Shown here: in pieces, positions 1 through 64,000 of the stretch | How the letters are laid out: the number at the start of each line of letters is the position of its first letter | How positions within the stretch are numbered: position 1 is the first letter of the stretch | Assembly (NCBI GenBank): GCA_017549145.1 | Contig: JAFYVM010000020.1 | Location: 1 to 64,000 of the forward strand | Direction: 5' to 3' | Length of the DNA stretch: 64,000 nucleotides | DNA from: Bacteroidales bacterium | GTDB lineage: Bacteria; Bacteroidota; Bacteroidia; Bacteroidales; UBA932 | Notes under the pieces: generated by a model | Told to the model about the DNA's origin: nothing | Database searches by the model: none | Seen by the model: the letters and a program-made list of their open reading frames with translations, nothing else | Program-made: the position numbers and the translations under genes

Positions 1-777
1 GCTTTCACAGGCGCTAAGTACATCATTTCATCAGGTGGAGCTCCTCGTAAGGAGGGTATGACTCGTGAGGACCTCCTCAAGGGTAACTGCCAGATCGCCG
101 CTGAGTTCGGTGACAACATCAGAAAGTACTGCCCTGATGTAAACCACGTGGTTGTTATCTTCAACCCAGCTGACGTTACAGCTCTTACAGCTCTCATCCG
201 CTCAGGTCTCAAGCCAAGCCAGCTCACATCACTTGCTGCCCTCGACTCAACTCGTCTCCAGTCAGCAATCGCTAAGGAGCTCGGCGTACCACAGTATAAG
301 GTAGAGAACGCTCGTACATATGGTGGTCACGGTGAGGCTATGGCAGTGTTTGCATCTAAGATCACTGTTGACGGCAAGCCGCTCGCAGAGTACAACATTC
401 CTGAGGACAAGTGGGCTGAGATCAAGCACGCTACAATCCAGGGTGGATCGAACATCATCAAGCTTCGTGGCCGTTCATCATTCCAGAGCCCATCTTACCA
501 GTCAGTTCTCATGATCCAGGCTGCTATGGGTGGTCCTGAGTTCAACTGGCCTGCAGGATGCTATGTAAACACTGAGAAGTATCAGAACGTTCTCATGGCA
601 ATGCCTACTACAATCGACGCAACAGGTGTTCACTTCGGTGAGGTAACAGGTACTCCAGAGGAGATCGCTGCTCTCGATGCATCTTACGCACACCTCCAGG
701 TTATGCGTGACGAGATCATCTCTCTCGGCATCATCCCACCAGTAGAGGAGTGGAAGACTATCAATCCTAACCTCTAA
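1..777 (+). CDS. mdh: Malate dehydrogenase, C-terminal part (5' end outside window)
   Basis: The reading frame is open from the first base, so the N-terminal NAD-binding part lies upstream of the window. The visible 258 residues match the C-terminal two thirds of a Bacteroidales lactate/malate dehydrogenase, which interconverts malate and oxaloacetate in the cytoplasm. Landmarks are the VVVIFNPAD stretch of the Rossmann fold, the catalytic-histidine segment TYGGHGEAM and the substrate-domain arginines (KLRGRSS). The internal ATG at 58 is not the start, because conserved sequence continues upstream of it. Codon use is strongly biased, as expected for a highly expressed central-metabolism gene. 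Malate rather than lactate as substrate is inferred from overall resemblance. Confidence 0.85.
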   Translation, partial: AFTGAKYIISSGGAPRKEGMTREDLLKGNCQIAAEFGDNIRKYCPDVNHVVVIFNPADVTALTALIRSGLKPSQLTSLAALDSTRLQSAIAKELGVPQYKVENARTYGGHGEAMAVFASKITVDGKPLAEYNIPEDKWAEIKHATIQGGSNIIKLRGRSSFQSPSYQSVLMIQAAMGGPEFNWPAGCYVNTEKYQNVLMAMPTTIDATGVHFGEVTGTPEEIAALDASYAHLQVMRDEIISLGIIPPVEEWKTINPNL

Positions 778-801
778 TCGGTCATTTGATTGAGAATATA
801 T

Positions 802-835
802 CCCTTTCAGGCACTGTCCTGAAGGGGGTTTTTCG
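802..835 (+). terminator. Rho-independent terminator of mdh
   Basis: CCCTTTCAG (802-810) pairs with CTGAAGGGG (819-827) with one G-U pair and an 8-nt loop, followed by GTTTTTCGTTT. It lies 25 nt after the mdh stop codon. Confidence 0.8.
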
Positions 836-884
836 TTTATAGGGCTCAAAAATCAAGAAAAATGCAATTTTTTTCAAAAAAAGT

Positions 885-915
885 TTTGCACTTTTATTTT
901 TTGTGCCTATATTTG
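885..915 (+). promoter_or_regulatory. Bacteroidota-type promoter for tRNA-Pro
   Basis: TTTG at 885-888 and TATATTTG at 908-915, 19 bp apart, match the Bacteroidota -33/-7 consensus (TTTG, TAnnTTTG). The box lies 30 nt upstream of the tRNA. Confidence 0.7.
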
Positions 916-944
916 CAATCCCAAATGAGGGAAACCAAAATAAT

Positions 945-1018
945 CGGGGTGTGGCGCAGTTGGTTAGCGCATCTGGTTTGGGACCAGAGGGTCCTGTGTT
1001 CGAGTCACAGTACCCCGA
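945..1018 (+). tRNA. tRNA-Pro (anticodon UGG)
   Basis: A complete cloverleaf can be folded by eye. The acceptor stem is 945-951 with 1011-1017 (last pair G-U), the D stem is GCGC/GCGC, the anticodon stem is TCTGG/CCAGA around loop 977-983 with anticodon TGG at 979-981, and the T arm is CTGTG-TTCGAGT-CACAG. The discriminator base is A1018. The 3' CCA is not encoded. It decodes proline CCA and probably the other CCN codons. Confidence 0.97.
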
Positions 1019-1027
1019 CATTTTCAG

Positions 1028-1063
1028 AAAGCAACTACTTGGATTTCAAGTGGTTGCTTTTTT
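1028..1063 (+). terminator. Terminator after tRNA-Pro
   Basis: A 14-bp stem with one G-U pair joins 1028-1041 to 1047-1060 around the 5-nt loop GATTT. The 3' arm ends in a run of T, typical of an intrinsic terminator. Confidence 0.85.
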
Positions 1064-1159
1064 CATATCCTGTATTTTGCTCTGCAATACTATTTTTATT
1101 AACTTTACACGTTGAATCGAAGATTCGCAGGTACGATAAAAACTAGAAAAACTACAGAT

Positions 1160-2305
1160 ATGAAATTACATCTTACCCTCGGGCTTACCCTTGCTATGGC
1201 GGCCCTCGTTTCATGTGCAGACAATGCACAGGTCGGCGTCCTTACAGAACCGACAAGCGCGACAACCAACTTCCCTGGATCGGAGTATCCTAAGATCAAT
1301 CCTGACCTCAGCGCTGTCTTCCGCAACGACATGCCGGATGCTCAGTCGGTTGCAGTCAATGTGGGCGGAAAGAATTATCAGATGACAAAGGGAGAAGACG
1401 GAATCTGGGAGGTGACTACAGACCCTCTTGTGCCAGGTTTCCACTATTATACAATGAATGTGGACGGAAAGCGTATCGCTGACCCTAACAGTCGTCAGTT
1501 CTTCGGCTCTTTCTACTGGTCAAGCGGTATTGAGGTGCCTGAGGCCGGAGTGGACTATTATCTCGAGAAGGATGTTCCTCATGGTGCAATAGAGATCGTA
1601 AGATATGATTCAAAGCTGACAGCTGCTGTCAGGGAGTGCTATGTCTATCTTCCTCCTCAGTATATCTCCGAGCCTGAGCGTCGTTTCCCTGTGCTTTACC
1701 TCATGCATGGTGCCGGTGAAAATGAGACAGGTTGGGCGACTCAGGGAATGATGCGCGACATCATGGACAATCTCATCGCGGCAGGTGAGTGCGAGCCTAT
1801 GATCATCGTATGTGAGCATGGTGTGGCTCAGCTTGCGGGTGTCGAGCCAGCCGGCGGCTTCAACCTTTTCAACTTCGATGCATTCGAGAAGGTGATGGTG
1901 GAGGAGAGCGTTCCGTTCTTCGATTCGCACCTGCGTACGCTCACAGACCGCGACAACCGTGCGATCTGCGGACTTTCACTCGGCGGATTCCAGTCATATA
2001 CGATCGGTCTCAACCATCCTGACCTCTTCGGCTGGATCGGTGGCTTCAGCGGCTCAGGCCGTGGTCCGGGCGACCGTCGTGACGCAGAAATGTATCCGAA
2101 GTCTCTCAACGACGACTATCATCTTCTTTACATAAGCATCGGTACAGACGAGCCTGCAGGCATGTATCAGGGCATATATGACCTTCATGTAGCGCTTGAC
2201 AGCCTTGGCGTCAACCATGTATATTATGAGTCTCCAGGTACAGGCCACGAGTGGCTCACATGGCGTCGTTCGCTCCATCAGTTCGCCCCAATGCTCTTCA
2301 AGTAG
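1160..2305 (+). CDS. Secreted CE1-like esterase with N-terminal E-set/CBM48-like domain
   Basis: A 381-residue predicted lipoprotein. The ATG at 1160 is chosen because it starts a signal peptide with lipobox ALVSC; the upstream in-frame TTG at 1112 would put 16 charged residues in front of it. Residues about 35-125 resemble the immunoglobulin-like module found before esterase domains in Bacteroidales (FHYYTMNVDGKRIADPNS). Residues about 140-381 are an alpha/beta-hydrolase of the esterase D/CE1 type with nucleophile elbow GLSLGG (Ser273), an oxyanion-side motif LYLMHGAGENETGW and a likely catalytic His in GTGHEW near the C terminus. Such enzymes remove feruloyl or acetyl groups from plant polysaccharides. 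The exact ester is not readable from sequence. Confidence 0.8.
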   Translation: MKLHLTLGLTLAMAALVSCADNAQVGVLTEPTSATTNFPGSEYPKINPDLSAVFRNDMPDAQSVAVNVGGKNYQMTKGEDGIWEVTTDPLVPGFHYYTMNVDGKRIADPNSRQFFGSFYWSSGIEVPEAGVDYYLEKDVPHGAIEIVRYDSKLTAAVRECYVYLPPQYISEPERRFPVLYLMHGAGENETGWATQGMMRDIMDNLIAAGECEPMIIVCEHGVAQLAGVEPAGGFNLFNFDAFEKVMVEESVPFFDSHLRTLTDRDNRAICGLSLGGFQSYTIGLNHPDLFGWIGGFSGSGRGPGDRRDAEMYPKSLNDDYHLLYISIGTDEPAGMYQGIYDLHVALDSLGVNHVYYESPGTGHEWLTWRRSLHQFAPMLFK

Positions 2306-2308
2306 AAT

Positions 2309-2959
2309 ATGATACAGGCAAAAGGCATAGAAAAATCATTCGGCAGCCTGAAGGTGCTGAAGGGAGTCGGCTTTGAGGTCGCAAAGTCGGAGGTTGTCTC
2401 GATAATGGGAGCCTCCGGAGCCGGAAAGTCGACTCTCCTGCAGATACTGGGTACATTGTCGACACCGGATGCGGGATCGCTTGTGATAGACGGGATCGAT
2501 GTGCTGTCCCTCTCAAGCAAAGCGCTGGCTGATTTCAGAAACCGCAAGATAGGCTTCGTCTTCCAGTTCCACCACCTTCTTCCGGAGTTCACGGCGCTTG
2601 AAAACGTCATGATACCGGCATTCATCGCCGGCCGTTCGAAGAAGGACGCGGAGGAGGCTGCGAAGGCTTTGCTGACGGACCTCGGTCTGGCTGAGCGCTT
2701 TACGCACAAGCCGTCCGAGCTTTCCGGAGGCGAGCAGCAGCGTGTCGCTATCGCAAGGGCCTTGATCAACAAGCCTGCTGTGCTTTTTGCTGACGAGCCG
2801 TCAGGAAACCTCGATTCCAGGACCAAAGAGGAGCTCCATAAGCTGTTCTTCACGCTCAGGGACAAATATGGCCAGACCATAGTGATCGTCACGCATGATC
2901 CGGACCTTGCCGGGATGTGCGACAGGTCTCTTTTCATGAGGGACGGACAGTTTGAATAG
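2309..2959 (+). CDS. lolD: ABC transporter ATP-binding protein, LolD/MacB-type
   Basis: A 216-residue ABC ATPase with all motifs intact: Walker [10 protein letters not shown] (34-42), Q-loop Q86, signature LSGGEQQR (138-145), Walker B VLFADEP (158-164), D-loop and H-loop H196. The short length and the [16 protein letters not shown] segment after the Q-loop are typical of LolD, which powers lipoprotein release from the inner membrane, or of the related MacB/FtsE group. It begins 3 nt after the esterase stop. No LolC/E permease is adjacent, as is common in Bacteroidales, so the partner is encoded elsewhere. The LolD assignment is by family resemblance. Confidence 0.85.
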
Positions 2960-2961
2960 TC

Positions 2962-2995
2962 GAGACTCCCGGTCAAGCCGGGGAGGACGAAGCAA
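2962..2995. repeat. Short palindromic intergenic repeat fragment
   Basis: The stretch between lolD and the next gene contains CTCCCGGTCAAGCCGGGGAG, an imperfect palindrome of the same style as the GCCGGTCAGGCCGGC element at 14698-14722. It probably belongs to one dispersed repeat family. Confidence 0.5.
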
Positions 2996-3002
2996 CATCT
3001 GT

Positions 3003-3731
3003 ATGAGTGTTTTCAGATTCAAGAGGTTTGAAGTGGTGAATGAACGCAGTGCCATGAAGGTGAATACCGACGGGGTGCTGCTTGGCGCCGCCATGACCAT
3101 ATTGCCGGAAGACAGACGTTTTCTGGACATCGGTACCGGAACAGGAACGATAGCTTTGATGGCAGCTCAGAGGTCTTTTGCTGAAGTTCGCGATGATGTC
3201 AGGATAGATGCAATAGATATCGACGAGCCCTCAGCAAGTGAAGCGGCGATGAATTTTGCGAAATCTCCATGGTCCGAAAGCCTGAAGGCCCATAACATGT
3301 CGCTTGATGATTTTGCTGTATCATCGCAAAGTCCATACGACCTGATCTTCTCGAATCCACCGTATTTCGAAGACTCTCTTACTGCTCCGGATGAGCGTAA
3401 AAGTACGGCCAGACATACTTCTGACGGCCTTTCCTACAGGGACATATTTGATTTTGCATCAGAAAGACTGACTGAAAAAGGACGTGTGTCTTTCGTCCTG
3501 CCGGCCGATCAGGAAGCGGCCCTGTGCAGGTATGCCCGCATGTCGGGATTCCATCTTTTCCGAATCCTTCGCGTCAGAACCATACCGCGCAAGCAGCCTG
3601 CGCGCATCATAGCTGAGTTCGCCCGTGAAAGATGCGGACAGCCGGCGGACACGATACTTACTATACAAGATGAGGGAAAGTATACCCAAGAGTATCTTTC
3701 CCTCACACATGATTTCTATCTTTTTGCCTGA
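3003..3731 (+). CDS. tRNA1(Val) adenine-N6-methyltransferase-like protein (TrmN6/YfiC family)
   Basis: 242 residues from the ATG at 3003 (MSVFRFKRFEVV). A longer frame from a TTG at 2952 would translate the repeat-like spacer and is rejected. The protein has an AdoMet-binding motif I DIGTGTGTIALMAAQ and the N6-adenine signature NPPY (SNPPYFED), with the early FRFKRFEVVNERSAMKVNTDGVLLGA block typical of TrmN6, which methylates A37 of tRNA1-Val. The C-terminal half is the usual partner of this Rossmann domain. Its stop abuts the stop of the convergent gene at 3732. Confidence 0.85.
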   Translation: MSVFRFKRFEVVNERSAMKVNTDGVLLGAAMTILPEDRRFLDIGTGTGTIALMAAQRSFAEVRDDVRIDAIDIDEPSASEAAMNFAKSPWSESLKAHNMSLDDFAVSSQSPYDLIFSNPPYFEDSLTAPDERKSTARHTSDGLSYRDIFDFASERLTEKGRVSFVLPADQEAALCRYARMSGFHLFRILRVRTIPRKQPARIIAEFARERCGQPADTILTIQDEGKYTQEYLSLTHDFYLFA

Positions 3732-4190
3732 CTATTGCCTTGGACCAGGTACATGGAGTCTTCTGACCTGGAGTCTTCTGAATTTCTCTTCTCCTACATA
3801 GAGTTTTGCGAGTTTCGTGACAGACAATACTTTTTCATATTTTGCGCTTGCCTGGCTCTCTATATTAGCCTGCTGTTTCAGTGCATCCTGATAGGCATCG
3901 AGAAGTTTGGAGATCTCTTTCTCGGACTTGCCTGCTGAAACGGCGTCCTCGAGGGCCTTGAATGACTGGAATACCTTGCGCACAGCCTCGTCTCTTTCCT
4001 TGTCCACCTGATTGTACACCGGCCAGAAAGCCTGGGCTTCTTCAGGAGTTATACCCATTTCCATGGTAAGGAATGCGATCTTCTCGCTCATGATCCTTTG
4101 CTTCCAGTCTCCCTGACTGTTGTTTGCTGCATGAGCGGATGTCAACACGAGTGCTGACAAAAAGAATGAAAGTATGATGAATTTTTTCAT
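3732..4190 (-). CDS. Periplasmic Spy/CpxP-like protein of an ECF-sigma operon
   Basis: 152 residues: signal peptide MKKFIILSFFLSALVLTSAHA, then an all-helical, highly charged domain. The segment MGITPEEAQAFWPVYNQVDKERDEAV resembles the LTxxQ-type helical repeats of Spy/CpxP and the Bacteroides proteins often named sensor of ECF-type sigma factor. It is the last gene of a three-gene minus-strand operon behind a sigma factor and a one-TM protein, separated from the latter by 7 nt. A role as envelope stress sensor or periplasmic chaperone is inferred from fold style and context. Confidence 0.65.
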   Translation of the reverse strand: MKKFIILSFFLSALVLTSAHAANNSQGDWKQRIMSEKIAFLTMEMGITPEEAQAFWPVYNQVDKERDEAVRKVFQSFKALEDAVSAGKSEKEISKLLDAYQDALKQQANIESQASAKYEKVLSVTKLAKLYVGEEKFRRLQVRRLHVPGPRQ

Positions 4191-4197
4191 AGTGGTG

Positions 4198-4593
4198 CTA
4201 TTTGAAAATTTCTATCTCTTCTGGTGTGATTCCGCTGTAGATCAGATATTCAATGATATCTTCCGCTGCGATCTCTGCATCCGCGATCTGATCCATGGTG
4301 TCGTAGTATTCTACATTCATGGAGCTGTGCGAGAATACAAGATAGTCTTCCTGAGTGAAATCTTCTGCCGGTGTGAACTTCTGAAGGAAGAATGTGCCGG
4401 CGGCTACTAGGAATACGAACACAGCTGCGATAGATGCATAAGGCACGAGCCTGTGCAGCAGAGGTGTCTGCTGCGGCTGAGCGATATGCTTCATATCAGC
4501 CTTGAATGACTCGAAGTAGCCTTCCGGAACTGCGTAAGGCTTGCTTCTGAGGCCGGAATTTTCGGCAAGTATGTCACGTTTCTTATTGTCCAT
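4198..4593 (-). CDS. Single-pass membrane protein, putative anti-sigma partner
   Basis: 131 residues starting at the ATG at 4593 (MDNKKRDILAENSG). The longer frame overlaps the sigma-factor gene and is not supported. Residues 1-60 are cytoplasmic and include KPYAVPEGYFESFKADM, a motif seen in many small Bacteroidales proteins next to ECF sigma factors. A single membrane helix follows (about 68-88), then an acidic extracytoplasmic tail. The position between sigma factor and periplasmic protein suggests an anti-sigma or signal-relay role, but no zinc-binding ZAS motif is visible, so this is inference. Confidence 0.65.
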   Translation of the reverse strand: MDNKKRDILAENSGLRSKPYAVPEGYFESFKADMKHIAQPQQTPLLHRLVPYASIAAVFVFLVAAGTFFLQKFTPAEDFTQEDYLVFSHSSMNVEYYDTMDQIADAEIAAEDIIEYLIYSGITPEEIEIFK

Positions 4594-4651
4594 ATGCAAG
4601 TTAGACACTTTAAAATGTGAAAGGTTTATAATGTGCGTATAAAATTTATCT

Positions 4652-5209
4652 TTAGAAAATCTTCTGCAGGTCGTCCTTGATCTTGTTGTAGGCATGATGG
4701 TACGATGCCTTCAATGCTCCGACTGTCGTATCTGTGATTTCGGAAATCTCCTCGTATTTCATTTCGTCGAAATATCGGAGGCTGAAGACTATCCTCTGTT
4801 TTTCAGGAAGGCGTTGTATTGCCTTGTGCAGTTCCCTCTGCATCTGGTCTCCGTTGAAGGATGTGTCCTCGTCGATCTTCCTTTCAAGTATTCCGGACGC
4901 GGAATCCAGAGAAACAAGGGCCTTGAATTTCTGTTTCCTCAGGTGATTCAGGACTTCGTTTGTCGCAATCCTGTACAGCCATGTGTAGAGTCTGGCTTCG
5001 CCTCGGAAGTTCGGCAGTGCGGCCCATATCTTGATGAATATGTCCTGAAGAAGGTCGTTGGTGTCTTCATGTGAGCACAGAAAACGGCGTACATGCCAAT
5101 AGAGCCTTTCGGTATATGCATCTACGATGCCGTTGAAAGCCACTTCCTGCTGTCCGCTGTTATAGAGTTCTATGATCCTATCGTCTGTCACGCTAAATAA
5201 GACACTCAA
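4652..5209 (-). CDS. RNA polymerase ECF-type sigma factor
   Basis: 185 residues with sigma-70 region 2 (HEDTNDLLQDIFIKIWAALPNFRG... YTWLYRIATNEVLNHLRKQK) and region 4 (LPEKQRIVFSLRYFDEMKYEEISEITDTTVGALKASYHHAYNKIK), the standard ECF layout. It heads a minus-strand operon with the one-TM protein and the Spy-like protein and is divergent from lepA. It probably directs transcription of an envelope-response regulon and perhaps its own operon. The signal cannot be told from sequence. Confidence 0.9.
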   Translation of the reverse strand: MSVLFSVTDDRIIELYNSGQQEVAFNGIVDAYTERLYWHVRRFLCSHEDTNDLLQDIFIKIWAALPNFRGEARLYTWLYRIATNEVLNHLRKQKFKALVSLDSASGILERKIDEDTSFNGDQMQRELHKAIQRLPEKQRIVFSLRYFDEMKYEEISEITDTTVGALKASYHHAYNKIKDDLQKIF

Positions 5210-5258
5210 AAACCAATATGGATTAAAACAAAAATAGAGAAAAATTTTCTTAATTTAC

Positions 5259-5266
5259 TATCTTTG
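5259..5266 (+). promoter_or_regulatory. -7 box of the lepA promoter
   Basis: TATCTTTG fits TAnnTTTG and lies 19 nt ahead of the lepA ATG at 5286. No good TTTG element is visible at the usual distance upstream. Confidence 0.5.
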
Positions 5267-5285
5267 CACCGATTATATATATAAG

Positions 5286-7073
5286 ATGAAGAATACAAGA
5301 AACTTTTGCATCATTGCGCATATCGACCACGGAAAAAGTACCCTCGCGGACAGAATGCTCGAGGTTACGGATACATTGAATGCGCGTGATATGGAAAATC
5401 AGGTCCTTGATTCCATGGACCTCGAGAAGGAGAAGGGCATCACGATCAAGAGCCATGCGATCCAGATGGACTATATGTATAAAGGTGAGAAGTATACTTT
5501 GAACCTTATCGACACTCCGGGCCATGTGGACTTTTCATATGAGGTGTCTCGCGCAATTGCTTCCTGCGAGGGAGCACTGCTTGTCGTAGACGCAACGCAA
5601 GGTATTCAGGCTCAGACAATTTCAAATCTTTACCTTGCAATCGAGCATGATCTCGAAATCATTCCGGTGCTTAACAAGATCGATGTAGAGTCGGCCATGA
5701 TCGATGTCGTTACCGATCAGGTAGTGGACCTTATCGGCTGCAAGCCGGAGGATGTCCTGCTTGCATCGGGAAAGACCGGTGACGGTGTGAAGGAGGTCCT
5801 TGATGCCATCATCGAGAGGATCCCGGCGCCTCAGGGCGATCCTGAAGCTCCTCTTCAGGCCCTTATCTTCGACTCTGTCTTCAACTCTTTCAGAGGTATC
5901 ATCGCATACTTCAAGGTGGTGAACGGATCTATCAGGAAGGGTGACAAGGTGAAGTTCTTCAATACAGGAAAGGAATATGAGGCCGACGAGATCGGTGTTC
6001 TCAAGATGAAGATGCACCCTCGTGACGAGATTCCATGCGGAAGCGTAGGATATATCATATCTGGTATCAAATCAGCGGTCGAGGTGAAGGTCGGAGATAC
6101 CATCACGCACCTCAGCAGGCCGTGCAGCGAGGCTATCGCCGGCTTCGAGGAAGTGAAGCCTATGGTCTTTGCGGGTATGTATCCGGTAGAGACAGACCAG
6201 TATGAGGAGCTCAGAGCCTCATTGGAGAAGTTCCAGCTCAATGATGCGTCATTTGTATTCGAGCCAGAGTCGTCTCTTGCCCTCGGATTCGGTTTCCGCT
6301 GCGGTTTCCTCGGACTTCTTCACCTTGAGATCGTTCAGGAACGTCTTTTCAGAGAGTTCAACATGGACGTGATCACAACAGTTCCGAACGTATCATATAA
6401 GGTATATACTACCCAGGGAGAGGTCCTCGACGTGCACAATCCGTCCGGACTGCCTGCACCTACCCTTATTGACAGGATTGAAGAGCCTTACATCAGGGCC
6501 CAGGTCATCTCGCGTTCGGATTATTATGGACCTATCATGAAGCTTTGCCTTGACAAGAGAGGTATACTCATAAACCAGCATTATCTGACTTCGGACCGCC
6601 TCGAGCTTACATACGAGATGCCGCTTTCAGAGATCGTCTTTGACTTCTATGACAAGCTTAAGTCAATATCCAAGGGATATGCTTCGTTTGACTATCATGT
6701 GATCGGCTTCAAGGATGCGAAGCTTGTGAAGCTTGATATTCTTCTCAACGGAGATCCTGCCGACGCCCTTTCGTCGCTCATCCATGCAGACCATGCGTAT
6801 GATTTTGGACGCAAGATGTGCGAGAAGCTTAAGGAGCTGATTCCGCGCCAGCAGTTCGACATCGCGATCCAGGCTGCAGTCGGAGCAAAGATCATCGCCC
6901 GCGAGACTGTGAAGGCTGTCCGAAAGGATGTGACCGCGAAGTGTTACGGTGGTGACATCAGCCGTAAGAGAAAGCTCCTCGAGAAGCAGAAGCAGGGTAA
7001 GAAGAGGATGCGCCAGATAGGTACAGTCGAAGTGCCGCAGAGCGCTTTCATGGCAGTCTTGAAACTTGACTAA
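5286..7073 (+). CDS. lepA: Elongation factor 4 (LepA), ribosome back-translocase GTPase
   Basis: 595 residues, full length for LepA. G1 is AHIDHGKST (11-19), followed by the switch I region with [11 protein letters not shown]3 DTPGHVDF, G4 NKID and the EF-G-like domains. The LepA-specific C-terminal domain carries the basic signature [25 protein letters not shown]. It acts on stalled or mis-translocated ribosomes in the cytoplasm. It stands alone between a divergent promoter region and its own terminator. Confidence 0.97.
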
Positions 7074-7076
7074 AAA

Positions 7077-7111
7077 CAAAAAAGGGAAATCATCACGACT
7101 TCCCTTTTTTG
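7077..7111 (+). terminator. lepA terminator
   Basis: A 12-bp perfect stem, 7077-7088 with 7100-7111, has the T-rich 3' arm TTCCCTTTTTTG and begins 3 nt after the lepA stop codon. Confidence 0.85.
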
Positions 7112-7140
7112 TTTCTCATTTGTGAATGAGTGTCTTCTGA

Positions 7141-7185
7141 CGGATCTCGTAGGAATTGCACATTTTCTTAGAAAATCGAGATCCG
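7141..7185. repeat. Nested inverted repeat in the lepA downstream spacer
   Basis: CGGATCTCG (7141-7149) is repeated inverted as CGAGATCCG (7177-7185), and inside it ATTTTC-TTA-GAAAAT (7162-7176) forms a second hairpin. The remaining spacer up to 7327 holds a short direct repeat TGTAGGGCC near 7288-7306 and no gene that I can support. Confidence 0.5.
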
Positions 7186-7327
7186 CAGATTGAGACGAAT
7201 AAGATTCTTAACCGAATGCAAATGTCGTCATTGATAGCGATACTGTGGTTGTCGATTTTGTTGTTTTTACAGTTGTTTTACGTGTTGTAGGGCCCTGTAG
7301 GGCCGTTTGGGAAAAATTTGAACGAAT

Positions 7328-8053
7328 ATGAAAAGTCTGATTTATTCACTGAATCTTAAGACAATGCCGCTCTCTTTGGCAGGAGTTTTACTCGGTGCTT
7401 TTTTGGCCGTGGCTGATTTCCATGTCCATTGGACTGTAGTTGCGGCTGTTATTTTTGCTGCGGCGGCGCTTCATGTATATCATCATACCGGAAACAAGAT
7501 CGCTTTGGCGCCTTCAGTGATTTTTGCTGTTCTGTCCGTTTATTTTTCGTTCGGGAAGATTCTGCTCCTGGAGTCGTTGCTACTGCTCCTGTTTACGTAT
7601 TTTATCATGAGATTTGCGGCTGGCTTCTTGTCGACAGGCAAGGGCAGGATAGCAGATGCAGCTGTGCTTACTCTTCTGACAGGACCTGTGGCTGTCTTTG
7701 GCACATACTATCTGTGTTCACATTCTTTCGGTTCATGGGTTCTTCTTTTCCCCGCATTGTCTTTGGGCATTCTTGCAGCCGCTACGGCTGGACTTGCTGA
7801 CGGATACGGTAAGGTTTCGGTGACATTGATGATGATTGCCGGACTGGCCTTGATATCGATCTACCCATTCCTCCGCATATATGATCCGGCTCATTACCGA
7901 TTCGCGATCATGATACCTATATATATAATGCTCCTTGTCAGAATGTGTACTGACAAGGTCAAATCCCTTGATGCCTATCAGTCAATCTTCGGTTTCTGTC
8001 TTTTGACCCTGGCCTTGATTACCGGTCTGGGATATGTGACTTACCTTTTTTAA
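7328..8053 (+). CDS. Polytopic membrane protein resembling MenA/UbiA prenyltransferase, degenerate
   Basis: 241 residues, nearly all hydrophobic, with about seven to eight predicted membrane helices. The start [21 protein letters not shown] and the internal [14 protein letters not shown]...[13 protein letters not shown] resemble 1,4-dihydroxy-2-naphthoate polyprenyltransferase (MenA). The protein is about 50 residues shorter than MenA, and the two aspartate-rich metal-binding motifs (NDxxDxxxD and DxxxD) are missing; only LADGYGK stands at the second site. It is probably a catalytically altered or dead relative. Its 3' end overlaps the convergent yidD by 4 nt. Confidence 0.6.
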
Positions 8054-8292
8054 GGTACGGGATCGTAGCCGTGTCCGCCCCACGGATGGCAGCGCAGGAT
8101 GCGCCTTACGGTAAGATAGAGACCCTTGAATGGACCGTGTTTGCGGAATGCCTCGAGGGCATATTGTGAACAAGTCGGAGTGAAACGGCAGCTCGGCTGT
8201 TTCAGAGGGGAGATGCAGACCTGATAGAATCTTATCAGGAAAACGAAAGGCGCTATGGCGATTTTCCTTATTGTCTGCGTTACCTTACTCAT
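8050..8292 (-). CDS. yidD: Membrane protein insertion efficiency factor YidD
   Basis: An 80-residue small protein with the diagnostic YidD layout: an N-terminal amphipathic helix ([17 protein letters not shown]), then [44 protein letters not shown], whose three cysteines and [12 protein letters not shown] ending are family hallmarks. It assists YidC-dependent insertion at the inner membrane. It overlaps the end of rnpA by 8 nt, the conserved bacterial order rnpA-yidD. Confidence 0.95.
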
Positions 8293-8647
8293 TGATCTTG
8301 TTGATGATCTGACCTACAGCCTGGTAGATCTGCTCATAGCTGAGGACCTCTTTTGTGGAATACATGAAAAGCACATCCAGACCGCCTTCGACAGTCAGGT
8401 TGTGCTTTTGCTTTCTATAGCTCTCGCGGATTCTTCTTTTAAGCAGATTGCGCTTTACAGCACGCTTGAAGAGCTTTTTCGGTACGGATACCATAATCCT
8501 GTTCTCTTCGTTTCCTGTGCCTTTGAGGCAGAGATAGCGCATGTTCGGTACATTGCCATGCTTGCCTTTGGCAAGAAGCTTCGAGATGCTGGTCTTGCCG
8601 CACAATCTTTCTTTTTTAGGAAGAGTATTACAGGTCTGTGTGTCCAC
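8285..8647 (-). CDS. rnpA: Ribonuclease P protein component
   Basis: 120 residues with the RNase P protein RNR box [19 protein letters not shown] and an N terminus [21 protein letters not shown] typical of the family. It binds the M1 RNA and helps mature tRNA 5' ends. Translation appears to start at a GTG (8647) whose first base overlaps the hemD stop codon (TAGTG), which suggests translational coupling. It sits between hemD and yidD. Confidence 0.95.
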
Positions 8648-9387
8648 TAGTTCTTTGCGAGATAGATCTCAAGTGCCTTGGCTACAGACGGTGCCTCTGC
8701 TGTAGGGGCAGAAATCTCGATCTTGAGACCTGCCTCCTCCATGGCTCCGACGATAGACTTACCGTATGATACGAACTTGATGTCTCCCTGAGTGAACTCT
8801 GGCTGGTTCTCGTGAAGAGACTTTACGTCCGCAGGGTTGAAGAATACGATCATGTCGTATGAGTGGAGGTCTACATCCTTGATGTCCTGGGATACAGGCT
8901 TTACAAACACAGCGGTCTCGAAATCGTACTTCTGTGTCTCGAATGCCTTTGTCACAGCGTCCTTTGTGGAAGACTCTGCAGTCGCGATGAGGAACTTCTC
9001 TCCTTTGTGCTTCGTTCCGATAAGTCCGATGATCGAATCAGGCTTGCCGTCGCCGAAGAAGATCTTCCTCTTGCGGTATACGATATGCTTCTGAAGGTAG
9101 TTTGCCACAGCCTCAGTAGTGCAGAAGTATTTCATAGTCTCAGGTACCTTGACGCGCAGCTCCTCGCAGAGCTGGAAGAATGCGTCGATTGTCGATCTTG
9201 CTGAGAAAACGATTGCAGTATGGTCGAGGATGTTGATTCTCTGGGCGCGGAACTCCCTGGAAGTCAGGGGCTCTATCTTAAAGAACGGCTTGAAGTCGAA
9301 GTTGACTCCGAACTTTTCTGCAATGCTGGTATAGGGCGAAGCCGTCATCGGCTGCTGCTGTGAAATCAGGATGTTCTTTACACTCAT
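8647..9387 (-). CDS. hemD: Uroporphyrinogen-III synthase
   Basis: 246 residues with the two-lobed HemD pattern: SVKNILISQQQP at the start, an SARSTIDAFF segment, then FCTTEAVANYLQKH. In Bacteroidales hemD commonly precedes rnpA, as here. It would cyclise hydroxymethylbilane to uroporphyrinogen III in tetrapyrrole synthesis. HemD sequences diverge strongly, so the call leans on gene order as well as sequence. The start lies 6 nt after the DUF4271 gene. Confidence 0.8.
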   Translation of the reverse strand: MSVKNILISQQQPMTASPYTSIAEKFGVNFDFKPFFKIEPLTSREFRAQRINILDHTAIVFSARSTIDAFFQLCEELRVKVPETMKYFCTTEAVANYLQKHIVYRKRKIFFGDGKPDSIIGLIGTKHKGEKFLIATAESSTKDAVTKAFETQKYDFETAVFVKPVSQDIKDVDLHSYDMIVFFNPADVKSLHENQPEFTQGDIKFVSYGKSIVGAMEEAGLKIEISAPTAEAPSVAKALEIYLAKN

Positions 9388-9393
9388 TCTAAC

Positions 9394-10014
9394 CTAAAAA
9401 ATTAAGGCTGAAACCACAAGGATTCCAGTCGGAAAAATTTCGAGGGCGCAAAGGTACAAAAAAGCTGTGAAAATCGAACAACCTGAAACAAAAATTTGAG
9501 TTTTTCTCAGTAATGAGAGCGCATAAATGCCTGCTGATACCCAAAGCATTGCGCTTTTTATCATGGCAGGATCGAATCCGATGAAAGACATCACGCCTCC
9601 CATGGTCAGAAGTATCAGTGTCAGGATAGTGAAGAAAGTCAATGAAGACTTGTCGGCAATCTTGTAGCATTTGCTGCCTCGGCCCTTGGGACGATAAAAT
9701 TTTGCCGCGATGGAACGTATGATGAAATACGCCAGAAATATTCCTATGGTCAGAGCAAGCCTGATGTTATCGTCGAAGCCTGCCAGAAACTTCGGGTCAT
9801 AAAGACGGAAACGGTCTGCTGTGAGGCAGAACGGCAAGAGCATGGCAAAGGCCAGCTTGTCGCGGTCGTTGCTGAGCTTCACGCTGGCTTCAAGGTTTAC
9901 GCTTTCCTTCCATCGGATGATGCATGCCATCAATGACGGGAAGATGGCCGCGAACCTTTTAAGCAGCGAAAGGCAGATCAGTACGGATATGAGTGCCAGA
10001 ATGTTGAACAGCAT
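9394..10014 (-). CDS. DUF4271 family integral membrane protein
   Basis: 206 residues from ATG 10014 (MLFNILALISVLICL); the longer frame would overlap the SUI1 gene and starts with a low-complexity shadow sequence. About six membrane helices are visible, with PFCLTADRF, FRLYDPKF and a helix pair at the C terminus. DUF4271 proteins lie directly ahead of hemD in Bacteroidales and have no established function. The gene follows the SUI1 gene by 1 nt and precedes hemD by 6 nt, so it belongs to the five-gene minus-strand operon. Confidence 0.75.
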   Translation of the reverse strand: MLFNILALISVLICLSLLKRFAAIFPSLMACIIRWKESVNLEASVKLSNDRDKLAFAMLLPFCLTADRFRLYDPKFLAGFDDNIRLALTIGIFLAYFIIRSIAAKFYRPKGRGSKCYKIADKSSLTFFTILTLILLTMGGVMSFIGFDPAMIKSAMLWVSAGIYALSLLRKTQIFVSGCSIFTAFLYLCALEIFPTGILVVSALIF

Positions 10015-10015
10015 G

Positions 10016-10360
10016 TCAGTTTCCTCTTTTAGCCTTGTATCCCATGTCTTTGAGCAGGGCCACGACGCGGTCGCGGAAGTCTCCCTGGATGGTGATCTCT
10101 CCGTCTTTTGCGCTTCCTCCGACTCCACACTTGACCTTAAGCGTACGTCCGAGTTCAGCCAGATCATCAGACGATCCGACAAAACCGCTGACGAGCGTCA
10201 CCTGCTTGCCGCCTCGTCCCTTTCTGTCTATGGACACGATCAGGTTCTGTTTTGAAGGCTCGAGCGTAACTTCTTCCTGCACAGCCTCTTCCTCGTATGT
10301 GAAATCCGGATTTGTGGAAAAAACCACCCCGAGTCTCTTCTTCCAGTCGTTATCTGCCAT
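10016..10360 (-). CDS. SUI1/YciH family translation initiation factor-like protein
   Basis: 114 residues from ATG 10360 (MADNDWKKRLGVVFST). The C-terminal half is a SUI1/eIF1 domain: LIVSIDRKGRGGKQVTLVSGF... LKVKCGVGGSAKDGEITIQGDFRDRVVALLKDMGYKAKRGN. Bacterial YciH proteins modulate initiation-codon fidelity, although the role in Bacteroidota is not settled. It is the first gene of the operon SUI1-DUF4271-hemD-rnpA-yidD. Confidence 0.9.
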   Translation of the reverse strand: MADNDWKKRLGVVFSTNPDFTYEEEAVQEEVTLEPSKQNLIVSIDRKGRGGKQVTLVSGFVGSSDDLAELGRTLKVKCGVGGSAKDGEITIQGDFRDRVVALLKDMGYKAKRGN

Positions 10361-10383
10361 GGTCTTTATAGGTGAAAAATTAT

Positions 10384-10416
10384 TTTGCAAATATAGTGAT
10401 AATCATCGTATATTTG
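10384..10416 (+). promoter_or_regulatory. Promoter of the DUF2723 gene
   Basis: TTTG at 10384-10387 and TATATTTG at 10409-10416 are 21 bp apart and fit the Bacteroidota consensus. The ATG follows at 10456. Confidence 0.65.
10388..10395 (-). promoter_or_regulatory. -7 box of the SUI1-hemD-rnpA-yidD operon
   Basis: Plus-strand CAAATATA reads TATATTTG on the minus strand, 28 nt before the SUI1-family ATG. It lies back to back with the promoter of the DUF2723 gene. Confidence 0.55.
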
Positions 10417-10455
10417 TAAGTTTAATTGATTATTGGAAAAGAAAACAAAACTATA

Positions 10456-13400
10456 ATGGATAACAAGAAATTCACTCTTTGGAACAGGATCACCGCTGTT
10501 GTCGTTTCGCTGATTGCGGCTGTGACCTATCTCGTTACGATAGAGCCTACTGCGTCATTCTGGGACTGCGGTGAGTTCATCGCTTCGTCGTACAAGCTTG
10601 AAGTGGGTCACCCTCCTGGAAACCCTGTCTTCCAGCTTTTCGCAAGGCTTTTCACCATGTTCGGAGACAACATGCATGCGGCTGTCGCCGTAAATGCATT
10701 CAGTGCCATATGTTCGGCACTCACGATCTTCTTCCTGTATCTGACCATAGTCTTTCTTGCAAAGAGAGTCGTAAAGCCTTCTGAGGACGGTACTTACAGC
10801 CTTGGAAAAGCCATAGCTATCTTCGGATCAGGCGCTGTGGGAGCCCTTGCGTATACATTCAGCGACACATTCTGGTTCTCTGCGGTCGAGGGCGAGGTTT
10901 ACGCTATGTCATCACTGATCACAGCCCTTGTGTTCTGGGCCATGATCAAGTGGTACGAGCAGGCTGACCAGCCTTATGCAAACAGATGGATCGTGCTGAT
11001 CTCCTTCCTTATGGGCCTCTCGATAGGTATCCACCTGCTCAACCTTCTCGCGATCCCTGCCCTTGTGTTCCTGTATTATTACAAGCAGCGTGAGAACGGA
11101 CATTACACCATGATGGAGTATGTGAAGATCTTCCTGGTATCAGTTGTGATTCTTGCCGTGATCCTTTTCGGAATCATACCATATCTGCCTAAGTTCGCTG
11201 CATATTTCGATCTTTTCTTCGTCAACACGCTCGGACTTCCGTTCAACAGCGGCGCGGCATTCTTCATGGCAGCCCTCCTCGGAGTCTGCTTCTTCGGACT
11301 TTTCCGCACTATGAAGCAGCAGAAAGTGTTTGCAAACACAGTCCTTCTGTGCTTCACCATGATCGTGATCGGCTTCTCGCTCTTTACCATCGTGATCATC
11401 AGATCGAGCGCGAAGACTCCTACAAACGAGTACCAGCCTGACAATCCGTTCACACTCGTGCGCTATCTCGGACGTGAGCAGTACGGAAGCAATCCGCTTG
11501 TGTACGGACAGTATTTCGATTCCCCATATGAAATCGAAACTACGACATACTGGGCTCCGATGGGCGACAAGTACATCAAGGCAGAAGGCCCGGGCGAGGT
11601 TAAATATACAGACGGAAAGATGCTTTTCCCTCGAATGTGGAGCGGAAACAGCGAGAATCACATCGCTTTCTATAAGTCTTACATGGGCAATGGAGGACAG
11701 GTTGTCCCTGGTGCGCAGCATAAGAAGCCGACTTTCTTCCAGAACCTCACATTCTTCTTTGACTATCAGCTGAACTGGATGTACTGGCGTTATTTCATGT
11801 GGAATTTCGCCGGCCGTCAGAACGACATCCACAGCCCTTCTCCGGGAGATCCGTTCATCGGAAACTGGGAGAGCGGTATAGGCATTATCGACAACATGCA
11901 TCTTGTTGACCAGTCGTATGCCCCTGATTATCTGAAGAATAATAAAGGAAAGAACCATTATTACATGCTTCCTCTCCTTCTTGGAATCATCGGTATCTTC
12001 TTCCAGTTCGCTCGCGACAAGAGGGGATGCTGGCTTACCTTCCTCATGTTCTTCATGACCGGTATCGCCATCGTGATTTACCTCAACCAGCCTCCTTTCC
12101 AGGTGCGTGAACGTGACTATGCGTACGCAGGTTCGTTCTATTCGTTCTCGATATGGATCGGACTTGCAGTCGCTGCAGTTTATTCATGGGTCAGCGGCAA
12201 GATCAGTCGTTCCGAGTCTGGTCGAGGAAACTCCGACCTTGTTGCAGCATCGGCAGTTACCGCGCTATTCCTCGGAGTTCCTGCTCTCATGGCTTCAGAG
12301 AACTGGGACGATCATGACCGCAGCAACCGCTATACAGCTGTCGAGATGGCGAAGAACTATCTCAATTCGGTAGGCCCGAACGGTATCCTCGTGACGCATG
12401 GAGACAACGATACATTCCCGCTCTGGTATGCCCAGGAGGTCGAAAATGTACGTACAGACGTGCGTATCGCGAATACATCTCTTCTCGGTACAGACTGGCA
12501 CATCGACCAGATGAAGTATGCCATGAACGAGTCCAAGCCGCTTGATCTGACCGTGGAGCCGAAGCAGTATCTCTATGGAACAAATGAATTCATATATATA
12601 TATGATACGCGTGACACGTCGTTCCTTCTTTCGGATGTGATGCGTGTCTTCAAGCATCCGGATGCGAAGCTCCCGCTTTCGAACGGAAAGAATGTGGACT
12701 ACATCATGTCGCGCAAGTTCATCATCCCTGTAAACAAGGAGAATGTCCTTAAGTATGGTATTCTCGACGAGAAGTATGCCGACCTGATTCCTGACCAGAT
12801 CACCCTTACAATTCCTAAGGACAAGGACTACCTTACAAAGCCGGAGCTCTTCATGCTCGACCTTCTTTCGAACTATGAGTGGGACCGTCCGATCAACCTC
12901 CTCAGCATGGGCGGTGACATAAACATCGGAATCAAGGATTACCTCATGTACGAGGGATTCTCATACAAGTTCGTGCCTGTGAAGGGCAAGATGAAGAGTA
13001 CTGAGATCGGCTTTGCAGATCCTGAGGACCTCTATTACAAGATGAAGAACGTATTCTCATGGGATGCTCTCAAGAGGACTGACTATTTCGTTGATTATCA
13101 GAACTATTACACATTCTGCGGCGTTCTTTCTCAGAGAAATCTCTTTGTGAATGTAGCCAAGGAGATGCTCAAGATAGGTGATACAGCGCGTGCTGTGGAG
13201 ATGCTCGACATGTGCCAGGAGTGCGTTCCGGCGGAGAACTATCCTCTTGACCTTACATACCTTGGTTTCTCGAACGAGTACATGGTGATCGACATGATCG
13301 AGACATACTATGACGCCGGAGCTTCCGACAAGGCTCTCGACCTTGCAAAGAGGTTCACTGACGAGCTTTTCGTTTCGACTGAGTTCTTCCTCATGAACTA

Positions 13401-13539
13401 TGACTTCGCCAAGAGAGAGTTCGAGTCATGCTACAACTGCATATCATACATTGCAGATGTTACCGACCATTTCGGTGACAAGGACTTTGCAAACGAAATC
13501 CGTGACCGCTTCAACTCTATGCTTGAGGTGGAGGAGTAA
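10456..13539 (+). CDS. DUF2723 membrane glycosyltransferase-like protein (TMEM260/PMT-2 type)
   Basis: 1027 residues from ATG 10456 (MDNKKFTLWNRIT). About twelve membrane helices fill the first 600 residues and a soluble C-terminal part follows. The signature TASFWDCGEFIASSYKLEVGHPPGNP (about 32-57) is the DUF2723 hallmark, with the acidic pair D37/E40 placed as in GT-C glycosyltransferases. The family is related to protein O-mannosyltransferases and to eukaryotic TMEM260. In Bacteroidota it may modify exported proteins or lipids, but that is inference. It is monocistronic with its own promoter and a strong terminator. Confidence 0.85.
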   Translation: MDNKKFTLWNRITAVVVSLIAAVTYLVTIEPTASFWDCGEFIASSYKLEVGHPPGNPVFQLFARLFTMFGDNMHAAVAVNAFSAICSALTIFFLYLTIVFLAKRVVKPSEDGTYSLGKAIAIFGSGAVGALAYTFSDTFWFSAVEGEVYAMSSLITALVFWAMIKWYEQADQPYANRWIVLISFLMGLSIGIHLLNLLAIPALVFLYYYKQRENGHYTMMEYVKIFLVSVVILAVILFGIIPYLPKFAAYFDLFFVNTLGLPFNSGAAFFMAALLGVCFFGLFRTMKQQKVFANTVLLCFTMIVIGFSLFTIVIIRSSAKTPTNEYQPDNPFTLVRYLGREQYGSNPLVYGQYFDSPYEIETTTYWAPMGDKYIKAEGPGEVKYTDGKMLFPRMWSGNSENHIAFYKSYMGNGGQVVPGAQHKKPTFFQNLTFFFDYQLNWMYWRYFMWNFAGRQNDIHSPSPGDPFIGNWESGIGIIDNMHLVDQSYAPDYLKNNKGKNHYYMLPLLLGIIGIFFQFARDKRGCWLTFLMFFMTGIAIVIYLNQPPFQVRERDYAYAGSFYSFSIWIGLAVAAVYSWVSGKISRSESGRGNSDLVAASAVTALFLGVPALMASENWDDHDRSNRYTAVEMAKNYLNSVGPNGILVTHGDNDTFPLWYAQEVENVRTDVRIANTSLLGTDWHIDQMKYAMNESKPLDLTVEPKQYLYGTNEFIYIYDTRDTSFLLSDVMRVFKHPDAKLPLSNGKNVDYIMSRKFIIPVNKENVLKYGILDEKYADLIPDQITLTIPKDKDYLTKPELFMLDLLSNYEWDRPINLLSMGGDINIGIKDYLMYEGFSYKFVPVKGKMKSTEIGFADPEDLYYKMKNVFSWDALKRTDYFVDYQNYYTFCGVLSQRNLFVNVAKEMLKIGDTARAVEMLDMCQECVPAENYPLDLTYLGFSNEYMVIDMIETYYDAGASDKALDLAKRFTDELFVSTEFFLMNYDFAKREFESCYNCISYIADVTDHFGDKDFANEIRDRFNSMLEVEE

Positions 13540-13549
13540 TTCTTACGAT

Positions 13550-13607
13550 ACAAAAACAATGTTCCCTGACTGCCAAAAATCCGACAGTCAGGGAACATTG
13601 TTTTTGT
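13550..13607 (+). terminator. Strong terminator after the DUF2723 gene
   Basis: A perfect 23-bp inverted repeat joins 13550-13572 to 13585-13607 around a 12-nt loop and has a TTGTTTTTGT 3' side. The opposite strand also ends in a T-run, so it may act in both directions between the convergent genes. Confidence 0.9.
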
Positions 13608-13684
13608 GTAACTTGTTGATGGTTAGTCGGTTGCAAAATGGGGGCGTGCTTTGACTGCTGGAATGGAAGCAGTCAAGGAACACT

Positions 13685-14620
13685 TTATCGCGCGAGACGG
13701 ACGAAGACGCTGAGCGGGAGGTTCTTGCCGTAGCTGTCGCGGAGGACGAGCTCTCCGAAGTCGAGAGACTTGTATGCGGTCTTCATGCAGAATGCCTGCT
13801 TCACTATGGTCTCTCCCAGGACTGCAGAATAACCGTTCGAGTAGAGGTTCAGGACCATGAAGCTGTCCTGAGGGGCGAGGATAGCAGCCACGCACTGGAG
13901 CATTTCGTTGAGGCATTCGTCGAGCTTCCATTTCTCGCCGTCCGGGCCGTGGCCGTATGCAGGCGGATCGAGGATGATTCCCTGGTATGTGTTGCCTCTC
14001 TTGGCCTCTCTGCGGGCGAACTTCAATGCATCTTCAACGATCCAGCGGATGTTGTCCAGACGGCTGGCCTCCATGTTTCCGCGGGCCCATGTAACTACCT
14101 GACGTACAGAGTCGAGGTGGGTCACGTCAGCGCCTGCGGCCTTCGCTGCGAGAGACGCCGCTCCTGTGTATGCGAAGAGGTTCAGCACCTTTGGCTTAGG
14201 CTTTCCTTCAGCCTCGGCCTTCTCTACAAGGGCGCGTGTCTGCTTGTAGATGTACTCCCAGTTTGATGACTGCTCAGGGAAGACTCCCACATGCTTGAAC
14301 GAAGTAAGTCCAAGTCTCAGCGAGAAGTTCAGGCCTTCCTGCGCGCCATTGTAGCGGATGTACCACTGGTCATCCATCTTCTTCTTGCGCTCCCATGTAC
14401 CGCTGTCTTCCTTGCCGGCCTTTCCGAATCCAGCTCCGGTCTTGAAACGGGTGTGGATCAGCTTGTTCCATTCTCCTTCAGAGAGGGATTTGTCCCAAAG
14501 GGCTTTAGGCTCGGGGCGGGCCATGATGAATGAACCGAATCTTTCGAGCTTCTCGAAATTGCCTGAATCAATGAGTTCGTAGTCTTTCCAGAATGCGCCT
14601 GGGCTTTCAATAGTCATCAT
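13685..14620 (-). CDS. Class I SAM-dependent methyltransferase, RlmI/RlmK-like
   Basis: 311 residues. An N-terminal segment (WDKSLSEGEWNKLIHTRFKTGAGFGK... DDQWYIRYN) precedes an AdoMet-binding domain with motif I VLNLFAYTGAASLAAKAAGADVTHLD and catalytic-type motif IILDPPAYGHGP, the arrangement of 23S rRNA cytosine-C5/guanine-N2 methyltransferases related to RlmI. The N-terminal PUA domain of RlmI is absent. The substrate is most likely rRNA, but the position cannot be assigned. The ATG pair at 14620/14617 leaves two equally good starts. Confidence 0.8.
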   Translation of the reverse strand: MMTIESPGAFWKDYELIDSGNFEKLERFGSFIMARPEPKALWDKSLSEGEWNKLIHTRFKTGAGFGKAGKEDSGTWERKKKMDDQWYIRYNGAQEGLNFSLRLGLTSFKHVGVFPEQSSNWEYIYKQTRALVEKAEAEGKPKPKVLNLFAYTGAASLAAKAAGADVTHLDSVRQVVTWARGNMEASRLDNIRWIVEDALKFARREAKRGNTYQGIILDPPAYGHGPDGEKWKLDECLNEMLQCVAAILAPQDSFMVLNLYSNGYSAVLGETIVKQAFCMKTAYKSLDFGELVLRDSYGKNLPLSVFVRLAR

Positions 14621-14639
14621 AATGCGTCGAAAATTTACG

Positions 14640-14647
14640 CAAAGATA
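14640..14647 (-). promoter_or_regulatory. -7 box of the methyltransferase gene
   Basis: CAAAGATA reads TATCTTTG on the minus strand, 19 nt ahead of the start codon. Confidence 0.5.
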
Positions 14648-14656
14648 CTTATTTTC

Positions 14657-14685
14657 TTGTATTTCACCGAAAATTGCTAAATTTG
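14657..14685 (+). promoter_or_regulatory. Promoter of pgk
   Basis: TTG at 14657-14659 and TAAATTTG at 14678-14685 fit the Bacteroidota pattern. The pgk ATG is 133 nt downstream, so the palindromic repeats at 14697-14780 would lie in the pgk leader. Confidence 0.5.
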
Positions 14686-14696
14686 CTCGGATTTAG

Positions 14697-14780
14697 GGAT
14701 TGCCGGTCAGGCCGGCAATGACGTCATCCCCGGCGGAGTCGTCCATGGCAATGGCGTCATCCCCGACCTGATCGGGGATC
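14697..14780. repeat. Cluster of dispersed palindromic repeats ahead of pgk
   Basis: Two related units are visible: GATTGCCGGTCAGGCCGGCA followed by ATGACG (14698-14722), and an inverse unit GTCATCCCCGACCTGATCGG followed by GGATC (14756-14780). A further GTCATCCCCGGC lies between them. The units are typical of the small mobile palindromes scattered through Bacteroidales genomes. Confidence 0.65.
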
Positions 14781-14818
14781 TATATGAATAAAATATTTAC
14801 AAAACATTATACAGAATT

Positions 14819-16069
14819 ATGCAACAGTTTATTGACTCTTACGATTTCGCCGGCAAGAAGGCGATCGTCCGCGTTGACTTCAACGTTCCACTCAACGAGA
14901 AGATGGAGATCACTGACGACACACGTATCCGTGCTGCTATCCCTACACTCAAGAAGGTTATTGAGAAGGGCGGTGCAGTGATCGTGATGTCACACCTCGG
15001 TCGTCCTAAGGGCGTTACTGAGAAGTTCTCTCTCAAGCACATCCTCGGTCGTGTTGAGGAGCTCCTCGGCGCACCTGTAAAGTTCGCTGACGACTGCCAG
15101 GCTGCTGACGAGCAGGTAGCTTCACTCAAGATGGGTGAGTGCCTCGTACTCGAGAACCTCCGTTTCTACGCAGAGGAGGAGGGCAAGCCAAGAGGCGAGT
15201 TCGCTACAGATGAGGAGAAGAAGGCTGCAAAGGCAGTGGTTAAGGAGAACCAGAAGGCTTTCGTTGCAAAGCTTGCTTCTTACGCTGACTGCTACATCAA
15301 CGATGCATTCGGTACAGCTCACCGTGCTCACGCTTCTACAGCTCTCATCGCTGACTACTTCCCTAACGACAAGATGTTCGGTTATGTGATGGAAGGTGAG
15401 ATCAAGGCTATCGACCACGTACTCAAGACTCCTGAGCACCCTGTTACTGCTATCGTAGGTGGTGCTAAGGTTTCTTCTAAGATCACTATCATCGAGAAGC
15501 TCTTCGACGCAGTTGACAACATGATCATCGGCGGCGGTATGGTTTATACATTCAGAAAGGCTCAGGGCGGTCAGATCGGTCGCTCACTCTGCGAGGATGA
15601 TCAGATGCAGCTCGCTCTCGACACTCTCAAGAAGGCTGAGGAGAAGGGCGTTAAGATATATCTCTCTAAGGAGGTTGTTGTTGCTGATGACTTCTCTAAC
15701 GATGCGAACACTAAGATCGTTTCTAACATGGAGATTCCTGAGGGATGGGAAGGTATGGACGCTGCTCCTAGCACACTCGCTATGTGGGAGGAGGTTCTTA
15801 TGAACTCAAAGACTATCCTTTGGAACGGTCCTGTAGGCGTATTCGAGCTTCCAGCTTTCGCTAAGGGAACAAACCGTATCGCTGAGATCCTTGCTAAGGC
15901 TACAGCTGAGAACGGTGCATTTACACTCGTTGGTGGTGGTGACTCTGTAGCAGCTGTTACTCAGATGGGTTACGCTAACAAGGTAAGCTACGTTTCAACA
16001 GGTGGTGGTGCAATGCTTGAGTACCTTGAGGGTAAGGAGCTTCCAGGTATCGCAGCAATCCGCGCATAA
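14819..16069 (+). CDS. pgk: Phosphoglycerate kinase
   Basis: 416 residues, full length. The N-terminal signature [15 protein letters not shown], the substrate loop [19 protein letters not shown] and the nucleotide-domain motifs VGGAKVSSK and [11 protein letters not shown] are all intact. It transfers phosphate from 1,3-bisphosphoglycerate to ADP in glycolysis. Codon use is very biased, as in mdh, consistent with high expression. Start ATG 14819 gives [19 protein letters not shown], the usual N terminus. Confidence 0.97.
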
Positions 16070-16097
16070 TAAGATTATCGGAAATCTTACAGATATG

Positions 16098-16135
16098 AAT
16101 CAGCGGCATTTCAGATGCCGCTGATTTATTTTTTA
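16098..16135 (+). terminator. pgk terminator
   Basis: AATCAGCGGCAT (16098-16109) pairs perfectly with ATGCCGCTGATT (16115-16126) around a 5-nt loop, followed by ATTTTTTATT. Confidence 0.85.
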
Positions 16136-16139
16136 TTCA

Positions 16140-16147
16140 TATATTTG
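16140..16147 (+). promoter_or_regulatory. -7 box of lgt
   Basis: TATATTTG lies immediately behind the pgk terminator and 21 nt before the lgt ATG. The -33 region would fall within the terminator hairpin. Confidence 0.5.
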
Positions 16148-16168
16148 CGCTCTGTTAAAATTGAGATT

Positions 16169-17047
16169 ATGTTTGAGATGTTAGCTATACATTGGAATGT
16201 CAATCCTGTTATTATTGGATTCGGTCCATTTGAACTTCGTTGGTATTCACTCCTATTTATCTCTGGATTTGTTCTTGGATGGTATATCTTCAAGTGGTTC
16301 TTCACAAGAGAGGGAGTATCTGTAAAGTTGCTTGATCCGCTTCTTTATACACTTCTTATAGGAACCATCGTCGGTGCTCGTCTTGGACATTGTCTCTTCT
16401 ATCAGCCTGACTATTATCTTGCTAGTTGGGAGGGTTTCTGGGAGATATTCATGCCGTGGAAAGGTGGTCTTGCAAGTCATGGTGGTACGCTCGCCCTGCT
16501 AGTTGCAATGTGGTGGTTTGCAAGACATTATGGTCGCAAGAATAACTTTGATTTTCTTTGGATTCTTGATCATTTGGCAATAGCTGTGTGCTTCGCTGCA
16601 ACATTCATCCGTCTTGGTAATCTCTTTAATTCTGAGATTTATGGTGATGTTACAACAATGCCTTGGGGATTCATTTTTGACCTTAGAGGTGAAACAGAAC
16701 CAAAACACCCGACTCAGATTTACGAAGCCCTTAGCTATTTCTTGCTAGGTGTGTTCCAGATTCTGATGTACAAGTACAGACTTGACAAGCTTTACAGAGG
16801 ATTCTTTATTGGAACGTTCTTTATCGGATGCTTCGGAATGCGCTTCCTGATTGAGTTTATCAAAGAACCGCAGGTGGGCTTCGAGCAGTCTATGACCCTT
16901 AACATGGGACAGCTTTTGAGTATCCCATTCGTGCTTTTGGGTATCGGCCTTCTGGTTTATAGCTATATAAAAAAGACCCCAGCTGCAGTTGTGCATCCTG
17001 AGAAGCCTAAGGCTCAGCCTACTCACTATGCGAGGGGCGTAAAGTAA
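16169..17047 (+). CDS. lgt: Prolipoprotein diacylglyceryl transferase
   Basis: 293 residues from ATG 16169 (MFEMLAIHWNVNP). About seven membrane helices are visible, with the Lgt landmarks RWYSLLFISGF, KGGLASHGG and the family signature IRLGNLFNSEIYG. It attaches diacylglycerol from phosphatidylglycerol to the lipobox cysteine of prolipoproteins in the inner membrane, serving the many lipoproteins in this window. Its 3' end overlaps the convergent AraC gene by 29 nt. Codon use is AT-richer than in neighbouring pgk. Confidence 0.95.
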   Translation: MFEMLAIHWNVNPVIIGFGPFELRWYSLLFISGFVLGWYIFKWFFTREGVSVKLLDPLLYTLLIGTIVGARLGHCLFYQPDYYLASWEGFWEIFMPWKGGLASHGGTLALLVAMWWFARHYGRKNNFDFLWILDHLAIAVCFAATFIRLGNLFNSEIYGDVTTMPWGFIFDLRGETEPKHPTQIYEALSYFLLGVFQILMYKYRLDKLYRGFFIGTFFIGCFGMRFLIEFIKEPQVGFEQSMTLNMGQLLSIPFVLLGIGLLVYSYIKKTPAAVVHPEKPKAQPTHYARGVK

Positions 17048-17969
17048 GCAAGGTCTTACGCAGACTCTGACGGTACTTCAGCGGGGAAATTCCCGTATGT
17101 TTTCTAAAGAATTTTCCAAACGACGACTGGTCTGAAAACGAAAGTTTCAGAGCAATCTGCTGTATGCTCAACTCTGGGTCACGAAGCAGTTCGGCTGCAA
17201 GTTCGGCCCTGAGTGTGGAGATAACTTTTCCTGCGGAAACTAGTGTCTTTTCCTTTACAATCAATGAGAGGTATTTCTTTGATACACAGAGTTTTTCGGC
17301 GTAGAAATCCAGTTCGACTTCCTCTTTGATGTGTGCTTGTAACAGAGTGAAGAATTCTTTCAGGATACTCTCGGATCTCTTCATGTCGATATGGTGTGAC
17401 GGCTCACCCTTGCTATATCTTCTCCACATCATATCTGCCATATCTGTCAGCAGAATATAGAAGTAGGAATAGTTCAACTCTTCTGTGAAGTAGTGCTCTT
17501 TATTGTTCAGTGAAACGATAAGGTTTCTGATGTCGAAGGCGAGTGTCCGGACGTCTTTTTCAGAGAAGATGTCACCTCCAAAACTGTGGCCGATTCGAAG
17601 TCTGAAATCAGGAGGAAAAGGGTTCCTGTTTCTGAAGATATCCTCGATGACAGTCTTGTCGGTGGCTGCTACCAGAGCCTTGAAATCAGAGTCGTATTCA
17701 ATCTCATAGATATCTGCCCAGACAGGTAGATTTGTGTATGTGTTTTTACCGTATTTGTATTCTTTTCCATTTATGATGATTCGCAGTGTACCATCCAAGA
17801 CAAGTATCATCAGATGATAATTAGGGCGTCTTGGCTTGGAGTATATGATATGGTCACCTCCTTCAATTTCGCAGGCGAAGATGTAGTTGTCAATATATCC
17901 TACATTTTTGACGCATTTTTCTCCAAAAAGGATGGCCGGACGCGTTGAATTTTGTCTTATTTCTTTCAT
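17019..17969 (-). CDS. AraC-family transcriptional regulator, divergent from an RND efflux operon
   Basis: 316 residues from ATG 17969 (MKEIRQNSTRP); the longer frame would read through its own promoter. The N-terminal half is a cupin-like sensor (GGDHIIYSKPRRPNYHLMILVLDGTLRI). The C-terminal about 100 residues hold two helix-turn-helix motifs (LDFYAEKLCVSKKYLSLIVKE and SIQQIALKLSFSDQSSFGKFFRKHTGISP), the standard AraC DNA-binding domain. Because it is transcribed divergently from the tolC-type efflux operon across 150 bp holding repeated TTTGGACCAA sites, it probably regulates that operon. The effector is unknown. Confidence 0.85.
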   Translation of the reverse strand: MKEIRQNSTRPAILFGEKCVKNVGYIDNYIFACEIEGGDHIIYSKPRRPNYHLMILVLDGTLRIIINGKEYKYGKNTYTNLPVWADIYEIEYDSDFKALVAATDKTVIEDIFRNRNPFPPDFRLRIGHSFGGDIFSEKDVRTLAFDIRNLIVSLNNKEHYFTEELNYSYFYILLTDMADMMWRRYSKGEPSHHIDMKRSESILKEFFTLLQAHIKEEVELDFYAEKLCVSKKYLSLIVKEKTLVSAGKVISTLRAELAAELLRDPELSIQQIALKLSFSDQSSFGKFFRKHTGISPLKYRQSLRKTLLTLRPSHSE

Positions 17970-17988
17970 TTTTGGTACATTTGCAGCC

Positions 17989-18020
17989 CAAATATAAGCA
18001 TTTTGGCAATTTGGACCAAA
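17989..18020 (-). promoter_or_regulatory. Promoter of the AraC-family gene
   Basis: On the minus strand TTTG (18017-18020) and TATATTTG (17989-17996) are 20 bp apart. The -33 element overlaps the first TTTGGACCAA repeat, which would allow autoregulation. Confidence 0.65.
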
Positions 18021-18040
18021 TCTATGAAATTTTGGACCAA
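18010..18040. promoter_or_regulatory. Candidate operator: two TTTGGACCAA direct repeats
   Basis: TTTGGACCAA occurs at 18010-18019 and 18031-18040, so the sites are 21 bp apart (two helical turns). The first copy extends to the dyad TTTGG-A-CCAAA. Direct repeats one or two turns apart are typical of AraC-type operators. The link to the AraC gene is inferred. Confidence 0.5.
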
Positions 18041-18119
18041 TCAAAATCGGTCAGATGGTTTGATATTTGCAAACTTTTTGCCCCGCAAACTAGAAAGACA
18101 TAAGAATTAATTATATCAG

Positions 18120-19529
18120 ATGATGAAATTTACGTTTATTTCGGTGATTGCAGCAGGAATGCTCATGTTCCCAATCTGTGCAGATGCGCAGTATAAGGAC
18201 AAGAAAGCACAGGAAGAGACACCAAAGACAGAGGCGCAGCTTATCATGGAGCAGGCGGACTCTTCTGAGATTCCTGTAGTCATCACGCTTGACCAGGCGC
18301 TCAAGATTGCATTGAGCGAAAATGTATCAGTCAAAGTGGCTGATCTTGAAATCAAGAGATCAGAGTATGCAAAGAAAGGCGCATACGCAGCTCTTTATCC
18401 TCAAATTGACCTCACAGGTTCATATCAGAGAACCCTCAAGAAGCAGGTAATGTACATGACCATGAACGGTCAGTCAATGGGTATTGAGGTCGGTAAATCA
18501 AATACAATCAATGCTGGTGCTTCAGCTGCGATGCCTATTGTGAACGCACAGCTTTGGAAGAGCCTCAAGCTTTCTGCGCTTGATGTAGAACTTTCAGTTG
18601 AAAAGGCTCGCTCTTCACGCCTTGATATGGTTACACAGGTGAAGAATGCTTACTTTGGCGCTCTGTTCGCGAAGGAGGCTTTCAATGTGTACAAGGAGGT
18701 ATATGAGAACGCAGTGACCAACCTTGAGGAGGCTCAGAAGAAATATGACTCTCAGAAGGTGTCTGAGTTCGAGCTTGTAAGAGCAAAGACTTCAGTTGCC
18801 AATGCTATCCCAAATGTTTACAATGCAGAAAGTTCTATAATCTTGGCTTTGTGGCAGTTGAAGGCTGTTCTCGGTGTTGATTTGGATATGAATATCGATG
18901 TTGCCGGTAATCTTGATGAGTATTCACAGCAGATGTTCTACGACATCCATCAGCACGACAGCGTTTCTCTTGACAATAACACAACAATGAAGCAGCTTGC
19001 TATTCAGGTGGAGCAGTTGGCTCAGAATATCAAGGTGCAGCAGTTTGCAAATATCCCGTCATTGGCTTTGGCATTCAATTTCTCTTATATGTCAATGGCT
19101 GATGATGTTTCATTCAAGGAATTCCCTTGGACTCCATATTCGACAGTAGGTCTTAGCCTTAACATTCCAATTTTCGCTGGTGGAAAACGTCATCAGGCAA
19201 TCCGTCAGGCTAAGAATCAGTATCAGCAGGTGCAGCTCCAGGTAGAGAACACCGAGCGTCAGCTTAAGATTGCTATTCGTCAGAGTCTCAACACAATGGA
19301 GATGAACATGAAGAGCTATTACGCAGCTCAGTCAGCCGTTGAGTCAGCTCAGAAGGCATATGATATCGCTGAGGCTTCGTACAAATTGGGAAGAGGAACT
19401 CTTCTTGATCTGAATGATGCGCAGCTTGCATTGACTCAGTCGCAGCTAGCAAAATCTCAGGCGGTATATAACTTCATCACTGCGAAAGCACAGCTTGAGC
19501 AGACTCTCGGAAACGACTTTGTAGAATAA
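18120..19529 (+). CDS. TolC-family outer membrane efflux protein
   Basis: 469 residues with signal peptide MMKFTFISVIAAGMLMFPICADAQ. Two outer-membrane-efflux repeats follow; the first begins ITLDQALKIALSENVSVKVADLEIKRSEYAKKGAYAALYPQI, and the second ends with the coiled-coil block AQKAYDIAEASYKLGRGTLLDLNDAQLALTQSQ. It forms the outer-membrane channel of a tripartite RND pump. It is the first gene of the operon with the adaptor 36 nt and the permease further downstream. Confidence 0.93.
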   Translation: MMKFTFISVIAAGMLMFPICADAQYKDKKAQEETPKTEAQLIMEQADSSEIPVVITLDQALKIALSENVSVKVADLEIKRSEYAKKGAYAALYPQIDLTGSYQRTLKKQVMYMTMNGQSMGIEVGKSNTINAGASAAMPIVNAQLWKSLKLSALDVELSVEKARSSRLDMVTQVKNAYFGALFAKEAFNVYKEVYENAVTNLEEAQKKYDSQKVSEFELVRAKTSVANAIPNVYNAESSIILALWQLKAVLGVDLDMNIDVAGNLDEYSQQMFYDIHQHDSVSLDNNTTMKQLAIQVEQLAQNIKVQQFANIPSLALAFNFSYMSMADDVSFKEFPWTPYSTVGLSLNIPIFAGGKRHQAIRQAKNQYQQVQLQVENTERQLKIAIRQSLNTMEMNMKSYYAAQSAVESAQKAYDIAEASYKLGRGTLLDLNDAQLALTQSQLAKSQAVYNFITAKAQLEQTLGNDFVE

Positions 19530-19565
19530 GCAGATCCTTAAATCGAAATTAAAAGAAAGAAATAT

Positions 19566-20597
19566 ATGAAGACTATTTTCAGAACATTCATCGTTGCTGG
19601 AGCAGTTGTGTTGGCAGCATCTTGCGGCAATAACGAAAAGAAGACAGAGACTACCACAGCTGTCGTAGAGGAGGTTGCACCTTCAGTTGCTGTGGCTCAG
19701 GTGTTTGTACGCGAGGTACCTCAGATGTCAACTTTTACCTCAACAGTTCAGGCATATGTTAAGAATAATATCGCTCCTCAGAGCGGAAACCGTATCAAGT
19801 CTATCAAGGTTGATGTGGGTGATTTTGTGAGCAAGGGACAGATTCTTGCTGAGATGGACCAGATTCAGCTCCAGCAGGCAGAACTTCAGATGCAGAATAA
19901 GGAGGTTGAGTATCAGCGTCTTAAGGGACTTTATGAGGCCGGTGGACTTTCTAAGTCTGATCTCGATGCAATCGAGCTCTCTTACAAGGTGAGCAAGACT
20001 CAGTATGAGAACCTTCTTGAGAACTCTATCCTTCGTTCTCCAGTTAATGGTGTCATCACTGCACGTAACTACGATGTAGGAGATATGTACGCAATGGCTG
20101 CTCCTCTTTTCACTGTTGAGCAGATCGTACCAGTAAAGCTTCTTGTTGCTATCTCTGAGTCAGATTACTCAAAGGTAAAGAAGGGTGACAAGGTTGAAGT
20201 TGTTGCTGATGCCCTCACAGGTAAGGTATTCGATGGTAAGATCAGAAAGATCTACCCTACAATCGATCCTGCAACTCGTACATTTACTGCAGAGGTTGTG
20301 GTTAATAACCCTAAGAGAGAACTTCGTCCAGGTATGTTTGCAAGAGTAACTGTGAACTTTGGTGTTAACAACAATGTGGTTATTCCAGATATCGCTGTTG
20401 TTAAGCAGCAGGGCTCAGGTGAGAGATTCGTATACGTTCTTAATGAGGATGGTACAGTGACTTATCAGAAGGTTGTCCTTGGTCGCAGAATCGATGCAGA
20501 GTACGAGGTTCTTGAGGGACTTTCAGATGGTGCTAAGGTTGTAACGGGTGGTCAGATCCGCCTTAAGGATGGAATCAAGGTTACAGTAAACGAGTAA
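19566..20597 (+). CDS. RND efflux periplasmic adaptor (membrane fusion protein), lipoprotein
   Basis: 343 residues. Lipobox LAASC (Cys20) predicts inner-membrane anchoring. The lipoyl half-motifs (NNIAPQSGNRIKSIKVDVGDFVSKGQILAEMD and ENSILRSPVNGVITARNYDVGDMY) flank a short helical hairpin. A beta-barrel domain (VPVKLLVAISESDYSKVKKGDKVEV) and a membrane-proximal domain follow. It bridges the TolC-type channel and the RND permease. It is the second gene of the efflux operon. Confidence 0.93.
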   Translation: MKTIFRTFIVAGAVVLAASCGNNEKKTETTTAVVEEVAPSVAVAQVFVREVPQMSTFTSTVQAYVKNNIAPQSGNRIKSIKVDVGDFVSKGQILAEMDQIQLQQAELQMQNKEVEYQRLKGLYEAGGLSKSDLDAIELSYKVSKTQYENLLENSILRSPVNGVITARNYDVGDMYAMAAPLFTVEQIVPVKLLVAISESDYSKVKKGDKVEVVADALTGKVFDGKIRKIYPTIDPATRTFTAEVVVNNPKRELRPGMFARVTVNFGVNNNVVIPDIAVVKQQGSGERFVYVLNEDGTVTYQKVVLGRRIDAEYEVLEGLSDGAKVVTGGQIRLKDGIKVTVNE

Positions 20598-20625
20598 TTG
20601 TCACACCTTTAAGTTGTAAAACAGT

Positions 20626-23600
20626 ATGAGTATATATAGAAAAGCGGTCAATAATCCGGTTACCACTGCGCTGGTCTTCATCGCAATGGCAATCTTCGGA
20701 GTATTTTCGCTGATTAACATCTCTTTGGACCGTTTCCCTAAGTTTGATGCGAACGTCATCATGGTGATGTCTTCGTATCCGGGAGCGAGTGCCGAGGATA
20801 TCGAGACCAACTTGACAAAGGTCTTGGAGAACACTCTTAATGGAGTGAGCGACCTTAAGGATATCACTTCAACATCAAAGGAAAACATGTCTATGATCGT
20901 CCTCAAGTTTATTGAGGGTGTGGACATTGATGTTGCGACAAATGATGTTCGAGATAAGCTTGATATGGTGAACTCTGTCCTTCCTGACGGTGCTTCACTT
21001 CCATTCATCTTCAAGTTCAGTGCTGACGATATGCCTATCATGATCATGGCGGCGACAGCAAATGAGAGCCTTCCAGCTCTTGAGAAGATTCTTGATGATA
21101 AGCTCGCAACTCCACTAGCACGTGTATCAGGAGTAGGTACAGTGTCTGTTGCCGGTGCTCCTCAGCGTGAGATCCAGGTTTATTGTGATCCTAATAAGCT
21201 TGAAGCTTATGGCTTGACAGTCAGCGGAATCTCCAGCATCATTGCTGCTGAGAACAGAAACGTACCTTCAGGAACTATCGATATCGGATCGAACGCATAT
21301 TCACTTCGCGTTGAGAAGGAGTTCTCAAATGCGGATGAGATGCTTGATGTGGTCGTAGGACATGTAAACGGAAAGACAATCTACCTTCGCGACGTTGCTC
21401 GCGTAGTGGACGGAGTAGAGGAAAGATATCAGGAGGCTGTCATCAATGGTACTCAGGGTGCTCAGATCATTATCCAGAAGCAGGCTGATGCAAACGCAGT
21501 TAACGTAATCAAGGGTGTCAAGAAGGAGATGGAAAACATCAAGAAGAACCTCCCTTCTGATATCACTATTACTACTGTAATGGATAGCTCGCACAACATC
21601 CTGAATACATTGAACTCACTTAAGGAGACTATCCTTGTGACCTTCCTTATCGTGATGTTGGTGGTTTACCTCTTCCTCGGAAGATGGAGATCTACTTTCA
21701 TCATCGTGCTTGCAATTCCAGTGTCTCTCCTTGCTTCTTTGATGTACCTTTGGGCAACAGGAAATACATTGAACATCGTGTCAATGTCCGCCCTGTCAAT
21801 TGCAATCGGTATGGTTGTGGATGACGCGATTGTGGTATTGGAGAATATCTCTACACATCTTGAGAAGGGTGCGAAACCTAAGGAGGCGGCAGTTCATGCT
21901 ACCCAGGAGGTGGGTATCTCGGTAATTGCATCTACTCTTACAATGCTTGCCGTGTTCATGCCTCTTACAATGATCAAGGGTATGGCAGGTGTGATGTTCA
22001 AGCAGCTCGGATGGATTACAAGTATCATCATGATTGTCTCTACAATCGGTGCTCTTACCCTCATTCCGATGCTTTGTTCGCAGTTCCTCCGCTTCAAGCC
22101 TAAGACAGGTAAGCTTCATGACTTGATTTTCGGAAACTTCAATAAGTTCCTTGATCTCATTTCTAGAGGATACGGTCGTCTCATCAGCTGGTGCATCGGA
22201 CATAGAACTATCGTTACTTTGGTTTCGATTGCTGTTTTTGTGGTAACTGTGGCTTTCCTTGGACCAAAGATCAAGACAGAGTATTTTGCTAACTCTGACC
22301 AGGGACGTATTACTCTTCAGCTGGAGCTTCCTGCAGGTACAGGACAGGATATCACAAGAGCAATCGGTTTCGAAATTTATGAGAAATTCGTAGATCAGAT
22401 TCCTGAGATTGAGAGCTGTGCGTTCTCATTCGGTCAGGCTGATACTGACAATGCCTTTGCTTCGATGCAGAATAACGGTACTCACGTTCTTTCATATAAT
22501 GTGAATATCGGTAGTATGGAAACTCGTGAGAGATCACAGTCAGAAATCGCTGACCTTATCCGTACTATCCTTAAGGATTATCCTCAGTTCAAGAAGGTTA
22601 AGGTGACTGAAGGTGGCGGCGGAATGGGCGGTGCCTCAACAGTAGATGTCGAGATCTATGGTTACGATTTCGAGACAACAGACCGCGTTGCTAAGCAGAT
22701 TCAGGAGAAGATGCTCGCTTCTGGAAAGTGTGCACAGGTACTTTTGAGCCGTGATGAGTACACTCCAGAGTATCAGGTGGATTTCGATAGAGAGAAGCTT
22801 GCTATCAACGGACTTAACACTACAACTGCAGCTTCATATTTCAGCGCTGCGATGAATGGTGCAACTCAGTCTTACTATCGTGAGGATGGTGATGAGTATG
22901 ATATCCGTGTTCGTTATGCTCCAGAATTCAGAACCAGCATTGAGGATATTGAGAATATCATCATCTATAACAACCAGGGCAAGGGAGTAAGAATCAAGGA
23001 ACTCGGAAAGGTTGTCGAGTCATTGACTCCTCCTTCAATCCAGCGTAAGAACAGAGAGCGTGTAACAACAGTTTCAGCAGTAGTTGGTACAGGAGTGGCA
23101 CTTTCAGATGTTGAGGCAGTCGCTAGGGAGGCAATAGAGCAGACTGAGATTCCTTCAGAGCTTGCAACTAAGATTGCTGGTACTGCACAGGACCAGAAGG
23201 ATGCTTTCGGTGACCTTATCATGCTTCTCGTGATGATCATCATCCTTGTATATATCGTGATGGCATCTCAGTTCGAGTCGTTCATGAGTCCATTCGTGAT
23301 CATGTTCTCGATTCCGTTCGCATTCGTGGGTGTAATCCTCGGTTTGACCATTACAGGAACTCCTCTTGGAGTGATGGGTATGATCGGTATCCTGATCTTG
23401 ATGGGTATTGTAGTTAAGAACGGTATCGTACTTATCGACTACACAATCCTTATGCGTGAGAGAGATTACAGTATCGAGGAGGCCAGTGTTATCGCTGCGA
23501 AGTCCCGTCTTCGTCCGATCCTTATGACAACCCTTACAACAGTCCTTGGTATGATTCCTATGGCAATCGGTCAGGGTGAGGGTTCTGAAATGTGGCGTTC

Positions 23601-23733
23601 GCTCGGTATGGTTGTGGCTTGGGGTCTTTCGATTTCAACTGTCGTAACACTCGTCATTATCCCTACAGTGTATGCATCAATGGCTTCATGGCAGCTCCGT
23701 CGTGCTGCCCGCAAAGCCGCTCGCAATGCTTAA
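20626..23733 (+). CDS. RND multidrug efflux permease, AcrB/HAE1 type
   Basis: 1035 residues, full RND length, with twelve predicted membrane helices and two large periplasmic loops. The proton-relay acidic pair in TM4 is present (IGMVVDDAIVVLENIS), as are the first-helix signature NPVTTALVFIAMAIFG, SSYPGASAEDIET and the C-terminal GIVVKNGIVLIDY. It exports small toxic molecules by proton antiport with the upstream adaptor and channel. Substrate specificity is not readable. Confidence 0.95.
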   Translation: MSIYRKAVNNPVTTALVFIAMAIFGVFSLINISLDRFPKFDANVIMVMSSYPGASAEDIETNLTKVLENTLNGVSDLKDITSTSKENMSMIVLKFIEGVDIDVATNDVRDKLDMVNSVLPDGASLPFIFKFSADDMPIMIMAATANESLPALEKILDDKLATPLARVSGVGTVSVAGAPQREIQVYCDPNKLEAYGLTVSGISSIIAAENRNVPSGTIDIGSNAYSLRVEKEFSNADEMLDVVVGHVNGKTIYLRDVARVVDGVEERYQEAVINGTQGAQIIIQKQADANAVNVIKGVKKEMENIKKNLPSDITITTVMDSSHNILNTLNSLKETILVTFLIVMLVVYLFLGRWRSTFIIVLAIPVSLLASLMYLWATGNTLNIVSMSALSIAIGMVVDDAIVVLENISTHLEKGAKPKEAAVHATQEVGISVIASTLTMLAVFMPLTMIKGMAGVMFKQLGWITSIIMIVSTIGALTLIPMLCSQFLRFKPKTGKLHDLIFGNFNKFLDLISRGYGRLISWCIGHRTIVTLVSIAVFVVTVAFLGPKIKTEYFANSDQGRITLQLELPAGTGQDITRAIGFEIYEKFVDQIPEIESCAFSFGQADTDNAFASMQNNGTHVLSYNVNIGSMETRERSQSEIADLIRTILKDYPQFKKVKVTEGGGGMGGASTVDVEIYGYDFETTDRVAKQIQEKMLASGKCAQVLLSRDEYTPEYQVDFDREKLAINGLNTTTAASYFSAAMNGATQSYYREDGDEYDIRVRYAPEFRTSIEDIENIIIYNNQGKGVRIKELGKVVESLTPPSIQRKNRERVTTVSAVVGTGVALSDVEAVAREAIEQTEIPSELATKIAGTAQDQKDAFGDLIMLLVMIIILVYIVMASQFESFMSPFVIMFSIPFAFVGVILGLTITGTPLGVMGMIGILILMGIVVKNGIVLIDYTILMRERDYSIEEASVIAAKSRLRPILMTTLTTVLGMIPMAIGQGEGSEMWRSLGMVVAWGLSISTVVTLVIIPTVYASMASWQLRRAARKAARNA

Positions 23734-23740
23734 TTAAATA

Positions 23741-24052
23741 ATGAATAACGTTGATAATATGAAAGGTATATTTATAGCATACGACCAGGCATATAACATG
23801 GACATAGCAAATGCTATGGAGAAGCTTGGTGTCAGAGGATTTACAATGTGGCAGGATATTGCAGGTCGCGGCTCTGAAACTGGTGACCCACATCTTGGAA
23901 ACCATGCATGGCCTACAATGAACAATGCTATCCTTACTTTTGTGGATGATTCCAAGGTTGATGCAATCCTTGAGACAATCCGCGCATTCGATGAGGAGTC
24001 TCCAGCACTCGGTCTCAGGGCCTTTGTCTGGGACATAGAAAAGTCATATTGA
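23741..24052 (+). CDS. PG0541-family transporter-associated protein
   Basis: A 103-residue small soluble protein containing KGIFIAYDQAYNMDIANAMEKLGVRGFTMWQDIAGRGSETGDPHLGNHAWPTMNNAILTFVDD. It matches the small proteins encoded directly after RND permeases in Bacteroidales (PG0541 family). Length and the beta-alpha-beta pattern suggest a PII/ACT-like ferredoxin fold that could bind metal or ligand and modulate the pump; this is inference. It lies 7 nt after the permease. The start may instead be the ATG at 23759 (MKGIFIAY). Confidence 0.8.
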   Translation: MNNVDNMKGIFIAYDQAYNMDIANAMEKLGVRGFTMWQDIAGRGSETGDPHLGNHAWPTMNNAILTFVDDSKVDAILETIRAFDEESPALGLRAFVWDIEKSY

Positions 24053-24069
24053 TAGGGTATCATTATTGT

Positions 24070-24112
24070 AATTCCAGTCGCAAATCGTTATATTTGCGAC
24101 TGGAATTGTTTT
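24070..24112 (+). terminator. Terminator of the efflux operon, overlapping the thioredoxin promoter
   Basis: A 16-bp perfect stem, 24070-24085 with 24092-24107, with a 6-nt loop is followed by GTTTTAT. The loop and 3' arm contain the TATATTTG box of the next gene. Confidence 0.8.
24089..24096 (+). promoter_or_regulatory. -7 box of the thioredoxin gene
   Basis: TATATTTG spans the loop and 3' arm of the preceding terminator hairpin, 40 nt before the ATG at 24136. Confidence 0.55.
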
Positions 24113-24135
24113 ATAAACACCTAAATTGAAAAGTT

Positions 24136-24450
24136 ATGTATAAGGTTGTAACAGATGCTAATTTCGCTGAAATTATAAATACAGATCAGCCGGTGCTTAT
24201 CGATTTTTGGGCAACATGGTGCGGTCCATGCCGTGCATTGTCTCCAGTAGTCGAGGAGCTGGCAAACGAGTATGCCGGTAAGGCTGTGGTTGCTAAGTGC
24301 AATGTGGATGATTGTGATGATCTTCCAATGAATTATGGAATCAGAAGCATCCCAACCCTCCTTTTCTTCAAGAACGGAGAGCTCGTTGACAGACTTGTAG
24401 GTGCTGCCTCAAAGTCTGTGATTGCTGAGAAACTTGATGCACTTGCTTAA
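24136..24450 (+). CDS. trxA: Thioredoxin
   Basis: A 104-residue single thioredoxin domain with active site WCGPC (Cys29 and Cys32) and the cis-proline segment GIRSIPTLLFFKNGE. There is no signal peptide, so it acts in the cytoplasm as a general disulfide reductase, for example for ribonucleotide reductase and peroxidases. The next gene follows after 10 nt. Which of several thioredoxins it is cannot be told. Confidence 0.93.
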   Translation: MYKVVTDANFAEIINTDQPVLIDFWATWCGPCRALSPVVEELANEYAGKAVVAKCNVDDCDDLPMNYGIRSIPTLLFFKNGELVDRLVGAASKSVIAEKLDALA

Positions 24451-24460
24451 TTTCCCCGCT

Positions 24461-24973
24461 ATGAAAAAGCTCTTTGCTTTAATTATAGTCGCTTTTGCTG
24501 CCCTGCTTTGTGCGGGGCAGGTTTCTGCTCAGCATAACTTCGGTGTGATGGGTGGAGTGACTTTTTCATATTCAAATGTGAAAGAGCTGAATGATGGTCC
24601 GTTGACTCAGTATCATGCTGGTCTTACATATAGGGCTAGACTCCCGATGGGATTTTCTATCCAGCCATATCTTCTTTACCATGCGAAGGGATCAAGGACT
24701 TCTCTTGCTGGTGTTGAGCTTGACACAAAGGTGGGTTATCTGGAACTTCCGGTGTCTTTCCAATGGGGACCGGATTTGATTCTGTTCCGTCCGTTTGTGG
24801 ATGTTACGCCGTTTGCCGGGTATGCCGTTAAACCTTCAAGTGGATTTGATCGCTGGGAATATGGAGTAGGAACAGGCTTAGGCTTCGACATATGGCGATT
24901 CCAGTTCATTACCAGATATAATTGGGGCAGTAACTTCAGAGGAGTAACTCTTTCTTTAGCATATTTGTTTTAG
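24461..24973 (+). CDS. Small outer-membrane beta-barrel protein
   Basis: 171 residues from ATG 24461. Signal peptide MKKLFALIIVAFAALLCAGQVSAQ is followed by alternating amphipathic strands (LTYRARLPMGFSIQPYLLYHAKG, KVGYLELPVSFQWGPDLILFRPFVDVTPFAGYAV) and a C-terminal aromatic strand ending LAYLF, as expected for an eight-stranded OmpA/PorT-like barrel. A longer frame from 24422 overlaps trxA and is rejected. The function is unknown. It lies between thioredoxin and a LOG-family gene, probably in one transcript. Confidence 0.75.
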   Translation: MKKLFALIIVAFAALLCAGQVSAQHNFGVMGGVTFSYSNVKELNDGPLTQYHAGLTYRARLPMGFSIQPYLLYHAKGSRTSLAGVELDTKVGYLELPVSFQWGPDLILFRPFVDVTPFAGYAVKPSSGFDRWEYGVGTGLGFDIWRFQFITRYNWGSNFRGVTLSLAYLF

Positions 24974-24978
24974 GCTGT

Positions 24979-25506
24979 ATGAAAAATAAGATAGCGGTTT
25001 TCTGCTCAGCAAGTTATGATATAGATCCGAAGTACAATAAAGTCGCTCGTGAGTTTGTCAGGGCGGCTTCATTGCGTGGATATGGTATTGTAACTGGAGG
25101 AACAATCAAGGGAACGATGGGAGAGATTTCTGATGAGATTGTGGCATGTGGCGGATATCATCTAGGAGTTGTTCCCCGTTTCTTTAAGCAGTATGCCTAT
25201 CCGGAACTTTCGGAACTGATCTGGACAGATACGCTTTCTGAGAGAAAGGTGCTTCTAAGAAAGGATACGTGCGCTGCCGTGGCATTGCCAGGCGGAATCG
25301 GCACTCTTGATGAGATTATCGAGACATTTACTTTGCAGTATCTGGGACAATACGATGGCAAGGTGTGTCTGCTGAACTATGATGGCTTTTATGAGCCTTT
25401 GCTGGTTCTTCTCAGGCAATATGTGGAAGTGAAGATGTTACCTGCAGAGACATTGGAAAGACTGGTTGTGGCTTCTACACCAAAAGAACTTTTATCAAAG
25501 CTTTAG
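24979..25506 (+). CDS. LOG-family protein (TIGR00730, cytokinin riboside phosphoribohydrolase-like)
   Basis: 175 residues with the Rossmann-like LOG fold and signature PGGIGTLDEIIETFT (PGGxGTxxE). The start KIAVFCSASYDIDPKYNKVAREFVRAASLRGYGIVTGGT is typical. Family members cleave nucleoside 5'-monophosphates to base plus ribose 5-phosphate. The bacterial physiological substrate is usually undefined. It starts 5 nt after the barrel gene and 9 nt before the polyprenyl synthase gene. Confidence 0.88.
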   Translation: MKNKIAVFCSASYDIDPKYNKVAREFVRAASLRGYGIVTGGTIKGTMGEISDEIVACGGYHLGVVPRFFKQYAYPELSELIWTDTLSERKVLLRKDTCAAVALPGGIGTLDEIIETFTLQYLGQYDGKVCLLNYDGFYEPLLVLLRQYVEVKMLPAETLERLVVASTPKELLSKL

Positions 25507-25515
25507 AGAAGATTT

Positions 25516-26499
25516 ATGAATATTAAAGCTATACACGAATATCTTGGTGAGAATTGGGCGGCTGTCAATGAGAGCATCCATAGTGCTCTGCGCAGTGATA
25601 TCAAGCTATTGAATACCACCAATGAATCAATACTTTCAAATTCAGGAAAGCAGCTTAGACCTTTGTTGGCGTTGCTTCTTGCACGAATGTGCTCTGGTGG
25701 CCAGGTGTCTGAGTCGACCGTAAGATATGCGGCCGCTTCTGAACTTCTGCACAATGCCACACTTCTACATGATGATGTGGCTGATGACAGCAGTCAGCGT
25801 AGGGGAGTTCCTACAATCATGTCTTTGATGGGCCCGACTGTGTCTGTGCTTGTAGGAGATTATTGGCTTGTCAAGGCGATGGAATTAATCCTCCAGTCGG
25901 CTGACACTGATGTCCGTGTGATCAAGATTTTTTCCAAGACATTGAGCGATCTTGCCGAGGGTGAACTTCTGCAGCTTCAGAAGGCTCAGTCTGGAGATAC
26001 TACAGAGGAAGATTATTTAAGAATAATCTACAATAAGACTGCGTCATTGTTTGAGGCTGCATGTTTGTCTGCTGCTGTGTCTGTCAAGGGAAATGAGGCT
26101 ATGGAAAAGGCTGCGGTTGATTATGCTGTTGCTCTTGGAATAGCTTTCCAGATTAAGGATGATATTCTTGATTACGATGGAACAGATGCTGTCGGTAAGC
26201 CGTTAGGAGCTGATATTCTTGAGCAGAAGATTACTCTGCCTTTGCTTGGAGCGCTTGAGGCCGCAGATGCCCAGGAGCAGGCAAGAGTCAGAGGTCTTAT
26301 CCGTGACATTGTCGGACATCCGGAATATAGGGATGATGTTGTTCGCTTTGTGAAGGAGAATAGTGGAGTTGAGTATGCAGAGAGAAGACTTGGTGAGTAC
26401 GTTGCAAAGGCTGTTGAGGCTTTAAGTGTGTTCTCAGATTGTGTTGAGAAGGATTTGCTTGTGAAGTTGGCGCATTTTACTGCTAAAAGAGATAAGTAA
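25516..26499 (+). CDS. Trans-polyprenyl diphosphate synthase (IspB-like)
   Basis: 327 residues. The first aspartate-rich motif is DDVAD (86-90, followed by the usual arginines in SSQRRGVPT) and the second is DDILD (215-219). The small residues before the first motif fit a long-chain prenyl synthase, which makes the octaprenyl- or longer side chain of menaquinone by adding isopentenyl diphosphate. Product length is not certain. It overlaps holB by 1 nt. Confidence 0.92.
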   Translation: MNIKAIHEYLGENWAAVNESIHSALRSDIKLLNTTNESILSNSGKQLRPLLALLLARMCSGGQVSESTVRYAAASELLHNATLLHDDVADDSSQRRGVPTIMSLMGPTVSVLVGDYWLVKAMELILQSADTDVRVIKIFSKTLSDLAEGELLQLQKAQSGDTTEEDYLRIIYNKTASLFEAACLSAAVSVKGNEAMEKAAVDYAVALGIAFQIKDDILDYDGTDAVGKPLGADILEQKITLPLLGALEAADAQEQARVRGLIRDIVGHPEYRDDVVRFVKENSGVEYAERRLGEYVAKAVEALSVFSDCVEKDLLVKLAHFTAKRDK

Positions 26500-27554
26500 T
26501 GAGATTTGCGGATATTATAGGTAATCAGACAGTGGCCAAGGCTTTAGCTTCTATGGCTGATAGTGGCCGTGTGGCCCATGCTATGTTGCTGTATGAAAAT
26601 GAGGGCTGTGGAGCGTTGGCGCTGGCTATGGCTTATCTGCAGTATCTTAATTGCGCGAACCCTGTTGACGGTGACTCATGTGGAGAATGCCCATCGTGCC
26701 GCCAGATGTCTAAGTATATCCATCCGGATGTACATTTTGTATTTCCAGTAAATAAAGGTCCGAAGAGTTCTGATGAAAAGCCTACTTCGGAATCCTATAT
26801 AAAGTATTGGAGAGAATTGGCGATTGCCGATCCATATTTTGTTGAGGCTGATCTGCAGAAAGCTATCGGTGTTGAAGGAAAAAGTGGATTGATTGCTGTT
26901 GCTGAGGCGAAGTCGATCATTAACAAGCTTTCGCTGGCCTCTGTGACTGATGGATACAAGGCAGTTGTTTTCTATCTTCCGGAGAAAATGAATCAGGAGA
27001 CAGCCAACAGGCTTCTGAAGATGGTGGAGGAGCCACCTGCAAAGACGCTTTTCCTGTTCATTACTCATGCTCCGGAGAAGGTGTTGCAGACTATATTTTC
27101 CCGCTGCCAGAGCATTAGAGTACTTCCTTTGACCAAGGAGGAGGCTGCACAGGTAAATGCTCAGAAACCGCAGGAGGACAGGGAGGAGTATGATGGCTTC
27201 ATGGATCTGTTTGCAGACCTGATGAATGCTATTATCTCTCGAAATCTAATGAGTGCATTGGAGTGCGGGGAGGCTATGGCTGCACTGGATTCGCGTGAAA
27301 AACAGAAAGCTTTTTGTATCTTTGCCTCCGAGTGCATCAGAAAAATATTTTTGATCCAGCAGAAACTGCCTCAGATTGCTGATATTCCTAGTGAGGAACA
27401 GGAGTTTTATCAGAAGATTTCACAGGGATGTGGCAGGAAGTTCTGCTCAAGATCAATTCCATATATTGAGAAGGTTGTGGCTATGATTGACAGAAACGTT
27501 AATTCAAAGATGCTCTTCTGTGATCTTGTCAACCGTATGTTTTTAAGCGTATGA
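26499..27554 (+). CDS. holB: DNA polymerase III subunit delta'
   Basis: 351 residues of the AAA+ clamp-loader family. A zinc-binding cluster Cys52, Cys61, Cys64, Cys67 (GDSCGECPSC) and sensor segment NRLLKMVEEPPAKTLFLFITHAPEKVLQTIFSRCQSIRV are visible. The P-loop is degenerate (ENEGCGALA instead of GPxGxGKT), as expected for the non-hydrolysing delta' subunit. It loads the sliding clamp with DnaX and HolA. It overlaps ricT by 4 nt (ATGA). Confidence 0.92.
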   Translation: MRFADIIGNQTVAKALASMADSGRVAHAMLLYENEGCGALALAMAYLQYLNCANPVDGDSCGECPSCRQMSKYIHPDVHFVFPVNKGPKSSDEKPTSESYIKYWRELAIADPYFVEADLQKAIGVEGKSGLIAVAEAKSIINKLSLASVTDGYKAVVFYLPEKMNQETANRLLKMVEEPPAKTLFLFITHAPEKVLQTIFSRCQSIRVLPLTKEEAAQVNAQKPQEDREEYDGFMDLFADLMNAIISRNLMSALECGEAMAALDSREKQKAFCIFASECIRKIFLIQQKLPQIADIPSEEQEFYQKISQGCGRKFCSRSIPYIEKVVAMIDRNVNSKMLFCDLVNRMFLSV

Positions 27555-28702
27555 TGAACGAAAAAGAATCAAAGAAATATGATTGCTCACGCGGTTGCAC
27601 CGTTGAGCGTACCGAAAGCGGTGAGTTAGAGTGTACTTACCGCCAAGGTTGTTGTAAGCTTGAGGTCTATGACTGGCTTGATGGTGTGAGTCAGGAGCAG
27701 TGGAATGAGTTTTTTGAGGTTCGTTTCAAGAATACTCGAAAGGGAATCTACCGTAATGCTTCTGGACAGAGCATCAAGACCGGTGATATGGTGATCGTTG
27801 AGGCTGCAAACGGTCATGACTTGGGAATAGTTACCCTTGAGGGTGCTATCATTGCTCGTCAGATGAAGGCCAAGAGGATCAATCCTGAGACTTTCGAGTT
27901 TAAGAAGATCTATAGAAAGGCTAAGCAGTTTGATGTTGAGAAGTGGCAGGAAGCTATTGCTCGTGAGCATGAGGTGATGATCCGTTCACGTCAGATTGCT
28001 GCAGAACTTGGTCTTGAGATGAAGATCGGTGATGTGGAGTTCCAGGGTGATGGATCTAAGGCCATTTTCTATTACATTGCAGATGGTCGTGTGGATTTCC
28101 GTCAGCTCATCAAGGTTTTTGCTGAGGAGTTCCGTATTCGTATCGAGATGAAGCAGATCGGTGCTCGTCAGGAGGCAGGACTCATTGGCGGTCTTGGAGT
28201 TTGCGGACGAGAACTTTGCTGTTCAAACTATATTTCAACATTCCAGTCAATCACTACTTCTGCTGCGCGTGTACAGGATCTGTCATTGAATCCTCAGAAG
28301 CTGGCTGGTCAGTGCGGTAAGCTCAAATGCTGTCTTAACTATGAGACAGCAGTCTATATGGATGCTCAGACACGTATCCCTAAAGTTACTAATCCACTGG
28401 AGTTTGAGGATGGCCTTGCTTACTTGATGAAGACAGATATTCTTAGAGAGGTGATGTACTTCTCTTATGATTCAACATCTCTGGCTAATCTATATCCTTT
28501 GGATGCTTCAGAGGTTCGTGAGATTATCAAGATGAATCGTAATGGTATTCGTCCGGAGTCATTGAAAGCTGATGTAGAGCCACGTATGCCTGAGTTCGTG
28601 TCTGCAGTCGGTGACGATAGCATTACCAGATTTGATGAGGCGCGTAAGAAAAAGAAGAAAAAGAAACATCGCGGCGGTAAAGGACCGAAGAAGGCTGAGT
28701 AA
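27551..28702 (+). CDS. ricT: RicT/YaaT family PSP1 protein
   Basis: 383 residues. The PSP1 core shows GLGVCGRELCCSNY and GQCGKLKCCLNYE, the cysteine pairs that bind an iron-sulfur cluster in the Ric complex of Bacillus. An N-terminal cysteine cluster and a very basic C-terminal tail (KKKKKKHRGGKGPKK) are additional. In Firmicutes RicT takes part in RNA processing with RNase Y; the Bacteroidota role is unproven. The order holB-ricT-gldH-trmB is conserved in Bacteroidales. Confidence 0.88.
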   Translation: MMNEKESKKYDCSRGCTVERTESGELECTYRQGCCKLEVYDWLDGVSQEQWNEFFEVRFKNTRKGIYRNASGQSIKTGDMVIVEAANGHDLGIVTLEGAIIARQMKAKRINPETFEFKKIYRKAKQFDVEKWQEAIAREHEVMIRSRQIAAELGLEMKIGDVEFQGDGSKAIFYYIADGRVDFRQLIKVFAEEFRIRIEMKQIGARQEAGLIGGLGVCGRELCCSNYISTFQSITTSAARVQDLSLNPQKLAGQCGKLKCCLNYETAVYMDAQTRIPKVTNPLEFEDGLAYLMKTDILREVMYFSYDSTSLANLYPLDASEVREIIKMNRNGIRPESLKADVEPRMPEFVSAVGDDSITRFDEARKKKKKKKHRGGKGPKKAE

Positions 28703-29173
28703 ATGAATTTTCAGTTGCACATAAATAACGTGATAAGAGCTACAGTGCTGGTTATAATTGCCGCTGTAGCCCTTGTTTCATGTGGTGCTCCGATTGTGAG
28801 CGATGAGTTTCGCTCAATTTCTGATAGAGATTCCTTAGGACGTTTCGCATTTGATCTGGATATGTCAGACTCGTTGGTCAGATACGATATCGCGTTTTAT
28901 ACCAGGGTGGATTCTGGCGAAAAGTCATTTTCTCAGATGTCGGATATTCCTATAAATGTTGAATTTACTGCGCCTTCCGGGGAGGTGTATTCAGAGGATA
29001 TTTATTGGCCAAAGTCTAGTTTTAATACAGAGAGGATGGGAACGTACGATTCGTGTGTGGACTATCGGGTTTCTTGTGAGCCAGTAGAATATGGAATGTG
29101 GAAGATGTGTCTGACCGTGGCGCCAGTGAGAGGATTGTGTGGAGTTGGAGTGATTTTGAGTTCTAAAAAGTAA
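28703..29173 (+). CDS. gldH: GldH-like lipoprotein
   Basis: 156 residues with lipobox LVSC (Cys27). The body DSLVRYDIAFYTRVDSG... PSGEVYSEDIYWPKSS... and C-terminal WKMCLTVAPVRGLCGVGVIL match the gliding-motility lipoprotein GldH. The position between ricT and trmB is the conserved one. Many non-gliding Bacteroidales retain gldH, so presence alone does not show motility. The ATG follows the ricT stop by one base. Confidence 0.8.
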   Translation: MNFQLHINNVIRATVLVIIAAVALVSCGAPIVSDEFRSISDRDSLGRFAFDLDMSDSLVRYDIAFYTRVDSGEKSFSQMSDIPINVEFTAPSGEVYSEDIYWPKSSFNTERMGTYDSCVDYRVSCEPVEYGMWKMCLTVAPVRGLCGVGVILSSKK

Positions 29174-29184
29174 GAGTAGTTACT

Positions 29185-30009
29185 ATGGGAAAGGATAAGC
29201 TTAGAAAGTTTAGAGAGAATGAGACATTCAGATGTCTCTTGCAGCCTGCAACTGATGAGGTGTTGAGGAAAGATCATCCTATTAAGGGTAATTGGGGTCG
29301 AACTATGTTCGGTAATGATAATCCGATTGTCCTTGAGCTTGGATGTGGCAAGGGAGATTATACCGTGGATCTTGCTGAGCGCAATCCTTCATGTAATTAT
29401 ATCGGAGTTGATATCAAGGGGGCGCGTCTTTGGAAAGGAGCCAAGTATGCCGAGGAGCATGGATTGAAGAATGTTGCTTTCCTTCGTACGCGTATTGAGT
29501 TCATCGAGTCTTTGTTTGCTCCGGGAGAAGTGTCAGAGGTGTGGATTACTTTTGCGGACCCTCAGATCGGACGTGAGAAGAAGCGTTTGACTGCTCCGTT
29601 GTTTATGAATCGTTACCGCAACTTCCTTAAGGAGGGCGGAATTGTGCATCTGAAGACAGATAGCCGTTATCTTCACGAGTATTCTCGTGCTATGGCAGAG
29701 CAGAATGATTTGAAGATACTTGCTTGTGGCACAGATATTTATGGGGCTGACCGCGAAGGACTTTATGCTAGTGAGCTGTCCTCAGTGAGTGGCCGTGCTG
29801 CAGTGGATGCATTGTTTGAAGTGCAGACTTTCTATGAGTCCCAGTATCTGGCTCAGGGATTCCCGATTACTTATCTTGCCTTTGTCGCTGATCACGAGGG
29901 TGAGTTTGTCAGTCCAGAGTGGGATGAGGATACATGGAAGGACGAGAATCACCATTTCGTGATCCCGTCAGGTCTTTCAGTCGCTTCTAAATTTTATCCG
30001 GAGGCGTAA
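29185..30009 (+). CDS. trmB: tRNA (guanine-N7-)-methyltransferase
   Basis: 274 residues with AdoMet motif I PIVLELGCGKGDYTVDLAERNP and the TrmB hallmark ITFADPQIGREKKRLTAPLFMNRY (usually FPDPWPKKRH). It methylates G46 of tRNA variable loops. The family DPWPK motif is altered to DPQIGREKK, as in other Bacteroidales TrmB. A C-terminal extension of about 45 residues (HEGEFVSPEWDEDTWKDEN) is present. It converges on miaA with a 4-nt gap. Confidence 0.88.
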   Translation: MGKDKLRKFRENETFRCLLQPATDEVLRKDHPIKGNWGRTMFGNDNPIVLELGCGKGDYTVDLAERNPSCNYIGVDIKGARLWKGAKYAEEHGLKNVAFLRTRIEFIESLFAPGEVSEVWITFADPQIGREKKRLTAPLFMNRYRNFLKEGGIVHLKTDSRYLHEYSRAMAEQNDLKILACGTDIYGADREGLYASELSSVSGRAAVDALFEVQTFYESQYLAQGFPITYLAFVADHEGEFVSPEWDEDTWKDENHHFVIPSGLSVASKFYPEA

Positions 30010-30013
30010 TCAA

Positions 30014-31114
30014 TTATACATTCGTCCAGTGGATGGTGATGCCCTTGCGTTCCATACCTCGGAACCAGGTCATCTGACGTTTTGCGAATTGATGAATTGC
30101 TGTAGCTAGCTGCTGACGCATTTCTTCGAATGTGAGTTCGCCAATTACGTGCTGAGTTACGAATTTATATTCCAGACCGTAGTAGATAAGGTCTTCTGAT
30201 GGGATACCACTCTCGATCAAGCTACGGATTTCTTCTACCATACCTTCTTCAAGGCGGGCGTCAAGACGGGCGTCTATCTTTGCGTTGCGCACTTCGCGTG
30301 AAACCAAGGTTCCGATGTAGTATGTGTTTTTCGGAAGGAAGGCAGTGCGCTGTACAGGGTGCTCTGCTTCGTAAATCGCAATCTCGAGTGCGCGTATCAG
30401 GCGTTTGCGAGTGTCGTAGTCAGTGTTGTTGTGGAGCGGTTTGAGGGCAGCAAGTCTGGCAATGAGGGTCTCGTCGGTTTCTTTTTCGAGCTCTGCTCTG
30501 AGTTCTGGATCAGGTGGGACTTCAGGCAGTGAGTAGCCGCAGGTTGCAGCTTCAATGTATAGTCCGCTACCGCCGCAAAGGATAGGGATTCCTCCACGCT
30601 CGACTATGTCCTTATACGCCTTTTCGAAGTCGCGTTGGTATTCAAAGATATTGTATTTTGTACCGGCGTCAACTATGTCCATCAGGTGGTACGGGATTTC
30701 TTCGTACTCACCCAGGTCCTTTCCGGTTCCTATGTCCATGCCTCTATACACCTGTCTTGAGTCGGCGGAGATGATTTCTGCGCCAGCCAGAGGTCTGTGA
30801 CCTCTCGGACGTTCGCTTCGCTCACCCCACCACTGCGCTTTGCTTGTGGTCCCCCCGCTTCCGTGCCGCGGGTGGCACGGTCCTCGATGGTCACAGACCT
30901 CTGGCTTCATCGCGGTTTCATCTTCCAATAATGCGTTGATCTGGCGGGCCAGTTTGACTGCATAACGTGTTTTTCCTGAGGCGGTTGGTCCTAGGACGCA
31001 GATCAGGTCGATTTCTCCGGCGAGGTATTTGTCTAGGAGTTCTTTGACGTTGATTTCCTCGGCAGGGGGTAGTTCTGCCATTGGGGGAATTGGTGTGAAG
31101 GGTCTTTTTGCCAT
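30014..31114 (-). CDS. miaA: tRNA dimethylallyltransferase with an in-frame palindromic insertion
   Basis: 366 residues. P-loop GPTASGKT (42-49), then IISADSRQVYRGMDIGTGKDL and the LCGGSGLYIEA and DYDTRKRLIRALEI blocks identify MiaA, which prenylates A37 of UNN-decoding tRNAs. The GTGKDL variant corresponds to a second MiaA type in Bacteroidales. Residues about 70-110 (PEVCDHRGPCHPRHG... GHRPLAG) have no counterpart in the family, where only a few residues separate the P-loop helix from SADSRQ. This segment is exactly encoded by an inverted-repeat element at 30785-30906. The frame stays open, so the protein may remain functional with a surface loop. Confidence 0.88.
   Translation of the reverse strand: MAKRPFTPIPPMAELPPAEEINVKELLDKYLAGEIDLICVLGPTASGKTRYAVKLARQINALLEDETAMKPEVCDHRGPCHPRHGSGGTTSKAQWWGERSERPRGHRPLAGAEIISADSRQVYRGMDIGTGKDLGEYEEIPYHLMDIVDAGTKYNIFEYQRDFEKAYKDIVERGGIPILCGGSGLYIEAATCGYSLPEVPPDPELRAELEKETDETLIARLAALKPLHNNTDYDTRKRLIRALEIAIYEAEHPVQRTAFLPKNTYYIGTLVSREVRNAKIDARLDARLEEGMVEEIRSLIESGIPSEDLIYYGLEYKFVTQHVIGELTFEEMRQQLATAIHQFAKRQMTWFRGMERKGITIHWTNV
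30785..30906. repeat. Palindromic element inserted in frame within miaA
   Basis: The element is bounded by an 18-bp perfect terminal inverted repeat, 30785-30802 with 30889-30906. Inside lies a second hairpin, CCGTGCC...GGCACGG near 30860-30880. Length is 122 bp and the reading frame of miaA is kept. It looks like a non-autonomous MITE/RPE-type element. Confidence 0.8.
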
Positions 31115-31133
31115 GCTTAGTCAATTCGTGGTA

Positions 31134-31141
31134 CAAATATA
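31134..31141 (-). promoter_or_regulatory. -7 box of miaA
   Basis: CAAATATA reads TATATTTG on the minus strand, 19 nt ahead of the miaA ATG. Confidence 0.55.
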
Positions 31142-31180
31142 GTATTTTGTATCGAGAGTTAGCATTTTGCGAAAAAGCAG

Positions 31181-31188
31181 TATCTTTG
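31181..31188 (+). promoter_or_regulatory. -7 box of smpB
   Basis: TATCTTTG lies 120 nt ahead of the smpB ATG, giving a leader of about 115 nt that contains two hairpins. No TTTG is at the proper distance upstream. Confidence 0.5.
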
Positions 31189-31205
31189 CGACGGGTGTTT
31201 TGTTG

Positions 31206-31288
31206 TTTGTCCACGAAAATGCCTGTTTGGTGGACAAACCAAGGAAAAAATTAGTGATTGTCCACGAAATGCCCATTTTTGTGGATAA
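31206..31288 (+). other. Two tandem related hairpins in the smpB leader
   Basis: TTTGTCCAC (31206-31214) pairs with GTGGACAAA (31230-31238), and TTGTCCAC (31258-31265) pairs with GTGGATAA (31281-31288). Both units share TTGTCCACGAAA followed by TGCC, so they are a duplicated motif. Confidence 0.6.
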
Positions 31289-31308
31289 GAGAGAAGAAAA
31301 TTTGAATT

Positions 31309-31758
31309 ATGCCGAAAGCGAAGAGCAGTGTAGAGATTAAGAATAGGAGAGCCTCATTTGATTACGAGTTCATTGAGACTTTCCAGGCGGGTATTGTGCT
31401 TACCGGCACAGAGATCAAGTCCATCAGGGCAGGCAAAGCCTCTCTAGTGGATACCTTCTGTTACTTTAGTGGTAACGAATTGTATGTCAAGAATATGCAT
31501 ATCGCGGAATATTGGTGGGGAAGCTGGGGAAAGCATGATCCGCGCCGTGATCGCAAGCTACTTCTTAGTCGTAAAGAGCTGAATAAGCTTCAGCGTGCAG
31601 TAAAGGAGAAGGGTTTGACTATCGTAGGAGTGAAGCTTTATATTGCAGATAATGGATATGCTAAGATTCTGATAGCTCTCGCTCGTGGTAAGAAGGAGTA
31701 TGATAAGCGTGCTTCTATCAAGGAGAAGGATCTTCGCCGCGAGATGGATCGAATGTAA
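31309..31758 (+). CDS. smpB: SsrA-binding protein SmpB
   Basis: 149 residues, the usual length. The [39 protein letters not shown] segment and C-terminal [22 protein letters not shown] are the SmpB signature. It binds tmRNA and brings it to stalled ribosomes for trans-translation. It has its own promoter and a structured leader. The tmRNA gene was not seen in this window. Confidence 0.97.
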
Positions 31759-31817
31759 TCAGTGTTTATACCGGATAGTAACGTAAAATGTAAGTTGTTG
31801 ATCTATAGCTATATATG

Positions 31818-31853
31818 CAAACTGCGTGCTGCCATTTGGCAGCACGCAGTTTG
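31818..31853. terminator. Hairpin between convergent smpB and metK
   Basis: A 16-bp perfect stem, 31818-31833 with 31838-31853, with a 4-nt loop ATTT lies 59 nt after smpB and 41 nt after metK on the other strand. The T-tracts are short, but the position suits a shared bidirectional terminator. Confidence 0.75.
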
Positions 31854-31894
31854 TGTAAAGCGCTGGTAGTTAGCGCCTTGTATTTCACGGTGTT

Positions 31895-33214
31895 TTATAG
31901 TCCGAAAGCAGCTTTGATCATGTCAACTGAGTCGAGGAGCTCCCAGCCGAAGAACTGTACATATTCTGTAGTCTTCACGCCGTTGCGAATGAGAGTTACA
32001 GATTCCTTGTATGGAGTACGTCCTACGTGGCCGTATGAAGCTGTTGGCTCATAGATAGGCTTCTTGAGACCGAACTTCTCGATGATCTTTGCTGGACGGA
32101 GGTCGAAGAGTGTGTTGATCTTTTCTGCGATTTCTGCGTCTGAAAGTCCGTTAGCTGCTGTGCCATAAGTGTTTACGAAAACGCTAAGTGGGCGAGCAAC
32201 TCCGATTGCGTATGATACCTGAACGAGCATTTCGCGAGCGACACCAGCTGCTACCATGTTCTTTGCGATGTAGCGTGCTGCGTAAGCTGCTGAACGGTCA
32301 ACCTTTGATGGGTCCTTTCCTGAAAATGCTCCACCACCGTGTGCACCCTTTCCACCATAAGTGTCAACGATGATCTTACGACCTGTAAGTCCAGTGTCTC
32401 CGTGTGGACCTCCGATCACGAACTTACCTGTTGGGTTTACGTGAAGGATGTAGTCACCCTTGAAGAGGGCTGCAGTCTCTGCAGGAAGTGTCTCGATGAG
32501 CATTGGAAGAAGGATATTCTGAACATCCTCGCGGATCTTTGCCTGCATAGCCTCGTCTACGCGCTTCTGACCGTACTGCTCACAACCCTCAGCATAAGTC
32601 ATCTTGCCAAGAGATGCAGGAGTGAACTCATCATGTTGAGTAGAGATTACGATTGTGTGTACGCGTACAGGCTGATTAGTCTCTCCGTCATACTCGATGG
32701 TAAACTGTGACTTTGAGTCTGGACGAAGGTAAGGCATGAGCTCAGGCTTCTGCTTGCGGATCTTAGCAAGAAGAAGGAGTGCCTGGTGAGAAAGGGCGAG
32801 CGGAAGCGGCATGTACTCCTTAGTGTCACAGCATGCGTATCCGAACATCATACCCTGATCTCCAGCGCCCTGTGCGTCAGCATCTTCTCCTACCACACCA
32901 CGATTGATGTCAACACTCTGCTCGTGAAGGGCTGAAAGGATACCACATGAGTTTCCGTCGAACATATAGTCGGCGTTGTTGTAGCCGATCTTGTTGATGA
33001 CACGACGTACTGTCTTTGGAATATCGACGTAAGCGTCCTCTGAACGTACCTCACCTCCAACTACAACGAGGCCTGTGCTGCAGAATGTCTCGCAAGCTAC
33101 CTTAGACTCTGGGTCCTGGCGGAGGAATTCGTCAAGAATTGCATCGGAAATCTGATCCGAAACCTTGTCTGGGTGTCCTTCTGACACCGATTCTGATGTA
33201 AATAAATAGTTCAT
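31895..33214 (-). CDS. metK: S-adenosylmethionine synthetase
   Basis: 439 residues from ATG 33214 ([28 protein letters not shown]); an upstream in-frame start at 33274 would lie within the terminator region and is rejected. The hexapeptide [12 protein letters not shown] and the phosphate-binding [19 protein letters not shown] are intact. It makes AdoMet from methionine and ATP. Expression is probably shut down by AdoMet through the SAM-II riboswitch and terminator in its leader. Confidence 0.97.
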
Positions 33215-33256
33215 ATCGTATGTTTGATTTTTTTTTGTCCAAGTTGACAATAGGGC

Positions 33257-33285
33257 AATAAAAAAGCCCCACAAAAATGCGGAGC
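33257..33285 (-). terminator. Regulated terminator in the metK leader
   Basis: On the minus strand GCTCCGCA (33285-33278) pairs with TGTGGGGC (33273-33266), with two G-U pairs, around TTTT, followed by TTTTTTATT. It lies between the SAM-II aptamer and the metK ATG, the place for an expression-platform attenuator. Confidence 0.8.
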
Positions 33286-33339
33286 GAACACAAAAACACT
33301 AAACATTGTTATGAAAAAGACGGCACTAGGCCCATCATT

Positions 33340-33389
33340 TACATTTTAGCATTTTTTCAAGTGGTTGCAAGCGGTCAAATCTCTCCACA
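33340..33389 (-). ncRNA. SAM-II riboswitch aptamer upstream of metK
   Basis: Read on the minus strand, the leader has GTGG (33388-33385), AGAGATTTGACCGCTTGCAA, CCAC (33364-33361), a short A-rich linker and GCTAAA (33350-33345). This matches the SAM-II (SAM-alpha) pattern: P1 stem, conserved GATTTG...CCG...TTGCAA loop, and 3' GCTAAA forming the pseudoknot. The family is best known from alphaproteobacterial metA/metX leaders but also occurs in Bacteroidota. The remainder of the 353-bp space between metK and the next gene holds the terminator and two divergent promoters. Confidence 0.88.
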
Positions 33390-33401
33390 TTTTTTCGGCC
33401 G

Positions 33402-33431
33402 CAAAGGTAGATAAAATTCTCTGATTTGCAA
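33402..33431 (-). promoter_or_regulatory. Promoter of metK
   Basis: On the minus strand TTG (33431-33429) and TACCTTTG (33409-33402) are 19 bp apart. Transcription would start about 5 nt before the SAM-II aptamer. Confidence 0.65.
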
Positions 33432-33523
33432 GTGTTTGAACAGAAATTTTTAATGTTTGCTATAAGGTGAAAAATAAGCATAAAAGATTACTGATTTAGC
33501 TTTCTTAAACGGTTAAAATTTAC

Positions 33524-33531
33524 TATCTTCG
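33524..33531 (+). promoter_or_regulatory. -7 box of the Oar-like receptor gene
   Basis: TATCTTCG matches TAnnTTTG with one mismatch, 37 nt ahead of the ATG at 33568. Confidence 0.45.
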
Positions 33532-33567
33532 CGGCACGAAAAAATTTTTAATTTTAACTAAAACGTT

Positions 33568-36500
33568 ATGAAACAAACAATTAAGTGTCTAATTGCTGCT
33601 TTTGCGGCAATGCTTATGAGCGTGGCAGCCTTCGCACAGGTTACCACATCTGCTCTGGGTGGACGAGTTGTTGACGCTAACGGTGAGCCTGTAGTAGGTG
33701 CAGCAGTTGTTGCTACACACGAGCCTTCAGGTACTGTTTACGGTGTCGTAACAAACAACGACGGACGTTATGCCATCAACGGTATGCGTGCCGGTGGTCC
33801 TTACAAGGTGGAAATTTCATGCCTTGGCTACCAGACTCTTGCTTACACTGATGTAACTCTTCAGCTCGCTGAGACTTCTGCTCTCAACGGTACATTGAGC
33901 GAAGATTCTCAGATGCTTGGTGAGGCCATGGTAGTTGCAGCTCCTGTTTCTAAATTCTCTGCGGAGAAGATGGGTTCGGCTACAAACATTTCAAGCAAAG
34001 AGATTTCTGCGATTCCTACAATCAGCAGAAGCCTTTCTGACATTACACGTCTTTCTCCATATGGCGGAAACGGTATGAGCTTCGCTGGATCGGACGGCCG
34101 TACTGCTAACTTCACAGTCGATGGAGCAAACTTCAACAACAACTTCGGTCTTTCGGATGCTCTTCCTGGTGGTGGTACTCCTATCTCAATCGATGCAATC
34201 GAGGAAATGCAGGTTGTTATCTCTCCTTACGATGTACGTCAGACAAACTTTATCGGTGGTGGTGTGAACGCTATTACCAAGTCTGGTACAAACACATTCA
34301 AGGGTTCCGCTTACATTTATCACCGCAACGAGAACATGCGTGGTAATTGGGCTGCCGGACAGGAGGTTGTCGGTGCGCGTGACAAGGATCGTAACACAAC
34401 TTACGGTTTCACTCTCGGTGGTCCTATCATCAAGAACAAACTCTTCTTCTTCGTGAATGCGGAGTACTCAAGCACCCCTACTGTTGTAAACAGATGGCAT
34501 GGTTCGACTGATGGCGCGTTTGATGAAAATACCTACACATCTCGTACTCTCACCAAGGACCTTCAGGATGTATCTGAGTATGTGAAGAAGGAGTATGGCT
34601 ATGACACAGGTTCTTGGACTAACTTCCCTGCAACAAACACAAACTTCAAGGTTCTTGCACGTGTGGACTGGAACATCAACGATGCACACAAGCTTGCAGT
34701 AAGATATAACTACACTTTGAATCAGGTCTGGAAGATGGCTAACGCTTCGTCTGTGGACGGCGGTTCGCGTTCTTCATTTGCACGTTTCTCTGAGTACGGT
34801 ATGTCTTATGTGAACTCGTTGTATTCACAGGATAACCTTGCAACTTCTGTTACTCTCGATCTTAACAGCCGTTTCTCTGACAATCTTCATAACCAGTTCC
34901 TCGCTACTTTCTCTAAGCTTGATGATATGCGTGGTACTAACTCAGAGGATTTTCCGTTCATTGACATCCGTAACGATGACGGAAGCGCAGTTCTTCCTTA
35001 CATCTCACTCGGTTATGAGCTCTTCACTTGGAACAACGGTGTTCACAACAACAATATCCTCGTAAAGGATGACCTTACTTACTATGCTGGTAACCATAAG
35101 CTTACAGCTGGTGTTTCTTATGAGTATCAGATGGCTGACAACTCATATATGAGAAATGGTACAGGTTACTATCGTTACTACAGCCTTCAGGACTTCTATG
35201 ACAAGAAGGCTCCGGAGGTAGTGAACCTTACTTATGGTTACGATGGTGAGGCAAATCCTGCAGCGCGTGTTCAGTTCCACAAGGCTGGTATCTATGCACA
35301 GGATGAGTGGAACGTAAATGAGCAGTTCAAGCTTACTTATGGTCTCCGTCTTGATGGTCTCTTCTTTGATAATCAGGACCTTATCCGTAATAATGCAATC
35401 TACGACCTCCATTATGGTGATGGTGAGTGTACTCTTCAGAGAGATGCAGACAAGAAGATTGTCAAGGATTGTGATGGCAAGCATATTGACACAGGTAAGT
35501 GGCCAACTGCATCTATAACAGTTTCTCCACGTGTCGGTTTCTCTTGGGACATCTTTGGAGACAACAGTCTTAAACTTCGTGGAGGTACGGGTTTCTTCTC
35601 TGGACGTCTTCCACTTGTGTTCTTTACAAACATGCCTACAAACTCAGCGATGGTACAGAGTGCTGCTGTAATTAATGGTAAGACTCAGGCTCCTAATTGG
35701 TATACAGGTCCTACAGTTGAGAAGGATGGTATCAAGTATATCGATATGGAAGCATTTGCTGGTGGAATACTTAATCGTCAGGAACTTTACGAGAAGCTCG
35801 TAGGCTATGGTTTCCCTACAACAGTTTCTCCAGAGGATGGTCAGCTTCCATCTCCTGACAAGGGAGTTGCTGCCGTTTCTCCTAAATTCAAGATGCCACA
35901 GGTCTGGAAGACTTCTGTTGCAATCGATTATAACTTCCCTACATCATTCCCATTCTCTATCAGCGCAGAGGGTATTTACAACAAGACAATCAACGGTGTA
36001 GTTCTTCGTGACTGGAGCGTTAAGTCTGTTGACGGCTTTGCAAGATTGAATGGTGCTGATAACCGTCCTCTTTATGAGAACTTCAAGAAGACAGGCCCGG
36101 ACGGAAAGAACCTTATCAATGCATATGTTCTTGAGAACACACACAAGGGTTATGGTTATTCTGGAACTCTCACAATGAAGATGGCTCCTGTTCAGGGACT
36201 TAACTTGACAGCATCTTATACTCACACTGTATCTAAGGAACTTACTGGTATGCCTGGTTCTGACGCTTCTTCAGTTTTGAACTACATGGGTACAGTTTAT
36301 GGTCCTAACGATCCAGGTCTTCACAACTCACAGTATGTTACTCCTGATCGTGTAGTTGCTTCAGCTACATATTCTGACAAGGCTAACAACCATTTCAGCC
36401 TTATCTACGAGTCTTGGAGAGGTGGTTACAACTACTCTTACATGACAGCAAACGATATGAACGGTGACGGTTTCAACTATGACCTTATCTATATCCCTAC

Positions 36501-36954
36501 AGACGAGCAGGTTGCTAACAATGAGTTCCGTTTCATTTCTGAGGATGACGCAACACGTTTCATGAACTACGTTCACGCTGACAAGTATCTTGACAAGAAC
36601 CAGGGCAAGTATGCTGAGGCTTATAGCGTTTACTCTCCTTGGGTTCACAGAGTTGACTTCAGCTACAAGCATGATTTCAAGATCAAGGCAGGCAAGCAGA
36701 TGAACACACTTCAGTTGAGCGTTGACCTTAAGAATATCCTTAACCTCTTCAATTCTAACTGGGGAGTTTCAAGATTCATGAACTCAGCTCTTGGTGAGGG
36801 ACGTATCCTTAAGTATGAGGGATATGATAAGGATGGTTATGCAACATTCTCTACTCCAGCAGCAGTTGGTACAACTCCTGATGTTTGGAAGAAGTCAGTA
36901 TCTATCGGACAGTGCTGGTATGCATCTGTTGGTATCAAGTATATGTTTAACTAA
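33568..36954 (+). CDS. TonB-dependent receptor, Oar-like, with N-terminal carboxypeptidase-regulatory-like domain
   Basis: 1128 residues. Signal peptide MKQTIKCLIAAFAAMLMSVAAFAQ; residues about 27-110 are a CarboxypepD_reg-like beta-sandwich (GGRVVDANGEPVVGAAVVATHEPSGT); a plug domain follows (about 135-245, with NFTVDGANFNNNFG and VNAITKSGTNTFKGSAYIYHRNENMRG), then a large outer-membrane barrel ending in an aromatic strand (YASVGIKYMFN). The plug-barrel junction is Oar-like rather than SusC-like and no SusD gene follows. The ligand is unknown; the downstream lipoprotein with OB-fold repeats suggests a polymer such as nucleic acid. Codon use is strongly biased, hinting at high expression. Confidence 0.9.
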   Translation: MKQTIKCLIAAFAAMLMSVAAFAQVTTSALGGRVVDANGEPVVGAAVVATHEPSGTVYGVVTNNDGRYAINGMRAGGPYKVEISCLGYQTLAYTDVTLQLAETSALNGTLSEDSQMLGEAMVVAAPVSKFSAEKMGSATNISSKEISAIPTISRSLSDITRLSPYGGNGMSFAGSDGRTANFTVDGANFNNNFGLSDALPGGGTPISIDAIEEMQVVISPYDVRQTNFIGGGVNAITKSGTNTFKGSAYIYHRNENMRGNWAAGQEVVGARDKDRNTTYGFTLGGPIIKNKLFFFVNAEYSSTPTVVNRWHGSTDGAFDENTYTSRTLTKDLQDVSEYVKKEYGYDTGSWTNFPATNTNFKVLARVDWNINDAHKLAVRYNYTLNQVWKMANASSVDGGSRSSFARFSEYGMSYVNSLYSQDNLATSVTLDLNSRFSDNLHNQFLATFSKLDDMRGTNSEDFPFIDIRNDDGSAVLPYISLGYELFTWNNGVHNNNILVKDDLTYYAGNHKLTAGVSYEYQMADNSYMRNGTGYYRYYSLQDFYDKKAPEVVNLTYGYDGEANPAARVQFHKAGIYAQDEWNVNEQFKLTYGLRLDGLFFDNQDLIRNNAIYDLHYGDGECTLQRDADKKIVKDCDGKHIDTGKWPTASITVSPRVGFSWDIFGDNSLKLRGGTGFFSGRLPLVFFTNMPTNSAMVQSAAVINGKTQAPNWYTGPTVEKDGIKYIDMEAFAGGILNRQELYEKLVGYGFPTTVSPEDGQLPSPDKGVAAVSPKFKMPQVWKTSVAIDYNFPTSFPFSISAEGIYNKTINGVVLRDWSVKSVDGFARLNGADNRPLYENFKKTGPDGKNLINAYVLENTHKGYGYSGTLTMKMAPVQGLNLTASYTHTVSKELTGMPGSDASSVLNYMGTVYGPNDPGLHNSQYVTPDRVVASATYSDKANNHFSLIYESWRGGYNYSYMTANDMNGDGFNYDLIYIPTDEQVANNEFRFISEDDATRFMNYVHADKYLDKNQGKYAEAYSVYSPWVHRVDFSYKHDFKIKAGKQMNTLQLSVDLKNILNLFNSNWGVSRFMNSALGEGRILKYEGYDKDGYATFSTPAAVGTTPDVWKKSVSIGQCWYASVGIKYMFN

Positions 36955-36972
36955 TAAATTGTCAGGAATAAT

Positions 36973-38997
36973 ATGAAATTAAGATATATTTTCACAGCTC
37001 TCGCTGCTGCTGCTCTCGCGTTCGTGGGATGTCAGGAGGAAGAGCGATTCCTTGATGAGGTACAGGTTGATAAGTCAATCGTTGCCATCCCTGTTGAGGG
37101 TGGCCAGGACCAGATCACTGTAACCGCTACTGCTGAGTGGGTTCTTGAGATGCCTGAGGAGGCGTGGTTCAATGTTGACCTCGTTTCTGGCGCTGCTGGT
37201 AAGACTGTTGTAACTTTCTCTGCAGAGGCGACTGCTGATACAAGAGAGGTTAATGTTAACCTTGTATGCGCTGGTGCAAAGCAGGCTATCAAGGTTCTTC
37301 AGATGGCTAAGAAGGTAGAGACTCCGCTCTCAACTTGTGCTGAGGCTAATGCTGGTGAGACAGGTAAGGTCTATCGTGTCAAGGGTACAGTTACCTCTAT
37401 CGCTAACGACCTCTATGGTAACATGTATATCACTGATGAGACTGGTACTGTATATGTATATGGAACACTCTATCAGGGTGCTGAGAAGCAGTTCTCAAAG
37501 CATGGTATCGAGGTTGGTGACATCGTTACAGTTGAGGGACCTCAGTCTCCATACAACGGATCACCACAGCTTAAGAACGTAACAGTTATCGAAATTGAGA
37601 AGTCTCTTATCAAACTTGAGAAGCTTATTTCTACTCCTCTTCCACTTGAGGGTGGTGTAGTTACTGCACTTCTTACAGTTAAGGGTGGTGAGTTCTCAGT
37701 TGAGATTCCAGAGGATGCTGCATGGCTTACAGCTGGTGAGCCTTCAGATCTTGGCGGTGTAACTTGTGTAGAGCTTACAGCTGCGGCTAATGAGGGTGGC
37801 GCTCGTAAGACTACTGTTACTTTCAAGACTATTGTAGACGGTAAGGATTATATTGCAATGGCTGACGTTGAGCAGGCTGGTGCTATCAAGGCTGTTACAG
37901 TCGCTGAGTTCCTTGCTGCAGCAGAGGGTACATCTCTTTATGAGCTTACAGGTGTCGTTAAGAATATTAAGAACACAACTTACGGAAACTTCGACATCGT
38001 AGATGCTACTGGTTCTGTATATGTATACGGTCTTACAAACAATGGTGCTGTAGGATCTAATGACAAGACATTTGCTTCTCTTGGTATCAACGAGGGAGAC
38101 AAAGTTACAATCGTGGGAACTAGAACATCTTACAGCGGTACAGCTCAGGTTGGTGGTACTGCTTACCTCGTAGCACATACTGCAGCTCAGGCAGCTACTA
38201 TCGCAGAGTTCCTTGCAGCTCCAGTAAGCGCTGATAAGTGGTACAAGCTCACTGGTACTATCGAGAGCATCGTTAAGGAGGAGTATGGTAACTTCTACCT
38301 CACAGATGGTACTTCACGCGTATATGTATATGGTGTTACAGCTGCTCCAGTAGCTAAGAATGACAAGTCATTCCCTTCTCTTGGAGTTAAGGCTGGTGAC
38401 AAGATTACTATCGTTGGTACTCGTGCTCAGTATGCATCTTCTTCAGTAGAGGATCAGAAGGAGCAGGTTGGTGGTCCAGCTTACTACGTTTCACACGAGG
38501 CAGCAACTGAGCCTGACACTCCTGCTGAGCCAGAGCCTGAAACTCCAGCTGCAACAACTCTTACTCTCACAAATGCAGAGATTTGTGCTGCTATGACATC
38601 GAGTGAGACTTCCTATGTTGACTATACAATTGAGTCTGCTTCCGGAGTCTGGACTGTAAATGCATCTAGAAACAATGCAAATACATTCCTCCAGTGCCGC
38701 GGAAAGAAGGGTGCTTACATCAAGACTCCTACATTTGAGCAGGATATCAAGTCTGTGACTATCCATTTCTCAGAGGCGAAGCAGGTTTACGCTAACAATG
38801 TTTATTGCGTATTCCCTTCAACTTGGACTGCTCCTACAGCAGATGCAGCATACCCAGAGGATGGTAATGTAGGTAAGGCTACAACAGATGGATCATATAG
38901 CTTGACTATCCCAGTAAATGCTGGTAACAAGCAGGTGTATGTTTCTATCATTAGTACATACGCATACTACCTCGATCATATAGATGTTAATTTCTAA
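36973..38997 (+). CDS. Surface lipoprotein with BACON domains and three OB-fold-like repeats
   Basis: 674 residues. Lipobox FVGC (Cys20). Domain order by eye: BACON-like (about 33-112), OB-like repeat 1 (118-210), BACON-like (213-305), OB-like repeats 2 (308-403) and 3 (408-508), an acidic Pro/Glu linker (511-527), and a C-terminal beta-rich domain (528-674). Repeats share the pattern Y.LTG.V..I....YGNF.I.D.TG.VYVYG followed by SLGI..GDKVTIVGTR. Such OB-like modules accompany secreted nucleases in Bacteroidota. Binding of nucleic acid at the cell surface is inferred. It follows the Oar-like receptor by 18 nt and is closed by a terminator. Confidence 0.75.
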   Translation: MKLRYIFTALAAAALAFVGCQEEERFLDEVQVDKSIVAIPVEGGQDQITVTATAEWVLEMPEEAWFNVDLVSGAAGKTVVTFSAEATADTREVNVNLVCAGAKQAIKVLQMAKKVETPLSTCAEANAGETGKVYRVKGTVTSIANDLYGNMYITDETGTVYVYGTLYQGAEKQFSKHGIEVGDIVTVEGPQSPYNGSPQLKNVTVIEIEKSLIKLEKLISTPLPLEGGVVTALLTVKGGEFSVEIPEDAAWLTAGEPSDLGGVTCVELTAAANEGGARKTTVTFKTIVDGKDYIAMADVEQAGAIKAVTVAEFLAAAEGTSLYELTGVVKNIKNTTYGNFDIVDATGSVYVYGLTNNGAVGSNDKTFASLGINEGDKVTIVGTRTSYSGTAQVGGTAYLVAHTAAQAATIAEFLAAPVSADKWYKLTGTIESIVKEEYGNFYLTDGTSRVYVYGVTAAPVAKNDKSFPSLGVKAGDKITIVGTRAQYASSSVEDQKEQVGGPAYYVSHEAATEPDTPAEPEPETPAATTLTLTNAEICAAMTSSETSYVDYTIESASGVWTVNASRNNANTFLQCRGKKGAYIKTPTFEQDIKSVTIHFSEAKQVYANNVYCVFPSTWTAPTADAAYPEDGNVGKATTDGSYSLTIPVNAGNKQVYVSIISTYAYYLDHIDVNF

Positions 38998-39020
38998 TTA
39001 TCTATAGAATTCAATTAAAG

Positions 39021-39049
39021 GCGACTCCTTCGGGGGTCGCTTTTGTTTT
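39021..39049 (+). terminator. Terminator after the receptor/lipoprotein pair
   Basis: GCGACTCC (39021-39028) pairs with GGGGTCGC (39033-39040) around a TTCG tetraloop, followed by TTTTGTTTT. Confidence 0.88.
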
Positions 39050-39084
39050 GGGCTGAATTGTAAGTCAGACTGAAGGTGCAGGTA

Positions 39085-39115
39085 TTGTATATGTGGCGAT
39101 TCATTCGTATATTTG
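39085..39115 (+). promoter_or_regulatory. Promoter of the second lipoprotein/nuclease operon
   Basis: TTG (39085-39087) and TATATTTG (39108-39115), 20 bp apart, start a new transcription unit ahead of the gene at 39168. Confidence 0.65.
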
Positions 39116-39167
39116 TAAGTTGCAAGTGAAAGAGCAAGAATAACAAATATTAAAATACAATTAGAAC

Positions 39168-41012
39168 ATGAAGCTTAGAAATTTATTTCTTGGTGTATGC
39201 TCTGCAGTAGCAGTGTTTGCTGCATGTGAGCAGAAGGAGAATTTAGGTTCTCCAAGCATTTCTCTTAGTGAAGAGGAATTGACATTTGAGGCCGATGCCA
39301 GTGAGCAGGCCATTACGCTTGAGGCAACTCGTGATTGGAGAGTTGAGTGTGATGTGGATTGGGTTGTAGTGTCTCCTGAGGAAGGAGCGGCATCTAGCCA
39401 GCCACAGACAGTAACGGTTACTGTTCTTAAGAATGAAGGTTATGACCGTACTGTAGACCTTAAGTTTACTATCGGTGTAAAGAGCAAGTATTTGACAGTT
39501 ACTCAGGCGGGTCCTCAGGGATCAGCAGATGCTCTTATCCCTTATTCAAATAACTTTGATATTGAGAAGGCTCAGAATAATAACGGTTGGCCTTACCTTG
39601 ATTCAAACACAAATCTTTGGGATAACAAGCAGGGTACTGGTGTATCAACAGTTGAGTATGAGTACGGTGGAAAGATGTCTGTAAGAACTTCAGGTAAGGC
39701 ATCTAACGATGGTAGCGGTTTCTCTCACTATGCTGGTTCTGGTTCAAACAAGATCTTCTTCGGAGCAGCTACATCAATTCTTAAGATTAATAAGATTACT
39801 CTTAATGGTGCTACTGACTATCAGCTTACTTTTGGTGGTCAGAAGTATCTCCAGGATGGTGACAGCAACTTCTCTTGGTCAGAGTTTAAGGTGTATGTAA
39901 GCAACGATACACAGAAGTGGGTTGAGCTTAACGCAGCATTCCTAGAGGATGCAGACATCAATGGTGACTGGAACCTTGCAACTGCTAACTTTACAATTCC
40001 AGCAGGTACAACTCAGCTTGGCATTGCATTCGTTTCAACTTGCAGCAGTGCTTATAGCATTGATGATGTTACACTTGCTGTTGCTGCACAGGCAGGTCAG
40101 GTGATTGATTTTGCTACAGGAGTTGAGATCGGTGGTACATCGACAGGTAGCGGTTCTGGCAGCGATGACAACACAGGTAGCGGAAACACAGGATCATCAA
40201 CTGAGCAGCCAACAACTCTTGTAAAGGCAACAATTGCTCAGTTCCTTGCAGCAGCTGAGGATGACACTTGGTATGAGCTTACTGGTGAGATTATCAGCAT
40301 CGAGAAGCAGGACTATGGTAACTTTACTATTAAGGATGCTACTGGTGAGATTTATATCTATGGTATGACTAACGGTTGGGTTGGTTCAAATAACAAGTCT
40401 TTCTCGCAGATCGGCCTTAAGGTTACTGACGTTGTGACTCTTGGAACAAGAAGGGGTTCGTATAATGGCGCACCACAGGGTGGTGGAAATCCTGTCCCTG
40501 CTTACTATATCAGCCATGTAGCTGGTGAGGGCGTTCCTGTGACTCCAACAGCTGGTTCATATGTTAAGGTTACAGCTGAGCAGGACGACTGGACTGGTAA
40601 GTATCTTATTGTTTGGGGAACATCAGCTCATGCAACACTCACTAGTAGTGGAAAAGATCTTAATGCAACTGTTAGTGGACTTACTATTAACAATGGAGTA
40701 ATCACTGCAAACTCAGAGATTGATGCAGCTGCGATGACTGTTGCTAAGAATGGTAGTGCATACTCGATGACGTTCTCAAACGGTAAGTATTTCGGTATGC
40801 AGAAGAATGGTTGTAAGCTAATGGATGCTGCTTTTGATTTGAATTTCGCTTACACTACCTCAGGAGTTAAGATCTCTGGATATGTTGAGGCAGAGTCAAA
40901 CACATTCTATCTCTACCATAACTCAAATAACGGTAATTATTATAGATGCTATGTAGAGAAAACTCAGTCGGGTTATGCTTTCCCAGACTTATATAAGTTT
41001 ATAGCTGAGTAA
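39168..41012 (+). CDS. Surface lipoprotein: BACON, choice-of-anchor-like and OB-fold-like domains
   Basis: 614 residues. Lipobox FAAC (Cys20). BACON-like domain at about 25-114 (LTFEADASEQAITLEATRDWRVECDVDWVVVSPEEG), a jelly-roll/DUF5017-like domain at 125-305 (IPYSNNFDIEKAQNNNGW... SAYSIDDVTLAV), a Gly/Ser/Asp linker at 322-345, an OB-like domain at 352-450 (WYELTGEIISIEKQDYGNFTIKDATGEIYIYG) and a C-terminal beta-rich domain at 462-614 (DWTGKYLIVWG). The OB unit is clearly homologous to those in the preceding lipoprotein. The role is unknown; substrate capture for the downstream nucleases is inferred. Confidence 0.75.
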   Translation: MKLRNLFLGVCSAVAVFAACEQKENLGSPSISLSEEELTFEADASEQAITLEATRDWRVECDVDWVVVSPEEGAASSQPQTVTVTVLKNEGYDRTVDLKFTIGVKSKYLTVTQAGPQGSADALIPYSNNFDIEKAQNNNGWPYLDSNTNLWDNKQGTGVSTVEYEYGGKMSVRTSGKASNDGSGFSHYAGSGSNKIFFGAATSILKINKITLNGATDYQLTFGGQKYLQDGDSNFSWSEFKVYVSNDTQKWVELNAAFLEDADINGDWNLATANFTIPAGTTQLGIAFVSTCSSAYSIDDVTLAVAAQAGQVIDFATGVEIGGTSTGSGSGSDDNTGSGNTGSSTEQPTTLVKATIAQFLAAAEDDTWYELTGEIISIEKQDYGNFTIKDATGEIYIYGMTNGWVGSNNKSFSQIGLKVTDVVTLGTRRGSYNGAPQGGGNPVPAYYISHVAGEGVPVTPTAGSYVKVTAEQDDWTGKYLIVWGTSAHATLTSSGKDLNATVSGLTINNGVITANSEIDAAAMTVAKNGSAYSMTFSNGKYFGMQKNGCKLMDAAFDLNFAYTTSGVKISGYVEAESNTFYLYHNSNNGNYYRCYVEKTQSGYAFPDLYKFIAE

Positions 41013-41034
41013 TTAAATGTCGATATAAAACATT

Positions 41035-41067
41035 CAAAAGGGACTGGCCGGTGGCCGGGCCCTTTTG
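41035..41067 (+). other. Intercistronic hairpin before the NUC1 gene
   Basis: CAAAAGGG (41035-41042) pairs with CCCTTTTG (41060-41067), with GGCC repeats inside. There is no T-run beyond the stem, so it may be a weak terminator or an mRNA-stabilising hairpin. Confidence 0.45.
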
Positions 41068-41076
41068 ATGGTCTAA

Positions 41077-42258
41077 ATGAAGATGAGAAAATTCATTTCA
41101 AATATTGGGTTTACAGCAGTCGTTATGACTATCTGTGCCTTGATATCTGGATCATGTACACAGCCATCTTCTCAGTCATCTGATTTTGAGGTGTCTGTTA
41201 AGAGTACCTCTGTTGCTCCAGTTAAGGGCCAGCAGTTCGTATCTGTAAAATGTGCTGGTGACTGGACTTTGACATTGGTTTCTAGTGATGATAAGGATGT
41301 AGATTGGGCAGATTTGAGTGTTAAGTCTGGTGTTGGAAACAAGTCAAATGTGATTCTTACGTATGACGGAAATGACGATCAGACAAGTAGAACGCTTAAG
41401 ATCGTGCTTGATAACGGAGTTAAAGCTATAAGTTGTACAATGACTCAGCTTGGTTTGGGTGAGGAGCCAGAACCAGAGGAGCCAGATGCTCCTTCGAATT
41501 TGGAGAAGGCTCAGTGGCTCGAGCTTCCGGCGATGACCAATTCAAATCTTGGATATTATAGCCATAGTTTCAAGATGAATGGCAACACATACCGTAATTA
41601 CAGTTTCGGATGGAGTCAGAAGGACCGTGTAGCCCTTTGGGTGGCATATCCTCTTAGTAAGCTCTATACAAACGGAAGTGCAGGAAGAACAAATGCATGG
41701 GCTCTTGATCCGCTTCTTGGCAATGACTCAGCCGCGCCATTTGGTGGCTATTGTGGCAGTTATGCCAGAGGGCATCAGCTTCCATCTGCAGACCGTCAGT
41801 GCTGTTACGATGCTAATGCTCAGACATTCTATGGCACAAATATGACACCTCAGCTGAATGCACACAATGAGGGTATATGGTCAAGCCTTGAGAATAAGGT
41901 TCGTACTATTGCGAATTCATCGGATACAACATATGTTGTGACTGGTGTCATTGTAAGTGCGTCAAGCGAGAAAGAAAAAGACTCTTATGGAAATAGTGTG
42001 ACGGTTCCCGATGCATATTTCAAGGTTCTGCTCAGATATAGCAAGTCTTCAACTCTTGGACAGTGGAATGCGGCTGCATTCTATCTTGAGCATAAGGCGT
42101 ATAGCGGAAATGTCAGCAAAGAGCACTCGATGTCAGTTGATGAGCTTGAGGCATTGACTGGTTTTGACTTTTTTGCAAATCTTCCTGCAAAGGTCGGTGA
42201 GTCTACAGCTGCCAAGTTGGAGGCTACGGATCCCGCAAGTGTTGCCCTATGGTGGTAA
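41077..42258 (+). CDS. Secreted DNA/RNA non-specific endonuclease (NUC1 family) with N-terminal BACON domain
   Basis: 393 residues. Signal peptide with lipobox-like SGSC (Cys27), a BACON-like domain at about 38-125, an acidic Pro/Glu linker (128-140) and a NUC1 endonuclease domain at about 145-375. The catalytic motif RGHQLPSADR (231-240; His233 is the general base in place of the classical DRGH), the metal-ligand region YGTNMTPQLNAHNEGIW (Asn264) and Glu272 in SSLE are all present. Such enzymes cut double- and single-stranded DNA and RNA using Mg2+. Lipid anchoring plus BACON suggests surface display. It sits between OB-fold lipoprotein and EEP nuclease genes. Confidence 0.87.
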   Translation: MKMRKFISNIGFTAVVMTICALISGSCTQPSSQSSDFEVSVKSTSVAPVKGQQFVSVKCAGDWTLTLVSSDDKDVDWADLSVKSGVGNKSNVILTYDGNDDQTSRTLKIVLDNGVKAISCTMTQLGLGEEPEPEEPDAPSNLEKAQWLELPAMTNSNLGYYSHSFKMNGNTYRNYSFGWSQKDRVALWVAYPLSKLYTNGSAGRTNAWALDPLLGNDSAAPFGGYCGSYARGHQLPSADRQCCYDANAQTFYGTNMTPQLNAHNEGIWSSLENKVRTIANSSDTTYVVTGVIVSASSEKEKDSYGNSVTVPDAYFKVLLRYSKSSTLGQWNAAAFYLEHKAYSGNVSKEHSMSVDELEALTGFDFFANLPAKVGESTAAKLEATDPASVALWW

Positions 42259-42265
42259 AATGATG

Positions 42266-42333
42266 AAGATCCTTCACTACGTTCAGGATGACAGTAAAAT
42301 GACATTGTCATTCTGAGCAAAGCGAAGAATCTC
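42266..42333. repeat. Dispersed palindromic repeat, copy A
   Basis: GATCCTTC...TTCAGGATGACA is followed by the imperfect inverse TGTCATTCTGAG...GAAGAATCTC. It has the same core as the copies at 46387-46449 and 49211-49240. It lies between the NUC1 and EEP genes and could also fold as a terminator-like stem. Confidence 0.7.
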
Positions 42334-42346
42334 GAAAATATGAATT

Positions 42347-43420
42347 ATGAAAAAAATACTAGTAACATTTGCAGCGATAGCTCTTTTCAGCACAGCTGCA
42401 TATGCCCAGAAGACTCAGAATCATGTGATCGGATTCTATAACCTCGAAAACCTCTTCGACGTTTATAATGATCCGGTGAAGAATGATGAGGAGTTTCTTC
42501 CAGAGGGAAAGAACAAATGGACCGAGGCTAAATATCAGGTAAAGCTTAAGAATATGGCCAAGGTTATCAGAGCCATGAAGGAAGAGAATGGCGTATGGCA
42601 TGCTCTTCTTGGAGTTTCTGAGATTGAGAACCGTCTGGTTCTTGAGGACCTTGTTTGGGAGGAGCAGATCCGTGAGGCAAACTATCAGATCATCCACTAT
42701 GACGGACCGGATCGTCGTGGTGTGGATGTGGCTTTGCTCTATGACCCGAAGGTCTTTACATTTATTGAAAGCGAATCTATTCCATTCACTTTCGAGGGTA
42801 GCTCGATAGATTGGATTCAGAGCAAGGAGGAGCGTGATTACTTCAGAACACGTGACATCCTTATGGTACACGGAACTATTGATGGTGAGCACTTTGCTGT
42901 GTATGTTGCCCATCTTCCATCACGTGCTGGAGGTAAGAAAGGCGGAAACCAGCTTCGTGACCGTGGTGGTGAGATCATGTATAACCATGCTATGCAGATG
43001 CAGGCAAAGTATCCTGGCATCAAGATCATCTGCATGGGTGATATGAATGATAATCCTACTGACCCAAGTATGGCCGAGTACCTTCATGGAAAGGAGTTTA
43101 CTGAGGAGGTTACAGATACAGAGTTCTTCTCTCCGTTTACTTCAATGTTGAAGGCCGGTTTCGGTTCGCTTGCTTACCAGGGAGTTTGGAGCATTTACGA
43201 TCTTTTGCTTGTGAATAATGCCCTTGTACATCCGCAGGAGGGCACTTTCGGACTCCGTCAGCTTCACAAGAAAGGCTATTATGGACGTATCTTCAATGCT
43301 AAGTTCCTGACTAATCAGGCTGGTCAGTACAAGGGTACACCTTACAGAACTTTCTCAAATGGCGCTTTTATCGGTGGATATAGCGACCACTATCCGACTT
43401 ATATTGTTATCACAAAATAA
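42347..43420 (+). CDS. Secreted endonuclease/exonuclease/phosphatase (EEP) family protein
   Basis: 357 residues with signal peptide MKKILVTFAAIALFSTAAYAQ. EEP motifs in order: FYNLENLFD (Asn32), GVSEIEN (metal-binding Glu92), GPDRRGVDVALLYDP, VAHLPSR, GDMNDNPTD, and the terminal YSDHYP (Asp347-His348). All catalytic residues of the DNase I-like fold are present, so it should hydrolyse phosphodiesters or phosphomonoesters in the periplasm or outside. Proteins of this type are often encoded beside DUF5689 proteins and TonB receptors in Bacteroidota. The TonB receptor gene starts 2 nt downstream. Confidence 0.88.
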   Translation: MKKILVTFAAIALFSTAAYAQKTQNHVIGFYNLENLFDVYNDPVKNDEEFLPEGKNKWTEAKYQVKLKNMAKVIRAMKEENGVWHALLGVSEIENRLVLEDLVWEEQIREANYQIIHYDGPDRRGVDVALLYDPKVFTFIESESIPFTFEGSSIDWIQSKEERDYFRTRDILMVHGTIDGEHFAVYVAHLPSRAGGKKGGNQLRDRGGEIMYNHAMQMQAKYPGIKIICMGDMNDNPTDPSMAEYLHGKEFTEEVTDTEFFSPFTSMLKAGFGSLAYQGVWSIYDLLLVNNALVHPQEGTFGLRQLHKKGYYGRIFNAKFLTNQAGQYKGTPYRTFSNGAFIGGYSDHYPTYIVITK

Positions 43421-43422
43421 TT

Positions 43423-46383
43423 ATGAATAAGAAACTATTACTAACAATTGCAGCAGTTCTTTGCTCAGTAGTTCTTTTAGCTCAGGACCCTTGGGGAGGA
43501 GTGAAGGGAACGGTTGTTAATCGTGCCGGAAGAACAGCTGTACCGCAGGCAAGCATTATCCTTTCTCAGAACGGTGAAACCGTGGCTACAGGACAGGCTG
43601 ATGCTGAGGGACGCTTCCTTATGGAGGGCCTTCAGAACGGAATCTACGACATGACTGTTAAGGCAGATGGTTACCTTGATGCACATGTAAACGTAACAAT
43701 TGAGGGTTATGTCAAGGACCTTATCTTCGTGGGTATGGTGCTTGAGCAGGTCGTAGCTGAGGTTGATGATTCCAACTTTGCAGAGTTTGATATGGATGAC
43801 TCAGGATTTGAGGATTCTCCTTCTATTCTCTTCGGATCAAATGACCCATACACAAACATAGCAAGCTTCGGTTTTAGCAATATCCGTTTCAAGAACAGAG
43901 GTTATACAAGTGAATCACAGGAGGTATATGTAAGTGGTATTCCAATGAATGACGCTCTTACTGGCTATTCTCCATTCTCTCTTTGGAGTGGTCTGAATGA
44001 GGCTACCAGAGCCAAGGAGACTACAGTCGGAAATGAGACATCTGACTATGGTTTCGGTGGATATAACGGTATCACAAACGTTAATGCAATGCCTTCTAGC
44101 GTACGTACAGGCTGGAGATTCAGCGCACTTACAAACAGTGCTCTCTACCGCCTTCGCCTTATGGCAACTTATGCTTCAGGTGAGCTTGACAATGGTTGGT
44201 CATATGCATTCAATGTGTCTGCACGTATCGGTGGAAATGACTGGGTGAATGGAGTTTACTATCGTAACTTCGCTTACTATGCAGGTGTTGAGAAGAAGTT
44301 TGGAGATATTCACAAGCTTAGCCTCGTAACATTTGCTGCTCCTGGTCAGAGAGGTGCGCAAAATGCTTCAACTCAGGAGGTTTATGACCTTATGGGTGAC
44401 AATATGTACAACTCTAACTGGGGTTACCAGAATGGTAAGGTTCGTAATGCACGTGTGCGCAAGACATTTGAGCCTGTGACTATTCTTAAGTACACAGTCA
44501 AGCCAAGCGATAACCTTCAGGCTTCTGCTACAGTACTTTGGCGTACTGGTAAGAACGGTTATACAGCAATGGACTGGTATGATGCAGCAGACCCACGTCC
44601 TGACTACTATAGAAATCTTCCAAGTTACTATTGGATGGAGGATCCAGACTATGACAGACTTAATGAGGAGAAGGCAGCATGGGCATATGATGCATGGACT
44701 CAGGATTATCCAGAGTACACTCATTTGAACTGGGATCGTCTTTACAATGTCAACTACAATAACTTTGATGCAGAAGGCCTTCGCCGTTCAAAATATGTAA
44801 TCGAGGAGCGTAGAGTAGATCAGAATGACGTGAATGTAGGTGCAAATGTCAAGTGGGATGCAACAAAGTGGTTCACTCTTACAGGAGGTCTTAACTACAA
44901 GTGGAATCAGACAGAGTACTACAAGAAGATCGACGACCTTCTTGGTGGTGACTACTATATCAACATTGACTCATTCGCAGAGCGTGATTTCGCATCAAAC
45001 CCTGCAATGGTTCAGAACGACTTGGATTATTACTTCAGTCATAACAACACTGCTCAGGTCCTTAAGGTTGGAGACAAGTATGGTTATGACTACTATGCTA
45101 ATGTCCGCAAGGCAGGTCTTTGGGCAAATGGTTCTTTCGATCTAGGTGCATTCAAGGCAAATGTTGCCCTTCAGGCTGGCTATGAGTCATTCTGGAGAGA
45201 GGGTCTTGTAAGAAAGGGCCTCTTCCCAGGTTTGAGAGAGGATGGTACTGACTATGTTGTTGATGGTAAGAACCTTACAACTTATGAGAAGGTAAATGGT
45301 GAACTTGTTCCTATTACTTCAAAGGGAAATTCAGCAGTATCTAAGTTCTTTACATATGCTGCTAAGCTCGGCGCTCAGTACCATTTTGGCGGTGGACATA
45401 GAGTATATGCAAATGCAGGATATTTCAATGATGCTCCTACATTCTCGCAGTCATTCATTTCTCCACGTACAAGAAACTCTCTTGTACCTAACCTTGAGAC
45501 AATGAAGACTCTTTCTACTGACATTAACTACCAGTATAGCAATAACGGTTACAATGTACGTGTGACAGGATTCTGGACATCGATCAAGGATCAGACTGAT
45601 ATGATGAGCTTCTATGATGACACTCAGAACTCATTCACAAACTTTGCAATGAGTGGCATCGATCAGCGTCATATGGGTATCGAGCTCGGATTCAAGGTTC
45701 CTCTTCCTGTGCAGGGCCTTTCTGTTGAGGGTGCTCTCAGCTGGGGTGAGTACATCTATACTTCAACTCCTCGTATGACTCAGACTGTTGATAACAGCGC
45801 TGAGGTTATCGTAGAGAATGCACTTGTACCTTATTGGGCAAGTCATCCAGTATATAAGAAGTATATTGATGGTGACGTGACTGTATATGAGACAGATCTT
45901 GATGGCGAGTATGTCGTGGAGAAATATCAGAAGCACTATGTACCTTCAACACCACAGTTCGCTGCTGATCTTGGTCTTAACTACCGCACAAATTCGTATT
46001 GGTTCTTTGAGATTGATGCTCAGTATTTTGCGAATTCGTACCTTGATATGAACCCGCTTTATAGAACTGATCTGGCTGTGGCTGGTCCTGACAAGATCGT
46101 TACTCCTACAGAGGTTGAATATATGTCAGCACAGGAGAAGTTCAAGCCAGCATTCCTTCTTAATGCAAGTATCGGTAAGTCATGGTATATTGACCGTAAG
46201 TACAACTTCGGATTCTCTCTTAATATCCAGAATATCACCAACAACAAGAATGTGAAGACTGGAGGTTATGAGCAGACTCGTCTTATCGACAGCAAGAGCA
46301 TGGAGAGATACTATCGTTTCGATTCGAAGTATTTCTATATGCAGGGAATCAACTACATGTTGAACCTCTATTTCAGATTCTAA
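43423..46383 (+). CDS. TonB-dependent receptor with N-terminal carboxypeptidase-regulatory-like domain
   Basis: 986 residues. Signal peptide MNKKLLLTIAAVLCSVVLLAQ, a CarboxypepD_reg-like domain (about 25-105, GGVKGTVVNRAGRTAVPQASIILSQNGETVATGQADAEGRFLMEGL), a plug (about 140-250), then a barrel ending MLNLYFRF, the aromatic C-terminal strand. It follows the EEP gene by 2 nt and precedes the DUF5689-like lipoprotein, so it probably imports the products of the nucleases, for example oligonucleotides, nucleosides or phosphate-containing fragments. No SusD partner is present. The ligand is inferred from context only. Confidence 0.87.
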   Translation: MNKKLLLTIAAVLCSVVLLAQDPWGGVKGTVVNRAGRTAVPQASIILSQNGETVATGQADAEGRFLMEGLQNGIYDMTVKADGYLDAHVNVTIEGYVKDLIFVGMVLEQVVAEVDDSNFAEFDMDDSGFEDSPSILFGSNDPYTNIASFGFSNIRFKNRGYTSESQEVYVSGIPMNDALTGYSPFSLWSGLNEATRAKETTVGNETSDYGFGGYNGITNVNAMPSSVRTGWRFSALTNSALYRLRLMATYASGELDNGWSYAFNVSARIGGNDWVNGVYYRNFAYYAGVEKKFGDIHKLSLVTFAAPGQRGAQNASTQEVYDLMGDNMYNSNWGYQNGKVRNARVRKTFEPVTILKYTVKPSDNLQASATVLWRTGKNGYTAMDWYDAADPRPDYYRNLPSYYWMEDPDYDRLNEEKAAWAYDAWTQDYPEYTHLNWDRLYNVNYNNFDAEGLRRSKYVIEERRVDQNDVNVGANVKWDATKWFTLTGGLNYKWNQTEYYKKIDDLLGGDYYINIDSFAERDFASNPAMVQNDLDYYFSHNNTAQVLKVGDKYGYDYYANVRKAGLWANGSFDLGAFKANVALQAGYESFWREGLVRKGLFPGLREDGTDYVVDGKNLTTYEKVNGELVPITSKGNSAVSKFFTYAAKLGAQYHFGGGHRVYANAGYFNDAPTFSQSFISPRTRNSLVPNLETMKTLSTDINYQYSNNGYNVRVTGFWTSIKDQTDMMSFYDDTQNSFTNFAMSGIDQRHMGIELGFKVPLPVQGLSVEGALSWGEYIYTSTPRMTQTVDNSAEVIVENALVPYWASHPVYKKYIDGDVTVYETDLDGEYVVEKYQKHYVPSTPQFAADLGLNYRTNSYWFFEIDAQYFANSYLDMNPLYRTDLAVAGPDKIVTPTEVEYMSAQEKFKPAFLLNASIGKSWYIDRKYNFGFSLNIQNITNNKNVKTGGYEQTRLIDSKSMERYYRFDSKYFYMQGINYMLNLYFRF

Positions 46384-46386
46384 TTT

Positions 46387-46449
46387 GAAGATTCTTCACT
46401 TCGTTCAGAATGACAATAGACTGTCATCCTCAGCGTAAGCGATGGATCT
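46387..46449. repeat. Dispersed palindromic repeat, copy B
   Basis: GAAGATTCTTCACTTCGTTC followed by AGAATGACA (46387-46415) faces TGTCATCCTCAGCGTAAGCG followed by ATGGATCT (46422-46449). It occupies most of the spacer between the receptor and the next gene. Confidence 0.7.
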
Positions 46450-46462
46450 AAATACAGATATT

Positions 46463-47536
46463 ATGAAAAGAATTTTTATAACAATACTATCAGCTGCAGC
46501 TCTGCTCACTGCATGTGAGGAGTTTCAGCCAGTGTTCACAGGAAAGTATGAGAATCCTGAGGAGCAGTATATTTACACAGACGAGGACTTTGGTGGTAAA
46601 TTTACATCTATTGCAGACCTTAAGAAGATGTATGTAAATGCACCAGTCAAGGTTAAGGGACGTTGTGTGATCAAAGGTCAGGTTACTACTTCTGACCAGG
46701 TGGGTAACCTTTATAAGAGCCTTTATATCCAGGATGAAACTGCCGGTATTGAAATCAAGATCGGAAAGAACGGTCTTTACAATGAGTACAAACTCGGTCA
46801 GTGGATTTATGTGGATTGTACAGACCTTACAGTCGGTGACTACAATGGTATGATCAATCTTGGATATGAGGATCCGACAAAAGAGTATGAGACTAGCTAC
46901 CTAGAGCATGCTTATATCATTGATAATCACGTGTTCAAGGGTGAGTATGATGAGCCGGTTCAGCCAGTTGAGGTCAGTGAGGCTGATCTTCTTAAGGATG
47001 TGAATATGGGTCGCCTTGTGACTATCAAGAATTTGAAATATGGCTATGTGGATAGCTATGGTTTGAATCAGATTTTTATTCTCGCGTACATTGATCCTAA
47101 CGGAGACAGAAAGGACTATACGAATAACTGTATCTTCGTTGATGATAGTTGGTCTCAGCCAGCTGACAGAAGTCTTTGGGTTGATACTTGGGCTTGTTCA
47201 GAGGCTAAGTGGAAAGAGTACCTGTATTCTGGAATATTCGACAATGTAGAGGTTGCTGGAGGAACTGTTGCTGATTTCAAGAATCCTGACGGAACTTACA
47301 ATATCGGTTCAATGGCTTATTCTGTGAGCCAGTACTTCACTATGGGTAAGTCAGGTGTGCAGGTGCGTTCAAGTGGATATGCACGTTTTGCTGACACAAA
47401 GATTCCTGCTGAGGTGCTTGATGGAACAGCGACCGTGTCATTCACAGGTATCCTTACTAAATATAAAGGTGAATCTCAGTTTACTCTTATCGACCTTGAT
47501 GGTGTTAAGAAGGCAGACGGAACAAATTGGTATTAA
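46463..47536 (+). CDS. DUF5689-like lipoprotein
   Basis: 357 residues from ATG 46463 (MKRIFITILSAAALLTAC, Cys18). The body has two OB-like units: VKVKGRCVIKGQVTTSDQVGNLYKSLYIQDETAGIEIKIG and LGQWIYVDCTDLTVGDYNGMINLGY, with a second half ending VSFTGILTKYKGESQFTLIDLDGVK. This is the layout of DUF5689 proteins, which commonly follow TonB receptors next to EEP nucleases in Bacteroidota. A surface nucleic-acid or substrate-binding role is inferred. An upstream in-frame ATG at 46442 falls inside the repeat and is less likely. Confidence 0.75.
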   Translation: MKRIFITILSAAALLTACEEFQPVFTGKYENPEEQYIYTDEDFGGKFTSIADLKKMYVNAPVKVKGRCVIKGQVTTSDQVGNLYKSLYIQDETAGIEIKIGKNGLYNEYKLGQWIYVDCTDLTVGDYNGMINLGYEDPTKEYETSYLEHAYIIDNHVFKGEYDEPVQPVEVSEADLLKDVNMGRLVTIKNLKYGYVDSYGLNQIFILAYIDPNGDRKDYTNNCIFVDDSWSQPADRSLWVDTWACSEAKWKEYLYSGIFDNVEVAGGTVADFKNPDGTYNIGSMAYSVSQYFTMGKSGVQVRSSGYARFADTKIPAEVLDGTATVSFTGILTKYKGESQFTLIDLDGVKKADGTNWY

Positions 47537-47541
47537 TAGAT

Positions 47542-49569
47542 ATGAAAAAATTATTTTACACAGCAGCAATCGCTATGGCAGCAATTTCCTGCAACAACAC
47601 AAATCCATTCCTTACTGCATGGGATACTCCTTATGGAATTCCAGATTTCAATGCAGTAAAGGAGAAGCATTATATTCCTGCATTCGAGGCTGGTATCGCT
47701 CAGCAGCAGGCAGAGATTGATGCGATCATTGCAAATGCAGATGCACCTACATTTGAGAATGTAGTAGTGGCATACGAGAAGTCTGGAGCGATTCTTGACC
47801 GCGTAGTCGGAGTACTTTTCAATGTCTCTGAGACTGATGCGACTGAGTCACTTCAGAAGATTGTGGAGCAGGTACTTCCAATGGTTTCAGTTCACTCTGA
47901 CAATATCTTCATGAATGCTGACTTCTTCAAGAAGGTTGAGGTTCTATACAATGATATGGAAAATCTCGGTCTCAATCAGGAGCAGAAGATGGCTTTGAAG
48001 AAGCTTTACAATGGTTTTGTTAACAATGGTATCGCTCTTGGCGAGGCTGAGCAGGCTCGCATGCGTGAGATCAACATGGAGCTTTCTTCGCTTTCAAATA
48101 CTTTCGGAAACAAGCTTCTTGCTGAGAACAATGCTTTTGCAAAGGAGTTTGGTGTAGCAATTTCTGAGTATGGCGGAGCAATGGCTGCAACAGAGGATCG
48201 CGCTCTTCGTGAGAAGATGTTCAAGGCATATGCTTCACGTGGTAACAACGGTAACGAGAATGATACAAAGGAGCTTATCTTGAAGATGATGGCCCTCCGT
48301 ATTGAGAAGGCTGGTCTTCTTGGATATGCAAACCCAGCTCAGATGATTCTTCACGATAAGATGGCTGGCACTCCTGAAACTGTGGATGCATTCCTTGCAG
48401 GTATCATCGCTCCAGCAGTAGCTAAGGCAAAGGCTGAGATCGTTGATATGCAGGCTATGATGGATGAGGATATCAAGGCTGGTCTTCTTCCTGCAGGTTC
48501 TAAGATTGAGCCATGGGATTGGGCTTATTATGCAGAGAAGGTGCGCAAGGCAAAATATGCTCTTGATGAGGAGCAGACAAAGCCTTATTTCCAGATGGAG
48601 AATGTTCGTCAGGGTGTGTTTGATTTGACTACTAAGCTCTTCGGACTTCAGTATGAGAAGCTTGAGAACATCCCTACATATCACGCAGAGGTTGAGGGAT
48701 TCAAGGTAATGGATGCTGACAGCAGCCTTATCGGTATAATCCTTACTGACTACTTCCCACGTGAGACTAAGAGAGGTGGTGCATGGATGAACAACTTCGT
48801 AAATCAGGAGGTTGTTGATGGCGTGGATATCCGTCCGGTTATCGTGAACGTCGGCAACTTTGCTAAACCAGTTGATGGTAAGCCATCACTTCTTACACTT
48901 GATCAGGTGGAAACTCTTTTCCATGAGTATGGACATGCACTTCACGGACTTCTCAGCAAGTGTACATACAAGAGTGTAGCCGGTACTTCTGTAGCCCGTG
49001 ACTTTGTGGAGCTTCCTTCTCAGATCATGGAGAACTGGGCATTTGAGCCTGAGGTTCTTGCTACATACGCACGTCATTATGAGACAGGTGAGGTAATTCC
49101 TGCAGAACTTGTAAATAAAATCACTGCTGCCGGTACATTCAACCAGGGTTTTATGACAACAGAGCTTGCAGCGGCTGCTATGCTTGACCTTAAGTGGCAT
49201 ATGCTTGATAGCGGATCCTTCGCTGTCGCTCAGGATGACAATTCATTCGTTGAGACATTCGAGGCTGAGGCTTGCAAGCAGATGGGCCTTATTGATGAGA
49301 TTATCCCACGCTACCGCAGCACATACTTCGCTCACATCTTCAGCGGTGGATATAGCGCAGGTTACTACAGCTACCTTTGGGCTGAGGTTCTTGATAAGGA
49401 TGCTTACGAGCTCTTTATGCAGAAGGGAATCTTCGACAGCGAGACAGCAATGTCATTCCGTCGTAACATTCTTGAGAAGGGTGGCAGCGAGGAGCCAATG
49501 GAACTCTACCGCCGCTTCCGTGGCGCAGATCCAGATCCTGCAGCACTTGTACGTGCCCGTGGTTTGTAA
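47542..49569 (+). CDS. M3-family zinc metallopeptidase (peptidyl-dipeptidase Dcp-like), lipoprotein
   Basis: 675 residues from ATG 47542. Lipobox-like AISC near residue 15 suggests export. The HEXXH zinc motif is [10 protein letters not shown] (His461, Glu462, His465) and the second family block [32 protein letters not shown] is intact, so the enzyme should be active as a dipeptidyl carboxypeptidase or oligopeptidase. Residues 556-568 ([13 protein letters not shown]) replace the short linker normally seen before the NAFE-like segment and are encoded by a dispersed repeat. It starts 5 nt after the DUF5689-like gene. Confidence 0.88.
49211..49240. repeat. Dispersed repeat copy C inside the M3 peptidase gene
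   Basis: GCGGATCCTTCGCTGTCGCT followed by CAGGATGACA is translated as [10 protein letters not shown]. The core is shared with copies A and B in the flanking intergenic spaces, and the frame is preserved. Confidence 0.7.
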
Positions 49570-49571
49570 AT

Positions 49572-49817
49572 GATGAAACAAAGATAAGAGTCATTAGATA
49601 TCAGCTCGAACACGTTAAATGGGAGGAATTTGCAAACAAGTATCCTAACGAAGGTCTTCCTCTTGATCAAGACGTATACGATGCTGCTGAATGGAGTTCG
49701 CTTGTGGAGCTTACAGAGGTGTCAATCCGTAATGGAAGTATGCCGGTGGTTATGCCAGACTTTACCCGCGGTGAGTGGGATAAGATGGACGGATTGAAGC
49801 TATATCTTGCAGAATAG
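49572..49817 (+). pseudogene. Coding remnant without a usable start codon (about 80 codons)
   Basis: The frame ending TAG at 49815-49817 reads [18 protein letters not shown]... [21 protein letters not shown]... [21 protein letters not shown], a protein-like composition with no ATG/GTG before its middle. Just upstream ATG-ATG-AAA-CAA-AGA-TAA sits in another frame, so a frameshift near the 5' end may have broken a small gene. I do not recognise the family. Confidence 0.4.
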
Positions 49818-49819
49818 GA

Positions 49820-50035
49820 TTATTCTTCAGTCAGAATACTGGCTATCCTGGCGTGTAGACCAGGCTGAATCTTATATGAAATATTCGCAGAGAAACATGC
49901 CTGCTGTGCTTTTTGATGAGCGCGGCGGGCATTTTCCATCAGGTCATATGCTCTTACCTGAGCATCCAGTGATAATGTTCCGGAGTTTGCCGCCTCCAGC
50001 ATATCATCAGCGCATTTCGCAATCAGTTCTTCCAT
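49820..50035 (-). CDS. Small helical hypothetical protein
   Basis: 71 residues: MEELIAKCADDMLEAANSGT... AYDLMENARRAHQKAQQ... ARIASILTEE, predicted almost entirely alpha-helical with no signal peptide. A TAAGTTTG -7 box lies 20 nt ahead of the ATG on the minus strand. It ends 2 nt from the end of the plus-strand remnant, a plausible tail-to-tail arrangement. No family recognised, and it could still be a chance frame. Confidence 0.45.
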   Translation of the reverse strand: MEELIAKCADDMLEAANSGTLSLDAQVRAYDLMENARRAHQKAQQACFSANISYKIQPGLHARIASILTEE

Positions 50036-50054
50036 AACAGTCCTACATTTTTTG

Positions 50055-50062
50055 CAAACTTA
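50055..50062 (-). promoter_or_regulatory. -7 box ahead of the 71-residue frame
   Basis: CAAACTTA reads TAAGTTTG on the minus strand. No matching -33 element was found. Confidence 0.35.
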
Positions 50063-50122
50063 CTAAACACTTTCCTTTAAATCATAGATTTTACAAAGAA
50101 AAGCTCTATCTTGTAGCGGATT

Positions 50123-50806
50123 ATGAGTTGGAAGTCAATCATATTCGCAATATTGCTGTTTCTAGCGACTATCTGTGCACATGCGCAGACAGATGATCTT
50201 TTGTGGAATCCCAACCCTATTAAGAAGAAACTGCAATTTACGCTTGACAATAGTTATAATTTTGGCTTTGGTATTGAGGCTGAGGGTTTTTATAATTATT
50301 CTCCAGGTTTATTATTGATGTGGAGAGGAGGCTCTCATCGTCAGCTTTTAAATCTGACAGCCGGAGCGGAGCTTCTATATCAGAATCCTGTGAGGACAAA
50401 TCGCAGGTATCATACAATCAGCTTCGGTCAGTTCGCTCCATATGCTGGTCTGCGTATCAATTTTTTTCGACATCCAAGTGGAAGTTTATATGCTGAAGGC
50501 GATGTCTCCTATAATTTGAATTTTGAGGCTAAATATCATACTCACTTCTCTACTCAATCTCAGATTATCAAAAAGGATACATCAAGGGATTCTGTGCTGG
50601 TACGCAATCATTGGGGTTCTGCTTTTAAGGTCGGTTTTGTAGCTGAGTCTATAGATTTTGGACTCTATGCCAAATATGACTTCAAGCCATCGCTCAATCA
50701 GAAATTTATTTACGAAGAGCCTGTATACGATTATTATTCAATGGGGCCTGCCATAAATGAGAGGTGGTGTCTCGGATTATATTGTATAATATATTTTAGA
50801 CTGTAA
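50123..50806 (+). CDS. Predicted outer-membrane beta-barrel of the CHAT locus
   Basis: 227 residues. Signal peptide MSWKSIIFAILLFLATICAHAQ, then alternating hydrophobic/polar strands (KLQFTLDNSYNFGFGIEAEGFYNYSPGLLLMWRGG, FAPYAGLRINFF, SLYAEGDVSYNLNFEAKYH) and a terminal aromatic strand WCLGLYCIIYFRL, as in small outer-membrane barrels. No family recognised. It is the first of three plus-strand genes that converge on the two CHAT genes, and its stop overlaps the next start by one base (TAATG). A membrane anchor or pore of the CHAT system is possible but unproven. Confidence 0.6.
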   Translation: MSWKSIIFAILLFLATICAHAQTDDLLWNPNPIKKKLQFTLDNSYNFGFGIEAEGFYNYSPGLLLMWRGGSHRQLLNLTAGAELLYQNPVRTNRRYHTISFGQFAPYAGLRINFFRHPSGSLYAEGDVSYNLNFEAKYHTHFSTQSQIIKKDTSRDSVLVRNHWGSAFKVGFVAESIDFGLYAKYDFKPSLNQKFIYEEPVYDYYSMGPAINERWCLGLYCIIYFRL

Positions 50807-51645
50807 TGAAGAATGTTGTTCTAATATTTCTGGTCTTTGTGTTTACTGCCTGTATGGAGAATTTCGACCCTGAAAAGGATTCCAATATTGGCACCATTGA
50901 GCTGGTTGTAGATTTGGCACCGGTTTTCTCAGATATTATTGAGATCTCAGATTTTGATACAAGGCGAATACGTGTCAGGGCATATTGCTATTCTGATGAA
51001 GGTCTTCTTAAGGAGACTCAATCCTATAGTACGGTTGATGTTCATAGCCCCATAACCTTCCGGTTCCGCCATCTGGAAAAAGGATGCGAATATAAATTCC
51101 TGGCCTTTGCTGATTTATATGAGGTTGATGAACATGGATCAGAAGTAGATTGCTGGTTTCACCTTTTGACAGGTTCGATGGATAGTTTTTATATTAATAG
51201 AGTCGATTGGGTTGAGTCTTTTACAGACATCATCGGGATGGCTCAGACATCGTGTTTTCATGATAAAGTAAAATCAGAACAGCATATCCCTCTATGTCAT
51301 GCAGGAACGCTGTGTCATGTCGTTTTCACAGGGCTTGAAAATGCGATAGAGTTATATCATTCATATACGGGACTTTCGAAATTTTCTCCAACAGGGAATG
51401 AGAAGTACATTTCTTCAGCTACATATTCTGTAACAGAGACTGTTCTGGATACCTTAGAGTCAGTACAAGACTATTATTATATTATTACAGATACTTCAGG
51501 CGAGACTACTCTCAGATGTCGGATGACCCTCAGAGACGGTTCAGAACCTATAGAATATTCCAATACCATAGTTTTGACAGCCGGGAAGAAGGTCAGTATA
51601 GAAATTAACTGTCTTAATGGAGAACTGAAATGTACAGATATCTAA
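50806..51645 (+). CDS. Lipoprotein, FimB/Mfa2-like beta-sandwich type
   Basis: 279 residues. Lipobox FTAC (Cys16) followed by MENFDPEKDSNIGTIELVVDLAP. The body alternates beta strands (RRIRVRAYCYSDEGLLKE, PITFRFRHLEKGCEYKFLAFADLYEVDEHG, TYSVTETVLDTLESVQDYYYIITDTSGETTLRC, NTIVLTAGKKVSIEINCLNG) in the manner of fimbrillin-anchoring lipoproteins of the FimB/Mfa2 type (DUF1812/DUF5119-like). This resemblance is weak. It overlaps the following gene by 16 nt, so the three plus-strand genes form an operon. Confidence 0.55.
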   Translation: MKNVVLIFLVFVFTACMENFDPEKDSNIGTIELVVDLAPVFSDIIEISDFDTRRIRVRAYCYSDEGLLKETQSYSTVDVHSPITFRFRHLEKGCEYKFLAFADLYEVDEHGSEVDCWFHLLTGSMDSFYINRVDWVESFTDIIGMAQTSCFHDKVKSEQHIPLCHAGTLCHVVFTGLENAIELYHSYTGLSKFSPTGNEKYISSATYSVTETVLDTLESVQDYYYIITDTSGETTLRCRMTLRDGSEPIEYSNTIVLTAGKKVSIEINCLNGELKCTDI

Positions 51646-52397
51646 AACATATAATCCTTCCGTTAATATGTATTTTCTTCTTTTCTGCGTGTGAAAAGAG
51701 AAATGACATAGGCGTTTCAGATAATGATTCAGCCCAGTATGAATTATATGATTATTATGAGGATCAATATGGCAATAAGGGCATAGTCGCATATGTGTAT
51801 GATTATGAGGAAGATGGTGAGTTCATGCATTTAAAGGTGGTATTGTCCCTGGATGAAACTACAGCATTCTGGGGGCCTATGGGTACGACCGTTTATGACG
51901 TGAACTCCAAGTTTAATGAAGCATTTCCTAATGGACCGTTTTTTGGCTTAGTTGTAAATCAACGTGTTCATAATCTAGGTGCAGAGAACTATCCAGCCTT
52001 TGATTGGTGCTTCAAAAAGAATGGTAATGAGCAGATGATTCATTCCAGCAGCTGGATTTTGCCGACTTATATGGAGCTAAGGCGTATATTTGTTAATGAA
52101 CAAAGATTACAGACGCTCAATAGTCACCTGCTAGCCTATAACGGAACTCCAATTGCATCTCCTGATGAGCCGGATGCGTGTTATTGGTCATGTGTGGAAG
52201 ATATTAAAGACGTACTGATCTTTGCAGATGAGCAGGCTCAGCAGGAGTCGGATTACGACCCGGCTCGACGTGCAATCCCCATGACGACAGATAATATGTT
52301 TTATACCAATAAGCTATATTGGAATAAAAACAGGGAATATAAGGTCAGAGCTATAAAGTATATTTATTTTGCGCAGTCTCCCGATACGGATGATTAA
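51630..52397 (+). CDS. Lipoprotein with a DUF1566/FGE-like C-terminal part
   Basis: 255 residues. Lipobox FSAC (Cys21). The middle FDWCFKKNG...WILPTYMELRRIFVNEQRLQTLNSHL...DACYWSCVEDIK resembles the DUF1566/Lcl_C pattern (WRLPT..EL...YWSS) found in many surface proteins with a C-type-lectin/FGE-like fold. There is an acidic Tyr/Asp-rich N-terminal region (YELYDYYEDQYGNKG). The function is unknown. Its 3' end overlaps the end of the convergent CHAT gene by 4 nt. Confidence 0.55.
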   Translation: MYRYLKHIILPLICIFFFSACEKRNDIGVSDNDSAQYELYDYYEDQYGNKGIVAYVYDYEEDGEFMHLKVVLSLDETTAFWGPMGTTVYDVNSKFNEAFPNGPFFGLVVNQRVHNLGAENYPAFDWCFKKNGNEQMIHSSSWILPTYMELRRIFVNEQRLQTLNSHLLAYNGTPIASPDEPDACYWSCVEDIKDVLIFADEQAQQESDYDPARRAIPMTTDNMFYTNKLYWNKNREYKVRAIKYIYFAQSPDTDD

Positions 52398-54826
52398 TCT
52401 ATTATGACGAATGGAGCATAATAGAATGGAGATGAATACTCATCCTTGATTTTTCGGATTGCTTCAATCAATGATTTATGAGCAGTCTTGCCATTCGCAA
52501 GTCCTTCGTAAAATGACTGGGTCAGGAGCGTAGTACACATGTCATTGACTGGCCACAAAGAAACAAGCATGCTCCCGGCTCCAGCAAGACGGAAGGCTCT
52601 CTGAAAGCCTTGCACTCCGTCTCTTCCCATATCTCCCAGTCCTGTCTGGCATGCTGAGAGTACAACTAATGATGCTCCTCTAAGATCCAGCTCCGAGATT
52701 TCTTGAGCAGTAAGAATGCCGTCTTCACTACCTGGAGTCGGATAAAGTCCACGCCAAACCCTATTTGCACCTGCCATTGCAAGGCCACATCTAAGGAGAG
52801 GATGGGTTTTCAAGATATCACCTTTATAAGACCGATAATATGGGTAATAAGGTGTGTGCTCATAAGGGAGATAATAGCCATGTGTAGACAGGTGCAGCAC
52901 ATTCTTCTCTGATGGCTGAAGCTTGAGATTCTTTACATCTGCCTCTGTTGCATATATGCCGGTATGAATGCACAGACGGGTTTTTTCCTGGAACAATTCC
53001 TGGATACTCATCATTTCTTCTTCGCCACTAGGTAAGTGCACAAAATCCAAACTTGAAAATCTGGATTTCGCCATGGCAAAGTACTCTACTGCACCGAATG
53101 CTTCAAGTCTGTCAATATGATTGATTGTCTGCAGATGAGGAATGTCCTTGGTTACAGTTACCCTTCTTACCTCGGCATATTTTTCGGCAAACATCTTTCC
53201 GTCGGATTCAAGATATTCAATAGGAATGTTATGAAGAATTCCAGCGGCTGAGAAGCATATCTTGTCTTCAGGTTGAAAATGCTTTTCAAGCGGAGCCCAA
53301 ATATACTCATATAGGACCTTGAATGCATTGTCATAGACTTCGTCTGAAACTCGTGTGTCATCGTAAAGGTAATATGTCGAAATCTTTGATAACAGGACGT
53401 CCTCTGTGCATAGTGGAATATATAAAGGCGCTTTCTGGCCTTTTCTGTAGATAAATGCAGAATATTGCCACTGGTCGCCGATCTTAAAGTCAACAAATTC
53501 AACGGCAACTGTTTTTGAATCCATTTTTTCGGCAATCTTTTTCCAATCCGGGTATGCCATTTCGCTTTTCAACAACCCATAATCATAAAGTCGTTGGCGT
53601 ATTTTCCCTTCTAGTACATCTGCGGCCTCTTTAAATTGTTGAGATGATTTGTGATTAAGTCTTAGAGACTGGCTATATATCATCCTATAGCCTTTTAGTT
53701 TTTCGAAATCCTTTTTAAGAGTTGCGTCCCCTGTCTTGTCAATCATTTCTCCAAAACCCACGGATGTGTCGAAGGAGACACTCTTGGCAAACATTACTGC
53801 GTTTAATGCAGATGATATATTGTTGTTGGATGTCTTGACGTTGTGACAGAAAAGTGGGGCATCGACAAGACCCTCATTGCTTCTGCTCCAATATGACTGC
53901 ATTTCCCAAAGATTCATTCGGAACATCTGTGAAGAAAGGTAGTCTATCTTGCGTTCCAGATATTCTGAATAATGCTTCCATGCCTGCTCGGCATTTCCAG
54001 AAAGCAATGAAGACTTTGCCATACCATAAAGAAGAGATACCGTTTCCGGATGCCCGTTTCCAAGGTACCCGCTCAGCAAAGTTGCTGCTTGCTGATAAGC
54101 ATCGTATGCTGTGGCATAATCCCCGAAGCGTTCATTGACTTCTCCTTGAAGACGCTTTTGTTGAGCTGTCTGAAGTATTGTCTGTGGTACTCTTGAGTAA
54201 ACGTCATCAGAGACGGCAAGATGCTTCATTGCCTCGGATTTTTTACCCATTTTGACAAAGGCGCGAACCATTATGCGCGAGAAGTATAGTGAATCAGATG
54301 TAGTGGACGTCCTCAAAACGGTGTCTGCCTTATGCACGACCTTCTCATACCTTCCATCTTCCATATATGCTTCGAGAAGAGAGCGAGTTACAGGGTGGTA
54401 TAAATGACTATCGGCATTTAGAGTTTGTATCATTGATTCCAGTAATCCTACCGCCCCTCCACTCTCTCCTACAGCCATCATAAGGGAGGCTCTCTGATAG
54501 TCAAGCTCGGATTTCAGTATGGAATCAATCTCTGGGGCCGTCTTGATCAGCTGATCCGCTTTAGAAAGATAGTCGTTAGCTTCAGAGTATTCAGCAAGAT
54601 CAATCAATATGGATGAAAGATTTATAGCGATGATAATTCTTTCTTCATGCATCTGATCGGAGGTGAAGCTATATGCTTTCTTAAAACAGTCACGAGCATT
54701 TATAAGGTCATCCTGGGCAAGCATTGCTGCGGCCTGATTGTTATATCTGGCCACAGAATCTGTCTGCGCCATTGTAGTAATATGGGCGCAAACTATCAGC
54801 AGGATAGAAATAAATATTCCTTTCAT
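52394..54826 (-). CDS. Exported TPR-CHAT domain protein (caspase-like), second of a pair
   Basis: 810 residues. Signal peptide MKGIFISILLIVCAHITTMAQ, then about 300 residues of TPR-like helical repeats (YNNQAAAMLAQDDLINARDCFKKAYSF, NERFGDYATAYDAYQQAATLLSGYLG), and a C-terminal CHAT protease domain (about 500-810). The catalytic dyad is intact: His649 in LHLSTHGYY and Cys726 in LVVLSACQTGLGD, followed by GVQGFQRAFRLAGAGSMLVSLWPV. CHAT proteins are caspase-like peptidases or scaffolds (separase family). It begins 2 nt after its paralogue, so both are co-transcribed. Export to the periplasm or surface is predicted, unlike most CHAT effectors, which are cytoplasmic. Confidence 0.85.
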   Translation of the reverse strand: MKGIFISILLIVCAHITTMAQTDSVARYNNQAAAMLAQDDLINARDCFKKAYSFTSDQMHEERIIIAINLSSILIDLAEYSEANDYLSKADQLIKTAPEIDSILKSELDYQRASLMMAVGESGGAVGLLESMIQTLNADSHLYHPVTRSLLEAYMEDGRYEKVVHKADTVLRTSTTSDSLYFSRIMVRAFVKMGKKSEAMKHLAVSDDVYSRVPQTILQTAQQKRLQGEVNERFGDYATAYDAYQQAATLLSGYLGNGHPETVSLLYGMAKSSLLSGNAEQAWKHYSEYLERKIDYLSSQMFRMNLWEMQSYWSRSNEGLVDAPLFCHNVKTSNNNISSALNAVMFAKSVSFDTSVGFGEMIDKTGDATLKKDFEKLKGYRMIYSQSLRLNHKSSQQFKEAADVLEGKIRQRLYDYGLLKSEMAYPDWKKIAEKMDSKTVAVEFVDFKIGDQWQYSAFIYRKGQKAPLYIPLCTEDVLLSKISTYYLYDDTRVSDEVYDNAFKVLYEYIWAPLEKHFQPEDKICFSAAGILHNIPIEYLESDGKMFAEKYAEVRRVTVTKDIPHLQTINHIDRLEAFGAVEYFAMAKSRFSSLDFVHLPSGEEEMMSIQELFQEKTRLCIHTGIYATEADVKNLKLQPSEKNVLHLSTHGYYLPYEHTPYYPYYRSYKGDILKTHPLLRCGLAMAGANRVWRGLYPTPGSEDGILTAQEISELDLRGASLVVLSACQTGLGDMGRDGVQGFQRAFRLAGAGSMLVSLWPVNDMCTTLLTQSFYEGLANGKTAHKSLIEAIRKIKDEYSSPFYYAPFVIID

Positions 54827-54828
54827 TT

Positions 54829-57189
54829 TTATCTGATTTCCGGATCTAAGAGAATGAACGATTTCCAGTGAGACGACTCCGGGAACTTTGTTCGGATCTG
54901 ACGTAATGCAGCTGTGAAGGCGTCGTATTTTGACATCCCTAATTCAAAACGATTCCTATAGAAGCTGCTCATCATCAGATATGTAGCCTCATCATCCACT
55001 TTCCACAAACTCATTATGATTGATTTTGCACCAGCATTCTTGAACGCCCTCTGAAGTCCGTAGACTCCATCTTTCAGAACATCTCCAGTTGCTGTCTGGC
55101 ATGCTGACAGGACCACAAGATCAGCATCCGCAAGATTCATCAAAGAAATTTCTTTCGCTGTCACCACACCATCTTCAAGCCCGACATAATTTGAAATACC
55201 AGCCCATGCCGGTGCTGCTCCTGCCAAAAGGAAACCACTACGATACATCGGGTCTGAAAGTGCCGTCGGGTTGTGTGCAAATCGGGATTTATAGTATTCA
55301 CTAGAACTTAATGCTTCTGCTGCTGATACATAAAATCCGTGTGTTGCTACATGGATTATATTTTTCCCAAATGTCTTTGTCTTGAAGGATTCCTCATTTG
55401 CATACACACCGGTGTATAGTCTAGACTCTTTTCCTGTTACAGAGAGCAGACTGTCTATTTCGTGAACTTCTTTTATCGTGTTTGGTAGAACATGGATACG
55501 TCCGTCTTCCGAGTTTGCTCTGGTGTCCCCGGATTCAGTGTATTCTGCTAAAACAGTTTCTTCAAATCTTTTGTCAACCAGACTAGTGTCTATGACTGAA
55601 ATCTGCGATACCGCGTGGCGAAGCTGTCTTGGGAATGGATTGAATCGGGCTCCTCCATATAGGCTGGCTGAGGCATTCTCCTGGCGTGAATCATCGGAGA
55701 GTCTGATAATCTCGCGAGTGGATGACAATCGGTAAATCTTATAGTTGTCTATGATGGAAGAATTGTCTGTTTCATCCTTTCCAGTATAGAGCGGTAGATA
55801 TTCGATTCCAATCTGATGCAGAATCCCATCTGCAGAAAAATAGATTTTACCTTCGTCAGTAAGAGGAAAGTGGCGACGAATTTTTCTGTTCCAGATAACC
55901 TCACTTACCTCCCGGCTGTTCTGGTTGATATATTCGTGTGGATTATTACTGTTCTTGAGATCCTTTAAGATTTTAATGCCCTTCTTGTTGTTCCAGATAG
56001 CCACAGCTTGAGGAGCCTTCCATCCCTTTCTTAATAACAATGCCCTATATGTTCCATTGCGAGTTGCTACAAATTCTATGGCAAGGTCGTCATTTCCAAG
56101 GTGCTGCTGAACGTCTTTCCAAGTTATATCGTTGAATTGCAGATTTGTATTATGATCCTTGCCGATAAGTTTTACTATGGCCAGATCCACAGAATCAATC
56201 TGACGAGTATCTGCTCCGGTAGCTATGAGGCTATCAAGCACAGAAAGCGCTGCCTTCGCTTCCAGATTTTCTGATTTTTCAATCCTCTCACGGAACTCAA
56301 TCGCAGTATTGAGCAATAATCCTTTTGAAAAAAGACAGGCATTGTATGAGGTCCATGCATATCCTTCAGCGATTTCCTCAAAAGATGTAGAAGCATTTTC
56401 CCAATAAACATTTCTACGTGCTTCGGACATCTTGGTTAATCTGGTGCGGATAGTTTCTTTATATTCAGACGTCAGCAGATTATAACACTTTGCCATCATG
56501 CCAAACCTATTCATTTTGCCGTAAAGGTATGCCATGGTGGCTAGATTCTCGAGATAAGTCGGCGATGATAACTTTTCCTCAGTGATGATCTCGTGGGTTT
56601 CTTGTGAGTATTTCAACGCGCTGCGATAACGCTCTGCTGCCATTTCGTTGAGTGCTCGGACTCTGAGATACAATGTGTATGTCTGAGGTGTAAAACCCTC
56701 GTATTTGCCAGTGCCGTATTGCTTGAAGTGTTCTTTGCATTTGTCCAGGAATAATTCGGCTTGAGCATAGTCTCCGGCAATGTTACAAATAGCTGCAATT
56801 CTGCGTAGCAGATCTGCATATGTCGGTGTCTCCTTGCCACATCGCGTATATGCCAGATCAATTGCTTTCTGAAGAGTCTGAGTACAGACATTAAGACTAT
56901 CGATGTATGCATAGCACTCTGCTAGATGTATAAGAACATCAAGTGAGTCTGTCAATGTATGTATTTGAGAATTGTTGTATGCTTTTCCAAAATGTTCCAA
57001 GGACATTCGAAGCATAGTTTGTTTTTCAGATCCATCAGGCTCATCCAAAGCCATAGTATAAAACATATTTGCCTTGGTCACATTGGATAATGTGTCAGCA
57101 AAATAGAGCTTGTCATTCTGTTGAGAGTGAGCAGTGATTCCTAACAATAGAAATAGAACGACAGTTGATATTTCCCTAAAATGTTTCAT
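54829..57189 (-). CDS. Exported TPR-CHAT domain protein (caspase-like), first of a pair
   Basis: 786 residues from ATG 57189 (MKHFREISTVVLFLLLGITAHSQ, a signal peptide); an in-frame TTG at 57204 lies almost on the -7 box and is rejected. TPR-like helices span about 30-260 (LVIHLAECYAYIDSLNVCTQTLQKAIDL-type repeats), then a linker and a CHAT domain (about 470-786) with His617 in IHVATHGFY and Cys697 in LVVLSACQTATGD. It is clearly paralogous to the next gene (shared GVYGLQRAFKNAGAKSIIMSLWKVDDEA block). The pair may act as a heteromeric protease or as protease plus substrate. A divergent promoter drives the outer-membrane-type gene at 57264. Confidence 0.85.
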   Translation of the reverse strand: MKHFREISTVVLFLLLGITAHSQQNDKLYFADTLSNVTKANMFYTMALDEPDGSEKQTMLRMSLEHFGKAYNNSQIHTLTDSLDVLIHLAECYAYIDSLNVCTQTLQKAIDLAYTRCGKETPTYADLLRRIAAICNIAGDYAQAELFLDKCKEHFKQYGTGKYEGFTPQTYTLYLRVRALNEMAAERYRSALKYSQETHEIITEEKLSSPTYLENLATMAYLYGKMNRFGMMAKCYNLLTSEYKETIRTRLTKMSEARRNVYWENASTSFEEIAEGYAWTSYNACLFSKGLLLNTAIEFRERIEKSENLEAKAALSVLDSLIATGADTRQIDSVDLAIVKLIGKDHNTNLQFNDITWKDVQQHLGNDDLAIEFVATRNGTYRALLLRKGWKAPQAVAIWNNKKGIKILKDLKNSNNPHEYINQNSREVSEVIWNRKIRRHFPLTDEGKIYFSADGILHQIGIEYLPLYTGKDETDNSSIIDNYKIYRLSSTREIIRLSDDSRQENASASLYGGARFNPFPRQLRHAVSQISVIDTSLVDKRFEETVLAEYTESGDTRANSEDGRIHVLPNTIKEVHEIDSLLSVTGKESRLYTGVYANEESFKTKTFGKNIIHVATHGFYVSAAEALSSSEYYKSRFAHNPTALSDPMYRSGFLLAGAAPAWAGISNYVGLEDGVVTAKEISLMNLADADLVVLSACQTATGDVLKDGVYGLQRAFKNAGAKSIIMSLWKVDDEATYLMMSSFYRNRFELGMSKYDAFTAALRQIRTKFPESSHWKSFILLDPEIR

Positions 57190-57208
57190 ACATGTCAGCT
57201 TCAACTTA

Positions 57209-57216
57209 CAAATATA
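57209..57216 (-). promoter_or_regulatory. -7 box of the CHAT operon
   Basis: CAAATATA reads TATATTTG on the minus strand, 19 nt ahead of the ATG at 57189. It lies 21 bp from the divergent plus-strand box, so the two promoters overlap. Confidence 0.55.
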
Positions 57217-57237
57217 GTTTATAATTACAGATTTTGT

Positions 57238-57245
57238 TACATTTG
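57238..57245 (+). promoter_or_regulatory. -7 box of the barrel/secreted-protein operon
   Basis: TACATTTG fits TAnnTTTG and lies 18 nt before the GTG start at 57264, giving a very short leader. Confidence 0.5.
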
Positions 57246-57263
57246 CAGTAACTTCTTCATTTC

Positions 57264-57968
57264 GTGAAAATTAACCGTCATATAGTGCTGGCTTTTCTGT
57301 CTGCTTTTCTTTGCTTTCCCTTAGCGGCATTCGAGAAGCCGACTGTTACGCCTCTGCAGCAAACTAAAAGTAAGAAACCTCCTTATGCTGTCGGTGTTTT
57401 CGTAGAAGGAGGGAAATTCTCTCATGTATATGATACAGATGCTTCGTCATTCAATCTCAATGGTTTTGCTATCAGCGGGGGTGGTTATGGAAGAATTTAT
57501 TTCCATCGTAAGCAAGAGATGTCACCGAAGTGTTATGCCCAAGCGGAATTATCATACAAGTATAACAGGTTTTCCGATGAGGACATTCTACTTGAGAGAG
57601 ACTTTACAGGCTCCTTGCACTATATAACACCGGCAGTTATGTTAGGCACATCTTTTCCAGAAGAAATCTTTTCGCTGGAGTTCACCATGGGTGTGTCTTT
57701 GGATATACTGACGGATTTTAGAGGAGCACCGCAGAGTCACATCTATGGTGGCCTAAGTAAGGAGTGTATGAACCGTTTCTGTCCAAAATTCAAAATAGGC
57801 TTCTCTCTTGCTTCATTTATGAGTGTCACTTTTGATATACCGCTCAATGAAGGAGTGATAAATCTGGATAAGTACACATATTACAATCGAGAGAATATCA
57901 AGACTTCCCCTTCCGCTAATGTATCACTTAGAATAATGCTTCCTGTCAGTGGAAGCAGTCATAAATAA
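57264..57968 (+). CDS. Predicted outer-membrane beta-barrel, second of the CHAT locus
   Basis: 234 residues starting at a GTG (57264) that begins the signal peptide MKINRHIVLAFLSAFLCFPLAAF. Strand-like segments (YAVGVFVEGGKFSHVYD, GFAISGGGYGRIYFHRKQ, CYAQAELSYKYNRFS, LHYITPAVMLGTSFPEEIFSLEFTMGVSLDI) and a final strand SANVSLRIMLPV suggest a small outer-membrane barrel, similar in length to the 227-residue protein at 50123. No named family recognised. It heads a two-gene operon divergent from the CHAT genes; the next gene starts 10 nt downstream. Confidence 0.55.
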   Translation: MKINRHIVLAFLSAFLCFPLAAFEKPTVTPLQQTKSKKPPYAVGVFVEGGKFSHVYDTDASSFNLNGFAISGGGYGRIYFHRKQEMSPKCYAQAELSYKYNRFSDEDILLERDFTGSLHYITPAVMLGTSFPEEIFSLEFTMGVSLDILTDFRGAPQSHIYGGLSKECMNRFCPKFKIGFSLASFMSVTFDIPLNEGVINLDKYTYYNRENIKTSPSANVSLRIMLPVSGSSHK

Positions 57969-57978
57969 AACATAGCTT

Positions 57979-58944
57979 ATGAAGACAAGAACATTTATGG
58001 TCATAGTGCCAGTTATCATTTTTTCTTTAAATAGTCTTTGTTTGTCCGCTCAGGATGCCAAAGTACAGGAAACTATATCTCTTCAGGTGAAAAACAGTCA
58101 GGAAATGAGCCTCGCCGTAGGTGAGAGCTCTGCCTTACTTGGACAATCAGCAACGCGTGGCTTTCTTAGCACAGCGGTTGACTTTGCTGCCAACCTTGCT
58201 TCCAGAGCGATCTTTTCAATATTTGATAATATGAATAAGGTTAGGACTGCCGAATGGGCAACCCCGGCGGTTAAGGATTATTTCTATGAAGCTCCTTCAA
58301 CTTCAGGCGCTTTGGACCCTTCTGGAATGAAGTTTTCAGGTATTAAGATGTCCAGAGATATGATTGCAGCAGATACCAGCAGCGTCTTTTATCTTGAGTG
58401 TAGTGTTCCGTCTGATAATCAGTCGGTTACGGACTTTATTACGAACACAAGATTCACTATGACATTGGATTCGCTGGCTATTGACCTGTCAAAGGTAAAA
58501 GCAAAGTACACTCATAAGAAACAGATATCGATAGAAATTGATATTACTTTAAAATCAACATGGATTGATGATGCCATGACCGTTCATAAGGATCAGGAAC
58601 TCGGATTATTCCGAATATCGATTCCTAACCTCAAGTACGATCCTAAAAACCCAGTGGTTACCTTTGGCGGAGAAGCCGCTAAGTCAATGATGGCAGGATT
58701 CAGTTTCTTCCCACCTCGATCGCATGGCGCTTTTATTAGCGGAGGAAAGTATAATGAATGTTGGAGTGCAGGAGAATTTGAAGTTCAGATGACCGTAAAG
58801 GAGTCAACTGCAAGACCTAAAAAGGCAGCTGCTGTATATGCATACGAATACCTGCAGAAGGCTCTTCCGACCTCCCTTTCTCAGATGAGTGTCAACGAAA
58901 ATATCGTCGGCCCAAGCGTTATGAAGATCATTAAAGGATATTGA
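57979..58944 (+). CDS. Secreted protein of unknown function in the CHAT locus
   Basis: 321 residues with signal peptide MKTRTFMVIVPVIIFSLNSLCLSAQ. The body begins with a stretch resembling a small-residue amphipathic helix (GFLSTAVDFAANLASRAIFSIFDNMNK), then beta-rich sequence (FYLECSVPSDNQSVTDFITNTRFTMTLDSLAIDL, KKQISIEIDITLKSTWIDDAM, SFFPPRSHGAFISGGKYNECWSAGEFEVQMTV). I do not recognise the family. It is co-transcribed with the barrel gene, and its 3' end overlaps the convergent FecR-like gene by 14 nt. Confidence 0.6.
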   Translation: MKTRTFMVIVPVIIFSLNSLCLSAQDAKVQETISLQVKNSQEMSLAVGESSALLGQSATRGFLSTAVDFAANLASRAIFSIFDNMNKVRTAEWATPAVKDYFYEAPSTSGALDPSGMKFSGIKMSRDMIAADTSSVFYLECSVPSDNQSVTDFITNTRFTMTLDSLAIDLSKVKAKYTHKKQISIEIDITLKSTWIDDAMTVHKDQELGLFRISIPNLKYDPKNPVVTFGGEAAKSMMAGFSFFPPRSHGAFISGGKYNECWSAGEFEVQMTVKESTARPKKAAAVYAYEYLQKALPTSLSQMSVNENIVGPSVMKIIKGY

Positions 58945-59776
58945 TGCTGAACGGAACCCGGTTCTTTGGAGCCGGGATCGCATGTTCATGCTTTTCCATC
59001 ATCGGCATAATGGCTTCCAGTAGAATATGCATGCTGAAGTTTGTTGTGTCTTCCGAAGCAATCACGGCAATTTTGTCTCCATTCTGCTTTGTATAAGGCA
59101 GAATGGTTTCGCTATTGGCGTTAAGGATTATGTAATTATTTCCGATGGCAGGCTCTGGGTCTAGGAATTCCCCTTTTAAGGCAAGTAGGTAGCAATGCAC
59201 ATTCTTGTTGCCGTAATTTGTGAGAATTATATTTCCCCCGTCATAGTCCGTCGCTACCATTAGACCAGATGAAATGTTGTTTATGGTTGAAAAATCAAGC
59301 ATGCTTCCACCAGCCTTTTCCACTATACACCTGATGAAGTCATCTGCGTCATGAACGGTTGATACGGATACATCTCTGTGTGTTGTTCCGTCGCGATCAT
59401 ATCTGACATTGACCATCACGGTCTTGGAGGCGTTGACCATATCTTTTACGAAACCGGAAAAATTCTTGAAATCCCCTGTCGGCTTGTCTTTGGCCTTGTC
59501 GGAAACAAAACGGGTGAGGTTGAATTGTTCGGACAACATATACACAGTATAGGTGTTTTGAGTGCCGGTTTCTCTTAATACTACTTCAGAAAGAGGCTTG
59601 CTGGTGTTTTTCAGTATAGCATTTTTGGTAAGGGTGGAATTGATGCATAGTTTTTCCCAGCCCTTGCCATAATCGACGAGGCACTCTCCTCCGGAAATAT
59701 GTACTACTTTATATGTCTGAGCACTTAATTCAAGTGCGCATATCATTAAAACCAACGAGAAAATAATCTTACGCAT
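58931..59776 (-). CDS. Secreted FecR-like/unknown protein downstream of the CHASE2 gene
   Basis: 281 residues with signal peptide MRKIIFSLVLMICALELSAQ. Residues about 21-65 (YKVVHISGGECLVDYGKGWEKLCINSTLTKNAILKNTS) resemble the start of a FecR-type domain (value-setting beta sandwich); the rest is unrecognised and ends in a hydrophobic VPFSINIL. Its start overlaps the CHASE2 gene by 31 nt, so the two are tightly coupled. A periplasmic partner of the CHASE2 sensor is inferred from position. Confidence 0.55.
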   Translation of the reverse strand: MRKIIFSLVLMICALELSAQTYKVVHISGGECLVDYGKGWEKLCINSTLTKNAILKNTSKPLSEVVLRETGTQNTYTVYMLSEQFNLTRFVSDKAKDKPTGDFKNFSGFVKDMVNASKTVMVNVRYDRDGTTHRDVSVSTVHDADDFIRCIVEKAGGSMLDFSTINNISSGLMVATDYDGGNIILTNYGNKNVHCYLLALKGEFLDPEPAIGNNYIILNANSETILPYTKQNGDKIAVIASEDTTNFSMHILLEAIMPMMEKHEHAIPAPKNRVPFSINIL

Positions 59777-60909
59777 AAGTCCTTGAGTTTTATATAAAGA
59801 TTAAAACCTAATTCAATAAAGCCGATTCCAAGCAGGGCGTAAACAACCCTTACATAATAACCGCACGAAACGAAGATTACATAACAGAGGAAAATCGCCG
59901 AAATTATCAGTAGTGTTTGAAGAATAGGGCAGAAGATGGACGTCCACTCATTCTTCTTCATAAGCCTGATAAATGGTAGGAACAGAAAGATGGCAAAAAA
60001 GGCCAGCACCCATGCGCCGAACTCTGACATTGTGTCTACGTAGCGTCCGTTAAGCATTGTCGCTAATGTCATTGCGTGAATGTCCACTCCCGGCATTCGT
60101 GCATTGACTGCAGTTACATGCTTGTCTGAAATATCTTCACGGTCTCCTATAAGGATGATCTTATCTTTCAGAATATCCAGATTTGATGAAATAGCTTCTG
60201 CAGAGAATACAGAATAAGAAGACAAGCTGTAATTGATGTACTCGTCATTTTGTGCTCTCTTCATCGCCATTGTGTAGTCAGACTCAGATATGACTTTCAG
60301 CAGTGCCATGTCAAAGTTGTCCACCTGTTTCCCATCAAAGGTAAGAGTCTTGGAAAAAATCCTGCATGTTTCGTTGGCTCCGGAGGTTGCCAGATTTACA
60401 AAGCCGGAGTTTGGACTCGGGGTGTCCATATAGAAAGATGTCTGGAGAGTGGCAAATGTCTTGTCTTCTCCCAGAATTTCATCTTTAAGCATGAATGGGG
60501 ACACGACGTGAGGAAGCGATGTGATTTTACTAAGGATGCTGTCAGCATATTCTGATTTCCTTTCATCAAAAAAAACATCCAGACCAATGGCTTTAGGACC
60601 AGCAGAAACAATGCTTTTGAAGAGATGAGCTAGAGAATCCCTGTTATATACATCCTTGATATCGACTATGATGATCTGATTGCTGATTGGTCGGTAAGGT
60701 TTTTTCTGTCCGATGCGGTTGCTTATGGAAAAATAAGTGTCCATCAGGTTATACTGCTCCCTCATCGTCTGAATCGTATTGAATCGTGAAAAGGAAAGTG
60801 GGAAGAGTACAAAGATCAATACTATGACCATAGTTACAGCTGTTGCCGAGAGATTCTCGACAATAGACAGCAGGAAATGCTTTAGGTGAATGCCTGTTTT
60901 TTTGCTCAT
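59746..60909 (-). CDS. CHASE2-domain membrane sensor without output domain
   Basis: 387 residues. One N-terminal membrane helix (about 21-40), then a CHASE2 extracytoplasmic domain (about 45-285) with its hallmarks IIIVDIKDVYNRDSLAHLFKSIV, PKAIGLDVFFDERKSE, DKIILIGDREDISDKHVTAVNARMPGVDIHAMTLATMLNGRYV, and three C-terminal membrane helices (about 297-372). CHASE2 usually feeds a cytoplasmic kinase, cyclase or protease. Here only about 15 residues (LKDLCVRLFSRWF) follow the last helix. It probably senses a periplasmic signal and signals within the envelope, possibly to the CHAT proteins. Confidence 0.85.
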   Translation of the reverse strand: MSKKTGIHLKHFLLSIVENLSATAVTMVIVLIFVLFPLSFSRFNTIQTMREQYNLMDTYFSISNRIGQKKPYRPISNQIIIVDIKDVYNRDSLAHLFKSIVSAGPKAIGLDVFFDERKSEYADSILSKITSLPHVVSPFMLKDEILGEDKTFATLQTSFYMDTPSPNSGFVNLATSGANETCRIFSKTLTFDGKQVDNFDMALLKVISESDYTMAMKRAQNDEYINYSLSSYSVFSAEAISSNLDILKDKIILIGDREDISDKHVTAVNARMPGVDIHAMTLATMLNGRYVDTMSEFGAWVLAFFAIFLFLPFIRLMKKNEWTSIFCPILQTLLIISAIFLCYVIFVSCGYYVRVVYALLGIGFIELGFNLYIKLKDLCVRLFSRWF

Positions 60910-60949
60910 TTTATGGTCAAACTATGAAAATCAAAATCAAACCGTTTCG

Positions 60950-60957
60950 CAAACATA
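60950..60957 (-). promoter_or_regulatory. -7 box of the CHASE2 operon
   Basis: CAAACATA reads TATGTTTG on the minus strand, 40 nt before the CHASE2 ATG. Confidence 0.45.
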
Positions 60958-60968
60958 ATAAAATTTGA

Positions 60969-60976
60969 TAAATTTG
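60969..60976 (+). promoter_or_regulatory. -7 box of the GH92 genes
   Basis: TAAATTTG fits TAnnTTTG, 26 nt before the ATG at 61003. It is divergent from the CHASE2 promoter, 11 bp away. Confidence 0.45.
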
Positions 60977-61002
60977 TACAATAACTTCATTAATAATGAG
61001 AA

Positions 61003-63300
61003 ATGATTCGATATAGGATATTTGGTGTTTTCATATTTCTGTTTGCTGCGATTTCTTTGGCAGCACAAAGTAAGATGATAGACTATGTCAACCCATTCAT
61101 AGGAACGACTAATTACGGAACGACCAATCCGGGGGCAGTGTGTCCGAACGGAATGATGTCGGTCACTCCGTTCAATGTTATGGGTTCTGACCTGAACAGA
61201 TATGACAAGGATAGTCGTTGGTGGAGCACTCCGTACAGTAATGATAATCGCTATTTTACAGGGTTCTCTCATGTGAATCTGAGTGGTGTCGGTTGTCCCG
61301 AGGTCGGATTGGCCTTGACTATGCCTACCCACGGAGACCTTCAGGTGGATTATCATATCTATGGTTCTGAATATACTGATGAGGTAGCTAGTCCGGGATA
61401 TTACTCTTGTCGTCTTGCTGCTCACGCGGTGAAGGTGGAGGCAAGTGCCACTGCGCGTACCAGTGTAGAACGATATACTTTCCCAGCAGGTAAGAACAAT
61501 ATTCTTGTGAATTTTGGTGAGGGACTGACTAACGAGACCGGAGCCTGGCTTCGAAAGATCAGTGAGACAGAGGTGGAAGGAATGCGCCTGGCCGGTACAT
61601 TCTGTTATAATTCGCAAGCGGTTTTTCCTGTCTATTTTGCCATCCGAATCAATAAACAGCCGGTAGCCGGCGGATTTTGGAAAAAGCAACCTTTGATGAA
61701 AGGAGTTGAGTCATCCTGGACAGCAGATGACGGGACTTACAAAGTGTATAAAAAGTATGGTCGCGAGATCGCAGGAGATGATATCGGATATTGGTTCTCT
61801 TTTGAAACGACAGAGGGGGAGCAGGTGGAGCTTCAGATGGGTGTGTCTTTTGTGAGCTGTGCTAATGCTTGGAAAAATCTTAATGCAGAGCAGGCTGTTG
61901 CAAGGAAAGGTGTTTCAAATTTTGATTCGGTTCGTGCAGCTGCAGAACTGGCTTGGGAAGATCACTTGTCACGTATCAAGGTGGAAGGCGGTTCGCAGCG
62001 CGATAAGGAAGTGTTCTACTCGGCTTTATATCACACGCTGATTCATCCGAGTGTTATCAATGACGTGAATGGTGAGTACCCTTTGATGGAGAATGACGGA
62101 GTGGGTAAGGTGCCGGCAGGTCAGTCTCGCTATAGTGTATTTTCTTTGTGGGATACCTACCGCAATCTTCATCAGTTGATGACCCTTGTATATCCTGAAA
62201 AGCAGCTGGATATGGTCAGGTCAATGGTGGATATCTACAAGGAATGGGGCTGGATGCCAAAGTGGGAACTTTTTGGACGTGAGACCTTTACCATGGAGGG
62301 AGATCCAGCTATACCGGTGATTGCAGATACTTGGCTGAAGGGCTTGCATGATTTTGATATTGAATCTGCATACTCGGCCTTCTTGAAGTCTGCTATGACT
62401 CCTGGTGCAGAAAATATGATGCGTCCGGATATTGATCCATATCTGGAGAAGGGATATGTGCCGCTTGGAATGTACTCTGCAGATCCTTCGGGAGATAATT
62501 CGGTGTCGCATGCTTTGGAATATTATATCGCGGATTATGCTCTTTCGCTGTTGGCGTCTGACCTTGGTCGTAAGTCGGATGCAGACAGATTCAGAGCTCA
62601 GTCTCTTAAATACAAGTATTACTATTGTTCTGAGTACGGCACATTCCGTCCTCGTCAGAAGGATGGCAGTTTTCTGACTCCATTCAATCCTCGTCAGGGA
62701 GAAAACTTCGAGCCAGTGCCAGGTTTCCATGAGGGAAGCGCTTGGAATTATACTTTCTATGTTCCGCACGATGTGCTGGGTTTGGCAAAGTTGATGGGTG
62801 GTAAAAACGCCTTTGTGAAGAAGCTTCAGAAGGTGTTTGATGAGGGACTTTATGATCCTGCAAATGAACCTGATATTGCATATCCATATCTGTTCAGCTA
62901 TTTCAAGGGTGAGGAATGGAGGACCCAGAAGACTGTTGCACAACTCCTGGACAAGTATTATACAGCACGTCCGGATGGCCTTCCTGGAAATGATGACACG
63001 GGTACAATGTCGGCTTGGGCTGTGTTTTCGATGATAGGCTTTTATCCTGATTGTCCTGGAAATCCGTCATATACGCTTACTGCACCAAGGTTTGATAAGG
63101 TGGAAATCACTTTGAATCCGTCATATTATGATGGAAAGGAAAGTCTTGTTATCATAAAACAGGGAGAGGAATCGTCTAAGAGTGGCTGGATGAAGGTATC
63201 TGGAATGACCCTTGGCGGAAAGAAATTCACTAGTTACCGTGTCGGTCATAAGGAACTGACTCGTGGCGGAAATCTCGTGGTAAAATGTCAACCTCAATAA
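61003..63300 (+). CDS. GH92 family alpha-mannosidase-like glycoside hydrolase
   Basis: 765 residues with signal peptide MIRYRIFGVFIFLFAAISLAAQ. GH92 landmarks in order: YVNPFIGT, CPNGMMSVTPFN, YFTGFSHVNLSGVGC, FSLWDTYRNLHQL, EWGWMPKWELFGRET (catalytic region with the conserved acid residues), and PGNDDTGTMSAWAVFSMIGFYP. The family contains Ca2+-dependent inverting alpha-1,2-, 1,3- and other mannosidases that trim N-glycans or yeast mannan. Linkage specificity is not readable. It is followed after 11 nt by a second GH92 gene, suggesting joint glycan trimming in the periplasm. Confidence 0.93.
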   Translation: MIRYRIFGVFIFLFAAISLAAQSKMIDYVNPFIGTTNYGTTNPGAVCPNGMMSVTPFNVMGSDLNRYDKDSRWWSTPYSNDNRYFTGFSHVNLSGVGCPEVGLALTMPTHGDLQVDYHIYGSEYTDEVASPGYYSCRLAAHAVKVEASATARTSVERYTFPAGKNNILVNFGEGLTNETGAWLRKISETEVEGMRLAGTFCYNSQAVFPVYFAIRINKQPVAGGFWKKQPLMKGVESSWTADDGTYKVYKKYGREIAGDDIGYWFSFETTEGEQVELQMGVSFVSCANAWKNLNAEQAVARKGVSNFDSVRAAAELAWEDHLSRIKVEGGSQRDKEVFYSALYHTLIHPSVINDVNGEYPLMENDGVGKVPAGQSRYSVFSLWDTYRNLHQLMTLVYPEKQLDMVRSMVDIYKEWGWMPKWELFGRETFTMEGDPAIPVIADTWLKGLHDFDIESAYSAFLKSAMTPGAENMMRPDIDPYLEKGYVPLGMYSADPSGDNSVSHALEYYIADYALSLLASDLGRKSDADRFRAQSLKYKYYYCSEYGTFRPRQKDGSFLTPFNPRQGENFEPVPGFHEGSAWNYTFYVPHDVLGLAKLMGGKNAFVKKLQKVFDEGLYDPANEPDIAYPYLFSYFKGEEWRTQKTVAQLLDKYYTARPDGLPGNDDTGTMSAWAVFSMIGFYPDCPGNPSYTLTAPRFDKVEITLNPSYYDGKESLVIIKQGEESSKSGWMKVSGMTLGGKKFTSYRVGHKELTRGGNLVVKCQPQ

Positions 63301-63311
63301 CTTTAATTTAA

Positions 63312-64000
63312 ATGAAACGAATAATAATCATAGGTACAATCCTGCTGTCTTTACTAGGCTGTAAGAAGGAGTCAGAGGTTTCTTATACTCAGTATGTGGA
63401 CACCTCAATTGGAACAGGTGGACATGGTCATGTGTTTGTAGGAGCAAATCTTCCTTTTGGAATGGTGCAGCTTGGCCCTACCAGCATTCCACAGGAATGG
63501 GACTGGTGCTCTGGCTACCATATAAGTGACTCAACAGTAATAGGATTCTCCCATACGCATCTTAGCGGAACAGGAATCGGAGATCTTTTTGATATTACAG
63601 TGATGCCTGTGATTGACAGCATCGGAGTTGATGGCAGAAGTTCTCTGACATACGCAAGAGGTTCCGAAGATGATCCCACTTCCGGTCTCTGGTCTTATGC
63701 GGATCGTAGCAAGGAAATCAGCCGTCCGGGATATTACAGTGTTCCTCTTATCCGTTATGGAATTACAGCTGAACTGACTGCAACAAATCGTGTCGGCCTT
63801 CATCGCTATACTTTCCCGGCATCTGCAAGCGCGGCTATTGTATTTAATCTTAGAAATGGAGGTTGTTGGGACAGGCCGATGGAGACATTCATTGAAGCGG
63901 CAGATCCTGCGACAGGATGTTCCTCAGACTCTGCAACTTATGCTATAAGAGGTTACAGATATTCCCGTGGTTGGGCAGACAATCAGAAGGTGTATTTCTA
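63312..64000 (+). CDS. Second GH92 glycoside hydrolase, N-terminal part (cut by window end)
   Basis: 229 codons are visible from ATG 63312 to the window end with no stop. Lipobox LLGC (Cys17) predicts a lipoprotein. GH92 N-domain motifs are clear: YVDTSIGTGGHGHVFVGANLPFGMVQLGPTS, WCSGYHISDSTVIGFSHTHLSGTGIGDLFDI and SRPGYYSVPL...TNRVGLHRYTFP. It belongs to a different subgroup from the preceding GH92 (a GTGGHGHVFVG insert), so the pair is not a recent duplication. Confidence 0.9.
   Translation, partial: MKRIIIIGTILLSLLGCKKESEVSYTQYVDTSIGTGGHGHVFVGANLPFGMVQLGPTSIPQEWDWCSGYHISDSTVIGFSHTHLSGTGIGDLFDITVMPVIDSIGVDGRSSLTYARGSEDDPTSGLWSYADRSKEISRPGYYSVPLIRYGITAELTATNRVGLHRYTFPASASAAIVFNLRNGGCWDRPMETFIEAADPATGCSSDSATYAIRGYRYSRGWADNQKVYF

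Follow-up and report, generated by a model that had tools for sequence, protein, structure and literature searches.

Described systems around CHASE2 and CHAT proteins

Work on bacterial caspase relatives has dealt mainly with effectors of death or defence in the cytoplasm, and the TPR-CHAT protein of Craspase is cytoplasmic and bound to the gRAMP effector. The locus described here resembles Craspase in combining TPR with a CHAT domain that carries a His/Cys dyad; no gRAMP or Cas family was found among its nine proteins with Pfam or PADLOC. A clan-CD protease is likewise linked to CHASE2 in the orthocaspase of Trichodesmium erythraeum, which in the available text is one fused chain with a protease predicted to be cytoplasmic (PMC3501461, PMC2853523). 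In our locus, by contrast, protease and sensor are encoded by separate genes, the CHATs are exported (by heuristic) and CHASE2 has no output domain.

Secreted or outer-membrane partners of CHASE2 proteins have also been described. The BiofilmReg operon of Burkholderia contaminans similarly places a secreted FecR-domain protein (LysM-FecR) beside a CHASE2 membrane protein, but the latter carries PAS and histidine-kinase output and is accompanied by a response regulator, and the accessible part of the source names no protease (PMC5192318). MtxA of magnetotactic bacteria is again a secreted protein next to a CHASE2 protein, and shares C-terminal TPR matches and, by our reading, an Ig-like domain with the Bacteroidia neighbour family discussed below; the output of its CHASE2 partner is a cyclase, whereas ours has none, and the excerpted account describes an mtxA deletion as nearly indistinguishable from the wild type under standard conditions (PMC4439547). 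In Sinorhizobium meliloti the predicted outer-membrane barrel NsrA and the CHASE2 cyclases CyaD1, CyaD2 and CyaK act together to detect an external protein, the signal being passed on to cAMP, again with no protease named in the portion available (PMC13001267).

A nine-gene block conserved in two species

The window analysed here is a stretch of 64,000 nucleotides from a gut Bacteroidales bacterium (contig JAFYVM010000020.1). The sequence-only reading had placed nine genes at 50123..60909, and all nine open reading frames are present there, with the same nine returned by a codon-scored gene caller. Six of the nine proteins (all but CHATa, CHATb and CHASE2) have no Pfam match above cut-off, and an Rfam scan found no RNA element. 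All export calls below, signal peptides and lipoboxes alike, come from a simple hydropathy/motif heuristic and inspection by eye.

All nine genes recur in a distant relative, a goat-cecum Bacteroidales MAG (L121), with their internal order kept and at 31–70% identity. The underlying genome scan used the single window CHASE2 protein as query and reaches close relatives only; the complete set is known from two MAGs. The whole block is inverted in L121, beside the same M3-peptidase gene as in the window. Two convergent pairs with overlapping 3' ends had been claimed, and both are there: lip2 and CHATa overlap by 4 nt (52394–52397), sec1 and the FecR-like gene by 14 nt (58931–58944), and L121 keeps the two overlaps exactly. 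Finding the complete set again in L121 takes the association of these genes beyond chance, and we conclude that they form a unit.

As the orientation of the block differs between the species, we searched for flanking inverted repeats. A phase-variable invertible cassette was rejected, since no flank-joining inverted repeat of at least 14 nt with at most 2 mismatches was detected in either species, and none of the 25 longest of 30 listed repeats pairs the two flanks. A mobile cassette was rejected as well: a scan that reaches close relatives only gave no sec1 or CHASE2 relative in viral contigs, a plasmid scan gave no CHASE2 relative, and the GC of the block tracks that of the host. In ten loci of the genus that carry a GH92 gene closely related to that of the right flank, phmmer detected not one of the nine (2 of the 10 stretches being short, and a further good GH92 relative, G1102, left out), and since the M3-peptidase neighbour is also missing from these ten loci, they provide no clean empty site.

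Exported CHAT proteases and sec1

Two adjacent TPR-CHAT genes lie on the minus strand, CHATa (810 aa, 52394..54826) and, 2 nt upstream, CHATb (786 aa, 54829..57189), for which ATG 57189 is the most plausible start, in preference to TTG 57204. Both match PF12770 (3.1e-47 and 2.2e-41; 161.9 and 142.7 bits against a cut-off of 24) and are 57% and 50% identical to L121:16067-18487 and L121:13653-16058, respectively. The signal peptides and intact dyads that the sequence-only reading had described for this pair are borne out: the dyads are H649/C726 in CHATa and H617/C697 in CHATb, and both proteins pass the signal-peptide heuristic in the window genome and in L121. Across 29 aligned CHATs, both His and Cys are kept in 28, the remaining one being incomplete with the region missing. 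In the search for PDB relatives CHATa gave only 8rot, at an E-value of 0.17, and CHATb nothing useful. The earlier statement that CHAT proteases are usually cytoplasmic does not extend to the loci read here, where export is the norm: the heuristic calls a signal peptide in 24 of the 28 CHAT ORFs listed, and 2 of the other four are incomplete.

The secreted protein sec1 (57979..58944, plus strand) is the most conserved of the nine, at 70% identity to its L121 counterpart, and gave only chance-level rows against the PDB. Relatives of sec1 occur in 4 of 149 family genomes, each time with a CHAT gene nearby (4/4), two of the four genomes belonging to one genus, so that the cases are partly dependent. 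We regard sec1 as a candidate, the likeliest, for the target or adaptor of the exported CHATs.

The same proteins could serve cell death or defence, with CHASE2 noticing an attack on the cell surface and the two exported CHATs then bringing about self-lysis via sec1 or envelope proteins, in the way that caspases and bacterial CHAT-gasdermin systems act within cells. Clan-CD proteases are often death effectors, and the distribution of the system is sporadic: CHASE2 was found in 2 of 32 genus genomes and, with the window protein as query, in none of ten others of the same genus. A published model, in the part of the source available, ties CHASE2-bearing orthocaspases to programmed death (PMC7475262). 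However, exported proteases are kept apart from the phage targets in the cell interior. None of the nine proteins has a gasdermin-like match in Pfam or PADLOC (sec1 having been compared by sequence alone), and PADLOC matches none of the nine at all, on which ground a defence system was rejected; close relatives of sec1 and CHASE2 were likewise not found in viral contigs. Furthermore, the block looks long resident, since its GC is host-like and its divergence at four-fold sites resembles that of the flanks. We consider death or defence a distinctly improbable function.

Lipoproteins and possible barrels

The bar1-lip1-lip2 operon lies on the plus strand and opens with bar1 (227 aa, 50123..50806), followed by lip1 (279 aa, 50806..51645) and lip2 (255 aa, 51630..52397); bar2 (234 aa, 57264..57968) is on the same strand, between CHATb and sec1. 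Both bar proteins appear secreted by the heuristic, as had been proposed, whereas their description as two small outer-membrane barrels is weaker than claimed, being an impression accompanied by a sub-threshold OmpW match for bar1 (E 0.052) and no Pfam match for bar2; bar1 is possibly a small barrel. The two lipoproteins that the sequence-only reading had named each carry a lipobox by motif and are putative lipoproteins, with no Pfam family above cut-off for lip1. Counterparts in L121 are 45% identical for bar1 (L121:20087-20737), 41% for lip1 (L121:19218-20129), 58% for lip2 (L121:18484-19230, with the identical 4-nt overlap) and 31% for bar2 (L121:12901-13542), the least conserved of the nine, whose counterpart has no signal peptide at its called start. 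No relatives of these four proteins were found beyond L121 among the gene calls searched.

These genes could point to surface remodelling comparable to Lap control of adhesins, in which the CHATs would release or mature lip1, lip2 or fibres and barrels, and CHASE2 with its neighbour would only gate proteolysis. Consistent with this are the conserved 4-nt overlap of the convergent lip2 and CHATa genes, the 31–58% identity of the lip and bar proteins between the species as against 60–88% for five flank genes, and a weak structural match between the N-domain of the FecR-like protein and the surface anchoring domain of 5ix9, discussed below. This match is not significant, however, and in the gene calls searched neither lip1 nor lip2 stands beside other CHATs. 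We judge remodelling of this kind unlikely, while giving it some weight.

A CHASE2 protein without output and its secreted neighbour

The last gene of the block (59746..60909, minus strand, 387 aa) encodes the CHASE2 membrane protein, 57% identical to L121:9980-11134. Its identification as such is upheld by a PF05226 match above cut-off (2.5e-22) and by hydrophobic segments at 20–38, 299–317, 329–347 and 355–373, which by hydropathy suggest one N-terminal helix, an extracytoplasmic CHASE2 domain and three C-terminal helices. A correction is needed in that only 14 residues follow the last helix, and the C-terminus has no output domain (cyclase, kinase, GGDEF). Matches above cut-off in the order and class sit in open frames of 364–552 aa, and most of the CHASE2 matches among those listed in the phylum search are at least 700 aa long.

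On the same strand, overlapping the CHASE2 gene by 31 nt, lies the gene for the FecR-like protein (281 aa, 58931..59776). This had been described as a coupled, FecR-like secreted protein: secretion (by heuristic) and coupling hold, while membership of the FecR family finds no support, as neither the protein itself nor the 26 proteins of the common CHASE2-neighbour family examined (A3) has Pfam support for it, PF04773 giving no match to the former and FecR being missing from the 22 families matched by the latter at E-values up to 1. A DUF4384 domain at its C-terminus was rejected too (hhalign probability 0.5%, E 0.11).

The common neighbour family consists of secreted proteins found directly after 30 of 49 CHASE2 genes. 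In Bacteroidia its members have TPR matches at the C-terminus and, as we read the alignment, appear to contain an Ig-like domain; one of the 26 members matches MtxA_C weakly (0.034). The FecR-like protein shares the layout of the family: a position immediately after CHASE2, a length near 300 aa and a signal peptide. With the signal peptide removed, its match to the family is not significant, at E 0.19 and 7.6 bits, as compared with 8.4 bits for a reversed decoy and 10.6 bits for an unrelated ORF. Of 1000 shuffles 672 scored, reaching 6.0 bits at most; the window protein exceeds this value, and the L121 counterpart, at 4.5 bits, is within the shuffle range. An hhalign comparison gave E 6e-4 with a probability of 28%. 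The predicted model has pLDDT values of 81–95 over residues 21–90 and low values beyond ~100, giving a confidently modelled N-terminal beta domain at residues ~21–90. Foldseek searches with this model, in which only that region is confident, returned nothing at E 0.001 or better. The similarity of the N-domain to the cell-surface anchoring domain 5ix9, presumably from an RTX adhesin, is not significant (E 0.81, probability 0.96, TM 0.71 by target).

CHASE2 beside clan-CD proteases across the order

Searches for co-occurrence of the nine families, which the sequence-only reading had proposed, revealed a conserved neighbourhood at two levels, the full set in L121 and, in the order, a clan-CD protease repeatedly found near CHASE2. 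Such a protease lies within 2.6 kb of CHASE2, 0–3 genes apart, in 13 of 18 loci of the window's order, a count redone with kinship taken into account. This protease can be a CHAT or a caspase of the Peptidase_C14 family (mostly exported), the two alternating, and the pairing spans nine families of the order by locus labels. Both catalytic motifs are present in 11 of 12 caspases checked by regular expression. Background densities are low, with at least 343 CHAT in 295 order genomes and at least 221 C14 in 149 genomes, the latter an undercount because the caspase of L065 is missing from it; we estimate that chance would put a protease this close in roughly 1%, or a few per cent at the most, of loci. 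In class loci outside the order a clan-CD protease was seen in only 5 of 30 of the stretches read (9 of the 25 misses being from one genus), and CHASE2 and its secreted neighbour therefore do not need a protease. On sequence evidence, the nine genes are one form of a broader module whose protease is sometimes a CHAT and sometimes a caspase.

It might be argued that a CHAT-sec1 system, a CHASE2 system and bar1-lip1-lip2 cargo have come together here by happenstance, given that sec1 and CHAT occur without CHASE2 in the stretch read at three loci (L040, L042 and L055), and that outside the order CHASE2 mostly has a secreted neighbour but no protease. Against this, the set is intact in L121 despite the inversion, and a CHAT lies within 2.6 kb of CHASE2 in all four loci of the family sample and in a further genus locus (L127); this sample was searched with the window CHASE2 protein rather than PF05226, which missed the CHASE2 genes of L041, L043 and L050, later found by profile, and CHASE2 genes far from a CHAT may escape it for the same reason. 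A Tolypothrix plasmid of cyanobacterial origin also unites CHASE2, signal-peptide CHATs and a C14-DUF4384 caspase, the CHASE2 there being fused to a weak CHAT match. A chance assembly thus seems to us very improbable.

Proposed mode of action and its meaning

We propose, with a probability of roughly 0.58, that the nine genes form an envelope signalling and proteolysis module in which exported caspase-fold proteases are under the control of CHASE2 and a partner in the periplasm. CHASE2 would be anchored in the inner membrane, its sensor domain facing the periplasm, and, as it has no cytoplasmic output, probably acts sideways with the co-encoded periplasmic FecR-like neighbour. On sensing a ligand or a state of the envelope, this pair would release or activate the two CHATs, either in the periplasm or on the outer membrane, and these would then cut exported partners, sec1 being the best candidate for substrate or adaptor; the lipoproteins and possible barrels may be the surface parts whose state changes. 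An envelope role for the whole set had been suggested from the start: the conserved unit and the export signals of the CHATs (by heuristic) speak for it, and neither an unconserved neighbourhood nor CHATs lacking export signals, which would have counted against it, was observed. Sensing by CHASE2, its control of the proteases, cleavage by the CHATs and their substrate are steps that we infer.

The nine-gene set suggests an undescribed bacterial response to envelope signals. A broader claim, to which we would give slightly less than an even chance, is that it represents an undescribed class of envelope signalling, where an output-less CHASE2 and a secreted partner control exported CHAT or Peptidase_C14 proteases interchangeably, extracytoplasmic proteolysis replacing the cyclase or kinase. 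The exported caspase relatives are here tied to a membrane sensor unable by itself to signal inwards. If our reading is correct, there would be a job for the output-less CHASE2, and the exported CHATs and caspases of gut Bacteroidales, so far unexplained, would acquire a sensor together with a candidate target and a testable wiring.

The nine-gene block and its relative

The window belongs to a 2.35-Mb assembly of 78 contigs, estimated at 83% complete. All nine open reading frames of the sequence-only reading were found, and a codon-scored gene caller chose the same nine. They form four short operons: bar1-lip1-lip2 (+ strand, 50123-50806, 50806-51645 and 51630-52397; a possible small outer-membrane barrel and two predicted lipoproteins), CHATb-CHATa (- strand, 54829-57189 and 52394-54826; TPR-CHAT proteins), bar2-sec1 (+ strand, 57264-57968 and 57979-58944; another possible barrel and a secreted protein) and CHASE2-FecR-like (- strand, 59746-60909 and 58931-59776). 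Pfam supports the CHAT identity of two genes, with no others in the assembly matching CHAT, and the CHASE2 identity of one. Neither bar1, lip1, lip2, bar2, sec1 nor the FecR-like protein matched any Pfam family above cut-off, and none of the nine had an NCBIfam match above cut-off.

Scanning genome contigs with the window CHASE2 protein revealed one relative, L121 (JAFQFD010000030.1), in a goat-cecum Bacteroidales MAG. As expected of a conserved neighbourhood, it carries 9/9 genes with internal order and relative orientation unchanged, and the 3' overlaps of the convergent pairs are 4 and 14 nt long in both. Amino-acid identity between the two is 31% for bar2, 41% for lip1, 43% for the FecR-like protein, 45% for bar1, 50% for CHATb, 57% for CHATa and CHASE2, 58% for lip2 and 70% for sec1, compared with 60-88% for five flank genes. 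Four-fold-site divergence is alike in block (0.62-0.86) and flanks (0.61-0.68), both near saturation. Block GC tracks the host in both genomes. The comparison fits long residence with faster protein evolution of the block, and not a recent import.

The L121 block adjoins the same M3-peptidase gene as the window's, but the whole block is inverted, an observation resting on one difference between two draft assemblies; no part of the window was significantly similar to the stretch past its far end. A 553-base spacer (49570-50122) separates this gene from the block in the window, and the corresponding L121 gap is 13 bases. A programmed switch, in which the block would be invertible, is not supported, as no inverted repeats pairing the block ends were found.

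Export and CHASE2 topology

Signal peptides, called here and below by a hydropathy and motif heuristic plus inspection, are present on both CHATs in the window and L121, and the His/Cys residues are likewise intact in both, as first read. Among the L121 proteins, bar2 at its called start is the exception in having no signal peptide. Window CHASE2 has hydrophobic segments at residues 20-38, 299-317, 329-347 and 355-373; L121 has the same four and another at 123-141. The window protein ends 14 residues after the last segment, which leaves too little sequence for an output domain. The above-cut-off CHASE2 matches from order and class had open frames of 364-552 aa; in a phylum search, most among the matches listed were at least 700 aa.

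CHASE2 beside clan-CD proteases

CHASE2 genes were sampled with the window protein in the family (4/149 genomes) and with PF05226 in the order (13/295) and class (33/325), the window's genome included each time, and up to 20 kb of sequence was read at each locus. A clan-CD protease (CHAT or Peptidase_C14 caspase) was present at 4/4 family, 8/12 order and 6/32 class loci, leaving out two class matches below threshold and L084, whose gene calls lacked a CHASE2 ORF. After reassignment of two class loci, L091 (with CHAT) and L103 (without protease), to the window's order, the counts are 13/18 within the order and 5/30 outside it. At those 13 loci the protease lies ≤2.6 kb from CHASE2, 0-3 genes away. 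Two of the five order loci without one are on ~5 kb contigs and two come from one genus; 9/25 of those outside the order belong to a single genus. Given backgrounds of at least 343 CHAT in 295 order genomes and at least 221 C14 in 149 genomes (an undercount, the L065 caspase being missing from them), we estimate a chance clan-CD neighbour within 2.6 kb at about 1, at most a few, per 100 loci. CHASE2 also lies near CHAT at L041, L043 and L050, which were found via CHAT and so not counted, and at L127, in the window's genus.

The signal heuristic was passed by 10/11 caspases and 6/7 CHATs nearest to CHASE2, the exceptions being L058 (doubtful start) and L038 (truncated gene). By regular expression, 11/12 caspases checked had both catalytic motifs, L090:11432-14542 having the His motif only. 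Pfam confirmed C14 in L059, L061, L062, L065, L058, L066, L068, L104 and L090:11432, and a genome search in L057; the L076 and L090:7037 calls rest on an author-built profile. The protease in this position beside CHASE2 is thus sometimes a CHAT and sometimes a caspase, which points to proteolysis as their shared function.

Several of these caspases share a chain with repeat arrays of differing kinds (Sel1, WG, WD40; L058:10774-14286, L065:11197-13647, L066:11722-13464, L068:2267-5671 and L104:10986-14057), and look as though the recognition part were swapped. In two genera, L127:6130-11228 and L037:10796-15894 have CHASE2, neighbour and CHAT 95-99% identical, reflecting either recent transfer or MAG contamination. 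In ten genomes of genus g409 no protease was found at the CHASE2 loci (L078, L081, L082, L084, L085, L088, L094, L096, L097 and L102), 9/10 of which have the common secreted neighbour (absent: L078); that of L097 is flanked by saccharopine dehydrogenase and MutS (Pfam).

The secreted neighbour of CHASE2

A same-strand downstream neighbour follows 45/49 CHASE2 genes, and 30 of these neighbours form one homologous family, mostly of ~300 aa, with TPR matches at the C-terminus; a profile found extra members, some placed divergently. On our reading of alignment A4, built from this family, its members would combine a FecR-like beta N-domain with an Ig-like middle. Together with the C-terminal TPR, this would be the layout described for MtxA (PMC4439547), although only 1/26 members matches MtxA_C, at 0.034.

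The window FecR-like protein occupies the slot of this neighbour as at most a putative homologue, and its C-terminal half differs from the family. It matches the family at E 2e-8 with the signal peptide and at E 0.19 (7.6 bits) without, where a reversed decoy (8.4 bits) and an unrelated ORF (10.6 bits) both score higher. Among 1000 shuffles (672 scored) the top score was 6.0 bits, which it exceeds and the L121 counterpart, at 4.5 bits, does not; hhalign gave E 6e-4 at 28% probability. Pfam gives the original FecR-like label no support. A confident beta model was obtained for N-domain residues ~21-90, from an input alignment that included the neighbour family. This domain's likeness to 5ix9, an anchoring domain of the cell surface (E 0.81, probability 0.96, TM 0.71 by target), is not significant.

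Candidate targets and other CHAT loci

The most conserved of the nine proteins, sec1, has relatives in 4/149 family genomes, 4/4 near CHAT: in L040 and L042, both of one genus, the two genes overlap by 4 nt, in L055 they are 7 nt apart, and in the window they lie on opposite strands with one gene between them. L121 is a fifth such genome. Relatives of lip1 and lip2 occurred in L121 only, among the gene calls searched. Because sec1 recurs near CHAT in this way, it is a better candidate than the lipoproteins for CHAT substrate or adaptor; a sequence search found no PDB relatives.

At eight other family loci (L044, L045, L048, L049, L051, L052, L053 and L054) CHAT often lies beside a ~190 aa gene and a one-helix protein, most, though not L045, also having a small signal-peptide C14 caspase. 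In a scan of the ~190-aa genes of L044, L045, L048, L049 and L053, sigma-70 regions matched above cut-off only in L045, weakly in L048 and L044, and not in L049 or L053. These family loci suggest possible sigma/anti-sigma control of exported caspase-CHAT pairs.

Relation to described systems

CHATb relatives occur in 158 plasmid records, three of which were examined. In that of Tolypothrix sp. PCC 7712, one protein carries a CHAT match just below threshold (23.6 vs 24 bits) ahead of CHASE2. The same record encodes a neighbour whose DUF928 match is also below threshold, three CHATs passing the signal heuristic, and a caspase of C14-DUF4384 type, which fails it and has a Tat-like start by eye. 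The Flammeovirga and Nostoc records have CHAT, adjoining a DUF4384 protein in Nostoc, and no annotated CHASE2.

In published work, a fused metacaspase-CHASE2 protein has its protease placed in the cytoplasm (PMC3501461, PMC2853523), and a FecR-domain protein with a CHASE2 kinase (PMC5192318) and MtxA with a CHASE2 cyclase (PMC4439547) are described. A cell-death model employs metacaspase-CHASE2 proteins; the same review did not find CHASE2 in its own 98 sequences (PMC7475262). Our search of open-licence papers found none with CHASE2, 'CHAT domain' and FecR together. Two contain both CHASE2 and CHAT as whole words, PMC10825975 and PMC2853523, and "Chat" in PMC2853523 is an author's name; the parts available of PMC8195603 and PMC11854122 mention neither the nine-gene set nor a CHASE2-protease pairing. 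We conclude that the domains and pairings are known, and that their combination, topology and distribution were not found described in the open-licence literature searched.

The proposal of an envelope system stands, well supported by computation, as regards the nine genes as a unit and their envelope placement. For the rest we infer that CHASE2 would sense, that the proteases would be under its control, and that CHAT would cleave.
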